Assembly: GCA_004376055.2 (NCBI GenBank)
Contig: CP049016.1
Location: 2,232,001-2,296,000, forward strand
DNA from: Nitrospirales bacterium LBB_01
Lineage (GTDB): Bacteria > Nitrospirota > Thermodesulfovibrionia > Thermodesulfovibrionales > Magnetobacteriaceae
DNA: 64,000 nt
Direction: 5' to 3'
Shown: one piece after another, positions 1 to 64,000 of the stretch
Numbering within the stretch: the first letter of the stretch is position 1
Layout: the number at the start of each line of letters is the position of its first letter
Program-made: the position numbers and the translations under genes
Notes under the pieces: model-generated
Database searches by the model: none
What the model was told of the DNA's origin: nothing
The model's input: the letters and a program-made list of their open reading frames with translations, nothing else

Positions 1-431
1 TGAGAAAGTCCCATCGGCTTTAGTGCGGTGCTAAGAAGCGGACGCCCATAAACACCGAGGAGTTTTCTAATTCCATTAATCCCATAGTTTGGCCCCCGGA
101 ATTTCTCCACAAAGCACTCAGGGAGCTTAATATCTATTATTTTAATCCCGTTAAGGAGTGAAATATTACCGTAGAGAACATTTAGAAACTGCGGCAGCTG
201 ATATGCCGTTATCTCAGGGTTATAGGATATTACGGCAAGATAGATATTTTCCTTATTTGTGGGTGTGATACTTTCCGTTTTGCCGATTATTGTCTCACCG
301 ATGCCTCGTATGGCAGCAAGCTCATCAGGCACCTCAACGGTCTGTTCAAGGGCAATCTTTCTTACAAGCCGCTTAACATCCTCGCCGTGGTAACATTTTA
401 CACGATAGGTTATCTCGATTTTTTTCAGCAT
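1..431 (-). CDS. RuBisCO-like protein (form IV), N-terminal part, runs off window
   Basis: This is the N-terminal 143 residues of a protein read on the minus strand; its C-terminus lies left of the window. The segments IEITYRVKC, ALEQTVEVP, GPNYGINGIRKLLGV and RPLLSTALKPMGLS follow the order and spacing of the RuBisCO large-subunit N-terminal domain and the start of its barrel. In true RuBisCO the last segment carries two lysines (KPK). Here only the first is kept and the segment is one residue shorter (KPMGLS). That argues for a RuBisCO-like protein such as a sulfur-salvage enolase or isomerase rather than a carbon-fixing enzyme. The ATG at 431 is the best start, but no clear ribosome binding site precedes it. 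The exact RLP subclass cannot be told from this part. Confidence 0.8.
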   Translation of the reverse strand, partial: MLKKIEITYRVKCYHGEDVKRLVRKIALEQTVEVPDELAAIRGIGETIIGKTESITPTNKENIYLAVISYNPEITAYQLPQFLNVLYGNISLLNGIKIIDIKLPECFVEKFRGPNYGINGIRKLLGVYGRPLLSTALKPMGLS

Positions 432-543
432 GTGGTTATAATTGTCTGAACTCTGTCTGCCCTCAAATTAAAGCTATGTTACAATAACAATAATTTAAGC
501 AATAATTCAACTTGTGTGCGACAATTCATACTGTTAACGACAT

Positions 544-573
544 GAGCTTACCTCTTGTGGTATAATTATAATT
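544..573 (+). promoter_or_regulatory. extended -10 promoter of the ABC permease operon
   Basis: TATAAT at 561-566 is preceded by TG one base upstream (558-559), a full extended -10 element. No good -35 box is seen, which such promoters can tolerate. Transcription would start near 573, only about 10-16 bases before the likely start of the permease reading frame. Confidence 0.55.
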
Positions 574-582
574 ATTAGGAAT

Positions 583-1806
583 ATTTTCATAAACCGCTAT
601 AGAGTACTATCAAATGCCGGATCTGCCGTTTCAGCCGTCAGGGCATATCGCCTTAGGAGTTTTTTCTGCATACTTAGCGTGAGCATTGCTATTGCTGCAA
701 TAACAGCCATAGTTGCCGCAGTTGAGGGCGCTTACAAGAGCGCCTACGAACTGGTTGATAAGTTTGGCCCGGACACCGCCCTTATAATTGGCGGCGGAGA
801 GGTTCAAAAAGCCTCCGGATACAGATATAAGACTCTCACACTTACCGATGCTCAGGCAATCCGGGACGCTTTCATGTCGGCATGGTTAGTCCTCCCTGTA
901 GCCATAAAACCCGGGACAACTGTTTCATACGGCAGCAAAAAACATCAAACACTGGTTTTGGGCTCATCGGAAAACTACAGCAAAAGCTGGAGCTGGCCTG
1001 TGGAGGAGGGCAGTGATTTAACTGCTGAGGATATTGCCTCTGGCACAAATGTCTGTCTGACCGGTGTAAAAGTCGTCGGTGAACTGTTTGGTGATAAATC
1101 CCCTGCCGGAGAGACTATCATGGTCGGTAGAATTCCATGCAGAGTCATCGGTGTTCTTGCCGACAGAACCATTTCACAGATGGGACAGGACCTTAATGAC
1201 CGGATAATTATGCCCATCTCCACTGTTATGCGTAAGCTGCTTAATGAATCCCGCTACGTGTCTGTAATAAAAGTGCGGTTTGAAGATCAGGGAAATCTGA
1301 AATACCATATAGCTGAACTCAGGGAATTTCTCAGACACCGTCATAACCTTAAAGAGGATGATGATGACGATTTTAAGATAATCACCTCTGATGAGATAAT
1401 AGCGTTTCTTGTAGCACTAACCGGCTCATTGGTCGTCTTTTTAGGGATAACCGGTTTGGTGTCGCTGGTTGTATCAGGGTTTGTACTGGCAAATTTGTTT
1501 CTTCTTTCGGTTAAGGAAAGAACTCGGGAAATTGGAATAAGGAGAGCATGCGGAGCTACCAGAGGCGACATTTTCAGCATGTTTTTATTTGAGGCAGCTA
1601 TTGTAACGGCTCTGGGCGGTGTTATGGGGTTTTTACTTGGAATAGGAGTTTCTGAAATTCTCAATGCCACAGCGAACTTTCCCATTCATTTTTCATGGCG
1701 GGCTTTTGCGGCAGCTATGTCTCTTTCCATTGTTACAGGAGTTATATTTGGTATAAAACCCGCCGTAAATGCCTCATCGCTTAAACCCATTGAGGCAATA
1801 CGGTGA
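583..1806 (+). CDS. MacB/FtsX-type ABC transporter permease, first subunit
   Basis: Inner-membrane permease of the MacB/LolC type: a TM helix near the N-terminus, a large periplasmic domain, then three C-terminal helices with the cytoplasmic segment ERTREIGIRRACGATRGDI, which is the coupling-helix signature of this family. The first canonical start codon is GTG at 679. Starting there would remove the usual amphipathic N-terminus. The frame stays open upstream and encodes NRYRVLSNAGSAVSAVRAYRLRSFF, as expected for the family. Only ATT (574, 583) or ATA (589) codons are available there, after AGGA at 577-580, so a non-canonical start is likely. I chose 583 as a compromise. It overlaps the next permease by four bases. 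No ATPase gene lies in the window. Confidence 0.75.
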   Translation: MFINRYRVLSNAGSAVSAVRAYRLRSFFCILSVSIAIAAITAIVAAVEGAYKSAYELVDKFGPDTALIIGGGEVQKASGYRYKTLTLTDAQAIRDAFMSAWLVLPVAIKPGTTVSYGSKKHQTLVLGSSENYSKSWSWPVEEGSDLTAEDIASGTNVCLTGVKVVGELFGDKSPAGETIMVGRIPCRVIGVLADRTISQMGQDLNDRIIMPISTVMRKLLNESRYVSVIKVRFEDQGNLKYHIAELREFLRHRHNLKEDDDDDFKIITSDEIIAFLVALTGSLVVFLGITGLVSLVVSGFVLANLFLLSVKERTREIGIRRACGATRGDIFSMFLFEAAIVTALGGVMGFLLGIGVSEILNATANFPIHFSWRAFAAAMSLSIVTGVIFGIKPAVNASSLKPIEAIR

Positions 1807-3050
1807 CCACACTCAGGAGACGTAACTATACTTTTAAAAACCTGACTCTGAATCTCAAGATAGCTCTGAAGTCACTTAGTACCTTTAAACTGCGAACCAC
1901 ACTTGCTGTTATGGGTGCTGTGTTTGGAGCGCTTTCAATTACTGTAGTATCAGGTGTCTCATTATCAATGGAAATAAAAACAGAAAGAGAATTGGCCTCA
2001 TTCGGTAAAAATCTGCTTATAATCAGAAGCGGTCAAATGAAAACCCACGGCAGACCGGATATTATGACCGAATCTCCCAGACTGAGCGCTCTTGATGCCG
2101 CCGCTATCAGGGACCATACATCGTATGTGAAAGAGACGGCTGTTGTTTCCACCAAGTCAATGCCTATACGATATGGTGACACGACTCTTCCTGGAGCCGT
2201 TGTGATGGGAGTTTCGGTAGAATATTTTAAAATCAGAGACCTTAAATTAAGCTCCGGCACACTGTTTACACAGGCCCATGACAAGGAACTTCAGAGAGTG
2301 GTTGTGATTGGTTCAAATATAGCTGAGAGATTTTTTCCCACTGATGAGTCCCCTCTTGGAAAATACATTTACATTTATCAACTGCCATGTGAGATAATAG
2401 GGGTAGCAGCGCCTATGGGAGAGGATTTTTCGGACATTAATCAGGATAACCTTGTTTATATGCCGCTTCAGACATTTTTAAGAAGGTTTACAAACACTAC
2501 AAAAGTTAACTTTATTCAGGTGCAGGCGGTAGATAGCGCAGTAATGGAACCGCTTAAAGCAGAGACCGAGAGAATACTTAAAGAGCGGCACAGCACCGGC
2601 GAACAAAATGATTTTTCTGTTTTTACTCTTAAGGATTTAACAGTAATGCAGGACAAGACTATCAGAATAGTTAAAATTCTGGGGCTTTGTGCCTCTGCGG
2701 CATCGTTTTCAATTAGCGCAATCGGGATTCTTTCCATAATGGCCCTCATGGTGACAGAACGCCGCACAGAAATAGGAATTAGACGGGCTGTTGGGGCTTC
2801 AAAGAGAGACATTGTGCTTCAGTTTTTAGGGGAATCATCGTTTATATCAGTTAGCGGAGGAATTGCAGGGGTTTTGCTTGGCACGCTGATTAATGCCGGA
2901 ATAAGTTACTTTTCAGAATTGCCGCTTAAAGTCTCTGCCACAGGAGTTATGCTTGCGTTAATCTGCTCTGTATTGACAGGGATTGTATCCGGAGTTTATC
3001 CCTCAATGAGGGCAGTCAGGATAGCCCCCGTAAATATTGCTCACAATTAA
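1803..3050 (+). CDS. MacB/FtsX-type ABC transporter permease, second subunit
   Basis: Second permease of the same family, 415 residues. It starts with GTG overlapping the stop of the first gene, which implies translational coupling and a heterodimeric transporter. It has one N-terminal TM helix (about 35-58, in LRTTLAVMGAVFGALSI), a MacB-like periplasmic region, and three C-terminal TM helices. The coupling segment ERRTEIGIRRAVGASKRDI is typical. MacB-type transporters drive lipoprotein, peptide or drug movement across the periplasm from an ATPase that is often encoded next door. None is seen here, so the ATPase must be encoded elsewhere. The substrate is unknown. Confidence 0.85.
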   Translation: MTTLRRRNYTFKNLTLNLKIALKSLSTFKLRTTLAVMGAVFGALSITVVSGVSLSMEIKTERELASFGKNLLIIRSGQMKTHGRPDIMTESPRLSALDAAAIRDHTSYVKETAVVSTKSMPIRYGDTTLPGAVVMGVSVEYFKIRDLKLSSGTLFTQAHDKELQRVVVIGSNIAERFFPTDESPLGKYIYIYQLPCEIIGVAAPMGEDFSDINQDNLVYMPLQTFLRRFTNTTKVNFIQVQAVDSAVMEPLKAETERILKERHSTGEQNDFSVFTLKDLTVMQDKTIRIVKILGLCASAASFSISAIGILSIMALMVTERRTEIGIRRAVGASKRDIVLQFLGESSFISVSGGIAGVLLGTLINAGISYFSELPLKVSATGVMLALICSVLTGIVSGVYPSMRAVRIAPVNIAHN

Positions 3051-3082
3051 AATCCTCTGCTAAAACACCATCGGTTGGTTAG

Positions 3083-3123
3083 TTGCAAAAAATAAGTAAA
3101 AACTGTTAATCTATATGACAGTT
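3083..3123 (+). promoter_or_regulatory. probable promoter with inverted repeat before the PPIase gene
   Basis: TTGCAA (3083-3088) and TAATCT (3107-3112) are separated by 18 bases. The inverted pair AACTGT...ACAGTT (3101-3123) overlaps the -10 box and could bind a regulator. Confidence 0.35.
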
Positions 3124-3147
3124 AACTAAAATTAAGGAGAGATAATA

Positions 3148-4089
3148 ATGAAAAGACTCTTTTACTTATCACTTTCGCTGATGTTTCTTTTTGCATGTGG
3201 AAACTCAGGCGAACAGGGAAAAGCGAAAACCGGCACAACTGTAATCAAAATTGGAGACGTAACAATTACGGACGATCAAATTCAGGATGAGTTGGCAAGC
3301 CTGCCGCCAAATGTCAAACCTATGTTTGCCGGCAAAGAGGGCATAAGCAAATTGGTTGATGAGTTAAAGAAAAGAGAGGTGTTGTACCTTGAGGCTAAAA
3401 AGGCCGGACTCGATAAGGACCCTGTCTATATAAAAAAGGTGGATGACTTCAAGAAGGGTTATCTGATAAATTCTCTTGTTTCAAGAAACGTTGGAGCTGA
3501 GGGAATAAAGGTAACCCCGGAGGAGGCCAAAGAGTATTATGAAAAAAATCCTAAAGACTTTGAAGTGGCTGAACAAAGAAAAGCAAGCCATATATTAGTG
3601 AAGTCAGAGGATGAGGCTAAGGAGATTTTAGCAAAGGTCAAAAAAGGCGATGATTTCGGAAAACTTGCAAAAGAGCACTCCATCGATAAAATGTCCGCAG
3701 AGAAAAATGGTGACCTCGGGTTTTTTGGACAGGGACAAATGGTGCCTGAGTTTGATAAGGCTGTATTTTCCATGACTAAGGGAGAAATTGGCGGCCCAGT
3801 GAAAAGCCAGTTTGGTTATCACATTATTAAACTTACAGACATTCAGCCCGCTAAGAAACTTGAGTTTGAAAATTCTAAAGCTATGATAATTCAGTTTTTA
3901 ACTCAGGAAAAACAGAAAAAAACGTTCGAAGCCTATATGTCACAGGTAGAGAAAGGTTATACGGTAACAGTTGACCAGAAAGCGATTGACGATTTTGTAA
4001 ATAAACATATGGGAGTAAAACCTGAGGCTGGTGCTGTTGGAGCGCTCCCTCCTGGTCATGGCGCACCGCCACCATCGGATAAAAAATAG
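3148..4089 (+). CDS. peptidyl-prolyl cis-trans isomerase lipoprotein (SurA/PrsA type)
   Basis: Periplasmic folding factor of 313 residues. Residues 1-17 form a lipoprotein signal peptide with lipobox LFAC and Gly at +2. A SurA-N-like helical region (about 30-125) is followed by a parvulin PpiC domain (about 145-235). The domain shows [29 protein letters not shown] and [12 protein letters not shown], the conserved elements of parvulins. The C-terminus is Pro/Gly rich. A good AAGGAGAGA ribosome site precedes the ATG. The next gene starts only three bases after the stop, so the two are cotranscribed. It most likely helps outer-membrane or exported proteins fold. Confidence 0.92.
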
Positions 4090-4092
4090 CTT

Positions 4093-4914
4093 GTGCTAAA
4101 ACTTAAGGATGGCATAGTAGAGCTTTTTAAGAAAGTGGTTACCTCAATTCCTCCCGACGTTGAAGACGCCATAAAGGCGGCTTACGGCAAGGAGGATGAG
4201 GGAGGCCAAACCAGAGGAGTTTTAGGCGCTATCCTTGAGCAGATAAAAGAGGCCAGAGTTAAAAACAAGCCACTCTGCCAACATGCGGGAGTGCCTGTGT
4301 TTTGGGTCGGTATGCCTCGCTCACTTAGCAGAAGAGAGATTTCTGAGATAATTTTAGACGGCACTGAGACAGCCTATAAGAAAATTCCAGCTTTTTGGGA
4401 TAGGAATGAGGGCGATATGGCACCCTCGTTCCCTGTCCCTGTTGTTTTTTTTGAGGAGACAGAGGGCACATCTCTTGTGGTTGATTTACTTTTAAATGGA
4501 GCTGATTGTGAAAATGCTGGGATGTTTTTTTCTATAAAGCAGCCATTTACCGGTAATTTTACAGAAGTGAAAACGGCTTTACTGGACTATATATCACAAA
4601 GGGGCGATAATCTCTGCTCACCCTGTGTCCTTGGAATAGGAATTGGGTCAGAAAGAACACAGGTAGCTGCATTGTCAAAAAAACAGCTGCTTCGTAAGAT
4701 CTCTGACAAAAACACTCATCCAGAACTTATGCAGCTTGAGCAGGAGTTAGCCGAGGCGCTAAACACACTTGTAGCTGAGTTTCCGCCTCTAAGCTGTAAG
4801 ACTGCCATTTTAGGAGTAAAGGCAGCCACTGTTAATCTTCACAGTTTCTCTTTTTTGGTTGACGTCTCGGTCTCTTGTTGGGCATTAAGAAGAGGACGAC
4901 TTATCTGGAGCTGA
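4093..4914 (+). CDS. class I (Fe-S) fumarate hydratase/tartrate dehydratase alpha-type subunit
   Basis: 273 residues matching the alpha subunit of two-subunit iron-sulfur hydratases. The three cluster-ligand cysteines can be seen: PLCQHAG (about residue 61), LCSPCVLGIGIG (about 178) and SCWALRRG near the end. In the family the first motif reads CQDTG, where Asp and Thr contact substrate. Here it is CQHAG. The usual GSEN segment is also changed to DCENAG. The beta subunit needed for activity is not next to it. It could therefore be a divergent paralogue with another substrate, or its partner lies elsewhere. The start is GTG, three bases after the PPIase gene, with no strong ribosome site. Confidence 0.75.
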   Translation: MLKLKDGIVELFKKVVTSIPPDVEDAIKAAYGKEDEGGQTRGVLGAILEQIKEARVKNKPLCQHAGVPVFWVGMPRSLSRREISEIILDGTETAYKKIPAFWDRNEGDMAPSFPVPVVFFEETEGTSLVVDLLLNGADCENAGMFFSIKQPFTGNFTEVKTALLDYISQRGDNLCSPCVLGIGIGSERTQVAALSKKQLLRKISDKNTHPELMQLEQELAEALNTLVAEFPPLSCKTAILGVKAATVNLHSFSFLVDVSVSCWALRRGRLIWS

Positions 4915-5000
4915 TGAGCTCTTAGTGTATTTTGTTTAATGCTTATTGAGTTAACTCCTGTAGATTTTTTTCAGTCAGCAAATGATACAGTTAAAAGGAC

Positions 5001-5078
5001 TGGATTCCCGCTCGTAGGCGGGAATGACAAAGGGGAGCAATTTCTTTTTCTTGTCATTCCTGCGAAGGCAGGAATCCA
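5001..5078 (+). repeat. dispersed double-palindrome repeat, copy 1
   Basis: The left arm TGGATTCCCGCTCG...GCGGGAATGACA and the right arm TGTCATTCCTGCG...GCAGGAATCCA are each palindromic. They also pair with each other as a long imperfect inverted repeat. It sits in a gene-free stretch between 4915 and 5413, and it is nearly identical to copy 2, centre included. Confidence 0.9.
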
Positions 5079-5221
5079 TTTTTTTGTTTGCGGAGCTAAC
5101 TGCATATGCAATTTTTGTTTTCTAAGTAAATCCTGTATATGACAGCTCAGGGCAAACGCATTAGAGAAAAAAGCAGCAAAAGACTTCTCTGTTGCAAGGC
5201 AGAATTTTTAGAGAAATGGAC

Positions 5222-5299
5222 TGGATTCCCGCTCGGAGGCGGGAATGACAAAGGGGAGCAATTTCTTTTTCTTGTCATTCCTGCGCAGGCAGGAATCCA
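5222..5299 (+). repeat. dispersed double-palindrome repeat, copy 2
   Basis: Almost identical to copy 1, including the normally variable centre, so one probably arose recently from the other. It is flanked by a 15-base inverted pair, CAGGGCAAACGCATT at 5148-5162 and its complement at 5351-5365. No gene is convincing between 4915 and 5413; the open frames there only cross the repeats. Confidence 0.9.
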
Positions 5300-5413
5300 G
5301 TTTTTTAGCGAAGCTACACTGCATTGGCAATATATTATTATTTCCTGTGAAATGCGTTTGCCCTGTATGACAGCTGTGTTGACCGGCCTATTTGTGTTTA
5401 CTTATAATATGCT

Positions 5414-7273
5414 GTGAGAGGATATCAAAGTATAGGGTCCAGGGTCGACTTAAAGATGTTGGTTATATTTGGACTTATCGTCATAACTGTCCTTGCCTAC
5501 TACAATTTAGTAAATAACTCATTTGTAAGTTACGATGATTTTAAGTATATAAGTGAAAATCCCCACATAAAAGATGGACTAAATTTAAACTCTCTTAGTT
5601 GGTCAGTGACAGCCACTCGCGGCTCGCACTGGCATCCCATAACGTGGATTTCCCACATGACAGATGTGCAGATTTTTGGCTTAAACCCTGTTGGGCACCA
5701 TCTTACAAGTTTGTTTATACACATTGCCAACTCCATTCTGTTATTTTTATTTTTGTTTGAGATTACTGAAGAAAGGCTTTGGCAAAGTGCGTTTGTTGCG
5801 GCGCTGTTTGCAGTGCATCCTATAAATGTGGAATCAGTAGTGTGGGCAGCTGAAAGAAAGAACATCTTATTTATGTTTTTTATGATTCTTTCATGGTTTG
5901 CTTATGTCTCATACATTAGAAGCAAAAATATTCCGGTTTATATTCTGTTGCTTTTGCTCTCAGCATGTTCTGTGATGTCTAAATCGTCAGCGGTGGTGCT
6001 TCCATTTACTTTGTTGCTTTTTGATTTCTGGCCACTCAGAAGATACGAAATAGGAGTGCTTCATAATGGGGTACTCTATCAGGAGGAAAAACACATGGTA
6101 CTGTGGCTCCTATTTGAAAAAATTCCTCTTTTTCTGATTTCTGTCGCAGGGAGTGTTGTCATAACCCTAATTCAAGAAAAAGCCCACACTATACTCTCTC
6201 TTGATGAACTGCCGCTTGCTAACAGACTCTCAAACGTCGTGCTTTCCTACTTTGAGTACATAAAAAACCTGCTTAACCCTGTAGATTTTGCAGTATTTTA
6301 TCCCTATAACGATATACAGTCATTTGTACCAGTAGCAGCGGCTACTATTTTTCTTGTTGGAATAACCACCCTTGCTATCGCCAAAAGAAATAAAGCGCCG
6401 TATGCAACAATGGGATGGCTGTGGTATGTGGGAACGTTTCTGCCGGTTATCCAGATTGTACCTGTAGGCCTTGCAAGGATGGCTGACAGATATGCTTACC
6501 TGCCTGAGATAGGAATATTTATAGTCATTGTATGGGGGGCCGGAAAGCTGCTTGAGAAAACAAAACTTCAAACCATTGCAACAATTTTTATTTGTCTTAT
6601 TGTTTTTCCACCGTTGATTTTCCTAACCCACAAACAGACAGCCTACTGGAAAGATTCCGCCTCACTGTTTAAACATGCAATAGAAATAACCACGGGAAAC
6701 TACGCTGCGCATAATAATTATGGGCAGGCGCTGCTGAAAGCAGGTAGAATCACGGAGGCACGAGTGGAATTTGAAAAAGGTTTAAAGATACGCCCATACA
6801 ACAGGGAGCTAAATTTTAATATGTGGTTAGCTCTTGAAATGGATGGGAAAACTAAAGACAGCGAAAAGTATTTCTTATTCCTTAAATCATTAGGAGAAAA
6901 AAGCGCGGCTCTTAATCTTTACAAAGAGCTTGGCATCGCTTTAGTAAAATATAACCGGTACGAGCCGGCTGCTAAATATCTGAGCTTGTACGTAAAACAA
7001 AACAATGGCGACTGGGAGGTCTATAAAAACCTTGGTGTTGCATACGGTGGAATGAAAAACTATGATGCTGCCATCTCTGCCTTAAAACGGTCTGCAAAAC
7101 TTAATCCGGTTGATTGGGAACCACACTTTTTTAACGGAATCCTGCTCAGAGACAGTGGTAAGAGGACTGAGGCAGTTTCAGAGTTTATGTCCGCATACAG
7201 GCTCAATCCGAACTCTAAAGCATTAAAAGATATTCTGGAACACACTGTTGACAATATAGGAATAAAACCATGA
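5414..7273 (+). CDS. multi-spanning membrane protein with C-terminal TPR repeats (TMTC/GT-C-like)
   Basis: 619 residues. About ten TM helices fill residues 15-430. The first extracytoplasmic loop has SYDDFKYISENPHI, and later come WHPITWISHM and AVHPINVESVVWAAERKN. These are typical of bacterial TMTC-like proteins related to GT-C glycosyltransferases that use lipid-linked sugars. TPR units occupy about 430-600 (NYAAHNNYGQALLKAGR, VYKNLGVAYGGMKNYDAA). The role is probably protein O-glycosylation or envelope assembly, but activity is unproven. The GTG at 5414 is the longest start; ATG at 5456 would also leave the first helix intact. A hairpin at 7335-7360 follows. Confidence 0.75.
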   Translation: MRGYQSIGSRVDLKMLVIFGLIVITVLAYYNLVNNSFVSYDDFKYISENPHIKDGLNLNSLSWSVTATRGSHWHPITWISHMTDVQIFGLNPVGHHLTSLFIHIANSILLFLFLFEITEERLWQSAFVAALFAVHPINVESVVWAAERKNILFMFFMILSWFAYVSYIRSKNIPVYILLLLLSACSVMSKSSAVVLPFTLLLFDFWPLRRYEIGVLHNGVLYQEEKHMVLWLLFEKIPLFLISVAGSVVITLIQEKAHTILSLDELPLANRLSNVVLSYFEYIKNLLNPVDFAVFYPYNDIQSFVPVAAATIFLVGITTLAIAKRNKAPYATMGWLWYVGTFLPVIQIVPVGLARMADRYAYLPEIGIFIVIVWGAGKLLEKTKLQTIATIFICLIVFPPLIFLTHKQTAYWKDSASLFKHAIEITTGNYAAHNNYGQALLKAGRITEARVEFEKGLKIRPYNRELNFNMWLALEMDGKTKDSEKYFLFLKSLGEKSAALNLYKELGIALVKYNRYEPAAKYLSLYVKQNNGDWEVYKNLGVAYGGMKNYDAAISALKRSAKLNPVDWEPHFFNGILLRDSGKRTEAVSEFMSAYRLNPNSKALKDILEHTVDNIGIKP

Positions 7274-7334
7274 CACAGAAGCTTAAAACAAAACCATACA
7301 CCGATGGACACTTATAACAAGCGGCATAAAAACA

Positions 7335-7360
7335 GAAAGACGGGGACTATCCCGTCTTTC
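7335..7360. terminator. bidirectional terminator between convergent genes
   Basis: A perfect 10-base stem (GAAAGACGGG / CCCGTCTTTC) with a 6-base loop lies between the TPR membrane gene and the convergent small gene. Read on the minus strand it is followed by TGTTTTTA. Confidence 0.8.
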
Positions 7361-7377
7361 CATTAAATAAAAACGTA

Positions 7378-7659
7378 TTAGCAACCAGCTACTGCTTTTC
7401 TTACAACTTTACCCTTTGCCTTTGTTTCGACGGTAACTTTTGCGCCAACTGCATCTGCGCCAGGTTTAACATCACAGTCCTTATTGCAGTTAACTACGAC
7501 GTCTTTACCAGCTTTTTCATCAGTTACGGTAATATCCATAACGCCATCAGCCTTTTTGTCTATTGACTTTACGGTGCCAACTACTTTGTCGCCTGCAAAA
7601 AGGGCTGCTGCTGACAGGAGCATTGCAAATACCATAACTATCGTAATTACTTTCTTCAA
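7378..7659 (-). CDS. small exported protein of unknown function
   Basis: 93 residues with an N-terminal signal peptide (MKKVITIVMVFAMLLSAAALFA, cleavage likely before GDKVV) and a short mature part of about 70 residues. The mature part is rich in Val, Lys and Asp, contains NCNKDCD, and has a C-terminal Cys. The pattern of GTVKSIDKKADGVMDITV, alternating hydrophobic residues, suggests a small beta-barrel. I chose TTG at 7659 as the start. GGAGG at 7672-7668 lies 8 bases upstream of it, whereas the upstream GTG at 7668 overlaps that ribosome site. It is a single gene with its own terminator. Metal or thiol binding is possible from the cysteines, but nothing is shown. Confidence 0.75.
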   Translation of the reverse strand: MKKVITIVMVFAMLLSAAALFAGDKVVGTVKSIDKKADGVMDITVTDEKAGKDVVVNCNKDCDVKPGADAVGAKVTVETKAKGKVVRKAVAGC

Positions 7660-7782
7660 TTGATTCACCTCCTTTATTCTTTATTAGTTATTTAGCACTT
7701 TTATCGTGCACATGATAGCATATTTAAAATAAGCAAGTCAACCACTTTTTTAAATTTTATACTTAACCAAAAAACAGTCTTA

Positions 7783-10665
7783 CTATTTTCCTTTGTTTAT
7801 TATTAAACCAACCGGAAGCGTATCGCCAAAAACCTCCCTTTCCTCATCAAAACTAACAGGCAGTGCCTCTGAAAGCCGCTTAATGTAACGCTCTGCGGCT
7901 CCGGCTGTGACTTTTTGTATCCACCGTGAAGCCTCCTCTCTGAGAGCATCATCAGTGTCGCCTGCCCTGTCACCGGTTTTTCTTGCCAACTGAGATATTG
8001 CGTATGAGGCATCGGCGGGGTGTGTCCATTTTAGAGCCATTATCTCTCGTATCCATTTTTCAGCAGCAGCTTTTGGTATTACCTTTTCCACAGGGCCATA
8101 AAATGGAACACGTCCTCCAAGGCGAGATAGTGCCCACATGAGTTTAGCAGTGTTTTTGTCGCCAAACTTTTTAATCTGCCGTAGCAGCTCATCCCCAAGC
8201 TCCACCTTTGCGGTGCTGCCAAGCCGCTCAAGACTTGCTGTGAGCATCCAAAACTCCAAAACTTCAGGGTTTTGGAGTTTTGGAGTGTCTTTCTTTTTTC
8301 TGCCAGGAATGAGATGTTGAGCTGTCTTCTTAAAAATTATATCCTGATTTTGCTCACTAAGACCGCCCGCTACCCGTCGCCACATAATCCACCACTCTAA
8401 ACAACACCCGCCATAGCGGTAAAATTTGACTCCCTCTGAAAATATTTTCCATAGCTCCTTTATCCGCTCAGTATCTAGCAAATAACCAAATCCGGGTCTA
8501 AGCAAAAAACCGGACATGTTTAACCATCTGGCCTCATGCACAGGGGTAATCAGCCGTCGTTGTTTAAGCTCCATTAACGTATCCCAGAGTTTACGAATAA
8601 CAGGAAGCGGCCAGTTGTCTTTTTCCACTCCGATGATTTCAGTTATCGTTTTAGTTAAAGCACCAAGCGCCTGCTCATTGCCCCACAGTGCTGCCCTTAT
8701 TGCCTCACATGCCTGCTCTGAGGTTTCCTGATCAAGTGTGCGAGTATCAGTCAGCGCTGCTGTTTCCTCTGATGTGTCATCTGACGCAGCAGCGTCTCTC
8801 AACTGGAATGACAGTCTCCAGCGATGCGGTGTTGTTTTTGACTCACACCATATATCCAGTGTTCCGTACTCATTTAGTTTTACGCTAAGTGTTACAGGAA
8901 GGTGAGCGGTACCAGATTTTTTACCAAACTGAAGAATGGTTTTGACCGGTGGCAGTTTAAAAAAGAAATCCTGTTCGGCTGTGACAATGTCTCCGGGCTT
9001 ATCTCCGACCCGGTAGCTTGAGCTAAACATGTTAAAAGAGGCCGGAGTGTTTGCCATAACTTGAAACTCCGGCTCTGTTAGAGTAATTTCATTATCTGGC
9101 TCAGCACCACGCGGCAGTATGCAGACAGAGGTAAGCGGCGATTTCAGCTCAGAAGGTGCAGCGCTTTGATGCGCAACCTCTATGTAGTATGATTTCCCTG
9201 TGCCACCGGTAATCCGCACGCCCTCCCCTCTCAGCACAAGTCCGTAATAAGCCGCACCGAGGGCAACAGCGTGGTCAAGTTTGTCATTTTCCAGTTCTTT
9301 TACGTTAAAGTTCGGTTCTGAGGGAGAAAACCAGTGATTAATCATATCAAGCGATGCTTTACGTAATGATGCTGATTTAAACACACCGCCGTTAAAAAGA
9401 ACAGCATCAGGGCGAACGGCTCTTACGCCGCCTGTGTCAGCGGTTTTTACCCATGGAGCTAAAAACGGATTAGCGGCATGTCGTTTTAAAAATGCCGATA
9501 GATGCTTAAACACTGCCGTCTCTGAGACATAGGGCAGTCCCAATTCCTGAAAACCTAACCGCCGTTCGGTTACATCCTCATCTATTCCAACATGTTTAAA
9601 AAACCCGTTCAGTACGATATTTTTAGCAGCATTAGAGGTAATCACGCCCTTAACCGAGCCTCCTATTACGCTCCGTCCTGAGCCAAGGAAAGTTACCTCT
9701 ACCTCATTGACGCTTTGCTCGGAAAGGAGTGTTTCTTTAGCCTTACGGCACTGGTGAGTGAGAGACGTCCAGCCGGCAATACCCATTTTTTGACCTGCGC
9801 CAAAGATGCTTTCCTCAACTTCTCTGGCAAGCGCCAGATCCATGTTGTCGCCTCCAAGCATAAGGTGATCTCCAACCGCCACTCGTTTAAACTCAGGTTT
9901 GCCGCCTCTTTCCTCAACCGTAATGAGATTAAAGTCAGTAGTGCCGCCTCCCATATCAAAGACTAAAACCAGAGTGTTTTCTTTTATAATGTCGCCGAGA
10001 TTTGCTTCATTTTGAGAAATCCAGCTGTAAAACGCTGCCTGCGGCTCTTCAAGCATCGTGAGGTTTTTAAACCCGGCAAGTTCTGCGGCTTTAAAGGTAA
10101 GCTCACGCGCAGTCTCATCAAAGGAGGCTGGAATTGTAACAGCTACCTGCTCATCTTGAAGGGGATGGTACTTACCGCGCACGCCGCCTCCATCTGAGTT
10201 CCATGCGTTAATTATATGTTTTAGATATGCAGCAGAGGCGCTTACGGGAGATAGTTTCCCTGCAGTGTCTTCACGACCCCACGGTAAGATTGGAGCGTTC
10301 CTGTCCACACGGCTATAGCAAAGCCACGATTTAGCAGAATAGACAAGGTTGGACGGTTTTTTCCCGCCTATTATACGGGCATATTCGCCGGTTATTATCT
10401 TTTCAGAGCCGGTTTGCCACGGAAGCCCGTCAGTTGCAATCTCAGCGTCATATGCTCCTGGTATATACAAAAAGGACGGCAAAGTGGAAATCTTACCGAC
10501 AATTCCGTCGTCAACAAACTGTGGAATATCAAATACCACAGGAGCCTTTTTTAATTCGTGAGGTTTCTTCTTGTTAGATGATTTATCCTCAGTATCAATA
10601 TAGGATACTGCCGAGTTAGTCGTCCCTAAATCTATGCCAACTATAAAGCGTGTCTTTTTATTCAT
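7783..10665 (-). CDS. large Hsp70-family ATPase with C-terminal DUF3731-like region
   Basis: 960 residues, longer than DnaK (about 640). The N-terminus FIVGIDLGTTNSAVSYID is the Hsp70 phosphate-1 motif. VFDMGGGTTDFNL (phosphate-2), LMLGGDNMDLAL and FNGGVFKSASLR (adenosine site region) follow. The normal peptide-binding domain is replaced by a short beta region (about 500-640) and a long alpha-helical C-terminus, as in DUF3731 Hsp70s. Such proteins are presumed cytosolic chaperone-like ATPases, clients unknown. The ATG overlaps the stop of the upstream HepT remnant and has only a weak ribosome site, so translation may be coupled. No DnaJ or GrpE gene is nearby. Confidence 0.85.
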   Translation of the reverse strand: MNKKTRFIVGIDLGTTNSAVSYIDTEDKSSNKKKPHELKKAPVVFDIPQFVDDGIVGKISTLPSFLYIPGAYDAEIATDGLPWQTGSEKIITGEYARIIGGKKPSNLVYSAKSWLCYSRVDRNAPILPWGREDTAGKLSPVSASAAYLKHIINAWNSDGGGVRGKYHPLQDEQVAVTIPASFDETARELTFKAAELAGFKNLTMLEEPQAAFYSWISQNEANLGDIIKENTLVLVFDMGGGTTDFNLITVEERGGKPEFKRVAVGDHLMLGGDNMDLALAREVEESIFGAGQKMGIAGWTSLTHQCRKAKETLLSEQSVNEVEVTFLGSGRSVIGGSVKGVITSNAAKNIVLNGFFKHVGIDEDVTERRLGFQELGLPYVSETAVFKHLSAFLKRHAANPFLAPWVKTADTGGVRAVRPDAVLFNGGVFKSASLRKASLDMINHWFSPSEPNFNVKELENDKLDHAVALGAAYYGLVLRGEGVRITGGTGKSYYIEVAHQSAAPSELKSPLTSVCILPRGAEPDNEITLTEPEFQVMANTPASFNMFSSSYRVGDKPGDIVTAEQDFFFKLPPVKTILQFGKKSGTAHLPVTLSVKLNEYGTLDIWCESKTTPHRWRLSFQLRDAAASDDTSEETAALTDTRTLDQETSEQACEAIRAALWGNEQALGALTKTITEIIGVEKDNWPLPVIRKLWDTLMELKQRRLITPVHEARWLNMSGFLLRPGFGYLLDTERIKELWKIFSEGVKFYRYGGCCLEWWIMWRRVAGGLSEQNQDIIFKKTAQHLIPGRKKKDTPKLQNPEVLEFWMLTASLERLGSTAKVELGDELLRQIKKFGDKNTAKLMWALSRLGGRVPFYGPVEKVIPKAAAEKWIREIMALKWTHPADASYAISQLARKTGDRAGDTDDALREEASRWIQKVTAGAAERYIKRLSEALPVSFDEEREVFGDTLPVGLIINKGK

Positions 10666-10771
10666 ATCTTATCCATAGAGGAGAGTCAATCACTGCCATT
10701 TTTTTCATTATTCTTTCCGCCGCTGAAAATATTGAGTTTAAAATAGCAATGACAAGTGGTCTGTCATACAT
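10658..10771 (-). pseudogene. truncated HepT-like (HEPN/DUF86) toxin remnant
   Basis: A 37-codon frame starts at ATG 10771, overlapping the end of the nucleotidyltransferase gene. It reads MYDRPLVIAILNSIFSAAER then IMKKMAVIDSPLWIRYE. This resembles the first helices of DUF86/HepT proteins, which commonly begin MYDxELVxxIL and overlap the antitoxin gene in the same way. The conserved catalytic RxxxxxY/H part should come about 60 residues later and is absent. The frame stops six bases inside the Hsp70 gene. It is therefore read as the 5' stub of a deleted toxin gene. Confidence 0.55.
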
Positions 10772-11075
10772 AGATTGTATCTTTGTCTATTCTTTCTCTT
10801 AGCAATGTGTTCATTTTTTCTCTATAATGCACAATATCAACATGCTTGTTGATAAGCTCCTCTATTTCCAGACGAATACGGGACAATGTAATTATATTAG
10901 GATGGGTTATTTTTATCACAACATCTACATCGCTGTCACCTTGCATTTCCCTGCGGGCAACTGAGCCAAAAACTCCAAGAGCGACTATTCCATATTGGTC
11001 AGCGAATTGTCTTTTATACTGCTCTAATAGAAAAATTATGTTATCACTTTCTTCACTCATCATAATACCGACCAT
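10764..11075 (-). CDS. MntA-type minimal nucleotidyltransferase (antitoxin family)
   Basis: 103 residues with the pol-beta superfamily motif GSVARREMQGDSDVDVVI (GSxxR, then DxD), which binds metal and nucleotide. In MntA/HepT systems this protein AMPylates and neutralises the HEPN RNase HepT. Here only a stub of the toxin gene is left downstream, so the antitoxin is an orphan. The true start may be the second or third Met (MMSEESDN), since MVGIM precedes a more typical N-terminus. Confidence 0.8.
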   Translation of the reverse strand: MVGIMMSEESDNIIFLLEQYKRQFADQYGIVALGVFGSVARREMQGDSDVDVVIKITHPNIITLSRIRLEIEELINKHVDIVHYREKMNTLLRERIDKDTIYV

Positions 11076-11253
11076 ACTATCATTGTAACAATTGAAGTTA
11101 CTGAAAAGTCAAGGTTGTCGCAATACTGTTTGTTTCCTCCAAATGGGGATTCCCCTAAAATACTTTTTAAGCGGCGGAACGCCGATTGAAAAATTCTTTA
11201 ATCTGGGCAGCCACAGGGGGCAGGACAGAGTCCTTCCCCTTAACTATCTTCCA

Positions 11254-12456
11254 CTATCCTTTATCATTTTTAACATTAAGTAAAAACACGGGGATAGCAA
11301 CAATTATGAGAGACGCCATCATCCAGAAGGTATGCAGGTAATCAAACTTTGCTATCAGCACGCCGGCAAGTATTGGGCCTGAGGCGTGTCCGATGTCAAA
11401 TATAGTGCCAAATGTTCCCATAGCGGCGCCAAAGTGTTTTTCCTTGCAAATATCGGCTACAAGTGCTGCCGATGACGACGTCACAAGCGCCTCGCCAAAG
11501 CCAAACACTAAAGCGCAGCATATCAATAGATAGAAACTCTTAAACAGCGGAAACATTGCAAAGGAGACGGCACAAAGGAGCAATCCTGCGGCAATTATCG
11601 GAGTTCTTCCGTATTTGTCCGAGGTTTTACCCATGACAGGTTTTGAGAGAATTGTCACAAGCACTTGCACTCCCCACAAAAGTCCTGCCTGGAGTTCGTT
11701 AAGGAGCGCTACTTTTACGGCATAAATCGGCAAAAACGCCTCAAGCGCCCCCATAGACATGTTTTGTATGCCCTCCATGGCTGAGGTTATAACCACCCTC
11801 TTGTCGCTTATGACCTCTTTTATGCCTGAGGCAAATTTTTTGTAGGCGGCTTTCAATCCGGCTTTTTGGCCTGTTGGTTTGTCATCTTTGAGCATTTTAA
11901 TGCCAAAAATCAGAGCCATTATTCCTGTTATACCGCTTAGGAGATATGCCCTTTGAAAATCAACAAAGGTTGGATTACCGTGAGCCAATGTGTGAAGAAT
12001 AAATCCACCGACAGGCGCTCCAAGAAGATTACCTATAATTGTAACCGATGAAAACCATGACAGCACCTCGCCTTTTTTGGCTCCAGCCTCATCAGCTACA
12101 ACTGCCATAGCAACAGGCCCGTATATTGCCGTAGCAAGCCCGTGAATGAACCTTATAATCACAAGCAGGTTGTAGTCTTTTACAAAAAGGTACGTAAATG
12201 GCATAACGGCAAAGACAATTAGACCTGCAAAGAGTGTCCTTCTTCTGCCTATTACGTCAGAGAGGGCGCCAGAGGGCATTTTAAAAAATATACCGGTTAC
12301 AGTTGAAACGCCCACAACAAAACCTATTGCCTCAGGGCCTGCCCCAAGGTACAAGGCAAAAAGCGGCAGCACCGGAGACCTTGCCAGCGCATAAGAAAAT
12401 CTGGCAAGAAAGCCGACCAAATATATCGGCATAAAGTTTGGCTTAGTATCAGTCAT
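11254..12456 (-). CDS. MFS transporter
   Basis: 400 residues with 12 predicted TM helices in two halves. The loop 2-3 signature GALSDVIGRRRTLFAGL is the conserved MFS motif, and the second-half copy reads GKTSDKYGRTPI. It is the third gene of an operon with the ChrB-like and DUF2148 genes, 12 bases after the latter. An efflux role linked to chromate or another stress is therefore plausible. ChrA itself is a different family, so this is not ChrA. AAGG before the ATG serves as ribosome site. Confidence 0.85.
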   Translation of the reverse strand: MTDTKPNFMPIYLVGFLARFSYALARSPVLPLFALYLGAGPEAIGFVVGVSTVTGIFFKMPSGALSDVIGRRRTLFAGLIVFAVMPFTYLFVKDYNLLVIIRFIHGLATAIYGPVAMAVVADEAGAKKGEVLSWFSSVTIIGNLLGAPVGGFILHTLAHGNPTFVDFQRAYLLSGITGIMALIFGIKMLKDDKPTGQKAGLKAAYKKFASGIKEVISDKRVVITSAMEGIQNMSMGALEAFLPIYAVKVALLNELQAGLLWGVQVLVTILSKPVMGKTSDKYGRTPIIAAGLLLCAVSFAMFPLFKSFYLLICCALVFGFGEALVTSSSAALVADICKEKHFGAAMGTFGTIFDIGHASGPILAGVLIAKFDYLHTFWMMASLIIVAIPVFLLNVKNDKG

Positions 12457-12468
12457 TTTTCATAATCC

Positions 12469-13023
12469 TTAGTGCTTTATCGGGGTCTGTCTGTCAAAGT
12501 AAATATTCTTACCTGAAACACTTACAGGAATTCCCATCGCTACCTCAGCTTTGATAAAACCGAGCGCTTTAGCTGCAGCTCCCACCCTCTGCTGCACACG
12601 ATTATCGACGTTAAGCGTGCTTGCCGTTTTTGCCGCCGATGACAGAGCCACACCAATATCCATCATTCTCATAATGCAGTGAGGGCCTGAGTATCCCATC
12701 TCTTTTTCTTTCATCTGTTTGTTTTTGTTAAACTCGGCACAGGTTGGGTAGCCGCATCCGCCACAATCATAACCTGCCGTCACAGCCGACTTTAACCCGA
12801 CAAGCACAAGCGCCCCTGAGTTTTCAATGTTAGAAGCGTCACGTAACCAATATGCCTCATTGGTGCTCTTAGGAGCATAGTCTTTCATAGCATCCGCAAT
12901 TTTTTGTAAGTCACCGCCATTAGTTATAACTACGATTTCCATAAAATCCTTGCCCCCGGCCTTAGGCGATGTCCTTGCCGATACCGCCATTAATCCGGCT
13001 ACTAAATCTGTCATCTCTTTCAT
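12469..13023 (-). CDS. DUF2148 ferredoxin-domain-type protein
   Basis: 184 residues. CGGCGYPTC (about 77-85) plus a later Cys in GPHCIMRMMDIGVALSSA is the four-cysteine pattern of DUF2148 proteins, which likely bind an iron-sulfur cluster. The C-terminal VAMGIPVSVSGKNIYFDR is also typical. Function is unknown in the family; a redox role is inferred from the cysteines. It sits between the ChrB-like gene (26 bases upstream) and the MFS gene, and has a GGAGCG ribosome site. Confidence 0.82.
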   Translation of the reverse strand: MKEMTDLVAGLMAVSARTSPKAGGKDFMEIVVITNGGDLQKIADAMKDYAPKSTNEAYWLRDASNIENSGALVLVGLKSAVTAGYDCGGCGYPTCAEFNKNKQMKEKEMGYSGPHCIMRMMDIGVALSSAAKTASTLNVDNRVQQRVGAAAKALGFIKAEVAMGIPVSVSGKNIYFDRQTPIKH

Positions 13024-13049
13024 TAGTTTACGCTCCTTCTTAGTTTTAA

Positions 13050-14042
13050 TTATTTTTTTGACTCATATAGAAAATCAAAAATCTCTGTTGCCTTATTTAC
13101 CAAATCCTCATCGGTTTTAACGCGTTTTCTCATACCGCTTATTATTTTTTCAACTCCAGCGCTTTCGACACTCCGGTACTTACCGTCTTTCATATCAATT
13201 TCGTGAACTAATTCGGCAATATGCTTTACAGCAGCGTCTTTTATGCTAAACGATTTAACCAAAACCTCAAACGTGCAATCATCTCCGATATGAGTAAACT
13301 CCCCGCCAACCACATCAAAATAGATTGTATCAGAGGCAGCCGATAAGTCCATCTTACTTTCGTCCTCAAACGCAATAACTGCGTCCTTATCAATAAATCT
13401 CCTGATAAGCCAACTTGAAGACAGTCTGTCAATGTAGGGCTTTTTCCTCGTCACCCAACGTCTGCCGCCAAAATCCTCAATTTTTCGGAGCTCAATTTTC
13501 CGTGTTTTTTCCGATGATGCAGGATTCAAATGAAAAATCACAGCCTCTTTGAGTTCATTCAATCTATCCTCTATTGTCTTTGTTTTATAGAGGTTAAAAA
13601 AGTCTATTTTTTTAATCTCTTCAAACTCGCTATATAACTTATTTAAGCGCTCAAGAATCTTTTGAAAACTGTTAACGCAGGTAGAATCAGAAGACATCTT
13701 AGCATTAATAAAGTTTCTGTCAATTTCATCAAGGTGTTTTTCGTGTTTTTCGTAATCGCCCTCTCTAACTGTATCAAACAATTTAATAACGTCGTTGTCT
13801 TTGATGTTTTCAAACTTTTCAACTACAACGAAACCACCGTCCCCTCCGACAGAGTCAACCTCGCTTAGCAGCCACTGAAAGAATTCGTAATGCGCCTCTG
13901 TAAATGGGAGAACATATACGGAATTTTTAAACTGAATGGCACCAGCCTTAGCAAGCCGCCTCCAAACCTTAACCCTGTTGTTAACAGGCGAGGCTGACAC
14001 TGTGTAAAAAAATAAAAGCCATCTCCTATTTTCATGTAACAT
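13050..14042 (-). CDS. chrB: ChrB-type chromate resistance protein
   Basis: 330 residues with both ChrB parts. The N-terminal domain (WLLFFYTVSASPVNNRVKVWRRLAKAGAIQFKNSVYVLP) is typical of ChrB regulators. The C-terminal domain (RRWVTRKKPYIDRLSSSWLIRRFIDKDAVIAFED, then VVGGEFTHIGDDCTFEVL) has the conserved Cys and His of the family. ChrB proteins act as chromate-responsive regulators or accessory factors. It heads an operon with DUF2148 and MFS genes. The -10 box ends six bases before the ATG and there is no ribosome site, so the mRNA is probably leaderless. Confidence 0.85.
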   Translation of the reverse strand: MLHENRRWLLFFYTVSASPVNNRVKVWRRLAKAGAIQFKNSVYVLPFTEAHYEFFQWLLSEVDSVGGDGGFVVVEKFENIKDNDVIKLFDTVREGDYEKHEKHLDEIDRNFINAKMSSDSTCVNSFQKILERLNKLYSEFEEIKKIDFFNLYKTKTIEDRLNELKEAVIFHLNPASSEKTRKIELRKIEDFGGRRWVTRKKPYIDRLSSSWLIRRFIDKDAVIAFEDESKMDLSAASDTIYFDVVGGEFTHIGDDCTFEVLVKSFSIKDAAVKHIAELVHEIDMKDGKYRSVESAGVEKIISGMRKRVKTDEDLVNKATEIFDFLYESKK

Positions 14043-14077
14043 GTGTTAATAATATAACATGTGTTTCATTATGTCAA
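14037..14077 (-). promoter_or_regulatory. chrB promoter with two direct-repeat operator-like boxes
   Basis: On the minus strand TTGACA (14077-14072), a 17-base spacer and TATTAT (14054-14049) form a near-consensus promoter. Its start site falls at 14042, the A of the chrB ATG. An 11-base sequence TAACATGTGTT occurs twice, at 14037-14047 and 14055-14065, 18 bases apart. One copy is in the spacer and one covers the start site, which suggests repression by ChrB or by the divergent Crp/Fnr protein. Confidence 0.65.
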
Positions 14078-14096
14078 GGAAAATTTTTAAAAAATA

Positions 14097-14112
14097 TGTT
14101 ACGATAGTGTAT
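14097..14112 (+). promoter_or_regulatory. extended -10 promoter of the Crp/Fnr gene
   Basis: TGT-TACGAT (14097-14105) is an extended -10 element whose start site would be at 14111-14112, the first codon of the regulator. No ribosome site is present, so this mRNA also looks leaderless. Confidence 0.5.
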
Positions 14113-14767
14113 GGAATTAAAAGATGTACCAATATTTGAAGGCCTTACAGTCAGCGAATTAAAAGAGATAGAACCATACATTCAATTTATCTCCTTAAGG
14201 AAGAAAGAAGCTGTTTTTAACGAGGGTGATAAGTCCGATTGGTTTTACATTGTGGCTGCCGGCAAGGTTAAAATTACCAAATTGTCTCAGGACGGAAAGG
14301 AGTTGATTCTTGAGATAGTGCAAGACGGCGAACTTTTTGGAGCGCTGGCTGTGTTCAGGGGGTTTCCGTATCCAGCTAATGCAATAGCTATGGAAAATGC
14401 AAAAGTAGTAAGGATTTTGCGTAAGAATCTGTTTAGAATTCTTGACAGGTTTCCAATATTGATGTTTAAAATCACCTCGATTATCGGAGACCGCATGAAA
14501 AACTCCCACGAAACGCTAAAAAACATAGCGCTTGAACGGGTGGAATCAAGAATTGCCTCGTTACTAATAAAACTCTCCGACAAATCCCCAACCCCCGGGC
14601 AAATTGACATTAAATTAACCAAACAAGATATTGCCGAAATGGTTGGTACAACTGTTGAGACCTCAATAAGAACCTTGAGCAAATTTAAAAAAGAAGGACT
14701 TATAACCGACAAAAAAGGACTCCACGTTATTACCGATAAAGAGGGACTTGAGCAATACGCTAATTAA
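14111..14767 (+). CDS. Crp/Fnr-family transcription regulator
   Basis: 218 residues. The cyclic-nucleotide-binding-like domain (about 8-125) shows VFNEGDKSDWFYIVAAGKVKI and GELFGALAVF. A long dimer helix and a winged HTH (about 150-215) follow, with LTKQDIAEMVGTTVETSIRTLSKFKKEGLI, a standard recognition helix. There are no N-terminal cysteines, so it is not an oxygen-sensing Fe-S FNR. It could bind haem, NO or a small ligand. It is divergent from chrB and may bind the TAACATGTGTT boxes between them. Confidence 0.88.
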   Translation: MELKDVPIFEGLTVSELKEIEPYIQFISLRKKEAVFNEGDKSDWFYIVAAGKVKITKLSQDGKELILEIVQDGELFGALAVFRGFPYPANAIAMENAKVVRILRKNLFRILDRFPILMFKITSIIGDRMKNSHETLKNIALERVESRIASLLIKLSDKSPTPGQIDIKLTKQDIAEMVGTTVETSIRTLSKFKKEGLITDKKGLHVITDKEGLEQYAN

Positions 14768-14788
14768 TGGAGTTTCAAAGATTTTTAA

Positions 14789-14846
14789 CCACAGATTGCA
14801 CTGATAAAAGATTTCTATCCGCAGATTGCGCAGATTTCCGCAGATG
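14789..14846. repeat. short degenerate tandem repeat (GCAGATT-type)
   Basis: Several imperfect copies of a CCGCAGATTGCG-like unit follow one another in the gap between the Crp/Fnr gene and the small TPR gene. Such low-copy repeats are common in intergenic DNA and show no evident function. Confidence 0.5.
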
Positions 14847-14933
14847 AAAAGATTTTTTATCTCAAATTGTATAGCATTTTCTTTCACACCTAGTGTATCA
14901 TAACGGACAATTACTGCTTAGGGAAGAGTGATT

Positions 14934-15176
14934 ATGAAATCTGTGTTGATGTGTTTGTTTGTCTTTGCGTTTGTCGGGATTGTATCGGCTATGGAAATCA
15001 AATATCAAGAAGCTCTCGTTTATTATGAAAAGACTGTAGAGTTAGACCCTCAGAACGCTTTATATTTAAATGACACCGGATGTATTTACCACACGTTAGG
15101 TCAGTATCAGAAGGCGATTGACTACTTTATAAGTTTTTCCAGGGCGGTGGCTGTTGAGCACAGAAAAATTAATTAG
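14934..15176 (+). CDS. short exported protein with one or two TPR units
   Basis: 80 residues from ATG 14934, which has GGGAAGAG upstream. A signal peptide (KSVLMCLFVFAFVGIVSA) is followed by YQEALVYYEKTVELDPQNALYLNDTGCIYHTLGQYQKAIDYF, a clear TPR pair. The C-terminus ends abruptly and overlaps the 3' end of mutS by eight bases. It may be a truncated copy of a longer TPR protein. Its role is unknown. Confidence 0.55.
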   Translation: MKSVLMCLFVFAFVGIVSAMEIKYQEALVYYEKTVELDPQNALYLNDTGCIYHTLGQYQKAIDYFISFSRAVAVEHRKIN

Positions 15177-17751
15177 CAGCAAGTTTCTTTAACTCTGCAA
15201 GTGTGTTTAGTGCCTCATCGGGAGTCAGCTTCTTTAAATCAAGATTGATAAGAGAAAGCACGGCAGGATGGATTTGAGAAGAGAACAAATCAAGCTGAAT
15301 CGCTGTTTTTCCTCTCCTTTTGATTAAATAGACCTGAGCTTCTACCTCTTGAACCTCCTTTTTTTCAAGCTCCAACAGAATATCCTTGGCACGTGTTACG
15401 ATGCTGTCGGGAAGCCCTGCAAGCCTTGCCACTTGTATTCCATAGCTTTTGTCTGCGGCACCTTTTACTATTTTTCTGAGAAAGATTATCTCGTCTCCCC
15501 ACTCCTTTACCGACACGTTGTAGTTTTTTACTCCAAGGGTTGTAACTACAAGATCCGTTAATTCGTTATAGTGTGTGGCAAAGAGAGTTCGTGCTCCGAT
15601 TGAGTTAACAATATGCTCTGCTACCGCCCATGCTATGCTAATGCCGTCAAATGTGCTTGTGCCGCGGCCTACCTCATCAAGGATTATAAGACTCTGTTTT
15701 GTTGCATTGTTTACAATATTTGAGGTCTCTATCATTTCAACCATAAACGTGCTCTGTCCTTTGGCAAGAAAGTCAGAAGCGCCGATTCTCGTAAAAATTC
15801 TGTCAGTGACCCCAATTTTTGCCGAATCTGCTGGAACAAAAGAACCCATCTGAGCCATTAGGATTATCAGTGCGTTTTGTCTCATATAGGTTGACTTGCC
15901 GGCCATGTTAGGTCCTGTGATGATTAACATCCTGTTGTCTTCTGTATCCAGCACACAGTCGTTAGGGATAAACTTGTCAACGGAGGCAGTCTTTTCTATT
16001 ACCGGGTGCCGCCCTCCTTTAATAACTATCTCTCCTCCGCTATGAACCTCTGGTTTTACATATTTTTTTGCCTTAGCTGTTTCTGCAAGCGACTGCAGGT
16101 AATCTATAACGGCTATGGCATTTGCAGCAGCTTTTAGTCCCCCTGCATATAGCTCCACCTTTTCTACAACCGCTCTGAAATAATCATACTCAAGCGCTTT
16201 TAACTTTTCTTCGGCTCCGACTATCTTATTTTCATACTCTTTTAACTCAGGAGTGATAAACCGCTCGGCATTTACAAGGGTCTGTTTTCTGATAAAGTGC
16301 GGCGGCACAAGATGCAGATAACTCTTTGTCACCTCTATGTAGTAGCCAAATATTTTATTGTAACTGACCTTAAGGTTATTAATTCCCGATGAGGAGCGCT
16401 CTTTAATCTCAAGCTCCGATAGGAACGTTTTTCCCTTTGTAGCAATCTCTCGTAAATAATCAATGTCTTGAGAGCAGCCGTCTCTGATTATCCAACCGTC
16501 TCTAATAGAAGCCGGCGGTGAGTCTGTTATCGAGTCTTCAATGACTTCAATTAAAGATGTAAAGTCGGGGATTTCGCCTGCAAGCTCTCTGAGATAGTTG
16601 TCAGTCTGATTATTTAATAATTCCTTTATCTCAGGCATCGCTTCAACGGAGCTTTTAACGGCAAGTAAATCACGGGCATTAGCACTCCCTTTAATTAGTT
16701 TAATCGTGATTCGTTCAATATCCTGTATTGATTTAAGTTTGGCTCTTAGGTTTCCCCTTAGAGTATAGTCATAAACCAGAGTTCCAACGGCATCAAGTCT
16801 TTTGTTTATCTCAGTGGTATCAATAAGAGGCCTTAGGAGAGCGTCTCTAAGAAATCTTGTTCCCATAGGGGTAAGATTGTTTTCGAGTATCGCAAGGAGG
16901 GTATCGTTTTTGGTTGAGTCTTTAAGATTGCCGACAAGCTCAAGGTTCCTTATGGTTACGGCATCTATAAACATAAATGAGGACATGTTGAGAGTTTTAA
17001 TTTTAGTGAATTGTAAGTTTGATCTCTGAGTATCGGTTAGATACGATATAAGACCTCCGGCAGCAGAAATTGCTCCGTTTTTTCCCTCACAACCGTACCC
17101 TTCAAGGGTTGATACCTTAAAATGCTCAAGGAGCAGCTTGTAGGCCTCCATAAAGTCAAAAGGCAGGTCGCTCACGTATGAGACAAAAAAGTCTTTTAAA
17201 ATTGTGCCGTAGTGAATGTCGTCCCTTAGAGACTCTGGACAGATGATTTCACGGGCGGCAAATCTGTGGATTTCGTCAGTCAGACTTTCTTTTGTCTCAT
17301 AGACCATAAACTCACCGGTGGATATATCGGAAACTGCTATGCCATGCAGGTCATTAATTGGATAAAACGAAAAAATATAGGTGTTTTCTCCGGGGTTTTC
17401 CGGCTCATACGTGCCGGGAGTAACAAGGCGGACAATTTCACGCTTAAAAATTCCCTTTGGAGACCCTGTCTCCTCTATCTGCTCGCAAACAGCGACTTTG
17501 TGACCGGCTTCAATAAGTTTTTTAAGATAGGCGTCGGCGGCAAAATAAGGAATTCCACACATCGGCAGTGACTCCTTCTTTCCCTTGTTTCTGGCCGTAA
17601 GAGCAATCTGCAAAACCTTAGAGGCCACGATAGCGTCCTCGCCAAACATTTCGTAAAAATCCCCAAAGCGAAAAAACAGTATCGCATCCTCATAGACCTT
17701 CTTTAGGTCAAAATACTGTTTCATAACCGGAGTGAGCTCTTGAAATTCCAT
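15169..17751 (-). CDS. mutS: DNA mismatch repair protein MutS
   Basis: 860 residues, full length for MutS1. The mismatch-binding N-terminus has FFRFGDFYEMFGEDA, with the intercalating Phe and Glu of the F-x-E motif. The connector, lever and clamp regions follow. The ATPase domain (about 590-800) has the Walker A motif GPNMAGKSTYMRQ, Walker B IILDEVGRGTSTFDG, and the ABC-like ATHYNEL. The C-terminus ends with a short helical tail (TPDEALNTLAELKKL). No ribosome site precedes the ATG. No mutL lies in the window. Confidence 0.97.
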   Translation of the reverse strand: MEFQELTPVMKQYFDLKKVYEDAILFFRFGDFYEMFGEDAIVASKVLQIALTARNKGKKESLPMCGIPYFAADAYLKKLIEAGHKVAVCEQIEETGSPKGIFKREIVRLVTPGTYEPENPGENTYIFSFYPINDLHGIAVSDISTGEFMVYETKESLTDEIHRFAAREIICPESLRDDIHYGTILKDFFVSYVSDLPFDFMEAYKLLLEHFKVSTLEGYGCEGKNGAISAAGGLISYLTDTQRSNLQFTKIKTLNMSSFMFIDAVTIRNLELVGNLKDSTKNDTLLAILENNLTPMGTRFLRDALLRPLIDTTEINKRLDAVGTLVYDYTLRGNLRAKLKSIQDIERITIKLIKGSANARDLLAVKSSVEAMPEIKELLNNQTDNYLRELAGEIPDFTSLIEVIEDSITDSPPASIRDGWIIRDGCSQDIDYLREIATKGKTFLSELEIKERSSSGINNLKVSYNKIFGYYIEVTKSYLHLVPPHFIRKQTLVNAERFITPELKEYENKIVGAEEKLKALEYDYFRAVVEKVELYAGGLKAAANAIAVIDYLQSLAETAKAKKYVKPEVHSGGEIVIKGGRHPVIEKTASVDKFIPNDCVLDTEDNRMLIITGPNMAGKSTYMRQNALIILMAQMGSFVPADSAKIGVTDRIFTRIGASDFLAKGQSTFMVEMIETSNIVNNATKQSLIILDEVGRGTSTFDGISIAWAVAEHIVNSIGARTLFATHYNELTDLVVTTLGVKNYNVSVKEWGDEIIFLRKIVKGAADKSYGIQVARLAGLPDSIVTRAKDILLELEKKEVQEVEAQVYLIKRRGKTAIQLDLFSSQIHPAVLSLINLDLKKLTPDEALNTLAELKKLAAN

Positions 17752-17809
17752 TGTATTGTATTTAAGAATATTTTTAGTTAAAAAAGAAAGGTCGTTACTA
17801 AAAATGATT

Positions 17810-17840
17810 TGTACCTTTGAGGGAAACTCTCAAAGGTACA
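17810..17840 (-). terminator. hairpin terminator after the DUF4189-like gene
   Basis: A perfect 12-base stem (TGTACCTTTGAG / CTCAAAGGTACA) with a 7-base loop lies between this gene and mutS. On the minus strand AATCATTTTTAG follows. A second small hairpin (AGGGTTC/GAACCCT, 17856-17873) sits just before it. Confidence 0.65.
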
Positions 17841-17892
17841 GTGCTAAGGTTGGAAAGGGTTCATAAGAACCCTGACCTGCCTATGAGAACAT

Positions 17893-18243
17893 TTACTTTT
17901 CACATTCCGACGCTACTATTGTGCAATTATGAGCACAATCGTCAAGGGCTTTAGACTCTGCTGTCTCTTTATCTTTACCCCATCCGATACCAAAGTATTT
18001 ATGGCTTTCAGCTACAGCGCCGCATTTTTCAAACCACACACGGAACTTACAATCTGTGCCACCGTGGTCCTTACATGCCTTTACCGCACATGACTTAGCC
18101 TCGTCTTTACCGTCTGCTCCAGTACAAACACCATACATTTCATCCTCATCGGAAATTGCAATTGCTCCTGTTGCATAGACCTTCTCTGAATAGCTGACAA
18201 CAACAATCAACGCTAAGACCAACAGATAAACCAACTTTTTCAT
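17893..18243 (-). CDS. exported Cys-rich protein, DUF4189-like
   Basis: 116 residues from ATG 18243, which has GGGGGA six bases upstream; a longer frame to 18282 lacks a ribosome site. A signal peptide (MKKLVYLLVLALIVVVS) is followed by a mature domain with seven cysteines and the segments AIAISDEDEMYGVCTGADG and YFGIGWGKDKETAESKALDDC. These match DUF4189-type domains, thought to be disulfide-bonded secreted modules. The function is unknown. It stands alone between mutS and the kinase gene. Confidence 0.7.
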   Translation of the reverse strand: MKKLVYLLVLALIVVVSYSEKVYATGAIAISDEDEMYGVCTGADGKDEAKSCAVKACKDHGGTDCKFRVWFEKCGAVAESHKYFGIGWGKDKETAESKALDDCAHNCTIVASECEK

Positions 18244-18335
18244 ACATTCCCCCTGATACGATTTTAAGCGGTTAAACCGCACCGTGAATTATAAGTATTT
18301 TTGGTTAAAAAAGATAGAGTGCTGCGTTGATTTAG

Positions 18336-19257
18336 TTAAACATTAAGTTCTATTGTAAACACTGCCCCGTCTGGAATATTTCTGAGATATATTTTACCTT
18401 CTATACTGTCTTCTATTATCATTTTTGACATATAGAGTCCTATTCCCGTTCCAGTTGTGTTGTCTTTGGTTGTAAAATATTGGTCAAATACTTTATCCAT
18501 TATCTCATCCGGAATTCCTCCACCGTTGTCGCTTATTTCCATCTTTAATATGTTATTGTCCCTGTAAACATCAATCGCTATCAGCCCCATGTCGTTTTTA
18601 CTTAATCCGCCACTGCTTCTTCTTTGAATAATTGCATCCTTAGCATTGCTTATGATGTTCATAATAACGTGTGAAAGGTAGCTCTTGTATGTAGTTATTA
18701 TAGTAGCTTCACAGGGTACAATTTCAGAGAGATTGTTAAATGTCTTACCATGAGTGTGGCATGTGATTTTATAGTCAATCATGTTGTGTTTAAATTGGCT
18801 TGACATCATAGAAAATACATCTGCAGATATCCCGATTAAATCAAAGGTCTCTTTTTCTTTTGAAGGTTTAAAAAAGTTTCTAAAATCATCAATAGTCTTA
18901 GATATGAAATTAATTTGCTGCAATGAGTTTTTTATAAAACTATTGATATACTCATCATTGATTTCATTATATTCATATGCGTCTTTAATGTCTTGAACGA
19001 TAACGCTGACTGCATTTAAAGGCTGTTTCCATTGGTGGGCAATAGCGGCTATCATATCGCCCATTGCCGCCATTTTTGACTGCTGAATCAGTAACTTTTC
19101 TTTTTCTTTTATCTCCTGGACTTTATTTTTTACAAGACTGTCAAGGTTTCTATTTAAACGGTCAAGGATATAGTTTTTTGTTTTTAACTCATCCTCGCTT
19201 TCTCTTAACGCATTCTGAATATCTTTTAAATAAGTAATATCCCGAGCTACATGAATA
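18336..19257 (-). pseudogene. histidine kinase, C-terminal part, disrupted by IS element
   Basis: The kinase part of a sensor cut off from its N-terminus by the IS at 19258-20570. It begins with the last strand of a PAS domain (HVARDITYLKDIQ). A coiled coil follows, then a HisKA box MAAMGDMIAAIAHQWKQPLNAV with the phospho-accepting His. The HATPase domain has IISNAKDAI, DNGGGIP and GTGIGLYMSK. It closely resembles the kinase core of the large PAS kinase at 51688-55413. A frame starting inside the IS (ATG 19364) could still express it as a soluble fragment. Confidence 0.8.
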
Positions 19258-19366
19258 GTATAGTGGACCCCATTGTCAAGACCACTTTTTAGTGGACTTA
19301 AGGTATAGCCCTCTAAGAGGGTATTTAGTCTGTTAGTATAAGGGTAAGGGATAGGGTAATGCATCC

Positions 19367-20194
19367 TTACGCCGCCATCGCAAAATCAGAGCTTTTATAA
19401 ACCTCGGCAGGTGTTTTGCCTCTAAGCGTAGAATGCGGACGCTCATTGTTATAAAAATCAAAATAGCTCCTTAGCGCTTTAATCAACTCATCAACAGTTT
19501 CATAATCTTTTATATAAACCTCCTCATACTTGACACTGCGCCACAGCCGCTCAATCATGATATTATCCATAGCCCGTCCTCTGCCATCCATACTTATCCG
19601 AATCCCATTGCTCTGAAGCACATTGATAAACGCTGCCCCTGTATACTGGCTGCCTTGATCTGTGTTGAATATCTCAGGACTGCCATAGAGCCTAAGGGCT
19701 CGCTCAAGGCTACTTACGCAAAAACCATCATCCATTGTCACTGACACCTCCCATGACAGCACATAGCGGCTATACCAGTCCATTACTGCTGTCAGATACA
19801 CAAAGCCATGTCTCATTCGAATATACGTTATATCACTGCACCAGACTTGGTTGATGATAGTAATATCTAATAATCGCAGTAGATAAGGGTAAACTTTATG
19901 TTGCTTATTCCGTACTGTCGTTCTTTTTCTGGGTGCTATAGATACAAGACCCATCAACATCATCAAACGCTTTACTCGCTTGCGATTTACTTTATATCCT
20001 GCTCGGAAAAGAATGTAAACCATTGTGCGGCTTCCATACCATGGATGCATTGTGTACTGCTCATCTATTGCCCTCATCACCTTCAAATTCTCCTCGCTCT
20101 CCGGTACTGCCTGACGATAATAACTGGAGCGTGGAAGGCTTAGCAGGTTACACTGCTGACGAATACTCAATTCCTTATTTGCTGGCTCTATCAT
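19367..20194 (-). CDS. IS3-family transposase OrfB (DDE integrase domain)
   Basis: 275 residues from ATG 20194. An HTH_21-like start (LSIRQQCNLLSLPRSSYYRQ) is followed by the rve integrase core: VWCSDITYIR (first Asp), NTDQGSQYTG (second Asp) and the Glu in MDNIMIERLWRSVKYEEVY. NNERPHSTLRGKTPAEVY is the usual C-terminal box. The true product is probably an OrfAB fusion. Slipping back one base in the A9 run joins orfA to KEPVTCATVSEKRAM in front of this Met. All catalytic residues are present, so the element may still be active. Confidence 0.93.
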   Translation of the reverse strand: MIEPANKELSIRQQCNLLSLPRSSYYRQAVPESEENLKVMRAIDEQYTMHPWYGSRTMVYILFRAGYKVNRKRVKRLMMLMGLVSIAPRKRTTVRNKQHKVYPYLLRLLDITIINQVWCSDITYIRMRHGFVYLTAVMDWYSRYVLSWEVSVTMDDGFCVSSLERALRLYGSPEIFNTDQGSQYTGAAFINVLQSNGIRISMDGRGRAMDNIMIERLWRSVKYEEVYIKDYETVDELIKALRSYFDFYNNERPHSTLRGKTPAEVYKSSDFAMAA

Positions 20195-20208
20195 CGCTCG
20201 TTTCTCAC

Positions 20209-20502
20209 TTACCGTTGCGCAAGTAACAGGCTCTTTTTTTTTAGCCAGTCCACTTCTACTTGCAACTTCCCTATTTGACTATATAACCGCTCTCGCTCTG
20301 ATTCATATGCCGCCTGAGAATTTTCTTGCACTCCATTAAATAACGTTGACGCCCCTTCTACTAAATGCTTTTTCCATTCATTCACCTGGTTCACATGAAT
20401 ATCAAATTCCTGCGCTATCTCATTGGCTGTCCTCTGACCTTTGAGCGCTTCTATTGCTACTTTTGCTTTGTACTCTTTGCCAAACTTCCGTCTGTTTTTC
20501 AT
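20209..20502 (-). CDS. IS3-family transposase OrfA (HTH_Tnp_1)
   Basis: 97 residues. RRKFGKEYKAKVAIEALKGQRTANEIAQEFDIHVNQVNEWKKHL is the HTH of IS3-family OrfA, and a leucine-zipper-like tail follows (RLYSQIGKLQVEVDWLKKK). GGGAGGATAAAATG gives a good ribosome site. It binds the IS ends and regulates transposition. Confidence 0.93.
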   Translation of the reverse strand: MKNRRKFGKEYKAKVAIEALKGQRTANEIAQEFDIHVNQVNEWKKHLVEGASTLFNGVQENSQAAYESERERLYSQIGKLQVEVDWLKKKSLLLAQR

Positions 20503-20570
20503 TTTATCCTCCCATTCATTACAACCAGCTCTATCTTAACTGATTGTCTCATATTTGGGATCCACTATAC

Positions 20571-21235
20571 ATATAGAGTTTATAATCCAGATTGCCTTTT
20601 CCTATAACCTCCATACCACTGGTAAGTTCTCTTATCGGTTTGGCAATGCCTTGATTGATTAAACGTAATATAACAATTATAAAAAGTGTTAAACCGATTA
20701 CAGTTATAATAATCATCATGTGTGCTTTAGAATGAAGAATTGAGAGTTCTTTGTAGCTTATATCGTAAAACTGAGAAGATAAAGAAACAATCGTCTGCGA
20801 CCTTGTCAATACCTGTAAAATTAAATGCCTCTCAAGTTCAAGAGACGATTTACTATCAGCTTCTGTTTGTTTATCGTGAGTTTTGCTAATCTCTAAAAAC
20901 AATTTATTTATACCCTTCAGATTATCGCTTACATCGTTAAGAATTTGCTGTTGCTTGGGATATTTGGATTGCAGTTCAGTCAAAAGGCGCGACAATGAAT
21001 CGGTTTTCAATTGCCATTGTGTGTATATACGTTTTCTGGTTTCTGCTTGCTTTAGCATATAATCATAGACTAAAATATTCATCTCATAAACTTCCTTTAC
21101 CAATTTTTCAGCTGTTTTAGTTGCATTACTTATTTGCTCATCCTGCTGCCTTTCATAGTTAAGCGTCAATCCTATGAAAATTACGACAATAAGAGAGATA
21201 ATTGCGCCAATTTGTAGTTTAGTTTTAATTTTCAT
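20571..21235 (-). pseudogene. histidine kinase, N-terminal sensor part, disrupted by IS element
   Basis: Two TM helices (about 8-26 and 172-190) flank a helical periplasmic domain of about 145 residues. A HAMP domain begins (IAKPIRELTSGMEVIGKGNLDYKL) and breaks off at the IS; the frame then ends in IS sequence at 20549. Removing the IS would join HAMP directly to the last strand of a PAS domain. The second HAMP helix and the PAS core are therefore missing, and more than a simple insertion took place. It starts 6 bases after the substrate-binding protein gene. Confidence 0.78.
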
Positions 21236-21241
21236 AATGTT

Positions 21242-22249
21242 TCACCTTATTATAGTAACAGCTTCAGGTTTCAGTGAGTTTAAGCTATCCGTGTGGATAA
21301 AATAAAAATAATTTGGCACATCGGCGCTCTCCACTACTTTATCATTTATCATCCATCGTGCCTGAGCCTCAAACCTTAAAAGCATTGATTGCTCTAAAAA
21401 CACTTTCAATTTTATATCCTGTAGTGATTGTGATATTTCTAACTCACTGAAGCCCATCTTTTTTGTCACGATGCTTATAGCACGTTTCGGATTATCTATA
21501 GCATACTCCTCAGCCTGTATCAATGCTTTAAGAACTTTTTTTATTACGCCTGGTTTGTTCTTTATAAGGCTGTTTAACGCTACAATGTTAAAGTTTTTTA
21601 TAAGAAGCCCTGGTTCGGCAAAAACTGTTATATTATCTCCAAAATGTTTGACAGCTTGTTCAATAAACGGCTCTCTTGTGGAAATGGCGTCAACTTCGTC
21701 CTTTATCAGCGCATTGTAGGTTTTGGCAGGATCATTAAATGTTATATTAATATCGCCTTCCTTCATGCCGTGTTTCATTAAAAAAAGATGCAGAAAATAG
21801 TGAACACCAGTGCCTTTAATCGTCCCAAGTCGTTTTCCTTTTATGTCCGATGGATTTATAATCCCTTTGTCTTTACTGGCAACGATACGTGGATCGTTAT
21901 CTGCGCTGCCGATAGTTGCTATTACACTAAAATCCTGCCGCTTAAAACTGTTAAATACCACCATATTATCGGCTACCGTAACCATATTAAGTTTGCCCTC
22001 AAACATATCTCTTATAGCCACGTTCCCGCCTTCAACATACTTTACCGTGATATCAAGCCCATTAGAAGTAAAGTAGCCTTTTTCGTCTGCAATCATACAA
22101 AGTGCAGTTATAGGCTCAAAGGCAACAGCAATAGAGGCTTTTTCACGAATTAACGTGTTTTTGCTGCTCTTTATGCTATACCCCAGCACAACTATAGTTA
22201 TTACGGTAGTAATCAGCATCGCCAATATTAAAAAAGGTTTAGATTTCAC
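21242..22249 (-). CDS. periplasmic substrate-binding protein (NMT1/SsuA type), sensor-associated
   Basis: 335 residues, GTG start with AAGGAGG six bases upstream. An N-terminal signal or anchor helix (FLILAMLITTVITIVVLGYS) precedes an NMT1/THI5/SsuA-like binding domain: ADEKGYFTSNGLDITVKYVEGGN, GKRLGTIKGTGVHYFLHLFL, DEVDAISTREPFIEQA. Relatives feed nitrate, sulfonate or thiamine-precursor importers. No permease or ATPase is here. The next gene is a histidine kinase, so this protein most likely presents a ligand to that kinase. With the kinase broken, the pathway is probably dead. Confidence 0.85.
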   Translation of the reverse strand: MKSKPFLILAMLITTVITIVVLGYSIKSSKNTLIREKASIAVAFEPITALCMIADEKGYFTSNGLDITVKYVEGGNVAIRDMFEGKLNMVTVADNMVVFNSFKRQDFSVIATIGSADNDPRIVASKDKGIINPSDIKGKRLGTIKGTGVHYFLHLFLMKHGMKEGDINITFNDPAKTYNALIKDEVDAISTREPFIEQAVKHFGDNITVFAEPGLLIKNFNIVALNSLIKNKPGVIKKVLKALIQAEEYAIDNPKRAISIVTKKMGFSELEISQSLQDIKLKVFLEQSMLLRFEAQARWMINDKVVESADVPNYFYFIHTDSLNSLKPEAVTIIR

Positions 22250-22344
22250 ACTGCCCTCCTTAATTAATTTTGAAACGTTTACTGTAACCGCATTCTTACA
22301 CTGCCTTACAATACAGTACTAACTAACAGCTGCTCACCCACTCC

Positions 22345-22381
22345 TAATTCTATAATATTAAAATTACCTGTTAATTGTCAA
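22345..22381 (-). promoter_or_regulatory. promoter of the binding-protein/kinase operon
   Basis: On the minus strand TTGACA (22381-22376), 18 bases, then TATTAT (22357-22352). The start site would be near 22345, giving a leader of about 96 bases. Confidence 0.6.
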
Positions 22382-22427
22382 AACATGTCTAAATACCGTA
22401 TTGCGTTCAAAGACATAAATAAAAAGC

Positions 22428-22537
22428 TGGATTCCTGCCTTCGCAGGAATGACAAGGAAATAAGGAATGCCAGAGAGAGGATGCCCTTTTTCACCGCCTT
22501 TCCTCCTTTGTCATTCCCGCCTCCGAGCGGGAATCCA
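22428..22537 (-). repeat. dispersed double-palindrome repeat, copy 3
   Basis: Same two arms as copies 1 and 2 but in the opposite order (CCTGC arm first on the plus strand) and with a longer centre of about 50 bases. The rest of 22250-22649 holds only the operon promoter and no gene. Confidence 0.88.
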
Positions 22538-22649
22538 GTGTCTCCACTATTATATTACCTTTTTAAAAGCTGGTATAAACTATTGTCTTTTTGCCTGTTA
22601 CAATGATAAACTCTATTAATAATGAGCGTTAGGAGGGAGATATTATAAA

Positions 22650-23438
22650 ATGAGACTAATAGTGTGTTTATCTATAATAGTGTTTGTAATGTCAGGCTGT
22701 GTTTATCATACTGCCGGCACTGGCGCTGACATTGACGTAAGCGTTGTAAGAAACTACATTGACCCCGTAACCGGTATGAAGTTTATCTATGTCGTGGGAG
22801 GATGTTATCAGATGGGAGACACCTTTGGAGACGGGCAGGACAATGAAAAACCGGTGCATGAGGTTTGTCTGGATAGTTTTTACATTGGAAAATACGAGGT
22901 TACACAAAGACAGTGGGCTAAAATAATGGGTAATAATCCCTCAACGTTTCCCCTTGGCACTGATGACATTCCGGTTGAACACGTCACATGGTACAATGCT
23001 CAGGATTTTATAAATAAACTAAATGAACTGACGGATGGAAAATATCGCCTGCCCTCAGAGGCGCAGTGGGAATATGCCTGTAGAAGCGGCGGTAAAAACG
23101 AAAAATACTCAGGAGGTGACAGTGCCTCAGAGTACGCATGGCTTGCTGCCTATACTGGTGTCAGAACACAATTGACTGGTCAAAAAAGCCCCAATGGACT
23201 TGGAATTTACGATATGAGCGGTAACGTATGGGAGTGGGTTTTGGATGTATATGACAAAGACGCTTACAGCTGGCATGGATATAGAAATCCGGTATATACA
23301 GGTGCAGGGAAAGAGCATGTCATACGGGGTGGAGCGTGGAACGTCTCAGCTCAACAAGCAAGATGCACTGTTAGATACACCGATGCACCGGCCAATAAGG
23401 GCTACAATATAGGTTTCCGGCTGCTTAGGACTAATTAA
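22650..23438 (+). CDS. lipoprotein with formylglycine-generating-enzyme (FGE/SUMF1) domain
   Basis: 262 residues. A signal peptide with lipobox MSGC (Cys 17) precedes an FGE-sulfatase fold (about 40-260): GMKFIYVVGGCYQMGDTFGDGQDNEKPVHEV, YEVTQRQWAKIMGNNPS, YRLPSEAQWEYACRSGG, MSGNVWEWVLDVY, RGGAWNVSAQQARCTVRY, NIGFRLLR. In copper-dependent FGE two C-terminal cysteines are catalytic. Only the Cys of QARCTVRY is seen in that region, so it is probably a non-catalytic or different-activity member, as are many bacterial FGE-like lipoproteins. The AGGAGGGAG ribosome site is good. Confidence 0.85.
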   Translation: MRLIVCLSIIVFVMSGCVYHTAGTGADIDVSVVRNYIDPVTGMKFIYVVGGCYQMGDTFGDGQDNEKPVHEVCLDSFYIGKYEVTQRQWAKIMGNNPSTFPLGTDDIPVEHVTWYNAQDFINKLNELTDGKYRLPSEAQWEYACRSGGKNEKYSGGDSASEYAWLAAYTGVRTQLTGQKSPNGLGIYDMSGNVWEWVLDVYDKDAYSWHGYRNPVYTGAGKEHVIRGGAWNVSAQQARCTVRYTDAPANKGYNIGFRLLRTN

Positions 23439-23490
23439 TTTGTCTGAATTGTTTTAATTGCTTATGCCCTTAGCTCCGCAAAGAAAAAAC

Positions 23491-23608
23491 TGGATTCCTG
23501 CCTTCGCAGGAATGACAAGAAAAGGAAAAGAAATGACCTCCCCTAAAGGGGATTCCCCTGTAAAATCGCTCCCCTCCTCTGTCATTCCCGCCCCCGAGCG
23601 GGAATCCA
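23491..23608 (-). repeat. dispersed double-palindrome repeat, copy 4
   Basis: Arms TGGATTCCTGCC...GGAATGACA and GTCATTCCCGCC...GGGAATCCA, in the same orientation as copy 3, with a centre of about 60 bases. It lies between two convergent genes (FGE lipoprotein and Nramp transporter). Confidence 0.88.
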
Positions 23609-23676
23609 GTCCTTTTTAATATATCTTTAGCTGACATAACACTATGTACCTGAGTTAAGTATATAAGCATTTTGTT

Positions 23677-24921
23677 TTATACGACCATAGCAATTAGCAT
23701 AGCAATGGTCAGCAAAATTATCAGTACAATTGTTATCCATGTAATGATGTTGTAGCCGCGCGGATTTATATACTCTCCCATCAGAGTTTTCTTGTTGATA
23801 AGAGTCACTGCATAAATAAGCACAAAGGGCAAAAGCAGTCCGTTAATAAAAGAGGAAAGTACCATTAGAAAAACAAGCGGTGCATGCGGTAGTATTACAA
23901 AAAATGCGGAAAGAAAAATAGTTACCGAATAAATCCACACAAACTGAGGCGCTTGAGAGTACCGTTTGCTGATTCCGGTTTCCCAACCCAATGCCTCGCA
24001 TATATAGTAGGCAGTGGCTATGGGAACGATAATAGCGCCCAGAAGGGAGGCGCTTCCCAAACTGAGGGCATAAATTGCCGAGGCATAATGCCCGGCAAGC
24101 GGCTTAAGAGCAAGGGCTGCCTCCGATGCCTCATTTATTACAATACCTGCCGGAAACAACACCGCTCCACACGTTACTACCATGAAAAACGAGATTAAAT
24201 CCGTCACGATGCTCCCTACAAATATTTCAAGCTTTGACGTTGCAAAATTATCGGTCTTTACCCCTTTTTCCACAATAGAAGACTGCAGGTAAAACTGCAT
24301 CCACGGTGTAATCGTTGTACCAATTATTGCAATGGAGAGCATTACGTATTGAGGGTCAAGCGGATGGGTTATTTTTCTTATGGTTTCCTTTGGCGGAAAG
24401 AGGGTTGCCTTAAAAACGCTGCCCCATTCAGGCTGCGCTAATATTGCTGATATTATGTATCCGGCATACATTATACAAACAAGCAGAAGGATTTTCTCTA
24501 CCGAACTGTAAGTCCCTCTTGTTATAATTAACCAAATGGCAAAAGCACCTGCCGGTACCATGACATACTTTGTAAGACCCAACACCTCCATGCTTGCCGC
24601 AAATCCGGCAAAATCGGCTACCGTTGTGCCAAGATTTGCTATAAAAAGGCCAACCATCATAAGGCAAGCTGCCTTTACCCCATAGTTTTCCCTGATTAAG
24701 TCCGAAAGTCCCTTACCGGTTACCACCCCAAGCCGCGCAACCATCTCCTGTACCACAACCAGTGAAACTGTTATAGGGACTATTGTCCATAAAAGACCAT
24801 AGCCATACCTTGCGCCCGCCACAGAAAATGTAGTAACACCGGCTGCGTCATTATCTATCATCGAGGTGATTAGCCCCGGTCCTATAACGGCAAGGTATAT
24901 TTTCAGACGTTTCAATGTCAT
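23677..24921 (-). CDS. Nramp-family metal transporter with altered metal-site motifs
   Basis: 414 residues, about 11 TM helices. The start GPGLITSMIDNDAAGVTTFS corresponds to Nramp TM1, where the canonical DPGN is DNDA. TM6 reads IGTTITPWMQFYLQSS, where the canonical MPH is TPW. The Met that favours transition metals is thus replaced by Thr. Loss of this Met is known in the Mg-transporting branch of the Nramp superfamily (NRMT). The gene lies 3 bases after an MgtE-N/CBS gene, and both facts point to Mg2+ or a similar hard ion rather than Mn/Fe. Confidence 0.85.
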   Translation of the reverse strand: MTLKRLKIYLAVIGPGLITSMIDNDAAGVTTFSVAGARYGYGLLWTIVPITVSLVVVQEMVARLGVVTGKGLSDLIRENYGVKAACLMMVGLFIANLGTTVADFAGFAASMEVLGLTKYVMVPAGAFAIWLIITRGTYSSVEKILLLVCIMYAGYIISAILAQPEWGSVFKATLFPPKETIRKITHPLDPQYVMLSIAIIGTTITPWMQFYLQSSIVEKGVKTDNFATSKLEIFVGSIVTDLISFFMVVTCGAVLFPAGIVINEASEAALALKPLAGHYASAIYALSLGSASLLGAIIVPIATAYYICEALGWETGISKRYSQAPQFVWIYSVTIFLSAFFVILPHAPLVFLMVLSSFINGLLLPFVLIYAVTLINKKTLMGEYINPRGYNIITWITIVLIILLTIAMLIAMVV

Positions 24922-24924
24922 CGT

Positions 24925-26208
24925 CTATATTTTTTTCCTCTTTTTTCTTGCGCTTGGGGGTAACATAACGTCTATAATGTCGTCGGCAGTCACTATCCCA
25001 AGCATTACGCCCTCATCGTCAACTACCGGAATTGCCACAAGGTTATACTTTGAAATCATGGCAGCAACTGTATCCTCATCGTCGTCGGGCTTTAGTGACT
25101 TGATGTTTGTATTCATACAGTCCATAAGTTTGATGTCAGAGTCAGAAAGGAGAAGCTCTTTAAGCGATATAACGCCAATCAGTTTATCGTCGTCATCAAC
25201 AACATATACGTAGTAGATGGTTTCAACATCTTTGGCGTCAACCTTAAAACTCCTAATGACCTCTATGACTTTAGTGTCCGGGCTATAGGAGAGAAACTCT
25301 GTGGTCATTAGCCCCCCGGCAGTATCCTCGGCGTGTCCCAACAGTTCTCTGATATTCTCAGCATCATCCCTTTGCAGTGTGTCAAGAATTTCGCCGATTT
25401 TACTTTTATGCAGGTCGCTGAGAGTATCAACGGCGTCATCAGGTGACATCTCCTCAATTATCATGGCAATCTTTTTTGTATCCATACTGGCAATGATGTC
25501 AGCCTGAGTTTCAGGCTCAAGTTCCGGCAGGGTTTCAGCCGCAGATTCAACATCCAGATTGCTAAAAAAGTTTGCCCCCTCTTCTCTTGACAGCGAGCTT
25601 ATGATTTCTGCCAAATCCGCAGGGTGCATTTTAGAGAGCATCTGCTGCGGCATTGTAAGAGAAATGGACTTAAGTCTTGGGCTTATGGGTTGAAGGTAAT
25701 TCCACGCAATAAGGTTATATGGAATGGAGACTTTAAAGAATTTAAGGAAATCTTCTCCTTGTTTTTCAACCCTGAGCCGCCTCAAGATTCCCCTTATACC
25801 AACATCAATAGCAAACAACATGGCATGGTTTTGATAGCCGCCCAATTTAATATCGTTAACCCTAACCACCTTAGCGCCATTAATATCCACAATCTGCTTA
25901 TCAAGCACATCGCGCACGGCAAGGAGATCATCTTCTGTAAAATCATAGCCCTGAAGCTCCTCGTGAGTTAAGGAGCTTGTTATTATTCTTTTGTTAAAAA
26001 TACTTAGGCTGCTAAAATCCACCTTATAAAATTTCTTTCGTTTCTCAGACAAACTCCCTGTCCCCTCCACGATGAGAGCGTCAAGGAGCGGCAGGGTCGT
26101 GCCCCGCACTATCACCATATCGTTTAGCTTGCCTAACTCCTCACCATTTTGGTCATAGACAACTTTTTTCAGTATCTCACTTATAAACAACTCGCCAATG
26201 AGAGGCAT
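24925..26208 (-). CDS. soluble MgtE-type regulatory protein (PRC-like, MgtE-N, two CBS)
   Basis: 427 residues with no TM helix. The N-terminal half (about 1-170) looks like two PRC-barrel-like segments (DQNGEELGKLNDMVIVRG, DINGAKVVRVNDIKLG). An MgtE N domain follows (MHPADLAEIISSLSREEG to DDAVDTLSDLHKSK), with LGHAEDTAGGLMTTEFLSY and two CBS motifs. MgtE proteins carry a membrane channel after the CBS pair. Here it is absent and the protein ends in a lysine-rich tail, directly before the Nramp gene. It probably acts as the Mg2+- or nucleotide-sensing gate of that transporter. The ribosome site is GGTGGG. Confidence 0.85.
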   Translation of the reverse strand: MPLIGELFISEILKKVVYDQNGEELGKLNDMVIVRGTTLPLLDALIVEGTGSLSEKRKKFYKVDFSSLSIFNKRIITSSLTHEELQGYDFTEDDLLAVRDVLDKQIVDINGAKVVRVNDIKLGGYQNHAMLFAIDVGIRGILRRLRVEKQGEDFLKFFKVSIPYNLIAWNYLQPISPRLKSISLTMPQQMLSKMHPADLAEIISSLSREEGANFFSNLDVESAAETLPELEPETQADIIASMDTKKIAMIIEEMSPDDAVDTLSDLHKSKIGEILDTLQRDDAENIRELLGHAEDTAGGLMTTEFLSYSPDTKVIEVIRSFKVDAKDVETIYYVYVVDDDDKLIGVISLKELLLSDSDIKLMDCMNTNIKSLKPDDDEDTVAAMISKYNLVAIPVVDDEGVMLGIVTADDIIDVMLPPSARKKRKKI

Positions 26209-26533
26209 TTTCCCACCTCGTGATTTTTTTTAGGAGCAGTGTATCCAATAAAATTAATCGTTTATGATACCACATCAGAGAGTATGTTTTGGTTACAAAA
26301 GTGTTACAACTTGAAAGCCGTTATTGTTTCTATGGCGATACAGTACAATTTTAATGTCTGAGGCTTTGCTTAAGCGCTCTGTTAGTTATAGCAATTTTTT
26401 AACATAACAAAAAAATATTTTTTATTGACAAAAATATGTTGAAACTTTTAGTTAATATATGTTAGAGTGTGTCGTTTGGATAAGAAGCTAAGTAGTGTAT
26501 AAACAATACCAAAATAAGCAGGAGGATTAGTGT

Positions 26534-29188
26534 ATGGCAAAAAAGTGGGTTTATTTCTTTGGTGATGGTAAGGCTGACGGCGATGGTTCTATGAAGGACC
26601 TTCTCGGCGGTAAGGGAGCAGGGCTTTCAGAGATGACCAAGCTCGGTATTCCAGTACCCCCTGGGTTTACAATAACCACAGAGGCTTGTAACGAGTATTT
26701 CGTAAACGGCGCCAAGTACCCTGACGGAATGTGGGATCAGGCTATGGAGGACATGAAAAAGGTTGAGAAAATTATGAACCTGAAGTTTGGTGACGCTGAA
26801 AGGCCGCTTTTGGTATCGGTACGCTCCGGCGCTAAATTTTCTATGCCTGGAATGATGGACACCGTTTTGAATCTCGGTCTTACCGACGCCACCATTAAGG
26901 GCATTATAACAAGAAGTGGTAACGAGAAATTTGCTTATGATGCTTACAGACGTTTTATCACAATGTTTGCTTCAATCGTTATGGGCGTTGACAGAATGAA
27001 GTTTGAGCACGTTCTTGATGAGGTAAAAGACAAGGGTAAAGTAAAATATGATGCAGACCTCAACGTAGATCAGTTGAAAGACCTCGTGGTGAAGTTTAAG
27101 GCCCTTTACAAAAAGGAAACCAAACAGGACTTTCCGCAGGATTCTATGGATCAGCTTAAAGCCGCCATTGATGCAGTGTTTAACTCATGGAACGGCGAGC
27201 GCGCAAAGACCTACAGAAGACTCAACGGAATACCCGATGATCTCGGTACCGCTGTTAACATTTGTACAATGGTGTTCGGTAATATGGGTGACACATCAGG
27301 CACTGGTGTTGCTTTTACAAGAAACCCATCTACTGGTGAGAATAAGTTTTACGGCGAATGTCTTATTAACGCTCAGGGCGAGGACGTTGTTGCAGGTATT
27401 CGTACTCCTATGCCGGTTAGCGATCTTAAGAAAGACATGCCAGATGCGTACAACCACCTCATGGATATCTACAAGAAGCTGGAGCTTCACTACAATGATA
27501 TGCTTGATCTGGAGTTTACAATTGAAGAGAAAAAACTCTTCATGCTTCAGGTAAGAGTCGGTAAGAGAACTGCTGCTGCAGCATTAAAGATTGCTATGGA
27601 CTTGGTGGATGAGAAGAAAATAAGCAAGGAGACGGCAGTTTTAAGAGTAGAGCCTCCGCAGCTTGACCAATTCCTGCACCCTATGATAGACCCTAAGGCA
27701 AAACTCAACAAAGTAGCTAAGGGACTTCCAGCCTCACCCGGAGCGGCAGTAGGAAAGATAGTGTTTACCGCAAAGGACGCTGAGGATTGGGCAGAAAAGA
27801 AAGAGAAAGTCATACTGGTCAGACTTGAAACATCCCCAGAGGATATTGGCGGAATGCACGCAGCTCAGGGAATTTTGACAGCCCGCGGCGGTATGACCTC
27901 ACACGCAGCCGTTGTTGCAAGAGGCATGGGTAAGCCTTGCGTTGCAGGTTGCGGTGACCTCGTAATAGATTCTAAGAAAAAGACCCTCGATATAAAAGGC
28001 AACAAACTTAAAGAGGGTGATATGTTGACCATAAACGGCTCAACCGGAGAGATCATAATTGGTGAGACCAAACTTATTGAGCCAGCTATAACCGGCGATT
28101 TTGCTAAGTTTATGGGCTGGGTTGATGAGTGCAGAACGATGGGCGTAAGAGCCAATGCTGACACACCTCATGATGCAGAGGTAGCAATTAAGTTTGGAGC
28201 AGAGGGTATTGGTCTTTGCAGAACAGAGCACATGTTCTTTGAAGAGGACAGAATCAAGGCCGTACGTGAGATGATTCTTGCCGATGACGAAGAGGGCAGA
28301 CGTAAGGCTCTTAAGAAGATTCTCCCAATGCAGAAGAAAGATTTCAAGGGAATCTTTAAAGTTATGAAGGGCAAACCGGTTACAATAAGACTCCTTGACC
28401 CGCCCCTCCATGAGTTCCTCCCACACACAAAGAAAGAGATCGATGGACTTGCAAAGGAGATGGGAGTATCCTCTGCCAAACTTAATGAAAGAAACGAAGC
28501 ACTCCATGAGTTTAACCCAATGCTTGGACACAGAGGCTGCCGTTTGGGCGTAACCTATCCTGAGATGTATGAGATTCAGGTTCAGGCAATTATGGAGGCC
28601 GCATGTGAGCTTCAGAAAGAAGGCCAGACTGTAATTCCTGAGATAATGATCCCTCTGGTAGCAGTACCTGAGGAGTTCAAGAGACTCAAAGAGATGACGA
28701 TAAAGACCTGTACGGCAGTTATGGAAAAGGCAAAAGTGAAAGTGGATTATTTAATCGGAACGATGATTGAGCTTCCACGTGCAGCCATTGTAGCCGATAA
28801 GATAGCAGAGGATGCCGAGTTCTTCTCATTTGGCACCAATGACCTTACTCAGACCACCTTTGGCTTAAGCCGTGACGATGCTGGACGCTTCCTGCCGTTT
28901 TACGTAGAGAAGAAGGTGCTCCCCGATGATCCATTCGTAACCATTGACATCGGCGGCGTTGGTCAGCTTGTAAAGATGGGTATTGAAAAGGGACGTTCCA
29001 CCAAGCCTAAACTCAAAGTAGGAATCTGCGGAGAGCACGGCGGTGAGGCAAAATCAGTTGAGTTTTGCTTTAACATAGGAATGGACTATGTAAGCTGCTC
29101 ACCTTTCAGACTGCCGCTGGCAAGACTTGCAGCAGCTCAAGCAGCGCTTAAGAAAAAGGCCGGAAAATCAGCTTCAACAACTGCTTAA
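26534..29188 (+). CDS. ppdK: pyruvate, phosphate dikinase
   Basis: 884 residues, full length. The N-terminal ATP-grasp domain has LLGGKGAGLSEMTKLGIPVPPGFTI and LVSVRSGAKFSMPGMMDTVLNLG. The swivelling domain has the phospho-His motif GGMTSHAAVVARGMGKPCV (about 455). The C-terminal PEP/pyruvate barrel has GLCRTEHMFF, LPRAAIVADKIA and the catalytic Cys in GICGEHGGE. It interconverts PEP, AMP and PPi with pyruvate, ATP and Pi, serving gluconeogenesis or glycolysis with PPi. The ribosome site is AGGAGG. The 325 bases upstream are AT-rich, with TTGACA at 26425 but no clear matching -10 box. A strong terminator follows. Confidence 0.97.
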   Translation: MAKKWVYFFGDGKADGDGSMKDLLGGKGAGLSEMTKLGIPVPPGFTITTEACNEYFVNGAKYPDGMWDQAMEDMKKVEKIMNLKFGDAERPLLVSVRSGAKFSMPGMMDTVLNLGLTDATIKGIITRSGNEKFAYDAYRRFITMFASIVMGVDRMKFEHVLDEVKDKGKVKYDADLNVDQLKDLVVKFKALYKKETKQDFPQDSMDQLKAAIDAVFNSWNGERAKTYRRLNGIPDDLGTAVNICTMVFGNMGDTSGTGVAFTRNPSTGENKFYGECLINAQGEDVVAGIRTPMPVSDLKKDMPDAYNHLMDIYKKLELHYNDMLDLEFTIEEKKLFMLQVRVGKRTAAAALKIAMDLVDEKKISKETAVLRVEPPQLDQFLHPMIDPKAKLNKVAKGLPASPGAAVGKIVFTAKDAEDWAEKKEKVILVRLETSPEDIGGMHAAQGILTARGGMTSHAAVVARGMGKPCVAGCGDLVIDSKKKTLDIKGNKLKEGDMLTINGSTGEIIIGETKLIEPAITGDFAKFMGWVDECRTMGVRANADTPHDAEVAIKFGAEGIGLCRTEHMFFEEDRIKAVREMILADDEEGRRKALKKILPMQKKDFKGIFKVMKGKPVTIRLLDPPLHEFLPHTKKEIDGLAKEMGVSSAKLNERNEALHEFNPMLGHRGCRLGVTYPEMYEIQVQAIMEAACELQKEGQTVIPEIMIPLVAVPEEFKRLKEMTIKTCTAVMEKAKVKVDYLIGTMIELPRAAIVADKIAEDAEFFSFGTNDLTQTTFGLSRDDAGRFLPFYVEKKVLPDDPFVTIDIGGVGQLVKMGIEKGRSTKPKLKVGICGEHGGEAKSVEFCFNIGMDYVSCSPFRLPLARLAAAQAALKKKAGKSASTTA

Positions 29189-29212
29189 CCGGTTTAACTG
29201 TTATAGTTTGTC

Positions 29213-29247
29213 AAAAGGGGGAGAGGGTATACCTTTCCCCCTTTTTT
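29213..29247 (+). terminator. rho-independent terminator of ppdK
   Basis: A G-rich stem (AAAAGGGGG / CCCCCTTTT) closes a GTAT-centred loop and runs into TTTTTT at 29242-29247. Confidence 0.85.
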
Positions 29248-29287
29248 ATTTGTGTTAGCATTAGGTACAATAATAATGGAGGTGAGT

Positions 29288-29431
29288 ATGACCGATGACA
29301 TCAGCATTTGCACTGTGTGTGCATACCGTGAGCACTGCAATAAGAAATTTTCCATAAGTGGTAAAGACATCCGGTGTGTGGATTTTACAAGAGATATTTC
29401 TATAAAGGAAACAACCGAGAAGAAAATGTAG
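29288..29431 (+). CDS. 47-residue four-cysteine protein
   Basis: A short frame with a strong GGAGGTG ribosome site. It reads MTDDISICTVCAYREHCNKK, then FSISGKDIRCVDFTRDISIK. The spacing C-x2-C-x5-C and a later Cys in IRCVDFTRD suggest a zinc- or iron-sulfur-binding knuckle. I recall similar short proteins in delta-proteobacteria and Nitrospirota but know no function. It lies after the ppdK terminator, so it has its own promoter or depends on read-through. Confidence 0.6.
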   Translation: MTDDISICTVCAYREHCNKKFSISGKDIRCVDFTRDISIKETTEKKM

Positions 29432-29468
29432 TAATTATTTAGAAAATCATGCCGGATTGTTTAAAACA

Positions 29469-30065
29469 TTATGGTTTAGGTTTCTGGAGATTCTTAGTTC
29501 TGTAGAAGACATTTTTCCCAAATTCTATGTATAACTCTTTTAAATCCTCTGGGTCGGGTATCTGTATATTGACAGAAGAATGACGAGTACTACGTCCGTG
29601 GGCATACCAATGTCTGAATGTAAAATAACCTTTGAGTATGGAGCATTGAGAATGAAACGGGTCATATGATTCTTTAAAATATTTTTTGATTTTGTCTAAG
29701 ATGTCATCAAAAGGTATTTTACTGCAGAATTTCTCTCTCTTTTTGTCTTTATTTGACTTAGTGTAATGTTTGTCACACAGAGCAATGAATTCTTTAGATA
29801 ATTTATCCTTTAATTTTGAACTTATTGTACGATTGAAATCTTTTCTGACAACGGCCTCGAAATTGGCCAACATATTAAATGAAGAGCAGAGCTTCATTTC
29901 CTCTAAGAGTTCCATTTTTATTTTTTGCTCAGTTTCTTTGGTTTCGTAAATGAATTCGCTGTTTATTTCTTGTTCTGCATCTTTGTTTTCGACAAATGAC
30001 TTACTGTTGATGATAATATATTTGCAATTAAGATAATTGCGAAGAATCTCGTCTGATGATATCAC
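29469..30065 (-). CDS. HEPN-like protein, candidate RNase toxin
   Basis: 198 residues, largely alpha-helical, Lys/Glu rich, no signal peptide. Near the C-terminus GYFTFRHWYAHGRSTRH contains R-x4-H in the setting RHWYAHG, the form of the HEPN RNase active site. The upstream partner gene ends 27 bases before it. The pair is AT-rich compared with neighbouring housekeeping genes. An RNase toxin or defence effector paired with the smaller gene is a reasonable reading. Sequence similarity beyond the active-site motif cannot be judged here, so it may be a non-catalytic HEPN binder. Confidence 0.55.
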   Translation of the reverse strand: MISSDEILRNYLNCKYIIINSKSFVENKDAEQEINSEFIYETKETEQKIKMELLEEMKLCSSFNMLANFEAVVRKDFNRTISSKLKDKLSKEFIALCDKHYTKSNKDKKREKFCSKIPFDDILDKIKKYFKESYDPFHSQCSILKGYFTFRHWYAHGRSTRHSSVNIQIPDPEDLKELYIEFGKNVFYRTKNLQKPKP

Positions 30066-30092
30066 GATTATAATAGGAGTCTTTATATATTC

Positions 30093-30551
30093 TCAGTATT
30101 CGTCAATTAACTCGGATAAGAATTTCTCGAAATTATCTTTATTAAAATCTGAGCCTACACGTTTTCCAAATCTGTCACGTTGTACAAATTTCCAAGAACC
30201 GTCATCATTACCAATTATCATAATGACATTCAGTCCCTTTTTTATGTCCAATCTTCCATTTCCACCCAACACATATCGTCCTATCGGTATAATTTCAATC
30301 GTTTCATTGTTCAAAAAAGTGACTACCATAGTTTCGACAGTATAAATGCCAAGAAGTTGTTCATGAATTTTTATCTTAGTTTTTGTAATGGATAGTAACT
30401 GCTCATCCTGCATCGGTTTAAGCCACTCACTTATCTGGGTAAATAAGTTGTTAATTCTATTTATCCATTCTTCTTTTTTTTCTTTTGAAGTCATTTTACG
30501 TGTTTCCACATTAGTCTTTATTGCTAATAATTTTTCTTTTAAAATTGACAT
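30093..30551 (-). CDS. unknown protein, partner of the HEPN-like gene
   Basis: 152 residues. The N-terminal half is a charged helix region (KEKKEEWINRINNLFTQISEWLKPMQ). The C-terminal half is beta-rich (VVTFLNNETIEIIPIGRYVLGGNGRLDIKKGLNVIMIIGNDDGSWKFVQRD) and ends in DFNKDNFEKFLSELIDEY. I do not recognise the family. It has an AGGAGGAAATATT ribosome site and is the first gene of a two-gene unit, the position an antitoxin or specificity subunit would take. No DNA-binding motif is seen. Confidence 0.6.
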   Translation of the reverse strand: MSILKEKLLAIKTNVETRKMTSKEKKEEWINRINNLFTQISEWLKPMQDEQLLSITKTKIKIHEQLLGIYTVETMVVTFLNNETIEIIPIGRYVLGGNGRLDIKKGLNVIMIIGNDDGSWKFVQRDRFGKRVGSDFNKDNFEKFLSELIDEY

Positions 30552-30578
30552 GTTAATATTTCCTCCTGCTATAGTGAA

Positions 30579-32786
30579 TCAGCCTTGAAGTTTTTGTTTA
30601 AACGCTAAGAGAGCCAGCTTTCTCATAACTTTCAGATTCCAGATCATATCTGCCTTAAGAGAGGCGTTTCCTCCGTAGATGACATCGCCGTATATCATCC
30701 CTATTGGTTTATCATTTAGTACAATTGGGAGCGCTGTAAAAGAATGGGCATTTATTGTGTTTATGTACCAGTCGGGAATGCGGCTGCGAGCGTCTTTCAA
30801 AGTTGAATCCGCTACCAGTATGTCTGTGTTGTTGGTAAGCGATGAGTTAAATATATCTTCTGAGTTATTTAGTGGAAACTTAAAAATCCGTATTATTTTT
30901 TCCACCTCTGAGCCAAACCCAAACCTTGCCTCCATTGCATTGGTTTTAGGATTTCTAATGCAAATAAAAACGCGTGAAAACCCCATAGTGCGATACATTA
31001 TCTCAAGTATTATCCTTAAAACATCATTTACGGTGTATTCACCCGTCAGTGCGCCAACTATGTCAGAAAGCCCCTTGCTGAGGCTCTCTCCTTCTGCGTT
31101 AATCTTTGCCTCAGCTTTGGTTAAACCCAAAATTTCAGTCTCCACAATTTCTATAGAATCTACCCGCTCGCTCTTTTCTCCTACCACAAACTCAGACGCT
31201 TTGGCTGCCTTTAAAAAGCTGTTGATTTTCTCTATAATCGGCTCTTTTTTTGCCTGTGATTCGTAAACCTTGAGGAATACGCCTATTTCTTTTAGAAGAC
31301 TGTCATAGAGACCTCTGATTTGCTGCTCGGTTATGTTAAAGCATACGCCGTAGTGTTTGGTAAGGTCGCTTATGGAATTTCGTTTTTGTGTGTTTGTCAA
31401 TGCCTGATCAAGTATTACGGTGCCTAAGTCTGTTGAATAAGATACCAGCATGTGGCTTTTATCTATGTCTGTTATCGGTTTAAAAAGATTAGCTCTGTCA
31501 ACGTGTTTCATGCTGTGGATTATGTGTTCAGGAAGTGACCATCCTTTTGCTATGCTTACGCTGAGGTCTTCGTACGATGTGCCCAGAATGGCTGTGGATG
31601 CGGCGTTTTCGCTAAGCTCCTCATCTCTCATCTTTTCTGTTATTGCAATGTGTTCCTCAGGAAGAAAATATGCTACCATGATTTTTCCAAGATCATGCAA
31701 CATGGCGCAGATAAAGGCCTCCTCAGGGTCGGCTGTTATAATTTTCCCTGCCAGAGACTTTGCAATGTTGGCTTTTATAAGCGAGCCGACTATCAACTGC
31801 TTAAGCTCGTTTGCCATTGATTTGTCCACAATCCCCTCAAACATAATCAAGGAAAGAGCAGCATTTCTTACCTGAATAAACCCAAGCAGCATCAGAGCCC
31901 TTGATATAGTGCCAACCTTACCGCCATATTGACTATAGTAAGATGTGTTTACAAGGGCAAGAATTTTACTGGTCAAGCCATAATCGGTAAGAATAGAGTT
32001 TGTAACATTTGCTATGTGGGTGTCATCCTGCAGGACATTTACCGGAAGTTTCATCAAAATATCCACAGTTTTACTCATTATTGGAAAGCCGCCGCTTGAA
32101 GTAAACTTACCTTGCAAAGTATCAATGGCGCTCCTGCTTTTTACCTCAGCCACCTGTGCCTGTTCCATATAAAAGGTTTGGTCAATCGGTATTGGAGGTG
32201 ATGTTTGTGTAATCTCATTTTGTGGTACCACTTGCGCTACCTCTTGTTGTTTGGGGGCAGGCTGCACAATTTCCTGCTTCTCAGGCGCCGCTTTGTATAT
32301 CTTTACCGGTCCCAGACCTTTTATATCCAGAGTACTTTCAAATTGACAAAGCCCTTTGTCATCACTGCTTATTATGTCAAACGTGTCCTCAGTGAGGTAT
32401 ATGCCAGTGGCTTTTATAGTTGCCAAAATAACCATAGCCACAACTGAAAGCCCGGAGGATTCAACATCGGCATAGAGCGTGCCCAGTCCTGAGTGGAGCG
32501 CTACCCTGGTTGAGACGGGTTTAGAGTTTATTTTCAGATTGTTATACTTATCCATTAACTCCATGATTTTATGCGCCGTTGCAAGTGCGCTGCCGCAGTC
32601 CTCAAATGAATACACGGTGCGGTTTTTGTAGTCCTTTATCATTATGCCACGATTTTTTTGAAGCAGCACATCATTTAGCCTCTTAATAATGTGACTAGCT
32701 GAGGACTTTGTTGAGCTGTCCTCATCAAAGCCAAACTCCGTCACCATCACGGTTACCACTTTCAGTTCTGTCGCCGTCTCATTCAT
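30579..32786 (-). CDS. cyclase-like / HDOD / GAF signalling protein
   Basis: 735 residues. Residues 5-165 resemble a class III nucleotide cyclase fold (VTVMVTEFGFDED, TRVALHSGLGTLY), but the metal-binding Asp pair is not evident, so it is likely non-catalytic. A Gln/Pro-rich linker is followed by an HDOD domain (about 235-430) with AFICAMLHDLGKIMVAYFLPEEH. A C-terminal GAF domain (about 590-730) has FICIRNPKTNAMEARFGFG and FTALPIVLNDKPIGMIYGD. HDOD proteins act in c-di-GMP, stress or motility signalling. It stands alone, 27 bases from the HEPN pair. Confidence 0.8.
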   Translation of the reverse strand: MNETATELKVVTVMVTEFGFDEDSSTKSSASHIIKRLNDVLLQKNRGIMIKDYKNRTVYSFEDCGSALATAHKIMELMDKYNNLKINSKPVSTRVALHSGLGTLYADVESSGLSVVAMVILATIKATGIYLTEDTFDIISSDDKGLCQFESTLDIKGLGPVKIYKAAPEKQEIVQPAPKQQEVAQVVPQNEITQTSPPIPIDQTFYMEQAQVAEVKSRSAIDTLQGKFTSSGGFPIMSKTVDILMKLPVNVLQDDTHIANVTNSILTDYGLTSKILALVNTSYYSQYGGKVGTISRALMLLGFIQVRNAALSLIMFEGIVDKSMANELKQLIVGSLIKANIAKSLAGKIITADPEEAFICAMLHDLGKIMVAYFLPEEHIAITEKMRDEELSENAASTAILGTSYEDLSVSIAKGWSLPEHIIHSMKHVDRANLFKPITDIDKSHMLVSYSTDLGTVILDQALTNTQKRNSISDLTKHYGVCFNITEQQIRGLYDSLLKEIGVFLKVYESQAKKEPIIEKINSFLKAAKASEFVVGEKSERVDSIEIVETEILGLTKAEAKINAEGESLSKGLSDIVGALTGEYTVNDVLRIILEIMYRTMGFSRVFICIRNPKTNAMEARFGFGSEVEKIIRIFKFPLNNSEDIFNSSLTNNTDILVADSTLKDARSRIPDWYINTINAHSFTALPIVLNDKPIGMIYGDVIYGGNASLKADMIWNLKVMRKLALLAFKQKLQG

Positions 32787-32943
32787 CTACAAGCTCTCTC
32801 TCTTCCACAATATTATTATACAATAATATTACAAATTGTTAACATTAATCCATGATTTTCTTAACAAATCTATAGTATATTAAAACACTTTGAACTGTTT
32901 GAATAAAATAAGAAGTACTGTAAAACCGAATTTCTAAACAACG

Positions 32944-33216
32944 ATGGATTTTGCGGTAAGCCCAAAAAAGAATAAATGGTTAAAAGAGCAGATGGATGCC
33001 CTTAATATAAAAGAAGAAGACTTATTTGAAAAATTTATACGCTCCTCTGGGAAAGGTGGTCAAAAGGTCAATAAGTCCTCAACGTGTGTTTACATAAAGC
33101 ATCTGCCAACAGGTATAGAGGTAAAGTGTATGAAAGACAGAAGTCAGTCTATAAACCGGTTTTTGGCAAGACGAACTATCGTGGAAAAGTTGACAAATAT
33201 GCAGAAAGAGCAGTAA
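32944..33216 (+). CDS. GGQ-domain release-factor-like protein
   Basis: 90 residues. FIRSSGKGGQKVNKSSTCVYIKHLPTGIEV is the RF-1 catalytic domain with the GGQ motif that hydrolyses peptidyl-tRNA, and a basic helix follows (RSQSINRFLARRTIVEKL). There is no codon-recognition domain. Such proteins (ArfB/YaeJ and PrfH-like relatives) rescue stalled or damaged ribosomes. The basic C-terminal tail is shorter than in ArfB, so its ribosome docking may differ. It is directly followed by tRNA-Arg. Confidence 0.8.
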   Translation: MDFAVSPKKNKWLKEQMDALNIKEEDLFEKFIRSSGKGGQKVNKSSTCVYIKHLPTGIEVKCMKDRSQSINRFLARRTIVEKLTNMQKEQ

Positions 33217-33228
33217 AATCAAACATAA

Positions 33229-33305
33229 GCGCCCATGGCTCAACTGGACAGAGTGTCGGACTACGGATCCGAAGGTTGGGGGTTCGACTCCCTCTGGGCG
33301 CGCCA
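33229..33305 (+). tRNA. tRNA-Arg (anticodon ACG)
   Basis: The cloverleaf is complete. The acceptor is GCGCCCA/TGGGCGC, the D-arm GCTC...GAGT, the anticodon stem TCGGA/TCCGA around loop CTACGGA, and the T-arm GGGGGTTCGACTCCC. Encoded CCA ends at 33305. The ACG anticodon reads CGN-Arg after A34-to-inosine editing. Confidence 0.95.
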
Positions 33306-33352
33306 ATACTGCCATACAAAGCCCTTATTACCGTAAAGAGGAGTTTTAAACT

Positions 33353-34444
33353 ATGCTCAATCGCATTGTTTTAGAGGATATGTCCAATATATTGTCAAGC
33401 CTTGACAATAAGGAAAAACTCAGAGGTTCTAAGGTTTTAATAACTGGTTGTGCAGGTTTTCTTGGGCTTTATTTTCTTACGTTTTTTTCTCAATTTACAG
33501 AGCTTCTTGGAATTAGACAGATAGTATGTATTGACAATTTTCTGCTGGGTAAACCTCAATGGTTTGATAAAATCATTAACAAAATCGGCAGCAAACTAAA
33601 GTTGATAACATTTGACATAGCAAAAGATAAATTTAATGAACTTCTGGAGATTGCGGATGCAGATTTTATAATCCACATGGCATCAGTAGCCTCGCCGACA
33701 TTCTACAGAAAATTTCCACTTGAAACCGTTGACGCAAATGTCTGGGGATTAAGACAGCTGCTTGAATACTACAAGGGCAGGCCGATAAAAGGGTTTCTTT
33801 ACTTTTCCAGCAGCGAAATATATGGAGATCCCTCAGAGCAGCATGTTCCGATAGAGGAGGATTATCGTGGGAACGTTAGCTGTATCGGCCCCAGAGCGTG
33901 TTATGACGAGGCAAAAAGATTCTCTGAAACTCTGTGTTATCTATACGCTAAGCTCTACAATATGCCGATAACTATAGTGCGTCCTTTTAATAACTATGGA
34001 CCAGGGATGAAGCTTGATGATAAACGGGTTCCGTCTGATTTTGCCAACGCCATAATGAATGACAACGATATTGTGTTGTATTCAGACGGCTCGCCAACCA
34101 GAACTTTTTGCTATATTTCTGATGCGCTAACCGGCTATTTGAAAGCTCTTCTGTACGGGAAATTTGATTACTTCAACATCGGAATTGATAAACCTGAAAT
34201 ATCAGTGCGTGCCATGGCCGATATATATGTTGAAAAAGGAAAACTCCTAACAAGATACAGTGGAACCATCCGGTATGAAAAGCACCCGGACACCGACTAC
34301 TTAACCCACAATCCAATCAGAAGGTGCCCTCAGATAGAGAAAGCAAAACGATTGTTAAACTATGTCCCTCAGGTAGAGGTCAGAGAGGGAGTGGGACGGT
34401 TTTTAGAATACTTAATTACAGAAAGAGAATATACAATCGTATGA
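33353..34444 (+). CDS. NAD-dependent sugar-nucleotide epimerase/decarboxylase (UXS-like SDR)
   Basis: 363 residues, extended SDR fold. The Rossmann motif is VLITGCAGFLGLYF (about 27), with FIIHMASVASP, FLYFSSSEIYGDPSEQ, catalytic YDEAKRFSE (Tyr-x3-Lys) and RPFNNYGPGM. It looks most like UDP-glucuronate decarboxylase or related 4,6-dehydratases. The overlapping next gene is a UDP-sugar 6-dehydrogenase, which would supply UDP-glucuronate, so UDP-xylose-type output is plausible. A GAGGAG ribosome site precedes the ATG. Confidence 0.85.
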   Translation: MLNRIVLEDMSNILSSLDNKEKLRGSKVLITGCAGFLGLYFLTFFSQFTELLGIRQIVCIDNFLLGKPQWFDKIINKIGSKLKLITFDIAKDKFNELLEIADADFIIHMASVASPTFYRKFPLETVDANVWGLRQLLEYYKGRPIKGFLYFSSSEIYGDPSEQHVPIEEDYRGNVSCIGPRACYDEAKRFSETLCYLYAKLYNMPITIVRPFNNYGPGMKLDDKRVPSDFANAIMNDNDIVLYSDGSPTRTFCYISDALTGYLKALLYGKFDYFNIGIDKPEISVRAMADIYVEKGKLLTRYSGTIRYEKHPDTDYLTHNPIRRCPQIEKAKRLLNYVPQVEVREGVGRFLEYLITEREYTIV

Positions 34445-35700
34445 TAACAGTAATAGGGCTGGGGTTTGTAGGACTTACAACAGCGTTGGGGTTTGCTCAT
34501 AAAGGATACACTGTTTATGGTTTTGATACTAACAAGGATAAAATGGAGGCTCTCAGACGGTGCGAAATTCCCTTTTTTGAGCCGGAATTATCTGAGGCGC
34601 TGAAAGAGAATATGGACAAACGGTTTTTTCTTTCCGATTCTTTGAGCGAAGCAGTTGATAACAGTAAAGTAATATTTCTTTGTGTCGGAACACCCTCAGA
34701 TGAAACAGGCCTTGCCGATCTGTCACAGTTATTAAATGCAGTCAAAGACATTTTGAAAAGTATTAAGAATGGTCAATATAAGATTATGGTTATAAAATCA
34801 ACGATACCGCCCTCTACCACAAATGAAGTTATAAAACCGTTTATTGAAAATCAGGGATTTAAGGTTGGTAAAGACATCGGGCTAACAAATAACCCTGAGT
34901 TTTTGAGAGAGGGAACATCGTGGAACGATTTTCTTCATCCTGACAGAGTGGTTATAGGCACAGATGACGATACTGTTTTCTCTGTACTTAGTGAGTTATA
35001 TAAACCTTTTGGCGCCCCGATACATAAGGTTTCATATAACACGGCAGAGTTTATCAAATATCTTTCAAACACACTTCTCTCAACTTTGATAAGTTTCTCA
35101 AACGAAATGTCTATGATTGCCTACACTCATGGAGATATAGACATAAGTAAATCCTTCAAAATCCTGTCAGAGGATAGGAGATGGTCTGGAACTCCAGACG
35201 GTATGACAAGTTATGTCTATCCTGGGTGCGGGTTTGGGGGGTATTGTCTGCCTAAAGATACACGTGCCATGTATGCCGCTGCAAAAAGCAAAGGCTATGA
35301 GGCAACGCTTTTAAAATCAGTGCTGCAAATAAACGATAATATAAAACACTTTTTAATACAGAGATTTTCTAAGGAAACAGACACTTCAAACAGGGTTGGA
35401 ATTTTGGGATTGTCCTTTAAACCAGACACCAACGACGTAAGGGAGACCCCAGCTGCCCCCATTATTAAATACCTTACAGAGAGTGGATACACAAAAATAA
35501 TCGTCTATGACCCAATGGCAATGGAGGAATTCAGGCAAACATTCAACTCAGACGTGGAATATGCCGATAACTTTGAAGATATGCTAAGCAGGTGCGATTG
35601 CTTTATAATAGTTACATGGTGGAAAGAATTTGAAGCTAAAAAAGAGCTTTTGCTCCAAAAAAAGGTATATGATTTCAGATATGCAATACAACGTGGCTAA
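34441..35700 (+). CDS. UDP-glucose/GDP-mannose 6-dehydrogenase
   Basis: 419 residues from ATG 34441, which overlaps the previous stop as ATGA. A start in the same frame at 34324 would lie inside the SDR gene and is unlikely. ITVIGLGFVGLTTALGFA is the NAD-binding motif. FLREGTSWNDFLHPDRVVIG and the catalytic Cys in GCGFGGYCLPKDT are family landmarks, and GILGLSFKPDTNDVRETP begins the C-terminal domain. It oxidises a nucleotide sugar at C6 in two steps. Confidence 0.93.
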   Translation: MITVIGLGFVGLTTALGFAHKGYTVYGFDTNKDKMEALRRCEIPFFEPELSEALKENMDKRFFLSDSLSEAVDNSKVIFLCVGTPSDETGLADLSQLLNAVKDILKSIKNGQYKIMVIKSTIPPSTTNEVIKPFIENQGFKVGKDIGLTNNPEFLREGTSWNDFLHPDRVVIGTDDDTVFSVLSELYKPFGAPIHKVSYNTAEFIKYLSNTLLSTLISFSNEMSMIAYTHGDIDISKSFKILSEDRRWSGTPDGMTSYVYPGCGFGGYCLPKDTRAMYAAAKSKGYEATLLKSVLQINDNIKHFLIQRFSKETDTSNRVGILGLSFKPDTNDVRETPAAPIIKYLTESGYTKIIVYDPMAMEEFRQTFNSDVEYADNFEDMLSRCDCFIIVTWWKEFEAKKELLLQKKVYDFRYAIQRG

Positions 35701-35703
35701 TAA

Positions 35704-37353
35704 ATGAAACGGCACATTGGAAACATATACGAGGTAAATTTTACAGAGCCTTGCTGCGATGGACAAAACATCCAGTATGTGCTTGCCGTAACCGACACAG
35801 ATGACAGCGGCGACATTGACTGTTACGCAATAAAGTTTACATCGTCTGTGGATAAAAACTTAATAGCTCTGCCTCCTAATACGTTACCATTTGACGCAAC
35901 TATTGATATAAGAAGAAAGTACCTGCTGAGAGAGTTTTACATTGTGAAGGAAATCTGTACTATCAGCAGAGAGTCTCTTGAAAATGTACTAAAAGAAATC
36001 ATATTTAAAGAAATTGGAAACTACTATGAAGCCATACACGGCAATTTAAGGACTGAGGAGTTCAAAGAAAACATAACGAAAATTAATTATGCCGGCAGAA
36101 TCTTTGACAAACATGAGATGGTAAACGTAATTGACGCCTCACTTGAATTTTACCTGACAGCCAGCCGCTATGACAAAGCGTTTTGTAATAAGCTGTCTGA
36201 ATTTCTACACAATAAAGCAATGCGTGTTTTAACGGCAAATTCCGGCTCATCTGCTAATTTGCTTGCCGTTACGGCTCTTACTTCAAACAAACTTGGAGAG
36301 CTTAGACTTAAAAAAGGCGATGAGGTTATAACGGCAGCCGCAGGTTTTCCCACTACAATAACGCCGATAATTCAAAACAATCTGGTTCCGGTCTTTGTAG
36401 ATATTGCGCTTTCAACATATAATATTGATCCCAATTTGATAGAAGATGCAATTACTGAAAAAACAAAAGCTATTTTTATTTCTCACACACTTGGTATCCC
36501 GTTTGACATTGAGCACATTGCCGCAATAGCGCAAAAACACGGTTTATGGCTCATTGAGGATAACTGTGACGCTCTTGGAGCAGAGTATTCTCTCGCTAAA
36601 GAGTATAAACTCATAGCCGGTAAGACCATATCAGGAAACTTGAAAACAGGCACTTTTGGTCACATCGGCACATCCAGCTTCTATCCGGCACACCACATTA
36701 CAATGGGAGAGGGCGGAGCGGTTTATACATCTGATGATAATTTGTACAAAATTATGCTTTCGCTGAGAGACTGGGGACGTGACTGCTGGTGTGAGCCGGG
36801 CAGCGACAACACATGCGGCAGACGGTTTCAGTGGAATATGGGAGATTTGCCTCATGGATACGACCATAAATATATATATTCACATCTCGGTTATAACCTT
36901 AAGATAACTGAAATGCAGGCAGCCATAGGATGTGCTCAACTTGACAAGCTGCCGGCTTTTGTTGAAAGCAGAAGGAAAAACTGGCTCACACTGCACGAGG
37001 AACTAAAAGACCTTGAGAATTTTTTCATACTGCCATCATATCCTGAAAACGCTTTGCCATCACCATTTGGTTTTGCTCTTACTGTAAGAGAAAACGCAGG
37101 ATTTACACGTAAAGAGCTGACATCGTTTCTTGAAAAAAACTTAATACAAACCAGAACAATATTTGCCGGAAACATGTTAAAGCAGCCGGCTTTCATAAAT
37201 GGAGATTTTCAGTACAAAGTTTATGGAAACCTAAAAAACACTGACATTGTCATGGATAACACATTTTGGGTGGGAGTATATCCGGGAATTAACAAAGAAA
37301 TGCTTAACTTTATGATTAACAAAATTCGGCAGTTTGTGTCTGAACATGGTTAA
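35704..37353 (+). CDS. RfbH-type CDP-sugar 3-dehydrase with MazF-like N-terminal domain
   Basis: 549 residues; RfbH proteins are usually about 440. Residues 130-549 match RfbH (CDP-4-keto-6-deoxyglucose-3-dehydrase, a PMP and [2Fe-2S] enzyme). They include NSGSSANLLAVTAL, AGFPTTITPIIQNNLVPVFVD and WLIEDNCDALGAEY. FYPAHHITMGEGGA has His in place of the PLP lysine, and DWGRDCWCEPGSDNTCGRRF follows. The first 100 residues are extra. RHIGNIYEVNF, YAIKFTSSVDKN and REFYIVKEICTISRESLENVLKEI follow the MazF/PemK barrel pattern, but the RRP catalytic motif is absent. It ends the nucleotide-sugar operon. Confidence 0.85.
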   Translation: MKRHIGNIYEVNFTEPCCDGQNIQYVLAVTDTDDSGDIDCYAIKFTSSVDKNLIALPPNTLPFDATIDIRRKYLLREFYIVKEICTISRESLENVLKEIIFKEIGNYYEAIHGNLRTEEFKENITKINYAGRIFDKHEMVNVIDASLEFYLTASRYDKAFCNKLSEFLHNKAMRVLTANSGSSANLLAVTALTSNKLGELRLKKGDEVITAAAGFPTTITPIIQNNLVPVFVDIALSTYNIDPNLIEDAITEKTKAIFISHTLGIPFDIEHIAAIAQKHGLWLIEDNCDALGAEYSLAKEYKLIAGKTISGNLKTGTFGHIGTSSFYPAHHITMGEGGAVYTSDDNLYKIMLSLRDWGRDCWCEPGSDNTCGRRFQWNMGDLPHGYDHKYIYSHLGYNLKITEMQAAIGCAQLDKLPAFVESRRKNWLTLHEELKDLENFFILPSYPENALPSPFGFALTVRENAGFTRKELTSFLEKNLIQTRTIFAGNMLKQPAFINGDFQYKVYGNLKNTDIVMDNTFWVGVYPGINKEMLNFMINKIRQFVSEHG

Positions 37354-37366
37354 AACGGTGAGTGTG

Positions 37367-38512
<1,146 letters not shown>

Positions 38513-38532
38513 CTAAAAATCCTGATTTCTTG

Positions 38533-38547
38533 TGTCATTATGTGACA
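38533..38547. promoter_or_regulatory. inverted repeat TGTCA-N5-TGACA upstream of tgt
   Basis: A perfect 5-base inverted pair about 65 bases upstream of the tgt start, with a further TGTGTCAT just beside it. It has the shape of a Crp/Fnr-type site; the binding protein is unknown. Otherwise 38490-38789 holds no gene. GGGGTCGGACCC (38702-38713) and GGGCAGACCCCCC (38748-38760) near its left-gene end resemble remnants of a REP-type palindrome. Confidence 0.3.
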
Positions 38548-38789
38548 ATGTGTGTCATATTTATAACACTTTATGTCAATACACGGTAGTTTTAAAGCGT
38601 ATAAGTTCTTGATTTCATTTATATTTTTATTTGGCATGAAATGTGCATTATAATAAACAATGCGGTTTTACCGTGTTGCAATTTTCCCTAACACTAATGT
38701 GGGGTCGGACCCTTGGTATCTGTTATGTATTTTACGTAATATTTGCTGGGCAGACCCCCCATCCTTTTCTCCTCTCTTAGTTAAAATAT

Positions 38790-39695
38790 CTAATCTGACT
38801 GACAAACTCTATTGCGTCCTGTGCGTTTGGCTTGATACATTGCCTCATCAGCTCGGCTAAGCAGTGTTGCCTGCACATCCCCTGTTCTGTTTTGACTGAC
38901 TCCAATGCTTACGGTTATAAAAAATTCCTCATTTTCATATCTGACAGGAGTTTCTGAAAGAGTAATCCGTATCCGCTCAGCCACCGCCACAGCATCGGCA
39001 ATCACAGTCTCAGGAAGCACTATGGCAAACTCCTCTCCCCCAATACGTCCCCAAAAATCATTAGCCCTAAGCCCAGACATCTGTACAACACGCGCCATTG
39101 TGCGCAGCGCCTCGTCCCCTGCCCCATGCCCTCGAGTATCGTTTACGGACTTAAAATTATCAAGGTCTGTCATCATCACGCTGAATGTGTGGCCATAGCG
39201 GCGCGCTCGTTCAAATTCAGTTGTCAACAACTCCATAAAGTAGCCGCGGTTATTAATACCTGTCAGAGGGTCTGTGTGAGCTATCTTTATGAGTTCCTGC
39301 TCACGCATATTGAGCTTAGTCATTGAGTCATCCAGCTGCTTTACCATAGTGTTAAATGCCTCGGAAAACTCGCCCATAAAATCCACCCGCTGAGTGAAAT
39401 CCCCGGAGGCAATTGCTTTGGTCTGCCACGTCAGGTGACGCAATGAGGCCTGAAGCCCCTTTATCGTTCCAGCGATATACCCTTTTTTACGTATAGGATA
39501 GTTGAGATCCCCTACGGAGGTCGCCATTATAGCATTACGAATCTCAAGCAAAGATTCGTAAATGTGTACAAATCCATCCATATCGAGAAACTCCACTGGA
39601 GGGTCTGCCAATATGGCACGTGCATCCAGCAGATTTTTTAGGGATTTGAGCACTCCGTCAACAGATGCTAACGGCTCTTTTAACATTTTACTCAC
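38790..39695 (-). CDS. diguanylate cyclase (GGDEF) with HAMP-like N-terminus
   Basis: 301 residues, soluble. Residues 60-135 look like a HAMP-type signalling coil (KAIASGDFTQRVDFMGEFSEAFNTMVKQL). The GGDEF domain (about 140-300) begins HTDPLTGINNRGYF and has the active-site motif GGEEF. RAND five residues upstream fits the RxxD product-inhibition site. It should make c-di-GMP. It overlaps the V4R gene by four bases, so the two are coupled and the V4R protein probably supplies the input. Confidence 0.92.
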   Translation of the reverse strand: MSKMLKEPLASVDGVLKSLKNLLDARAILADPPVEFLDMDGFVHIYESLLEIRNAIMATSVGDLNYPIRKKGYIAGTIKGLQASLRHLTWQTKAIASGDFTQRVDFMGEFSEAFNTMVKQLDDSMTKLNMREQELIKIAHTDPLTGINNRGYFMELLTTEFERARRYGHTFSVMMTDLDNFKSVNDTRGHGAGDEALRTMARVVQMSGLRANDFWGRIGGEEFAIVLPETVIADAVAVAERIRITLSETPVRYENEEFFITVSIGVSQNRTGDVQATLLSRADEAMYQAKRTGRNRVCQSD

Positions 39696-40222
39696 GCCTC
39701 TGCTTTAACCGCCTTTGCTGAAAAACGGCAGGTACGGTCACCCGTGCACCAGCAGTCAATCTCTTTTACTTTAAACTTTATTCCTGAAAAACTTTCCAGA
39801 AGCGCTGCTATAAACCCCTCATCATAGACGCAAATCTCGTGGTCAAGCTCCGGCAATCCAGAGCAGTCCAGATCCTCAGAAATGGTAAGCACAAACTCAC
39901 CGGTTTCCACATCGGCCTGTTCAAGACGTAAGATGCCGATTCCCATATCTTTCAGCACCTGTTGCAGCTCCCGGACAAAATCACCGAGGTCTTTGGTTGG
40001 AGTCAGTTTGTTAGCGTAGAATTCTTTACCGGAGAGATAGCCGGCCTCATGAAAAATCTTGTCAGTCATTTCTGTTCCAACGTGGGTTTCAAGTACATCC
40101 CGAAAGGTAAACAAAAGCAGACGATACACCTCAAGGGAGGTCTTATTGCCAAGATTTGGCCGTCCTGCTGCGATGTCACCCAAAAGTTCCCATGAAAACT
40201 TATACTTTCTGTCATTAGTCAT
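39692..40222 (-). CDS. V4R-domain ligand-binding protein
   Basis: 176 residues. The V4R (4-vinyl reductase-like) pattern is seen in MTDKIFHEAGYLSGKEF, then FVLTISEDLDCSGLPELDHEICVYDEGFIAALLESFSGIKFKVKEIDCWCTGDRTCRF. The last part has the three-cysteine W-C-x-G-x-x-x-C signature. V4R domains bind small hydrophobic molecules or chain proteins into signalling. It lies between cheV and the diguanylate cyclase and is probably the sensor that controls the cyclase. Confidence 0.85.
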   Translation of the reverse strand: MTNDRKYKFSWELLGDIAAGRPNLGNKTSLEVYRLLLFTFRDVLETHVGTEMTDKIFHEAGYLSGKEFYANKLTPTKDLGDFVRELQQVLKDMGIGILRLEQADVETGEFVLTISEDLDCSGLPELDHEICVYDEGFIAALLESFSGIKFKVKEIDCWCTGDRTCRFSAKAVKAEA

Positions 40223-40241
40223 AAACTGTGCTCCTTTTGCC

Positions 40242-41210
40242 TTAGTTTAGAGAGGTAGTTTTTTTCTTATTAATCAAGTTGGTTATTCTTTCACGGACTC
40301 TGCCTGCAATCTTATTTGGATCAAACTTGCCTATGAAATCGTCAGCCCCTGCCTGCATTGCTTTCCCAACGTTAGACTCCCCTGTCATAGAGCTGTGTAA
40401 AACCACATAAAGGCTTGATAGTTTGGGATTTTCTTTTATTTTTCTAACAAACGAAAAACCATCCAACCCGGGCATTTCTATATCGGAAATTATCAGATGG
40501 AATCTGTCATTGATTGGCACTGTGTCTTTTGAAAAATCCTCCAGCATCTGGTACGCTGTCACAGCGCTGTCTAAAAGCGTATAGGTTAGCCCTATCTGCT
40601 CCAACACCGACTGAACCATCGTCCTTGCCGCTCTTGAATCGTCAACAACAAGCACGTGGTAGTCCTTAAAGTTAATGCTGTCCTCATTAAGTTTCTCCTT
40701 AACACTATCTGAAATTTTATCATCAATACCTATTATCTCACCAAGTATTTTCTCTATGTCAAGAATCTGAACCGCCTTATCCTCCTCTATATATGTAAGG
40801 GCTGTCAAATAAGCAGACTTACCCATTACTGAGGAGGGGCTTTTAATATCCGTCCAGCTTTTGTTTATCAAGGCGTTAGGCTCTTTAATTAAAAAACCGT
40901 GAACGCTTTGATTGTATTCACATATTATTACGTAGCTTATAGAGTTTTTGTAATCAACGGTGTCCATCCCCAGCGCATCCGAGAGATCTATTGTCGTAAT
41001 GGCTTTCCCTCTGAAATTTATTGTCCCTTTTACTGAGGGATGAGAGTTCGGCATCTTAATGATTTTTGATGGACACTCTATCACCTCTATTATCTTAAAC
41101 ACGTTTATACCGTAGAGCTGACCGTCTGATAAGAAAAATGTCAGCATCTCCATTTGGTTTGATGCGGCAAGGTTTGTACGTTGGTTGACCTCCTCCATTA
41201 GCTCGCTCAT
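40242..41210 (-). CDS. cheV: chemotaxis protein CheV (CheW domain plus receiver)
   Basis: 322 residues. The CheW-like domain (about 20-165) has MLTFFLSDGQLYGINVFKIIEVIECPSKI and VKGTINFRGKAITTIDLSDALG. The receiver (about 180-315) has VLVVDDSRAARTMV, phospho-Asp in LIISDIEMPGLDGF, and a conserved Lys near the end (FIGKFDPNKI). CheV couples receptors to CheA and tunes adaptation by phosphorylation. It is first in an operon with V4R and GGDEF genes, linking chemotaxis to c-di-GMP. The ribosome site is AGGGAGG. Confidence 0.95.
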   Translation of the reverse strand: MSELMEEVNQRTNLAASNQMEMLTFFLSDGQLYGINVFKIIEVIECPSKIIKMPNSHPSVKGTINFRGKAITTIDLSDALGMDTVDYKNSISYVIICEYNQSVHGFLIKEPNALINKSWTDIKSPSSVMGKSAYLTALTYIEEDKAVQILDIEKILGEIIGIDDKISDSVKEKLNEDSINFKDYHVLVVDDSRAARTMVQSVLEQIGLTYTLLDSAVTAYQMLEDFSKDTVPINDRFHLIISDIEMPGLDGFSFVRKIKENPKLSSLYVVLHSSMTGESNVGKAMQAGADDFIGKFDPNKIAGRVRERITNLINKKKTTSLN

Positions 41211-41364
41211 TTTAATATCCCTCCCTGATACATATTTTTTATAATTCCTTCATTTAATCACTTGTATTATAGCACATTGAAAATTAAAGGTTATACATGA
41301 TAACATACATAAGGTGGTTCGTTTGAACGAGGAAATTACATTGAAAACTGACAGGGGGTGCTAT

Positions 41365-41802
41365 ATGGGCGGTAAGTATTGGGATGACATGGAGGAATTC
41401 ATGTCTATACATGAGAGGGTAAAGAAACTCTTTCACAGCACTGATGACGATGCCATAGCCCATCAGTCATGCGCATGGAGTCCGCCATTTGATATATATG
41501 AAACGGAAAGAGAATTCCTTGTCAAAGCTGATATTCCTGCCGTCAGTGAGGAGGATGTGTCCATAAGTACGGAGGATAACGTGCTTATAGTAAAGGGACA
41601 GAGGAGGCCGGGTACAGACGCCGGTAAGGAGTTTTACCACTGCATGGAGCGGAACTTTGGCAGGTTTATGCGCTCCTTTTTGCTCCCTGACACGGTTGAC
41701 TTCGGTAACATCAACGCAACCCTTATTGACGGTGTGCTGACAGTGACCCTTCCTAAACGTGATGATAAGGCTGCTGAGGAAAAAATTAAGGTTACATTTT
41801 AG
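41365..41802 (+). CDS. small heat-shock protein (Hsp20/alpha-crystallin)
   Basis: 145 residues from ATG 41365, which has AGGGGGTG just upstream; the earlier GTG at 41314 lacks one. The N-terminus MGGKYWDDMEEFMSIHERVKKLF precedes an alpha-crystallin domain (WSPPFDIYETEREFLVKADIPAVSEEDVSI, GKEFYHCMERNFGRFMRSFLLPDTVD, DGVLTVTLPKR). It is an ATP-independent holdase of the cytosol. The phosphodiesterase gene begins 24 bases after its stop. Confidence 0.93.
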   Translation: MGGKYWDDMEEFMSIHERVKKLFHSTDDDAIAHQSCAWSPPFDIYETEREFLVKADIPAVSEEDVSISTEDNVLIVKGQRRPGTDAGKEFYHCMERNFGRFMRSFLLPDTVDFGNINATLIDGVLTVTLPKRDDKAAEEKIKVTF

Positions 41803-41826
41803 AGAGAACATTCTCAGGAAAGTGAT

Positions 41827-42309
41827 ATGCTTGTTGGGGTAATCAGTGATTCGCACGATAATATGGACAATCTCAGACGTGCCGTTACAGTGTTTAATAG
41901 AAGAGGTGTTTCAAAGGTCTTTCATGCCGGTGATTTCACATCCGGCTTCACTTTCAGGGTGCTTAAGGATTTAGAGGCTGAATTTACTGGTATCTTTGGC
42001 AATAACGACGGCGATATATACCTGTTAAACAAGCGCTCCGGCGGCAGAATTTTTAAACAGCCTTATGAATTTGTGCTTGATGGGAAAAAGGCAGTCATGA
42101 TTCATGAGCATTTCTTAGTCAAAGCGCTTACAAACTCAGGGCTCTATGATATTGTAATATTTGGGCACACTCACACGGTTCATAACGAAAAGACTGGAGG
42201 CACGCTTGCGCTAAATCCTGGAGAGTTATGCGGCTGGCTTCATGGCAGCTCTACCGCGGCTGTTTTAGATACGGATTCATTGGATACTGAGATAATCAGG
42301 CTTGACTGA
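41827..42309 (+). CDS. YfcE/MJ0936-type metallophosphodiesterase
   Basis: 160 residues. VISDSHDNMDNLRRAV, VFHAGDFTSGF, GIFGNNDGD and FGHTHTVHN are the five metal-binding motifs of calcineurin-like YfcE proteins (D-x-H, GD, GN-x, H, GHTH). It likely cleaves phosphodiesters such as 2',3'-cAMP, with the natural substrate unknown. NPGELCGW replaces the usual NPGS. It is probably cotranscribed with the Hsp20 gene. Confidence 0.92.
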   Translation: MLVGVISDSHDNMDNLRRAVTVFNRRGVSKVFHAGDFTSGFTFRVLKDLEAEFTGIFGNNDGDIYLLNKRSGGRIFKQPYEFVLDGKKAVMIHEHFLVKALTNSGLYDIVIFGHTHTVHNEKTGGTLALNPGELCGWLHGSSTAAVLDTDSLDTEIIRLD

Positions 42310-42313
42310 AGGA

Positions 42314-42343
42314 TTGACAAAAAAATGCCGATTTTGCTACAAT
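42314..42343 (+). promoter_or_regulatory. promoter of the secreted-protein gene
   Basis: TTGACA (42314-42319), 18 bases, TACAAT (42338-42343). The start site near 42350 gives a leader of about 135 bases that contains a small hairpin (CAGTC...GACTG). Confidence 0.6.
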
Positions 42344-42484
42344 ACTTGTCAGTCTATGGCGGACTGTCATATTGCAGAGTATTGTAACTAATGTACTGGC
42401 AGGGCACTGTAGAGGGCCTAAGTATATATGGTGACTTTAAACACAAAATCAGGAGGTAAAAAATTAATGTTTGGAGGAGTATCA

Positions 42485-43126
42485 ATGAAAAAACAGCAGT
42501 ATCTGTCAGCAGTAAGAAAAATGAATTGCCTCGTCATGTCGGTAGCAATTTTGGCAGCGCTTTCTTATGCATCCATGGCGTATGCAGGTAAGGATTCAGC
42601 AGCAGCTTTAGGTGACTCCGTGTCGGAGTCAGAATCTGTTACAAAAGATTTTAAGGGTTCCGACAAATCAGCTCCCAGCAAAGAAGAAACGATTGCATTT
42701 ATACAGGAAAGATGCGATAACCTGAAGTATTATGACGATAAAATTGTTGATAATGTAAAACTTGAAGGATGCAATCTGGTGCTTTTGCAAACATACGGGA
42801 AGTTTGGAGAAAAGGATACACAGAAGTTAAAGATAACCATCCCGTTGAAAGATATGGACCCTGCGGTAATCAGGCTGGGTTTTGACCCTGCCCGTGTACT
42901 TTACACAGGCTTTGTTAACTCAGGTGTTCAACTGAACGTTAAAGATGAGGCTAAAAAGATTACTGTACTCAAAGAGCGTTATGATACTGAGGGCAAATAT
43001 AAGAAAGAAGAGTCAATGGTTTCTGCCTATACTTTTCATTGTAAGAATGAAACCATAGCCGAGAAAGTTGCACACGCTTCTGCCCGCTTAATAGAAGTCT
43101 GTGGCGGTAAGAGAGATCTGTTTTAA
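42485..43126 (+). CDS. exported protein of unknown function
   Basis: 213 residues from ATG 42485, which has GGAGGAG eight bases upstream; earlier in-frame codons back to 42428 lack this. A signal peptide (about 1-35, ending MAYAGKDS) is followed by a mature region with ETIAFIQERCDNLKYYDDKIVDNVKLEGCNLVLLQTYG. Three cysteines are spread over it, and no family is recognised. The alternating strands suggest a small beta-sandwich. It stands alone with its own promoter. Confidence 0.7.
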   Translation: MKKQQYLSAVRKMNCLVMSVAILAALSYASMAYAGKDSAAALGDSVSESESVTKDFKGSDKSAPSKEETIAFIQERCDNLKYYDDKIVDNVKLEGCNLVLLQTYGKFGEKDTQKLKITIPLKDMDPAVIRLGFDPARVLYTGFVNSGVQLNVKDEAKKITVLKERYDTEGKYKKEESMVSAYTFHCKNETIAEKVAHASARLIEVCGGKRDLF

Positions 43127-43174
43127 GTATTTATAAAAAAAATACTTTTGTAGTTAACTCCGTTAATAAAAAAA

Positions 43175-43242
43175 TGGATTCCTGCTTTCGCAGGAATGAC
43201 AAAGTGGTTTCTCTGTCATTCCCGCCTCCGAGCGGGAATCCA
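43175..43242 (-). repeat. dispersed double-palindrome repeat, copy 5
   Basis: CCTGC arm first, then CCCGC arm, with the shortest centre of all copies (about 13 bases). It lies between the secreted-protein gene and the oxidase operon promoter. Confidence 0.9.
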
Positions 43243-43335
43243 GTCTTTTTCAATATATCCTCAGCAGGGAAAACCCTTCACCCAATGTTAACCTCTTAAG
43301 CATTAAAAAATATTTTTCTCATGCCATTTTAGCTC

Positions 43336-43370
43336 TTGACAAAGGTTAGCAAATTTGTATAGATTTACAG
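43336..43370 (+). promoter_or_regulatory. promoter of the cytochrome oxidase operon
   Basis: TTGACA (43336-43341), 16 bases, TATAGA (43358-43363). The transcript would carry a leader of about 140 bases. Confidence 0.55.
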
Positions 43371-43436
43371 TGACTAAAGTATTACAGTAAAAGAATTAAA
43401 AAAGGTCGGGAAAAGAGGCCTGAATTGGAATGTCAG

Positions 43437-43482
43437 ATTTACTAAGTGAGGAAAAGCGCCCCTTTATGGGGTTTTAGTAAAT
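43437..43482 (+). promoter_or_regulatory. stem-loop in the leader of the oxidase operon
   Basis: A perfect 9-base inverted pair, ATTTACTAA (43437-43445) and TTAGTAAAT (43474-43482), encloses a second hairpin CCCC-TTTAT-GGGG. It lies 27 bases before the first start codon. It may control translation or stability, or act as an attenuator. Confidence 0.5.
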
Positions 43483-43509
43483 AGTGGTTACTGAGTGGAG
43501 GGTTTAGAT

Positions 43510-44319
43510 ATGGAAAATGTTGCACATGGCGGCTCGCATGTGTCAGGTGATGTTCATCACGAGGTAGAGTTAAGTGCATGGCCTTTTGTTACGGCCGTAG
43601 GTAGTTTCCTTATTCCAATTTCGTTCATGCTTGCTTTTTCGTGGGGCATGTCCCATCTGGGTTTGCTTGTTGCAGGGGTTGCTCTGGTTGTTCTTCTGAT
43701 AGGTCTTTTTGGCTGGCTTAATGAGGTTCATGCCAAAAAAGGCGAAACATCTATAAGCAAGACAGCCATCATCATATTCATATGTTCTGAGGTAGCCCTT
43801 TTTGGTGGGCTGTTTGCTGGATACTTATACACTCTGCTCCCTGCCGGTACATGGCCTCCGGCAAATACGCCTGCAGGTGTGCCGCCAATGGGTCTTGCTG
43901 TTTTAATGACTGTTTTTCTTGTTTCCTCATCGCTCACAATACATAACGCTGAGTCTCATCTTGAAAAGGGCAACGCCGGCGGCACCTCTTCGTGGCTTAT
44001 GTTGACCACCGTTTTAGGCCTGGCTTTTGTACTGTGTATGGCATATGAGTGGCATCACCTAATCTCCGAGGGTTTTTCACTCTCTACGAATGAATATGGA
44101 AGATTTTTCTTTCTCATAACAGGTTTCCACGGCTCCCATGTTATTATTGGCTTGATTATGCAGGTGTTTGTCCTTTTGATGGTAAAAAAGGGCAGGATTA
44201 CAAAGGAGAGGCATGTTTTTGCAAAAGTAACCAGCTTGTACTGGCATTTTGTTGATATAGTCTGGCTGCTGGTTGTTTGTATGATATACATACTTCCGTT
44301 CGTTAAACTCGGCCGATAG
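43510..44319 (+). CDS. ctaE: cytochrome c oxidase subunit III
   Basis: 269 residues from ATG 43510 (GGAGGG upstream; GTG at 43495 overlaps it). Seven TM helices: FVTAVGSFLIPISFMLAF, then IIIFICSEVALFGGLFAGYLY, MAYEWHHLI and GFHGSHVIIGLIMQVFVLLMV. WHFVDIVWLLVVCMIYILPF is the conserved last helix. It supports the catalytic subunit of the aa3-type oxidase. It is first in the operon, before the SCO gene. Confidence 0.95.
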   Translation: MENVAHGGSHVSGDVHHEVELSAWPFVTAVGSFLIPISFMLAFSWGMSHLGLLVAGVALVVLLIGLFGWLNEVHAKKGETSISKTAIIIFICSEVALFGGLFAGYLYTLLPAGTWPPANTPAGVPPMGLAVLMTVFLVSSSLTIHNAESHLEKGNAGGTSSWLMLTTVLGLAFVLCMAYEWHHLISEGFSLSTNEYGRFFFLITGFHGSHVIIGLIMQVFVLLMVKKGRITKERHVFAKVTSLYWHFVDIVWLLVVCMIYILPFVKLGR

Positions 44320-44324
44320 TCTGT

Positions 44325-45152
44325 ATGCGCATTTTGTTTTTGATTTTGCTGCTTTTAATAGCGGCCCCTGTAGAGTCGTTTGCTCCAAGTGCCGGTAACT
44401 CTACGTTTGACGCACAGTCATTGAAGATAAACGAGGATGATTATCTTGGAAAATCAGTTCCAGATATAGCATTTACCGACGAAAGGGGAACTCAGTATAA
44501 ACTGTCTGATTTTGCAGGGAAACCGTTAATCCTCTCTATTGTTTATTACACATGTTACCAGTCGTGTCCGATTTTGAACGAGGGGTTAAGCACTGCTTTG
44601 TCAAAGATTGATATGAAGCTTGGAAAAGACTACAACGTAATCACACTGAGTTTTGACCACAAAGAAAACGCTGCTTTAGCCGCCCAATTCCGCAAAAATC
44701 TTGACGTCAAAATGAAGGGCGACATTCCCGCTAATTTTGAAAAGTGGATTTTTGCAGTCAGTGCGGAGCGTGACATTAAGGCTTTGACGGACTCTGTTGG
44801 TTACAGATTTTTCTTTTCAACAGAAGATAAGATGTTTGTTCACCCAAACGTCTATGTTTTTCTCTCACCGGATCGCAAGATAACGAGATATTTGTTTGGT
44901 TTGTACCCATCGTCATTTGACATAAAGATTGCTCTGCTTGAATCAGCAAAGGGTAAGGTTGGAAAATTTCCGCTGGTTAGTGTCGTTGCTCTTGCTTGTT
45001 ATAAGTACGATGCGGCAACCGGAGTGTATCGCCTTAACCTGCCTGTGATATTTGCCTCTATAGGATTTTCGTTGGGTGCGCTCACAGGGCTGATAGTGTT
45101 TTTGTATTCCAGAAATCTGAAAAAAAAGAAAGGGCTTATAATAAGCCGTTAA
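44325..45152 (+). CDS. SCO1/SenC-type copper chaperone for Cu-A assembly
   Basis: 275 residues with an N-terminal signal peptide. The thioredoxin-like domain has YYTCYQSCPILNEGL (Cu-binding C-x3-C) and a later His in MFVHPNVYVFL. A C-terminal TM helix (IFASIGFSLGALTGLIVFLYS) with a lysine tail gives a second anchor, which is less usual. It loads copper into Cu-A of subunit II, encoded just downstream. The start lies 5 bases after the subunit III stop. Confidence 0.92.
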   Translation: MRILFLILLLLIAAPVESFAPSAGNSTFDAQSLKINEDDYLGKSVPDIAFTDERGTQYKLSDFAGKPLILSIVYYTCYQSCPILNEGLSTALSKIDMKLGKDYNVITLSFDHKENAALAAQFRKNLDVKMKGDIPANFEKWIFAVSAERDIKALTDSVGYRFFFSTEDKMFVHPNVYVFLSPDRKITRYLFGLYPSSFDIKIALLESAKGKVGKFPLVSVVALACYKYDAATGVYRLNLPVIFASIGFSLGALTGLIVFLYSRNLKKKKGLIISR

Positions 45153-45173
45153 ATTTTTAAGGAGGGGTTTGAG

Positions 45174-46142
45174 ATGAATAGGTTTATTATGTTAATTGCC
45201 GCACAACTGGTGTTGCCAGCGGTTGCAATGGCTAAGGACAGTATTCCTGATCCGGCAAAGGGGTGGGATGCACACCTTATACTTTTAACTGTAATTTCAA
45301 CCGTTGTTTACCTGATTGTTACCATTCCTTTGATTTACTTCGTTATTAAGTACAGAAGAAAGAAGGGAAATGAGGTTGGAGCGTATATTGAGGGCAGTGT
45401 GGGTCTTGAGATAACCTGGACGATAGTGCCTTTCATATTAATAGCTCTTATCGGAGTTCATTCATGGGCTCTTTTTAACGACTACAGAAACGTGCCAAAA
45501 GATTGTTTTGAGGCTAAGGTGATAGCCCAGTCTTTTTCCTATGAGATGATTTCTCCTGAGGGAATCAGGACAGTAAACGAACTAAGGGCGCCGGTAGGCC
45601 CTGTGAAGGTGAACCTTACCAGTAAGGACGTTATTCACAGTTTTGCAGTTCCACACTTTAGGGTACGTGAGGATATGGTGCCGGGGCGTGAAACGTATCT
45701 TTGGTTTAACGCTAAGGACCCGGGCACTTACGAGGTATTTTGTTCTCAGTACTGCGGAGTCGGACACTCTCAAATGCAGGCTAAAGTTATAATACTTAAA
45801 AAAGAAGAATATGACGCATGGGTAAAACAAAACACTGCTGAGGCTTCTGCCTCACTGCCTCCTGAGGAAAAAGGCAAAAAACTTTTTGAATCACTTGGCT
45901 GTATAGGGTGCCACTCAGTAACCGGCGATAAGAGCCCTGGTCCAACATTTAAGGGAGTTTTTGGATCTAAGACTGCACTTGCAGACGGCACAGAGATTGT
46001 TGTAGATGAGACGTTTATAAAGGAAAAGGTAAAAAATCCAAAAGACAAGGTTGTTAAAGACTATCAGCTTATGATGCAGCCTAACAACGTGATGGATACA
46101 GACCTTAACGCCATAGTGGCATACGTAAAGACACTTAAATAA
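45174..46142 (+). CDS. ctaC: cytochrome c oxidase subunit II with C-terminal cytochrome c domain
   Basis: 322 residues. A signal peptide and two TM helices (about 30-55, 75-97) precede the Cu-A cupredoxin domain: FSYEMISPEG, VIHSFAVPHFRVREDMVPGR, FCSQYCGVGHSQM with the C-x3-C-H-M copper ligands. A cytochrome c domain (about 230-320) with CIGCHS and a distal Met near LMMQPNNVM makes this a caa3-type subunit. Electrons pass from a soluble donor through this haem to Cu-A. GGAGGGG precedes the ATG. Confidence 0.95.
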   Translation: MNRFIMLIAAQLVLPAVAMAKDSIPDPAKGWDAHLILLTVISTVVYLIVTIPLIYFVIKYRRKKGNEVGAYIEGSVGLEITWTIVPFILIALIGVHSWALFNDYRNVPKDCFEAKVIAQSFSYEMISPEGIRTVNELRAPVGPVKVNLTSKDVIHSFAVPHFRVREDMVPGRETYLWFNAKDPGTYEVFCSQYCGVGHSQMQAKVIILKKEEYDAWVKQNTAEASASLPPEEKGKKLFESLGCIGCHSVTGDKSPGPTFKGVFGSKTALADGTEIVVDETFIKEKVKNPKDKVVKDYQLMMQPNNVMDTDLNAIVAYVKTLK

Positions 46143-46171
46143 GAATTAAAATAAGAGGAGGTTAATAGATA

Positions 46172-47764
46172 ATGAATGAGCCGAAGGGATTTAAATCGTG
46201 GTTGTTCACAACGGACCATAAAAAGATAGGCATCATGTATCTTGTGACTGCAATGATCTTTTTTGTGGTTGGACTACTGCTTGCAACAGTTATGAGAATA
46301 GAGAATATGGACATGAGCAAGCAAGTGATTATTGGGCCTGAGCTTTACAATGTTGCCTTTACAATTCACGGGGCTGCTATGGTGCTTTTCTGGATGATAC
46401 CGATTTTGCTTGGGTTTTTTGCTAACTACCTTGTGCCTCTTATGATAGGGGCGCATGATGTGGCATTTCCCAGGTTGAATGCTCTAAGTTATTGGCTCTA
46501 CGTAGGGGCCGGGCTTATAGCGGTGCTTGCCCTTGTTATGCCCGGGCGACTTGACACCGGCTGGTGGGCATACCCCCCGTACTCAATAAAGACAACAGCT
46601 AACATAGCATTTTACGTTTTTGCAGTACATCTGCTTGGAGCTTCAAGCATAGCTGCTGCCGTTAATTTTATTACAACAATTGTAACCCTGAGAGCGCCCG
46701 GCATGACCTGGGGCAGATTAAACCTCACCGTGTGGGGACTTCTTGGCGGGTTTATAATTCAGTTGATAGGAGTCCCTGTGCTTGCAGCCGGCGTGACACT
46801 GCTTCTATTTGACAAGTACCTTGGCACATCCTTCTATGACGCCTTTAAGGGAGGCTCTCCGATTCTCTACGAGCACCTTTTCTGGTTCTATGCCCATCCT
46901 GCAGTTTATGTCGTTGCTCTGCCTGTATTTGGCATAGTATCAGACATTATCTCTACATTTTCACAGAAAAAGGTCTATGGCTACACAAGTATGGCTATTG
47001 CAATAATGATTATAACAGTGCTTGGGTTTGAAACATGGGTGCATCACTTGTATGTTGCAGGCACATTGAACTGGTCAAGAATTGTCTTTATGTGGGGAAC
47101 GATTCTTATAGGAGTTCCAACAGGGATAAAGACCTTTAACTGGCTGGCTACTCTCCATAAAGGCTCAATTGATCTTAAAACACCTATGCTTCATGCGCTT
47201 GGCTTTATATCGCTTTTTACCATAGGCGGTGTAACCGGCGTAATGAACGGCTCTGTTTCATTTGACATCAACGTTCATGACACACACTGGGTAGTGGCTC
47301 ATTTCCATTATGTGTTGGCAATCAGTATGTCAATGCTCTGTATCGGAGGAATTTACTACTGGTTTCCAAAAGTTACCGGTAAGATGTATAACGAATCGCT
47401 TGGTAAGTTTGCTTTTTGGCTAACGTTAATTGGCGCCATGATAGCATTCCTTCCCCAGTTCCATATCGGAATTGAAGGTATCCCAAGAAGATACTGGAAA
47501 CTGCCGGTAAGGTACATGGGTGAGATGAGAGTAGCCTCAATATTTTCTTTCATAGCAATTCTTGGGTTTTTGCTGACCATATTTAACTTTTTGAAGTCAG
47601 CGATAAGCGGCCCAAAGGCGCCTTCTAACCCTTGGAATTCAAAGTCCCTTGAGTGGCAGATTCCCTCACCGCCTCCTTTCTACAACTTTGATAAAATCCC
47701 CGTTATAACCGAAGGGCCGTATGAGTATGGTAAACCTGAGGGAGATGTTAAGAAGGGTCATTAA
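46172..47764 (+). CDS. ctaD: cytochrome c oxidase subunit I (A-type haem-copper oxidase)
   Basis: 530 residues, 12 TM helices. Ligands seen: His in FTIHGAAMVLFWMIP (low-spin haem), HPAVY and WVHHLYVAG (Cu-B), and VVAHFHYVLAIS (both haems). The Cu-B segment reads WFYAHPAVY. The usual HPEVY proton-channel Glu is replaced by Ala, and Tyr-Ala precedes the His. That fits A2-type oxidases, which use a Tyr/Ser motif there (YSHP), with Ala for Ser. It is last in the III-SCO-II-I operon. No subunit IV is present. Confidence 0.95.
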   Translation: MNEPKGFKSWLFTTDHKKIGIMYLVTAMIFFVVGLLLATVMRIENMDMSKQVIIGPELYNVAFTIHGAAMVLFWMIPILLGFFANYLVPLMIGAHDVAFPRLNALSYWLYVGAGLIAVLALVMPGRLDTGWWAYPPYSIKTTANIAFYVFAVHLLGASSIAAAVNFITTIVTLRAPGMTWGRLNLTVWGLLGGFIIQLIGVPVLAAGVTLLLFDKYLGTSFYDAFKGGSPILYEHLFWFYAHPAVYVVALPVFGIVSDIISTFSQKKVYGYTSMAIAIMIITVLGFETWVHHLYVAGTLNWSRIVFMWGTILIGVPTGIKTFNWLATLHKGSIDLKTPMLHALGFISLFTIGGVTGVMNGSVSFDINVHDTHWVVAHFHYVLAISMSMLCIGGIYYWFPKVTGKMYNESLGKFAFWLTLIGAMIAFLPQFHIGIEGIPRRYWKLPVRYMGEMRVASIFSFIAILGFLLTIFNFLKSAISGPKAPSNPWNSKSLEWQIPSPPPFYNFDKIPVITEGPYEYGKPEGDVKKGH

Positions 47765-47788
47765 CAGATAAAGTATATAAATGAGGAC

Positions 47789-47864
47789 TGGATTCCCGCT
47801 CGGAGGCGGGAATGACAAATGGGGAGATTGTCCTTGCTGTCATTCCTGCGAAAGCAGGAATCCA
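47789..47864 (+). repeat. dispersed double-palindrome repeat, copy 6
   Basis: CCCGC arm first, as in copies 1 and 2. It begins 24 bases after the stop of the oxidase subunit I gene and is followed by GTTTTTTTA, so this copy may also end the operon transcript. Confidence 0.9.
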
Positions 47865-47964
47865 GTTTTTTTATTAAATTAGCCAATTACAAAAGGGTTT
47901 TATAGACTTTTAACTACAGTCATTCTAAAAATGATACAGTATTTCACTAAAAGCATAGTCAACG

Positions 47965-47980
47965 TGTTATAATATCGGCA
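47965..47980 (+). promoter_or_regulatory. extended -10 promoter of the oxidase I-like gene
   Basis: TGT-TATAAT (TATAAT at 47968-47973) predicts a start near 47980, 26 bases before the ATG-equivalent codon. No clear -35 box is visible. Confidence 0.5.
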
Positions 47981-48005
47981 AGTCAAAAAGTAATGGAGGC
48001 ATAAA

Positions 48006-49364
48006 GTGAACATAAACCGAGTATCTCTTGTTAAAGGTTGGCTGTATCTTGCCATATCGAGTCTTGTTTTTGCGGGGATGCTATCGGTGATTTTAGTGTT
48101 TTCACGGACTCCCTATATACAAAACATTTTCCCGCTGATAAAGGACTTCAGGGTGGCGCTTGTCGTGCATGTGGACTTATCGGTGTTGATTTGGTTTGTG
48201 GCTTTTGCAGGTGTGTTGTGGAGCGTGTATGGAGGCGAGAGGCTCTTGAAGTTTGGGGCAGTGTCTTTATTTTTTAGCGCTCTGGGGACTTTAATAGTGG
48301 CGCTTAGTCCGTTTTTAGGAGCAACTCATCCGCTTATGAATAACTATGTGCCGGTTTTAAATGACAAGGTGTTTTTGGTTGGTTTGATTATATTTTTTAT
48401 AGGTTTTTTAATGCTCACTTTGAGAGGCTTGATTGTGATAAAAGTGGAGGGGGCGTTTAAGAGTTTGGATGCAGCTCTTCATTTGGGGTTAAAGCTGGGG
48501 GCGATTATAGGTCTTGTGTCAATAGCATCAATAGTATATACATACTTCAAGATACCCAACAATTTAGATGCTACACGGTACTATGAGGTACTGTTTTGGG
48601 GTGGCGGGCATATGCTTCAGTTTATGCACACACTGCTTATGCTTATAGTGTGGCTGCTGCTTGCGGTGGAGAGCGGCGTAGATTTCAATAAAACTCCGCC
48701 GTGGGTGTTTACTGCGGCTTTTTTGGCACTTTTTGCTGGCTCGCTTGGAGGCCCATATATTTTTGCAACTACTGCGGTAGAAACCGATCAATTCCGTGAG
48801 GCATTTACTGAGCTGATGGAATGGGGAGTTGGGTATTCGGTTGTAATTTTAGCGTTACTAATTATTTACGGGCTGATAAAGAGCAAAGCTGGTTCAGACA
48901 ATAAACACGTGCGGGCAGCGCTCATTAGTTCTTTGTTTTTATTTGGAGCCGGAGGATCTATCGGGTATTTGATAAGCGGTGTAAATGTAACAATTCCAGC
49001 TCATTATCATGGAGCAATTGTAGGGGTAACACTTGCCTACATGGGGCTTGTCTATATGTATTTGCCCAAGCTGGGTTTTGGTAGAGTATCGGGCAAGTTG
49101 GGGGCAGTACAGGCGTATCTGTATGGCACAGGGCAGTTTATGCACATATCAGGGCTTGCGTGGGCTGGCGGGTACAATGTACAGAGGAAGGTTACCGGTG
49201 TTGAGCAGGGACTTGATTCAATCAGAAAAATAGCCAGCATGTCGCTGATGGGTTTAGGCGGAGTGGTTGCAGTAGCCTCGGGGTTTCTGTTTCTTTACGT
49301 TACAATAAGAGCGCTCAGAGGGAAAGAGACAAGCGGGTCGGAATTTGACAGGATTTCTGTCTGA
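48006..49364 (+). CDS. divergent haem-copper oxidase subunit I-like membrane protein
   Basis: 452 residues, about 12 TM helices. VVHVDLSVLIWFVAFAG offers a His at the low-spin haem position. WGGGHMLQFMHTLL gives one His where the first Cu-B ligand stands. TIPAHYHGAIVGVTLAYMGL gives the HxH haem pair. The paired His (HH) Cu-B ligands expected in the next helix are not seen; that region reads GGPYIFATTAVETDQFREAF. It may therefore carry haem but not a normal Cu-B centre. It starts with GTG after a GGAGG site. No partner subunit is adjacent; the next gene is a Crp/Fnr regulator. Confidence 0.75.
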   Translation: MNINRVSLVKGWLYLAISSLVFAGMLSVILVFSRTPYIQNIFPLIKDFRVALVVHVDLSVLIWFVAFAGVLWSVYGGERLLKFGAVSLFFSALGTLIVALSPFLGATHPLMNNYVPVLNDKVFLVGLIIFFIGFLMLTLRGLIVIKVEGAFKSLDAALHLGLKLGAIIGLVSIASIVYTYFKIPNNLDATRYYEVLFWGGGHMLQFMHTLLMLIVWLLLAVESGVDFNKTPPWVFTAAFLALFAGSLGGPYIFATTAVETDQFREAFTELMEWGVGYSVVILALLIIYGLIKSKAGSDNKHVRAALISSLFLFGAGGSIGYLISGVNVTIPAHYHGAIVGVTLAYMGLVYMYLPKLGFGRVSGKLGAVQAYLYGTGQFMHISGLAWAGGYNVQRKVTGVEQGLDSIRKIASMSLMGLGGVVAVASGFLFLYVTIRALRGKETSGSEFDRISV

Positions 49365-49451
49365 AATATATGATATAAAGAATAAACATGAAGGCTACCA
49401 TAAGAGTAACCTTGTAAAGAAGACTCATAAATAAAAAATGAGAGGTTGGAG

Positions 49452-50180
49452 ATGGTAAAAGGTGAAGGTACAAAGAAGAAACAGAAAGCACACAGTAGTT
49501 GCAACATAGACCAACTCCGTCAGCTTCCGTGTCTTTCACAGGTTAGTGACGATGATCTTGAAAATATTGGACGGAAATCATTTGTGAAGAAATACTGTAA
49601 GAATGATTTTGTTTTTTTAGCGTCAGATGAGGTTAAGTTTTTCTTCATAGTGGAAAGCGGGGCTGTCAAACTTTACAAAAACTCAGAAGAAGGCAGAGAG
49701 ATAGTAATACAGATAATGGGGATGGGTGAGCATTTCTGCTGTGCGCCAATATATGCTGATAATAAACAAATGGTAAATGCGGTGGCGGTAGAGGACACGA
49801 TAGTGCTTGCGATACCTGTGAGTGATTTCACAGCTATGCTCCATTGCGGGCTTACGGACTTTGGTGTAAAGATATTACGGACTCTTTGTATGCGTGTTAA
49901 GCATTTGTCATCAATTGTTGAGAATATAACGTTTAAAGATGTTGAGATGAGAGTTTTAATGGCAATTATGAGCTCAGCCGAGCGTAAGAGTCCTGATGCT
50001 GAGATGGTGCCGCTGACGTTGACTCATCAGGAGCTAGCAGCTATGACAGGAACAGTCAGAGAGGTTGTCTCGCGTACAATGAGTAAGCTGCGAAGGTGCG
50101 GCGTACTATCACATGGTAATCAGAGGGAGTTTATACTAAACAAACAAGCTGCTGTTGAGTATTTAAAGCAACCGCATTAA
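49452..50180 (+). CDS. Crp/Fnr-family transcription regulator
   Basis: 242 residues from ATG 49452 with GAGG six bases upstream. The sensor domain has KNDFVFLASDEVKFFFIVESGAVKL and MGEHFCCAPIYA. The HTH has LTHQELAAMTGTVREVVSRTMSKLRRCGVL. The N-terminal region holds two Cys (SCN, LPCLSQV), but the FNR Cys cluster pattern is not clear. Its place right after the oxidase genes suggests respiratory control. An imperfect hairpin (AAGGCTAC...GTAACCTT) lies just upstream. Confidence 0.88.
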   Translation: MVKGEGTKKKQKAHSSCNIDQLRQLPCLSQVSDDDLENIGRKSFVKKYCKNDFVFLASDEVKFFFIVESGAVKLYKNSEEGREIVIQIMGMGEHFCCAPIYADNKQMVNAVAVEDTIVLAIPVSDFTAMLHCGLTDFGVKILRTLCMRVKHLSSIVENITFKDVEMRVLMAIMSSAERKSPDAEMVPLTLTHQELAAMTGTVREVVSRTMSKLRRCGVLSHGNQREFILNKQAAVEYLKQPH

Positions 50181-50196
50181 TACGCTATAAAAGTTT

Positions 50197-50272
50197 GGGC
50201 GGTTAGCTCAGTTGGGAGAGCATCACGTTCGCAACGTGGGGGTCGGGGGTTCGAATCCCCTACCGTCCACCA
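50197..50272 (+). tRNA. tRNA-Ala (anticodon CGC), island insertion site
   Basis: Acceptor GGGCGGT/ACCGTCC includes the G3-U70 pair that marks alanine tRNAs. The anticodon loop is TTCGCAA (CGC), and the T-arm is GGGGGTTCGAATCCCC. Encoded CCA ends at 50272. Its last 17 bases recur exactly at 59736-59752. Confidence 0.93.
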
Positions 50273-50493
50273 TTTAATTGATTGATTTTAAAGAATAAAT
50301 TTTCCCAAAACCCCTAAAAAAACCGTCACCAAACCGTCACCAGCTTATTTTTTTAAGCCTCACAACTCATGAAATGTCTTAGTGAAAAATAATCGCTCTG
50401 TGACCGTTGTGGTTTCTTTGGTGAGGTGTTTTTGACAGGGTTACATTGTTGCAGACTATTTTTTTTACAGCTTATGGACTACTATTTTTACAG

Positions 50494-50685
50494 TCAAGGA
50501 TTTTGCAGCCCGTCTAATATTTCCAATACTGCTTTAACAGGTATCCGCTTAGCTTTCCGTATGTTCACTGCCGGTATCTCTCCATACGAAATTAACCTGT
50601 AAACTGTAGAACGAGAGACGCTTAAGACCTTAGCCGCTTCTGAAGGTGTTAAGAAGTGGCGATTGTTGAGGTTTATACCATTCAT
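50494..50685 (-). CDS. excisionase/AlpA-like helix-turn-helix protein
   Basis: 63 residues. HFLTPSEAAKVLSVSRSTVYRLISYGEIPAVNIRKAKRIP is the MerR-like HTH of excisionase-family proteins. These bend DNA at att sites or regulate integrase genes. It is the only recombination-related gene left in the island. The 220 bases between it and the tRNA hold no gene. Confidence 0.85.
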   Translation of the reverse strand: MNGINLNNRHFLTPSEAAKVLSVSRSTVYRLISYGEIPAVNIRKAKRIPVKAVLEILDGLQNP

Positions 50686-50810
50686 ACGGCTATTGTATCA
50701 AAATTTCCCGTGTTGTGGCTATTATTTTCTTTATAATCAGTGGGTTATATACTATTGGCATCCTTTGTTGGTAATGGACACTCTCAAGAGTGCTTATTGA
50801 AAATAAGGTT

Positions 50811-50832
50811 ACCCTGTAGCAAGCTACAGGGT
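50811..50832. repeat. 22-base near-perfect palindrome at the methyltransferase 5' end
   Basis: ACCCTGTAGC and GCTACAGGGT are inverted with only AA between them. It lies exactly where homology to a methyltransferase begins. A second small palindrome CACTCT-CA-AGAGTG is at 50779-50792. It could be the end of a mobile palindromic element or a terminator. Confidence 0.6.
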
Positions 50833-50870
50833 ATTACAAGTTAAAAATACTGCCCGATAATAGTATCGAC

Positions 50871-51539
50871 ATGGCTATTGTGGATCCGGATTACAATGTT
50901 GGCATTAAATATAACGGTATATCCTATAAAATGAAGTTTGGCGATTATATAAAATGGTATATTGATCTAGCAAAGGAACTTCATAGGGTTTTGAAAGATG
51001 ACGGAAATATGTTTTTTATCAATTATCCGAAACACAATTCACATTTAAGGGTCAGATATCTTGATGATGCATGTCATTCTGTTAATGAATATGTCTGGTT
51101 CTATAACATTCATGCCGGTTCATCATCTAAGAAATTTACAACTGCGCATAGGAGCATACTCCTCTGTACAAAATCAGAAAATAACAAATGGGATAACGAT
51201 GCCGTGGCTGTGGACTATATATGTAAAATCGACAAGCGGATAAAAAAGAAAATTGATATGGGTTCGCCTGGCAAAACGCCTTATTCTTGGTTTTATTATG
51301 ACATCGTAAATAATGTAAGCCGAGAAAAGACAATACACCCTTGCCAATTACCGTCAGTGTTGATAGAAAAGCTTATAAAGGTATCTACGAAGCTTGGGGA
51401 TGTGGTTTTAGTGCCTTTTGCCGGTGCTGGGAGTGAAGTGCTGGTGGCGAAGAGGTTGGGCAGGAGATTTATAGCGGCGGAGGTTGAGGAGTTGTATGTA
51501 AAGGTGATTATGGAGAGGTTAAAAAAGGTAGATTTTTAG
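50871..51539 (+). CDS. DNA methyltransferase (beta-class N6-adenine/N4-cytosine), 5'-truncated
   Basis: 222 residues from ATG 50871. The frame upstream already encodes KLKILPDNSID, the usual lead-in to the catalytic motif, then breaks at a TAG in the palindrome. The normal start and first dozen residues are therefore lost. The catalytic motif reads VDPDYNVG instead of DPPY, with the second Pro changed to Asp. The SAM site LVPFAGAGSEVLVAKRLGRRFIAAE is near the C-terminus, the beta-class order. No restriction gene is present. It is probably inactive or weakly active. Confidence 0.75.
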   Translation: MAIVDPDYNVGIKYNGISYKMKFGDYIKWYIDLAKELHRVLKDDGNMFFINYPKHNSHLRVRYLDDACHSVNEYVWFYNIHAGSSSKKFTTAHRSILLCTKSENNKWDNDAVAVDYICKIDKRIKKKIDMGSPGKTPYSWFYYDIVNNVSREKTIHPCQLPSVLIEKLIKVSTKLGDVVLVPFAGAGSEVLVAKRLGRRFIAAEVEELYVKVIMERLKKVDF

Positions 51540-51687
51540 TAAGTAGCCTATTTGAGGTTATTTTCTTAGTAAAAACAAATAGGTGTAAGACAAAAATCCC
51601 TTCCACAGTGTAATAATTTCATTTTCATTTTATTATGTTATAATTGTTTAGTGACTGAGGTTACGTTTGTTTCACTGTGGGGGTTTT

Positions 51688-54600
51688 ATGAGAGATGAGG
51701 AGAAGACAAAAGAACAGCTCATTGAAGAACTAGAGCAATTACGATCTGTAAAACACAGTAACTCTAACAATGATTTTATAAATGCGGCGATATTGGAACT
51801 TATCGCTACTGGCGTTTGGGTTGCTGATGAGAATGATATTATTTGTTATGCCAACGAAGGAATGAGCAATATTGCTGGTGTTCCTGTAAGTGATATCACA
51901 GGCAAACACGTCTTAACTGACTTTCCTGAAAAAACGCTACGCTTTTTTAGACCTTTTTATCTCAAAGCAAAACAAGAACTATCTGTAGTACCTTATAATG
52001 ATATACCAATTCAAACTCCTTCTTTAAAACCTACCTATCAATCTGGCAGATTGAAACCATTAGTGATTAATAATTTATATAAAGGCATGATTTGCATAGT
52101 TGATGATGTGACTGAGCATAAAAAAGCACAGGATGATATTGTGCAAAACAAGTTATTTCTGGAGGCTGTGCTGGATTGCATAGAGGATGGAATAGTAGCG
52201 TGTGACGGCGATGGTGTTTTAAAACTTTTTAACAGAGCAACTCAGAAGTTTCACGGGCTGCCGGTACAACCTTTATTGCCTGATAAGTGGGCTGACTACT
52301 ACGATCTGTATCATGATGATGGAAAAACAAGAATGTCCATGGAAGAAGTCCCATTGTACCGAACACTTAAAGGCGAAGATATAACAAATGTTGAGATGAT
52401 CATAGCACCAAAAAATGCTCCTTCATATATCATATCAGCAACTGGAAGAGTTCTTAGAGATACTAATGGAAATAATATCGGCGCAGTAGCTTCGATGCAT
52501 GATATTACAGAAAAGAAAAAAGCAGAAAATGACTTAATAGAAGCCTATAAAAAGTTAGAAAAACTTCAAATAATGCTGACCGAGGATTTAAGACTTCAAA
52601 GCGAAATCATGTCTAATATGGCTGAGGGAGTAATCCTTATCAAGGCAAATGATGGAAACATTGTATATTGCAATCCAAAATTTGAACAGATGTTTGGTTA
52701 TAATAATGGCGAGTTAATCGGTAAACATATATCTATAGTTAATGTTCCTACAAAAAAAACATCAGAAGAAACATCGCAGGAAATTATCGAAACATTAAAT
52801 AAAAACGGATACTGGCACGGTGAATTACAAAATATAAAAAAGACAGGTGAACATTTTTGGTGCTTTGCAACCGTATCAACTTTTAATCACCATAGTCACG
52901 GCAAAGTGTGGGTATCAGTACACACTGATATTACAGAGCGCAAAAAATATCAGGAGGATCTAAATAGATTTTTTAACATTTCAATAGCTATGTTATGTAT
53001 CGCTGATATCAACGGATATTTTAAAGTAATTAGTCCGTCTTGGGCAAAAACGCTCGGTTATACTGAAGATGAGTTAAAATCTAAACCTTTTATTGAATTT
53101 GTACATCCTGACGACGTTGAAAAAACATTGAATGAAGTCAGGAAACTCTCTCATGGAGTTCCAACCATATATTTTGTGAACAGGTATTTATGTAAGGATG
53201 GTACATATAAGCATATAGCATGGACATCGGCACCGGTTCCTGATGAGGGCATAACGTATGCCACTGCTTATGATATAACTCAACAAAAGATGTTTGAGGC
53301 GGCTGTTGAGTTAGAAAGAGACAAACTCAAGGGAATATTGGACATTATGGAGGATGGCGTATATATAGTAACCAAGGATCATGATATAGAGTTTATTAAC
53401 AAGGCCTTAGCAAATGAGTTCGGGGAGGTAAACGGACGTAAGTGCTACGAATATTTTCACGACAAAACCGAACAATGTTCATGGTGCAAAAATGATGATG
53501 TGTTTTCCGGTAAAAGTGTTTCGTGGGAATGGCATTCATCAAAAAACAACAAGACATATTCGCTATTTGGTACTCCACTTAAAAACGTTGACGGTTCAGT
53601 GTATAAGTTTGAGATATTTCACGACATTTCAGATATTAAAAAAGCTCAGGCAACAATGAAAAAAGAACTTGATTTTCAAACAGCAATTGCAGAACTATCT
53701 GAAGCTCTGCTTTCACATGATAAGGATATAGTTGATATTGCTAATATAGTGAATAGACAGGCTACAAAATTGACAGACAGCGCTCAAGGATTTGTAACTG
53801 AGATAGACAGAAATACGGGAGAAGACATCGGGCATAATTTTACAGAGATAATGGTGGATGGACAATGTAATGTTGATACGAGAAACCAAAGAATTTCATT
53901 TCATAAAGGACAGGATGGTTATAATGCGCTTTGGGGCCACGCTTTAAATATTAAACAAGGTTTTTACACCAATGACCCTCAAAAGCATCCTGCATACAAA
54001 GGCTGCATCCCTTCTAATCATGTTACGTTATCAAGGTATATGGCAGTCCCAGCAATTATAGGGGGCAGACTAATAGGTCAGATTGCTGTGGCAAATGCAG
54101 AAAGAGATTATACAGATGAAGATTTAAACATTATAAAACGCCTTACCTCGATTTATGCTTTAGCTGTGGAGCGTAAGAGAATGGATGAAGCACTACGCCT
54201 TGAGATAGTTGCTCGTCAAAAAACAGAGACTTTGTTAAAGGAAAGAGAATTTGATGTAATAGAAGCACAAGGTAAAGCACACTTTGGTGTTTGGACCTAT
54301 GATCCTGTAAGTCAGCAACCAACATGGTCATTAGAAATGTTTAATATATGGGGTAGAGATACTAAACTTGGTCCACCACACTACTCTGAGCATATAAAAT
54401 ATATCCATCCTGATGATTATCAACGTTTTGATGATGCGGTAAGAGAAGCAGTAGAATTTGGTAAACCTTACAATTTAGAACTACGTCTTTGCCATCCTGA
54501 CAATAATGAAAGGATAGTTATAACTATCTGTGAGCCTATTTTGGATGCTGAGGGTAAGGTAGTGAAGCTGAGAGGGTCAAATCTGGACATAACAGACCGA

Positions 54601-55413
54601 AAACAAATGGAAGATGAACTGATAAGATTAAATATCAACCTTGAAAGTGCGGTAGTTGAAGAAACTCAAAAAAGAAGATTAAATGAGCAAATGTTGATCC
54701 AACAATCTAAAATGGCTTCAATGGGAGAGATGATAGGATTAATAGCCCACCAATGGAAACAGCCAATCAACGCTATAGGACTAAATGTGCAGGATCTGCA
54801 AGAGAGTTACACCTATGGCGAGGTTGATGATAAATACATCGGAAATTTAGTAGGTTCCACGATGCAGCAGATAGATTTTATGGCAAAGACAATAGATGAT
54901 TTCAGAAACTTCTTTATTCCCTCAAAGAAGAAAGTGCTGTTTGATGTGAAAAAGGCTATAGAAGAACTACTCTCAATGTTTATAAATGTTTTTAGTAAAA
55001 GCGATATAGATGTTTCTGTAAAAAGTGATATAGATACCGTACTACTTACTGATGGCTACCCTAGTGAGTTTAAACAAGTGATCCTCAATATTCTGAATAA
55101 CTCAAAGGATGCTATTGTCTCAAAAAGGAAAATAACTCCTGAGTTACAAGGGCGCATAGAAATTAATATTAACAATAATGAAGACAAATCCAAAGTCATA
55201 GTTTCAATAAAAGACAATGGCGGCGGAATTCCCGAAGAGGTTATAGGTAAAATATTTGAGCCATATTTTACTACTAAAGAGAAGGAAGGCACAGGGATTG
55301 GGCTTTACATGTCTAAAACAATAATAGAGACTAACATGGGCGGCAGTGTGACAGTACAGAATGTGGATGGCGGCGCTGAGTTTTTAATTAGTTTAGACGC
55401 ATTTAAAACTTAG
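51688..55413 (+). CDS. multi-PAS/GAF sensor histidine kinase
   Basis: 1241 residues from ATG 51688 (GGGGG upstream), no TM helix. About five PAS domains fill residues 25-650, with endings such as ASMHDITEKKKAE, VSVHTDITERKKY and TAYDITQQKMFE. A GAF domain follows (about 660-835, ALWGHALNIKQGFYTNDPQKHP, AVPAIIGGRLIGQIAVAN), and then another PAS. HisKA reads ASMGEMIGLIAHQWKQPINAI. The HATPase has ILNNSKDAI, IKDNGGGIPEEV and GTGIGLYMSK. It is cytosolic and senses an internal cue, perhaps redox or a ligand. It heads the cluster of kinase and response-regulator genes and is a paralogue of the IS-broken kinase. Confidence 0.93.
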   Translation: MRDEEKTKEQLIEELEQLRSVKHSNSNNDFINAAILELIATGVWVADENDIICYANEGMSNIAGVPVSDITGKHVLTDFPEKTLRFFRPFYLKAKQELSVVPYNDIPIQTPSLKPTYQSGRLKPLVINNLYKGMICIVDDVTEHKKAQDDIVQNKLFLEAVLDCIEDGIVACDGDGVLKLFNRATQKFHGLPVQPLLPDKWADYYDLYHDDGKTRMSMEEVPLYRTLKGEDITNVEMIIAPKNAPSYIISATGRVLRDTNGNNIGAVASMHDITEKKKAENDLIEAYKKLEKLQIMLTEDLRLQSEIMSNMAEGVILIKANDGNIVYCNPKFEQMFGYNNGELIGKHISIVNVPTKKTSEETSQEIIETLNKNGYWHGELQNIKKTGEHFWCFATVSTFNHHSHGKVWVSVHTDITERKKYQEDLNRFFNISIAMLCIADINGYFKVISPSWAKTLGYTEDELKSKPFIEFVHPDDVEKTLNEVRKLSHGVPTIYFVNRYLCKDGTYKHIAWTSAPVPDEGITYATAYDITQQKMFEAAVELERDKLKGILDIMEDGVYIVTKDHDIEFINKALANEFGEVNGRKCYEYFHDKTEQCSWCKNDDVFSGKSVSWEWHSSKNNKTYSLFGTPLKNVDGSVYKFEIFHDISDIKKAQATMKKELDFQTAIAELSEALLSHDKDIVDIANIVNRQATKLTDSAQGFVTEIDRNTGEDIGHNFTEIMVDGQCNVDTRNQRISFHKGQDGYNALWGHALNIKQGFYTNDPQKHPAYKGCIPSNHVTLSRYMAVPAIIGGRLIGQIAVANAERDYTDEDLNIIKRLTSIYALAVERKRMDEALRLEIVARQKTETLLKEREFDVIEAQGKAHFGVWTYDPVSQQPTWSLEMFNIWGRDTKLGPPHYSEHIKYIHPDDYQRFDDAVREAVEFGKPYNLELRLCHPDNNERIVITICEPILDAEGKVVKLRGSNLDITDRKQMEDELIRLNINLESAVVEETQKRRLNEQMLIQQSKMASMGEMIGLIAHQWKQPINAIGLNVQDLQESYTYGEVDDKYIGNLVGSTMQQIDFMAKTIDDFRNFFIPSKKKVLFDVKKAIEELLSMFINVFSKSDIDVSVKSDIDTVLLTDGYPSEFKQVILNILNNSKDAIVSKRKITPELQGRIEININNNEDKSKVIVSIKDNGGGIPEEVIGKIFEPYFTTKEKEGTGIGLYMSKTIIETNMGGSVTVQNVDGGAEFLISLDAFKT

Positions 55414-55432
55414 AGAGGGGAGCTTTAGTTGT

Positions 55433-57424
55433 ATGGAAAACAAAGACAAGACTAAAGAGCAGCTAATAGATAGGGTAGCAGAGCTGGAACATCTTTTAGA
55501 TAAATGCAGGAAAGAAGAGCAACATAGCCATAAGAAAACGAAATCCCTTTTAATTTCTGCTCTGGAATCAACTACCGATGGTATTCTTGTTGTGGGCAGA
55601 AAAGGAAATGTAACGTACTTTAATCAGAAATTTGTAGAGATGTGGCAAATACCGGATTCCTTATTGTCCACCAAGGATGACACCAAACTTATCTCTTATA
55701 CGCTTGAACAGTTGAGTGAGCCGGAGGAATTTCTCAAAAAAGTAAATACACTCTACGATAACCCATTAGAATCGAGTTTTGATACTATTGAATTTAAGAA
55801 TGGAAGGATTTTTGAACGATTCTCACAGCCGCAAAAAATGGACGATGATATAATTGGAAGAGTATGGAGTTTTCGTGATGTAACGATACATAAATCGGCA
55901 CAGCGTAAACTTCAAAGTAGTGAGAAGAGATATCGCCGTTTGGTTGAACTGCACCACGCCGGCATATGTGTCTTTGATAAAGATGGTTCTGCTGTATATG
56001 TAAATCCAGCGATGGCAAATATGCTGGGGTACAATGCTGAGGAAATAATTGGGCATAAGGCACAGGAATTTTTAGAGGAATCGGATATTCCTTTATTGGT
56101 TGATGTCAGAAAAAGATTACGTGAGGGGAAGCACGAGAATTTGGAGTTTAAGTTTACTAAAAAAGACGGCACTAAACTATATACAATGGCAGACTTGTCA
56201 CCCATGTTTGATGAGTTTGGGGTATATGAGGGAACAACAGCAGGGGTTGTCGATATAACAGAAAAGAGGTTTATTGAACAAGAACTGCGACATTCTCAGA
56301 AGATGGAATCAATCGGACAGCTTGCCGGAGGCGTTGCTCACGATTTTAATAATATAATATCTTCAATTATAAACTATGTATATTTGATAAAAAGAAAACT
56401 AAATGACATAACAAAAGATGAATTAAAAGACTTTGTAGATGAGATACAAGCATCGGCAGACAGAGCGTCAAATCTTACAAAAAGTTTATTGGTATTTAGC
56501 AGAAAACATGCCTTTGAGTTTAATACTGTAAATCTTACGGAAATTGTTTCAAACCTAAAAGATTTCTTGATTAATCTGATAGGTGAAGATATCGAATTAA
56601 ATATCGGTATAAATGAAAAAGATTTACCAATATATGGCGATAGAAATCAGATAGAAATGATGCTCATTAACTTAGCCGCCAATGCTCGTGATGCAATTGG
56701 TAACTGTGGGAAATTGAACATTAATTTAAGAAGAGTAAAATCAGACGAAAAGTTTATAAACCTAATGAGTGTGGAAAAAACCAAAGAATATGCTTTGCTC
56801 AGTGTTGCAGATACAGGGACAGGAATGGACACAGAGATACTTAAAAATATATTTGATCCATTTTTTACTACAAAGGAAGTGGGTAAAGGAACCGGACTTG
56901 GATTATCTACTGTTTATGGGATTGTAAAGCAGCATAAGGGCTATATTGATGTACAAAGCGAATTAGGCATAGGGACAACATTTTCAATTTATCTTCCCTT
57001 GACAGATAATTTTATAACAGATGCAGAACCGTTGCTTAGTGGTGAGACAGAGTATGAACATGGGAGGGGACTAATCCTTCTTGCAGAAGATGATGAATCA
57101 TTAAGAGAGATAACGTCTCGTGTACTGACAAGAGTAGGTTATCAGGTGATAACCGCAGGAGATGGTCAGGAGGCTGTAAATCTGTATAGTGAGCATAAGG
57201 TAGATTTGATAATAATGGATATTATAATGCCAAAGATGAATGGAAAAGCGGCATACGATAGCATAATAAAAATGAACAAAGATGCTAAGGTCATATTTGT
57301 CAGTGGATATACAGATGTTTTTTTAGAAGATAAGTTGATAAAAGAAGAGGAATTTAATTATATAACCAAGCCTATCAGCACAGTCAAGTTGTTATCGAAG
57401 GTTAAGGAGATGATAGATTGTTAA
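55433..57424 (+). CDS. hybrid histidine kinase (PAS-PAS-kinase-receiver)
   Basis: 663 residues. It opens with a coil ([17 protein letters not shown]) similar to that of the preceding kinase. PAS 1 (about 45-150) and PAS 2 (about 165-275, [20 protein letters not shown]) follow. HisKA is [23 protein letters not shown]. The HATPase has [18 protein letters not shown] and [17 protein letters not shown]. The C-terminal receiver has [12 protein letters not shown] and phospho-Asp in [13 protein letters not shown]. The stop overlaps the next gene's TTG start, so the two are coupled. Confidence 0.94.
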
Positions 57425-58488
57425 GTTCAACTGCAAAAGGGAGAATACTGGTTGTAGATGATGATAAATCTTTGCTTAAATCGTCAATGATGATTTTGAA
57501 ATCTGAGGGCTATGACGTAGATACAGAGCCAGACAGTAGGGTAGCATTAGAGAGAATTCCTAAAGGAGAGTATGACTTAATAATAAGCGATATAAAAATG
57601 CCTAACATTACAGGTCTAGAGTTAATAGCAGAGATGAGAAAAAGAGGTATGGAAGAGCCAGTAATCTTGATGACAGCATATGCAGATCTACCAGCAGCAA
57701 TAGATGCAATAAGAAGAGGAGCATTTGATTTTTTGCTAAAGCCGTACAAACCTGAAGATTTTATTTTGGCAGTAGAGAGGGCAATACGGTTTAGATATTT
57801 ACTGAAGATTGAAAAAAACTATAAAAAGCAATTAGAACAAGAAGTGTCTTTAAAAACAAAAGAATTAAAAGATGCTTTTAGTAAGATAACCGAATTAAAT
57901 AATGAAGTGATGTTCCGTCTGATAAAAGCATCGGAATATAAAGACTACGAGACAGGCACACATGTTCTAAGAGTCAAGCAATATGCGGTGGTTCTCTCAG
58001 AGGAGCTGGGAATGCCAAGGGATTTTATAGACAAAATAGCATTTGTAAGTCCTTTGCATGATGTTGGGAAAATAGGCGTTTCTGAAAATATTTTGTTAAA
58101 AACCGAGAAATTAACCAATGATGAGTTTAATATAATAAAAACCCATACTAATATAGGTTCCGATATATTGAAAGGATCAAACAATGAGCAGATAAGGCTT
58201 GCAGAAATAGTGGCACTAAGCCATCATGAAAGATGGGATGGCAGCGGTTATCCTTTTGGTTTGAGAGGTGAAGAGATTTCTTTAGAGGCAAGGATAGTAA
58301 ATATCTGTGACCAATATGACGCTCTGATGTCAAGCAGACCGTATAAGCCATCGTTTGGACATGACAAGACGTGTGATATATTAACCAATGGAGATGGTAG
58401 AACAATGCCGAATCACTTTGACCCTAAAGTGCTTGAGGCATTTAAAAACTGTGCTCATATATTTAAAGACATATATGAGACTAAGTAG
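57418..58488 (+). CDS. response regulator with HD-GYP phosphodiesterase domain
   Basis: 356 residues. The TTG start has AAGGAG eight bases upstream and overlaps the previous gene. The receiver (about 10-125) has ILVVDDDKSLLK and phospho-Asp in LIISDIKMPNITG. A coiled linker leads to the HD-GYP domain (about 165-345), with SEYKDYETGTHVLRVKQYA, LHDVGKIGVSENILLK, HHERWDGSGYPFGLRGEEI and DQYDALMSSRPYK. It should degrade c-di-GMP when phosphorylated by the upstream kinases. Confidence 0.94.
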   Translation: MLSSTAKGRILVVDDDKSLLKSSMMILKSEGYDVDTEPDSRVALERIPKGEYDLIISDIKMPNITGLELIAEMRKRGMEEPVILMTAYADLPAAIDAIRRGAFDFLLKPYKPEDFILAVERAIRFRYLLKIEKNYKKQLEQEVSLKTKELKDAFSKITELNNEVMFRLIKASEYKDYETGTHVLRVKQYAVVLSEELGMPRDFIDKIAFVSPLHDVGKIGVSENILLKTEKLTNDEFNIIKTHTNIGSDILKGSNNEQIRLAEIVALSHHERWDGSGYPFGLRGEEISLEARIVNICDQYDALMSSRPYKPSFGHDKTCDILTNGDGRTMPNHFDPKVLEAFKNCAHIFKDIYETK

Positions 58489-58497
58489 GGAAGACGT

Positions 58498-58680
58498 ATG
58501 CCATGTAAACTAGAGGATATTCTTGGTAAAATATTTGATCCATATTTCACAACAAAAGGTAAGACTAGGGAAAAGGGACTTGGTTTATATACTGCAAAAT
58601 TATTAATAGAAAAGAGCATGAAAGGCACTATCACAGTCAGAAACATTGATGGATGGTGCGAGTTTAGGATTGAATTATGA
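58498..58680 (+). pseudogene. histidine kinase fragment (end of HATPase domain)
   Basis: 60 codons: LEDILGKIFDPYFTTKGKTREKGLGLYTAKLLIEKSMKGTITVRN. This is the G2 region and last strands of an HATPase domain without the N and G1 boxes or HisKA. It closely resembles the end of the kinase at 51688-55413 (FEPYFTTKEKEGTGIGLYMSK). It overlaps the next receiver gene by four bases. It is likely the relic of a deleted kinase. Confidence 0.75.
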
Positions 58681-59060
58681 CACAAAATGATGAATTGCTG
58701 AAATCAGTGTCAGTGCTTTACGTAGAAGATGAGGCATCGATAAGAGCAATGATAACCCGCTTTCTAAAAAAAAGGGTTGCTGTCATTTACGAGGCTTCTA
58801 ATGGTAGTGAAGGTTTGGATATATACAATTCAAACAAAACTGAGATTGATTTAGTGATAACCGATATTCAAATGCCGGTTATGGATGGAATGACAATGAT
58901 AAATGAAATCCTGAAAATAGATGAAAACCAGCCAATTATAATAACCACAGCATATAACGATGAGCAGCACACCAGTGATAGGGTTTGCAGAAATGTGATA
59001 AAGCCGATAAAACTTGAGAATTTGCTTGAGAGTGTTATGTTTTGTGTGTGGGTGAGGTAA
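58677..59060 (+). CDS. stand-alone receiver-domain protein
   Basis: 127 residues, one receiver: VSVLYVEDEASIRAMI, phospho-Asp in LVITDIQMPVMDGMT, Thr in IIITTAYND, Lys in NVIKPIKLENL. The C-terminus after ESVMFCVWVR looks cut short by a few residues. It has no output domain. It lies at the end of the kinase cluster and may shuttle phosphate or be left from a larger regulator. Confidence 0.88.
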   Translation: MTQNDELLKSVSVLYVEDEASIRAMITRFLKKRVAVIYEASNGSEGLDIYNSNKTEIDLVITDIQMPVMDGMTMINEILKIDENQPIIITTAYNDEQHTSDRVCRNVIKPIKLENLLESVMFCVWVR

Positions 59061-59085
59061 TAAGTAACGATGGAAGACACAACTA

Positions 59086-59397
59086 ATGGATAGAAAATAT
59101 CTTTTCTCGGTACAAACACCTTTAGGCATAGAGGTTAGAATAACAGAAGATTACTGGAGCTACCTCATCTCAATCAAACACCCTGTTATGCTGGGAAAGG
59201 AGGATATTGTCCAATCTGTTCTTGTTATCCCTGACGAAATCAGGCTGAGTAAAACTGACAAAGACGTTTTTCTATATTACAAGAGATTTGATAAACTATA
59301 TTGCGTAGTCGCTAAACACACGGTAACTGAGGGGTATGTGATAACGGCGTACCCAACTGAAAAGATTAAGGAGGGTGAGACAATATGGACAAGGTAA
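59086..59397 (+). CDS. putative toxin-like nuclease-fold protein, partner of DUF2283
   Basis: 103 residues: KYLFSVQTPLGIEVRITEDYWSYLISIKHPVMLGKEDIVQSVLVIPDEIRLSKTDKDVFLYYKR, ending in VITAYPTEKIKEGETIWTR. The pattern (RxTxxYW, HPxM, PDEIRxSKTD, YPT) recurs in small proteins next to DUF2283 genes and has the look of a RelE/barnase-like fold. The family name is not certain. It overlaps the next gene by 13 bases, typical of toxin-antitoxin pairs. Confidence 0.65.
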   Translation: MDRKYLFSVQTPLGIEVRITEDYWSYLISIKHPVMLGKEDIVQSVLVIPDEIRLSKTDKDVFLYYKRFDKLYCVVAKHTVTEGYVITAYPTEKIKEGETIWTR

Positions 59398-59600
59398 CAG
59401 TCTATTACCATAAGGAACTCGACACCATGGATATCTGGTTTGGAGATCCAAGGGATGAGTATATCTGTGAAGAGGCTGGGGAGGGAATAATATTTAAGAA
59501 AAACAGAGATGGTATGGTTATCGGAATCGAAAAACTCTATGTAAGTAAAACAGCAGGTATGGTTGGTAAGGTTATCCCTTTTGAGTTGGTAGTTGCATAG
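59385..59600 (+). CDS. DUF2283 protein, probable antitoxin partner
   Basis: 71 residues: VTVYYHKELDTMDIWFGDPRDEY and EAGEGIIFKKNRDGMVIGIEKLYVSK, the DUF2283 pattern. These small beta-rich proteins are often encoded next to toxin-like genes. AAGGAGGGTG upstream gives a good ribosome site inside the preceding gene. It is the last gene of the island, 136 bases before the attR-like sequence. Confidence 0.85.
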   Translation: MDKVTVYYHKELDTMDIWFGDPRDEYICEEAGEGIIFKKNRDGMVIGIEKLYVSKTAGMVGKVIPFELVVA

Positions 59601-59715
59601 AAAAAATATGGGAATAGATGGGGATTAATGATAACTCACCAAAACCAACAGCACTCCACAAAACCCCACTGGTTCCGGAACCGTTCCAGGATACACCGCA
59701 AACCCAGTATCCATG

Positions 59716-59752
59716 CGGGTGTTCGGGGTTTCGAGTCCCCTACCGTCCACCA
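59716..59752 (+). repeat. tRNA-Ala 3'-end fragment (attR-like)
   Basis: GGGGTTTCGAG followed by 17 bases identical to the tRNA end including CCA (59736-59752). Past the CCA some similarity to the tRNA flank persists (CTAACTG.TTGA). An open frame across it (59618-59887) is not a gene. Confidence 0.7.
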
Positions 59753-59883
59753 ACTAACTGCTTGACTGTGCATGAAGCAATTCATCCCACAGACGCTCTA
59801 CCTCTCCGAGAGCATAACATAATATGCCTGTGTGATGTTGTGAATAAACATCATAAGATATTATTTTTGCAGGCAAACTTATC

Positions 59884-59926
59884 TTGACATTTATATATTT
59901 ATATGCTACCTTACCACATTGTGGTA
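59884..59926 (+). promoter_or_regulatory. promoter and operator-like palindrome of the receptor gene
   Basis: TTGACA (59884-59889), 17 bases, TACCTT (59907-59912). The palindrome TACCACA-T-TGTGGTA (59912-59926) covers the predicted start site near 59919. The leader to the receptor ATG would be about 265 bases, with no gene in it. Confidence 0.55.
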
Positions 59927-60026
59927 CAGTCGTGGATTGAAGAGGTTAAAGCTTGCAAAATATGGGAGACCGTAGCATTTATGTTACTTGCGTGTAATAC
60001 AAAGATTGTTGTTAAGCCGCTGAAAC

Positions 60027-60068
<42 letters not shown>

Positions 60069-60183
60069 AGCTCCGTCCTTAGTGCCTCCAGTCTCTGTGA
60101 AGAGACAAACAATATCGTAATAAATTCACTGGGAGAGTTGCGCGCTCCTGGGATAAAATAATCACACAGGGAGAAAAAAACTA

Positions 60184-61839
60184 ATGAAAATTCTTGACAA
60201 CATGAAAATCGGCACAAAGTTAGTAGGCAGTTTTTTGCTGGTAGCCATAATAGCGGCATTTATCGGGGTTTTTGCAATAATTAATTTACACAAAATAGAC
60301 AACGCCGATACGCTTCTGTATGAGAAAATGACTGTACCCTTGGGTCAGTTGGGAGAAATATCCACATCATTTCAACGTGTAAGGATAAATGTGATGGAGT
60401 TGGTTGACGCAAAGACAAAAGAGGAAATGCAGAAACCAATGGATACTATTAAACAGCTAAGAGAATCTATAGACAAGGACTCAGCAGAATTTGAAAAAAC
60501 AATAATGACTGATAAAGCACGGGAGATGTTCAAGCATTTTCTTGAGACACGAAAAGCCTACGGTGCGATAATCGACAAAACTGTGGAGTTAGTCACTGCA
60601 GGTAAAAATGCAGAAGCTGATGCGTTTGTCAAAGGCGAAGGTAAAAAAGCAGCTTTTGCAGAGCAGGCTGCTATAGATGCCTTACAGGAAAATAAAGTGA
60701 AAAGAGCCAAAGAGACCTCAGAAGCCAACACAGCGCTTGCCAACAGTGTGACAAATCTGATAATCGCTATAACAGTAATCGGCGCTATTTTAGCCATGGC
60801 ATTAGGGTTGATTATTTCCAGCTCGATAAGTAAACCGCTAAAGCAAGGAGTGGTATTTGCGGAAGGTATTGCGAGCGGCGATTTAAGCCAGCAGATACAC
60901 ATGGACAGAAAGGACGAGGTTGGGCAGCTTGCCAACGCACTAAACGACATGGTGGATAAGCTAAAAAGTGTCATAGGCGAGGTCAATGTATCAGCTGATA
61001 ACGTATCCTCAGGGAGCATTGAGTTAAGCGGCACAGCTCAGGTTATCTCTCAAGGCGCTACAGAGCAGGCGGCGTCAGTTGAGGAGGTGTCCTCGTCAAT
61101 GGAGCAGATGGCATCAGGTATTAAACAAAACGCCGATAACTCTCAGCAGACAGAACGGATGGCAGCCAAGGCATCTCAGGATGCGCAAGAAAGTGGCAAG
61201 GCTGTGGATGAGGCGGTTCATGCCATGAAAGAAATAGCAAGTAAAATCTCCATAATAGAGGAGATAGCAAGACAGACTAATCTTTTAGCACTTAATGCGG
61301 CAATAGAGGCAGCCCGTGCTGGTGAACATGGTAAGGGTTTTGCTGTGGTAGCCTCAGAAGTTAGAAAACTTGCCGAGAGAAGCCAAAAGGCAGCAGGAGA
61401 AATCAGCACCTTATCGTCAACAACTGTACAGGTATCAGAAAAAGCAGGCACTATGCTTAGACAGTTAGTGCCAGATATTCAAAAGACTGCGGAGTTGGTT
61501 CAGGAAATCAGCGCAGCTAGCAGCGAACAAAATGCCGGTGCTGATCAAATAAACAAGGCAATCACACAGCTTGACCAGGTAATTCAACAAAACGCTTCTG
61601 CATCTGAGGAGATGGCGTCAACATCAGAGGAGTTAACATCTCAGGCAGAACAGCTCTCGGCAGCAATAGCGTTTTTTAGAACCGGCGAACAGAGACATGT
61701 TTCAAAGGCGCCCAAAAAACAGCCGCCTAAAATAGCGCATATAACACACGAGAAGCATAAACCTGCTGCTGCTACAAAAGCAAAAAAGGTTGATTTGCTT
61801 GCCGAGCACAAAGACGACAGCGAATTTGAGTCATACTAA
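60184..61839 (+). CDS. methyl-accepting chemotaxis protein
   Basis: 551 residues. TM1 (about 12-33), a four-helix-bundle periplasmic sensor (about 35-185), TM2 (about 188-212) and HAMP ([27 protein letters not shown]) precede the signalling hairpin. The hairpin tip is [43 protein letters not shown]. Methylation-helix heptads flank it. The tail is Lys/Pro rich without an NWETF-type CheR tether. GGGAG lies 10 bases before the ATG. cheW follows at 12 bases. The tetranucleotide repeat in its leader suggests variable expression. Confidence 0.95.
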
Positions 61840-61851
61840 GGGAGGCGTCAA

Positions 61852-62376
61852 ATGGCAGAAGATAATACAATGATGCAGTTTTTAACATTTAAGCTGGATG
61901 ATGAGGTGTTTGCGCTTCATATAGAGAAAATTCGTGAGGTGTTAGAATTTACCACCGTTACGAAGATGCCCAGAACGCCGGAGTTTATGCGAGGCGTGAT
62001 TAATTTGCGCGGCAGCGTTGTACCAGTTATTGATATGAAACAGAAATTTGGGATGTCCTATACTGAAAAAGCTGTGGATACATGTGTAGTAATTGTAGAG
62101 GTTGGAATGGAGGGTGAGAAGGTAATCCTTGGAGCCATGGTTGACAGTGTTAAGGAGGTCATGGAGCTTGAACAGTCGGCAATAGAGCCGCCACCTAAGA
62201 TTGGCACTCAGTTAAGCAACGAGTATATCGAGGGTATGGGTAAACAGGATGACGAATTTGTCATAATTTTGGATATTGATAAAGTGTTTTCCACACTTGA
62301 TTTGACTATGGTTACTGAAATGAAAGGACAAGTACCTTCGGAGGCTGAACTTGAAAAGAGTGTAAATCACGCATGA
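61852..62376 (+). CDS. cheW: chemotaxis coupling protein CheW
   Basis: 174 residues. MQFLTFKLDDEVFALHIEKIREVLEF, TKMPRTPEFMRGVINLRGSVVPVIDMKQKFG and LGAMVDSVKEVMELEQSAI are the two SH3-like halves of CheW. GGGAGG lies just before the ATG. It links the upstream receptor to CheA, which is not in the window. Confidence 0.97.
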   Translation: MAEDNTMMQFLTFKLDDEVFALHIEKIREVLEFTTVTKMPRTPEFMRGVINLRGSVVPVIDMKQKFGMSYTEKAVDTCVVIVEVGMEGEKVILGAMVDSVKEVMELEQSAIEPPPKIGTQLSNEYIEGMGKQDDEFVIILDIDKVFSTLDLTMVTEMKGQVPSEAELEKSVNHA

Positions 62377-62427
62377 TTCCATCAGAAAATTTAAACAGGT
62401 GCAATATAACACAATAATGGCTGTGAA

Positions 62428-64000
62428 ATGGATTTAGTGTTAGATGGTGCATGGCGACATCACCTTGACGCAGTGGCTAACGCATTGTCTGTCGTCTCAA
62501 AGGAGACAGAAACAGAGTTTCTTGATTTAGGAGCGAATTTGCAGAATTTTTCTTTCTCGTGTATAGAAATAGCATCACAAGGTGCTTCTTTAGTGCAGAC
62601 AATAGAGAGCGGTGATGGGTTTAATGTAACACTGATAAAGGAGTTGTTTGAGAAGGTCTATGGCGAAATAGAAAAGACAGCGGAGATAATGATTAAAGGC
62701 TCCTCAGGCATAACTGATGTGATAGGGCGCCTAAGTGAAGTCTCAGAAATGGAAACATTTCTAAAAAAGCTGGCTCGTACTATATCTATAATAGACACAC
62801 TGATTCGTATAGAGACGGCAAGGGTTGGCAATTCAGAGTTTAATGTAACAACGGATATTGCCGATTCCCTTGCTCGGCAGATACTCAAAGGCACGGTAGA
62901 TATAGTGACAAGTGTTAAGGAGGCAAATGCTGCGGTTACAGGAATTAAGGAGCTTAGAGAGCCTTTTCTTAATTTGTTTGAGCATGAGCTTGGCAGTGCT
63001 AAAACCCGTGTCAGGCACATACTTGAGGAAATTGACAAAATAGCAAATCAGGCGAAATGGCTCTGTGAAAGAATAAACAGTAGAGCGTACAAGATATCGC
63101 CGGAGTTAGGCGAGGTGGTTGCCGCAATACAATTTCATGATATAACAAGGCAGCAGATAGAGCACGTGTCAGAGGTAATGCATGAGATAAACGAAAAAAT
63201 GTCTGATTTTGATACTTGTGACGAAAAAGGAAAATATACCCTCCTGCGATGGATGCATGATGCTCTGAAAATTCAGATATCACAGCTGCATTTTGTGCTT
63301 TCAGAGACAGAGAAAGCGGCGGAGAAAATAGCGGGTTCATTGTCTCAGGTATCAGAGCTTCAGGAGGCTCAAGCCGAGGATGCTGCAATCATTTTAGATG
63401 AGGAACAATCCGGTAAAGACCGGTTAAAGATGATGGGCTATATTCTTGAGGCCCTATTAGACATACTTACGGCAGTAAATTATACGACAACTGAAATGAT
63501 AAACGGCATAAAGGAAACCACCTCAAAGCTGGGTGGGATGTCTCAACAGGCTATTAACATACGGACTATAAGCGAGGATATGAATCTATTGGCTCTCAAT
63601 GCCATAATAAAGGTAGCCCGCACAGGGGCAGCTGGTCGCAGCCTGGGAGTGCTGGCTGAGGAAATCAGTAATCAGTCTAAAAACGCAAGCGAAAAGATAT
63701 CGGCAGGCGCAAAACTAATTAACGACGTACTGTTAACTTCTGCAAACTATACAGATACCTTTACACTTAGACTTACGGAGCAGGTAGAATCCTCTAACGT
63801 AATATCCAAGGAAACTAAGGAAGCCATTGAAAAACTCATGGAGGGTGATAGAAAACTTATAGAGGTAATGAGTGGTATTTCTAATACTGCAAAAAGATTA
63901 GAAAGCGAAATAAAAAATGTGGTTTCAAATATTACCTTCGATAAAATCATAAAAAACAAACTAATGACTGCTGCCAGTGATATTGAGAAAGTGCTTACTG
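62428..64000 (+). CDS. soluble MCP-like signalling protein, runs off window
   Basis: An open frame of 524 codons from ATG 62428 (MDLVLDGAWRHHLDAVANAL) to the window end. It has no TM helix. The long coils include VVAAIQFHDITRQQIEHV, a motif seen in CheZ-like and MCP-like proteins. A divergent receptor hairpin tip follows: ISEDMNLLALNAIIKVARTGAAGRSLGVLAEEISNQSKNASEKI. The usual E and R positions are partly changed. It lies 51 bases after cheW and is probably cotranscribed. It may be a cytosolic receptor or a phosphatase-like accessory protein. Confidence 0.8.
   Translation, partial: MDLVLDGAWRHHLDAVANALSVVSKETETEFLDLGANLQNFSFSCIEIASQGASLVQTIESGDGFNVTLIKELFEKVYGEIEKTAEIMIKGSSGITDVIGRLSEVSEMETFLKKLARTISIIDTLIRIETARVGNSEFNVTTDIADSLARQILKGTVDIVTSVKEANAAVTGIKELREPFLNLFEHELGSAKTRVRHILEEIDKIANQAKWLCERINSRAYKISPELGEVVAAIQFHDITRQQIEHVSEVMHEINEKMSDFDTCDEKGKYTLLRWMHDALKIQISQLHFVLSETEKAAEKIAGSLSQVSELQEAQAEDAAIILDEEQSGKDRLKMMGYILEALLDILTAVNYTTTEMINGIKETTSKLGGMSQQAINIRTISEDMNLLALNAIIKVARTGAAGRSLGVLAEEISNQSKNASEKISAGAKLINDVLLTSANYTDTFTLRLTEQVESSNVISKETKEAIEKLMEGDRKLIEVMSGISNTAKRLESEIKNVVSNITFDKIIKNKLMTAASDIEKVLT

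Follow-up and report, generated by a model that had tools for sequence, protein, structure and literature searches.

An NRMT-type carrier paired with a channel-less MgtE-like sensor, a likely magnesium uptake system in Nitrospirota

Two adjacent genes of Nitrospirales bacterium LBB_01, lying in a 64,000-nt stretch of contig CP049016.1 (the window), encode an Nramp-family carrier of the NRMT type and a channel-less MgtE-like protein, hereafter the sensor. On balance we favour the reading that the carrier serves mainly for Mg2+ uptake and that the sensor exerts feedback inhibition on it in trans. The two-gene arrangement is already known, having been first described in 2014, and the window's branch is set apart mainly by three residues surrounding the metal site. 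What is added here is the near-obligate pairing in Nitrospirota, the exchange of partners, the likely role of the carrier as the host's sole classical Mg importer, and the remodelled ion site.

Both genes lie on the minus strand, the sensor-like ORF (24925-26208) being followed, after a 3-nt spacer (ACG, 24922-24924), by the Nramp ORF (23677-24921). Pfam recognizes MgtE_N (1e-27), two CBS domains (3e-18) and two PRC stretches (2e-6) in the 427-aa sensor, with the MgtE channel domain PF01769 absent, and a full Nramp domain (4e-86) in the 414-aa carrier. Coordinates and Pfam agree with the initial annotation, which had described an MgtE-N/CBS protein without its own channel 3 bases before an Nramp-family gene; its domain reading was right for MgtE_N and CBS and missed the PRC barrels. 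The parts of the pair are as follows.

24925-26208, minus strand: channel-less MgtE-like sensor protein, 427 aa, arranged as PRC barrels, MgtE_N, CBS pair and basic tail
25978-26193, minus strand: first PRC barrel, residues 6-77 (Pfam PF05239; beta strands in the predicted model)
25705-25920, minus strand: second PRC-like beta region, about residues 97-168 (second Pfam stretch; strands in the predicted model)
25324-25629, minus strand: MgtE_N domain, residues 194-295, with E225, D257 and D261
24964-25305, minus strand: CBS pair, about residues 302-415, with D410 and D413, and N389 in place of D226
24928-24963, minus strand: conserved short basic tail PPSARKKRKKI, at the place of the MgtE plug helix (disordered in the models)
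23677-24921, minus strand: NRMT-type Nramp carrier, 414 aa
24838-24849, minus strand: TM1 ion-site motif D25-A-A-G28 (DxxG)
24613-24615, minus strand: TM3 position D103 (Glu133 in EleNRMT; Asn in most of the window's clade)
24301-24318, minus strand: TM6 ion-site motif T202-T-I-T205-P-W207 (TxxT; Thr224...Ala227 in EleNRMT)
23842-23853, minus strand: TM10 S357 (Gln379 in EleNRMT) to N360 (Leu381 in DraNramp)

Convergent with the carrier gene is a gene for an FGE-sulfatase-domain protein (22650-23438). A gene for an NMT1/THI5-like periplasmic binding protein (21242-22249) stands beside a histidine kinase gene that is apparently split (18336-19364 and 20549-21235) by an IS3-type element at 19258-20570; the element comprises orfA (20209-20502), orfB (19367-20194) and 15-nt inverted ends, and is flanked by a probable 3-bp ATA target duplication. 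In a same-genus genome a TPP riboswitch lies just downstream of the carrier gene (L070, 4831-4953); it was not found in the window.

By its sequence, the carrier is an NRMT. Three lines of evidence carry this assignment. The nearest solved structure is that of EleNRMT (7qia; 357 bits, 1e-105), as against 86 bits (2e-23) for DraNramp. The NRMT signature DxxG-TxxA/T is present as D25xxG28 and T202xxT205. In a maximum-likelihood tree of 44 sequences, including 14 canonical Nramps with the host's own DPGN/MPH paralogue (L001), the canonical proteins split from the NRMT side at 100/100, with EleNRMT on the side of the window carrier. The relationship to Mg-transporting Nramps proposed at the outset is thereby borne out, the carrier falling outside the Mn/Fe Nramp clades. 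The C. acetobutylicum and A. capsulatum sequences are not among the 44, and several members (L173, L156) sit on long branches and are themselves unsurely placed. The DxxN and A/CxxM motifs of the canonical Mn/Fe ion site are absent from the carrier, and an adjacent gene for MgtE cytoplasmic domains is present, as in most NRMT members. The residues aligned with DPGN are D25-A-A-G28; the DNDA reported in the initial annotation came from an alignment shifted by two. The Met of MPH is indeed replaced by Thr (T205-P-W), and the His is also replaced, by Trp.

The least familiar feature of the pair is the ion site of the carrier, in which the TM10 Gln is lost, TM6 has Thr and the TM3 Glu is usually lost; the picture is of an NRMT site whose second half has been remodelled. 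The TM10 Gln and TM3 Glu of EleNRMT, which lie outside the published NRMT defining motif, are S357 and D103 here. EleNRMT and seven type-1b sequences have Ala, Gln and Glu in TM6, TM10 and TM3, respectively. In the class with TM6 Thr and no TM10 Gln, the Gln379 position is Ser or Ala in 93/93 sequences and the Glu133 position Asn or Asp in 81/93, the ancestral TM3 Glu being usually lost in the window's clade. At the position of DraNramp L381 the carrier still has Asn (N360). The three changes mark one clade (99/99), with one mixed sequence (L032); they have essentially a single origin and so provide no statistical evidence of covariation. In EleNRMT, Q379A strongly impairs transport and T224A (T202 here) abolishes detectable Mg transport (PMC8806188). 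In the M230A background of DraNramp, L381N shifts transport towards Mg, and substitutions of the TM3 Glu and the TM10 Gln shift it towards Mn.

The sensor aligns with the MgtE cytosolic domain (2yvy, 3e-40). In Thermus MgtE, mutating any of the six cytosolic ligands E59, D91, D95, D226, D247 and D250 stops Mg-dependent closure, and five of these six tested positions are identical in the window sensor: E225, D257 and D261 correspond to E59, D91 and D95 (ligands of Mg7, Mg4 and Mg6), and N389, D410 and D413 to D226, D247 and D250, with Asn in place of D226. Among 95 type-1 sensors the equivalents of D91, D95 and D247 are conserved in at least 99%, those of D250 and E59 in 95% and 93%, and D226 is Asn. 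Identity to MgtE averages 0.81 at ligand sites versus 0.38 at other acidic sites, a modest enrichment (p = 0.03). These conserved ligands and the contrast in identity argue that the protein is competent as a sensor. The plug helix with the Mg2/Mg3 ligands (E258, D259) is absent, a short basic tail standing instead, and the ATP contact F227 of MgtE is Leu. Fewer Mg sites and the lack of a covalent link would fit a putative sensor that, once closed by Mg, works on another protein. A model of the sensor alone, from 21 sequences, is too weak for use (pLDDT 69, pTM 0.34). No sensor homologues were found in viral contigs.

The pair is nearly obligate in Nitrospirota. The sensor gene lies directly upstream of the carrier gene in 78/78 testable loci (of 80 named genome loci, the other two being cut off there by the contig end), and a 4-nt start/stop overlap joins the two genes in 62 of 89 distinct loci; together these figures argue that the pairing is not due to chance. 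Both genes are present in 40 of 53 high-quality genomes (the host and its relatives), neither in 12 and the sensor alone in one (G005), so that the sensor accompanies the NRMT in 40/40 genomes. The proposal of the initial annotation depended on such co-occurrence in other genomes, and it is found. The sensor gene of G005 (G005:C44:55405-56663) is split by a frame change, with decay or assembly error both possible.

In two genera of the host's family, g2 and g3, the sensor and carrier genes lie on different contigs. The sensors are close kin of the window sensor (100/99), the carriers fall in the other lineage (Ala/Gln), and a single clade for the family's carriers was rejected when forced (p-AU 2.5e-40). 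To judge from these trees, the sensor was retained as one carrier lineage gave way to another, through transfer or differential loss of ancient copies. A broader proposal, which we put forward tentatively and regard as rather doubtful, is that in the Nitrospirota NRMT branch the Mg site was remodelled (Asn/Asp for Glu in TM3, Thr for Ala in TM6, Ser/Ala for Gln in TM10), dispensing with a Gln important in EleNRMT, the only NRMT studied structurally, and that the branch is controlled in trans by an exchangeable sensor of the MgtE type, whose partner carriers have differed in lineage and ion site.

A type-2 pair, of ~32% identity and without the D91 and D250 equivalents, occurs in the same taxonomic order as the host. 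At L154, L155, L157 and L160 the carrier comes first in the type-2 pair, the Mg ligands are degraded, and a small hydrophobic residue takes the place of the TM10 Asn. The type-2 sensor is also present on enterobacterial plasmids, namely a Serratia plasmid and the Citrobacter plasmid pPSV (L182), where the pair adjoins genes for a heavy-metal P-type ATPase and an ArsR-type regulator. Pairs were also found in Alicyclobacillus, Rhodococcus, Streptomyces and Leifsonia; an MgtC-like gene follows the Leifsonia pair. No natural sensor-carrier fusion was found, and the long open frame in L063 does not represent one.

The host genome is closed (3.27 Mb, 99.87% complete) and lacks the MgtE channel and CorA, with no MgtA/B above cut-off; its second Nramp is of the canonical DPGN/MPH type. 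It also has a CNNM/CorC-like gene. Proteins of this family have mostly been associated with efflux, so this gene does not settle the question of uptake. Neither CorA nor an MgtE channel is present in 26 of the 40 high-quality NRMT genomes, and an M-box Mg riboswitch (145 bits) lies directly upstream of the Alicyclobacillus (Bacillota) pair. The missing importers in the host, their frequent lack in NRMT genomes and this riboswitch connect the carrier with Mg, and we consider Mg2+ transport by it quite probable. The M-box is a feature of a subset of NRMT members and is not required for membership: no M-box or other riboswitch was detected upstream of the pair in the window, even at E up to 10, and no M-box in the Nitrospirota loci searched. 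Complementarity with CorA/MgtE was rejected as proof of Mg function, since presence of NRMT showed none (Fisher p = 1.0). Five high-quality relatives, G026, G038, G047 and G056 (g15) and G024 (g13), have no NRMT, type-2 pair, CorA or MgtE channel above cut-off, which indicates that the order has further importers.

Mg transport by C. acetobutylicum NrmT proteins was shown by Shin et al. 2014, who also found an MgtE-N-like gene beside most NrmT members and proposed that the MgtE-like partner provides cytoplasmic Mg feedback or acts as a chaperone (PMC4072509). The question of the partner's role dates from that paper; no later work on it was found in the open-access literature searched. Under the explanation we favour, the carrier would be an NRMT-type, probably proton-uncoupled transporter serving chiefly to bring in Mg2+, in a host that has no CorA, MgtE channel or MgtA/B. 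The sensor would be soluble and contain the part of MgtE that senses Mg2+, dimerizing through its CBS pair and binding Mg2+ at millimolar levels through its N/CBS sites. In its Mg2+-bound form it would dock on the cytoplasmic face of the carrier and slow it, and feedback inhibition in trans would replace the covalent plug-helix gate of MgtE.

Adjacency, gene overlap, co-occurrence and the retention of the sensor when unlinked argue for a functional pairing, and that the sensor regulates the carrier appears moderately likely, perhaps by direct gating. The two genes share a reading frame interrupted by a single TAG, and the read-through protein, with TAG read as Gln, was folded as a proxy for the complex. 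In a structure comparison this predicted model matched EleNRMT best, and MgtE cytosolic domains matched too. The domains were recognizable (pTM 0.50), the tail and linker were disordered and no confident interface was seen, in a construct whose 2-residue link would bias docking. The initial annotation had held that the Mg sensor of MgtE gates an Nramp pore. Its functional link and Mg transport are well supported by inference; physical gating is more conjectural, the co-fold speaking neither for nor against an interface, and in the one published co-expression test, of the A. capsulatum pair, the MgtE-like protein brought no improvement in Mg rescue while the carrier rescued Mn uptake (PMC4072509). 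As Nramps are carriers and not channels, gating a pore is better put as inhibiting a carrier, and the idea is not new, pairing and cytoplasmic feedback both being in the 2014 paper.

Several observations weigh against the favoured explanation. The A. capsulatum carrier rescues Mn and its partner gave no help with Mg, and the Clostridium NRMTs needed no MgtE-like protein to transport Mg (PMC4072509). To these are added the lack of an M-box in the window and the Nitrospirota loci searched, the lost TM10 Gln together with the Mn-favouring TM3/TM10 changes in DraNramp M230A, the absent Mg2/Mg3 ligands with Asn for D226 and Leu for F227, the co-fold, the Fisher result and the five relatives without any of these importers.

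Some of these points would suit a carrier that imports mainly Mn2+, or Mn and Mg together, with a sensor responding to Mn2+, which we consider unlikely. The paired NRMT-like carrier of A. capsulatum (Acidobacterium) complements Mn uptake and behaves as a Mn transporter (PMC4072509), EleNRMT carries Mn2+ too (PMC8806188), and the DraNramp changes and missing M-box point the same way. Yet a canonical DPGN/MPH Nramp is present in the host in any case, and no other classical Mg importer is. The carrier has moreover lost the TM6 Met, retains T202, the residue needed for Mg in EleNRMT (PMC8806188), and has Asn at the DraNramp L381 position, and its Alicyclobacillus relative has an M-box.

Nor do we give much credence to a sensor that acts apart from the carrier, as a Mg chaperone or as a membrane or RNA-level regulator through PRC/CBS, and is merely co-expressed with it. 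PRC domains are generic interaction modules, which would suit such a role, as would the absence of a predicted interface in the co-fold and the persistence of the sensor in two genera where it is unlinked and the carrier comes from another lineage. A chaperone role was also named by Shin et al. 2014 (PMC4072509). However, a carrier without a sensor occurs in 0 of the high-quality genomes searched, the lone genome with a sensor and no type-1 carrier (G005) has a frame-broken sensor gene, and translational overlap is tight in most loci.

Mg2+ uptake under feedback from the sensor, the reading we prefer, would give a bacterium without the usual importers a likely one. Inhibition of the carrier by the sensor in trans, if real, would mean that a single Mg-sensing module governs transport folds that are not related to each other. 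For the partner's role, two test cases occur naturally in the Nitrospirota set, the unlinked sensor with a different carrier lineage and the carrier clade without the TM10 Gln.

EleNRMT (Eggerthella lenta, PDB 7qia), for which structure, Mg/Mn transport and lack of proton coupling are established (PMC8806188), has a common fold with the window carrier (~42% identity in the fold match). Both have DxxG, T202 and neither Met nor His in TM6, and they differ at TM6 (Ala to Thr at 205), TM10 (Gln379 to Ser) and TM3 (Glu133 to Asp). Canonical Nramp/MntH proteins (DraNramp and the host paralogue L001) share superfamily and fold with the carrier, which, by contrast, has neither DPGN nor MPH and stands in a separate clade (100/100). 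The MgtE cytosolic domain (Thermus, PDB 2yvy/2zy9) is 35% identical to the sensor over the N domain and CBS pair, with most cytosolic Mg ligands kept; the sensor differs in lacking plug helix and channel, in its extra N-terminal PRC barrels, and in Asn for D226 and Leu for F227. The NrmT/NRMT and MgtE-N-like gene pairs of Shin et al. 2014 (PMC4072509) have the same two-gene arrangement, with feedback already proposed there, whereas the window pair, whose function is predicted, has no M-box, belongs to a Nitrospirota branch and carries a remodelled ion site.
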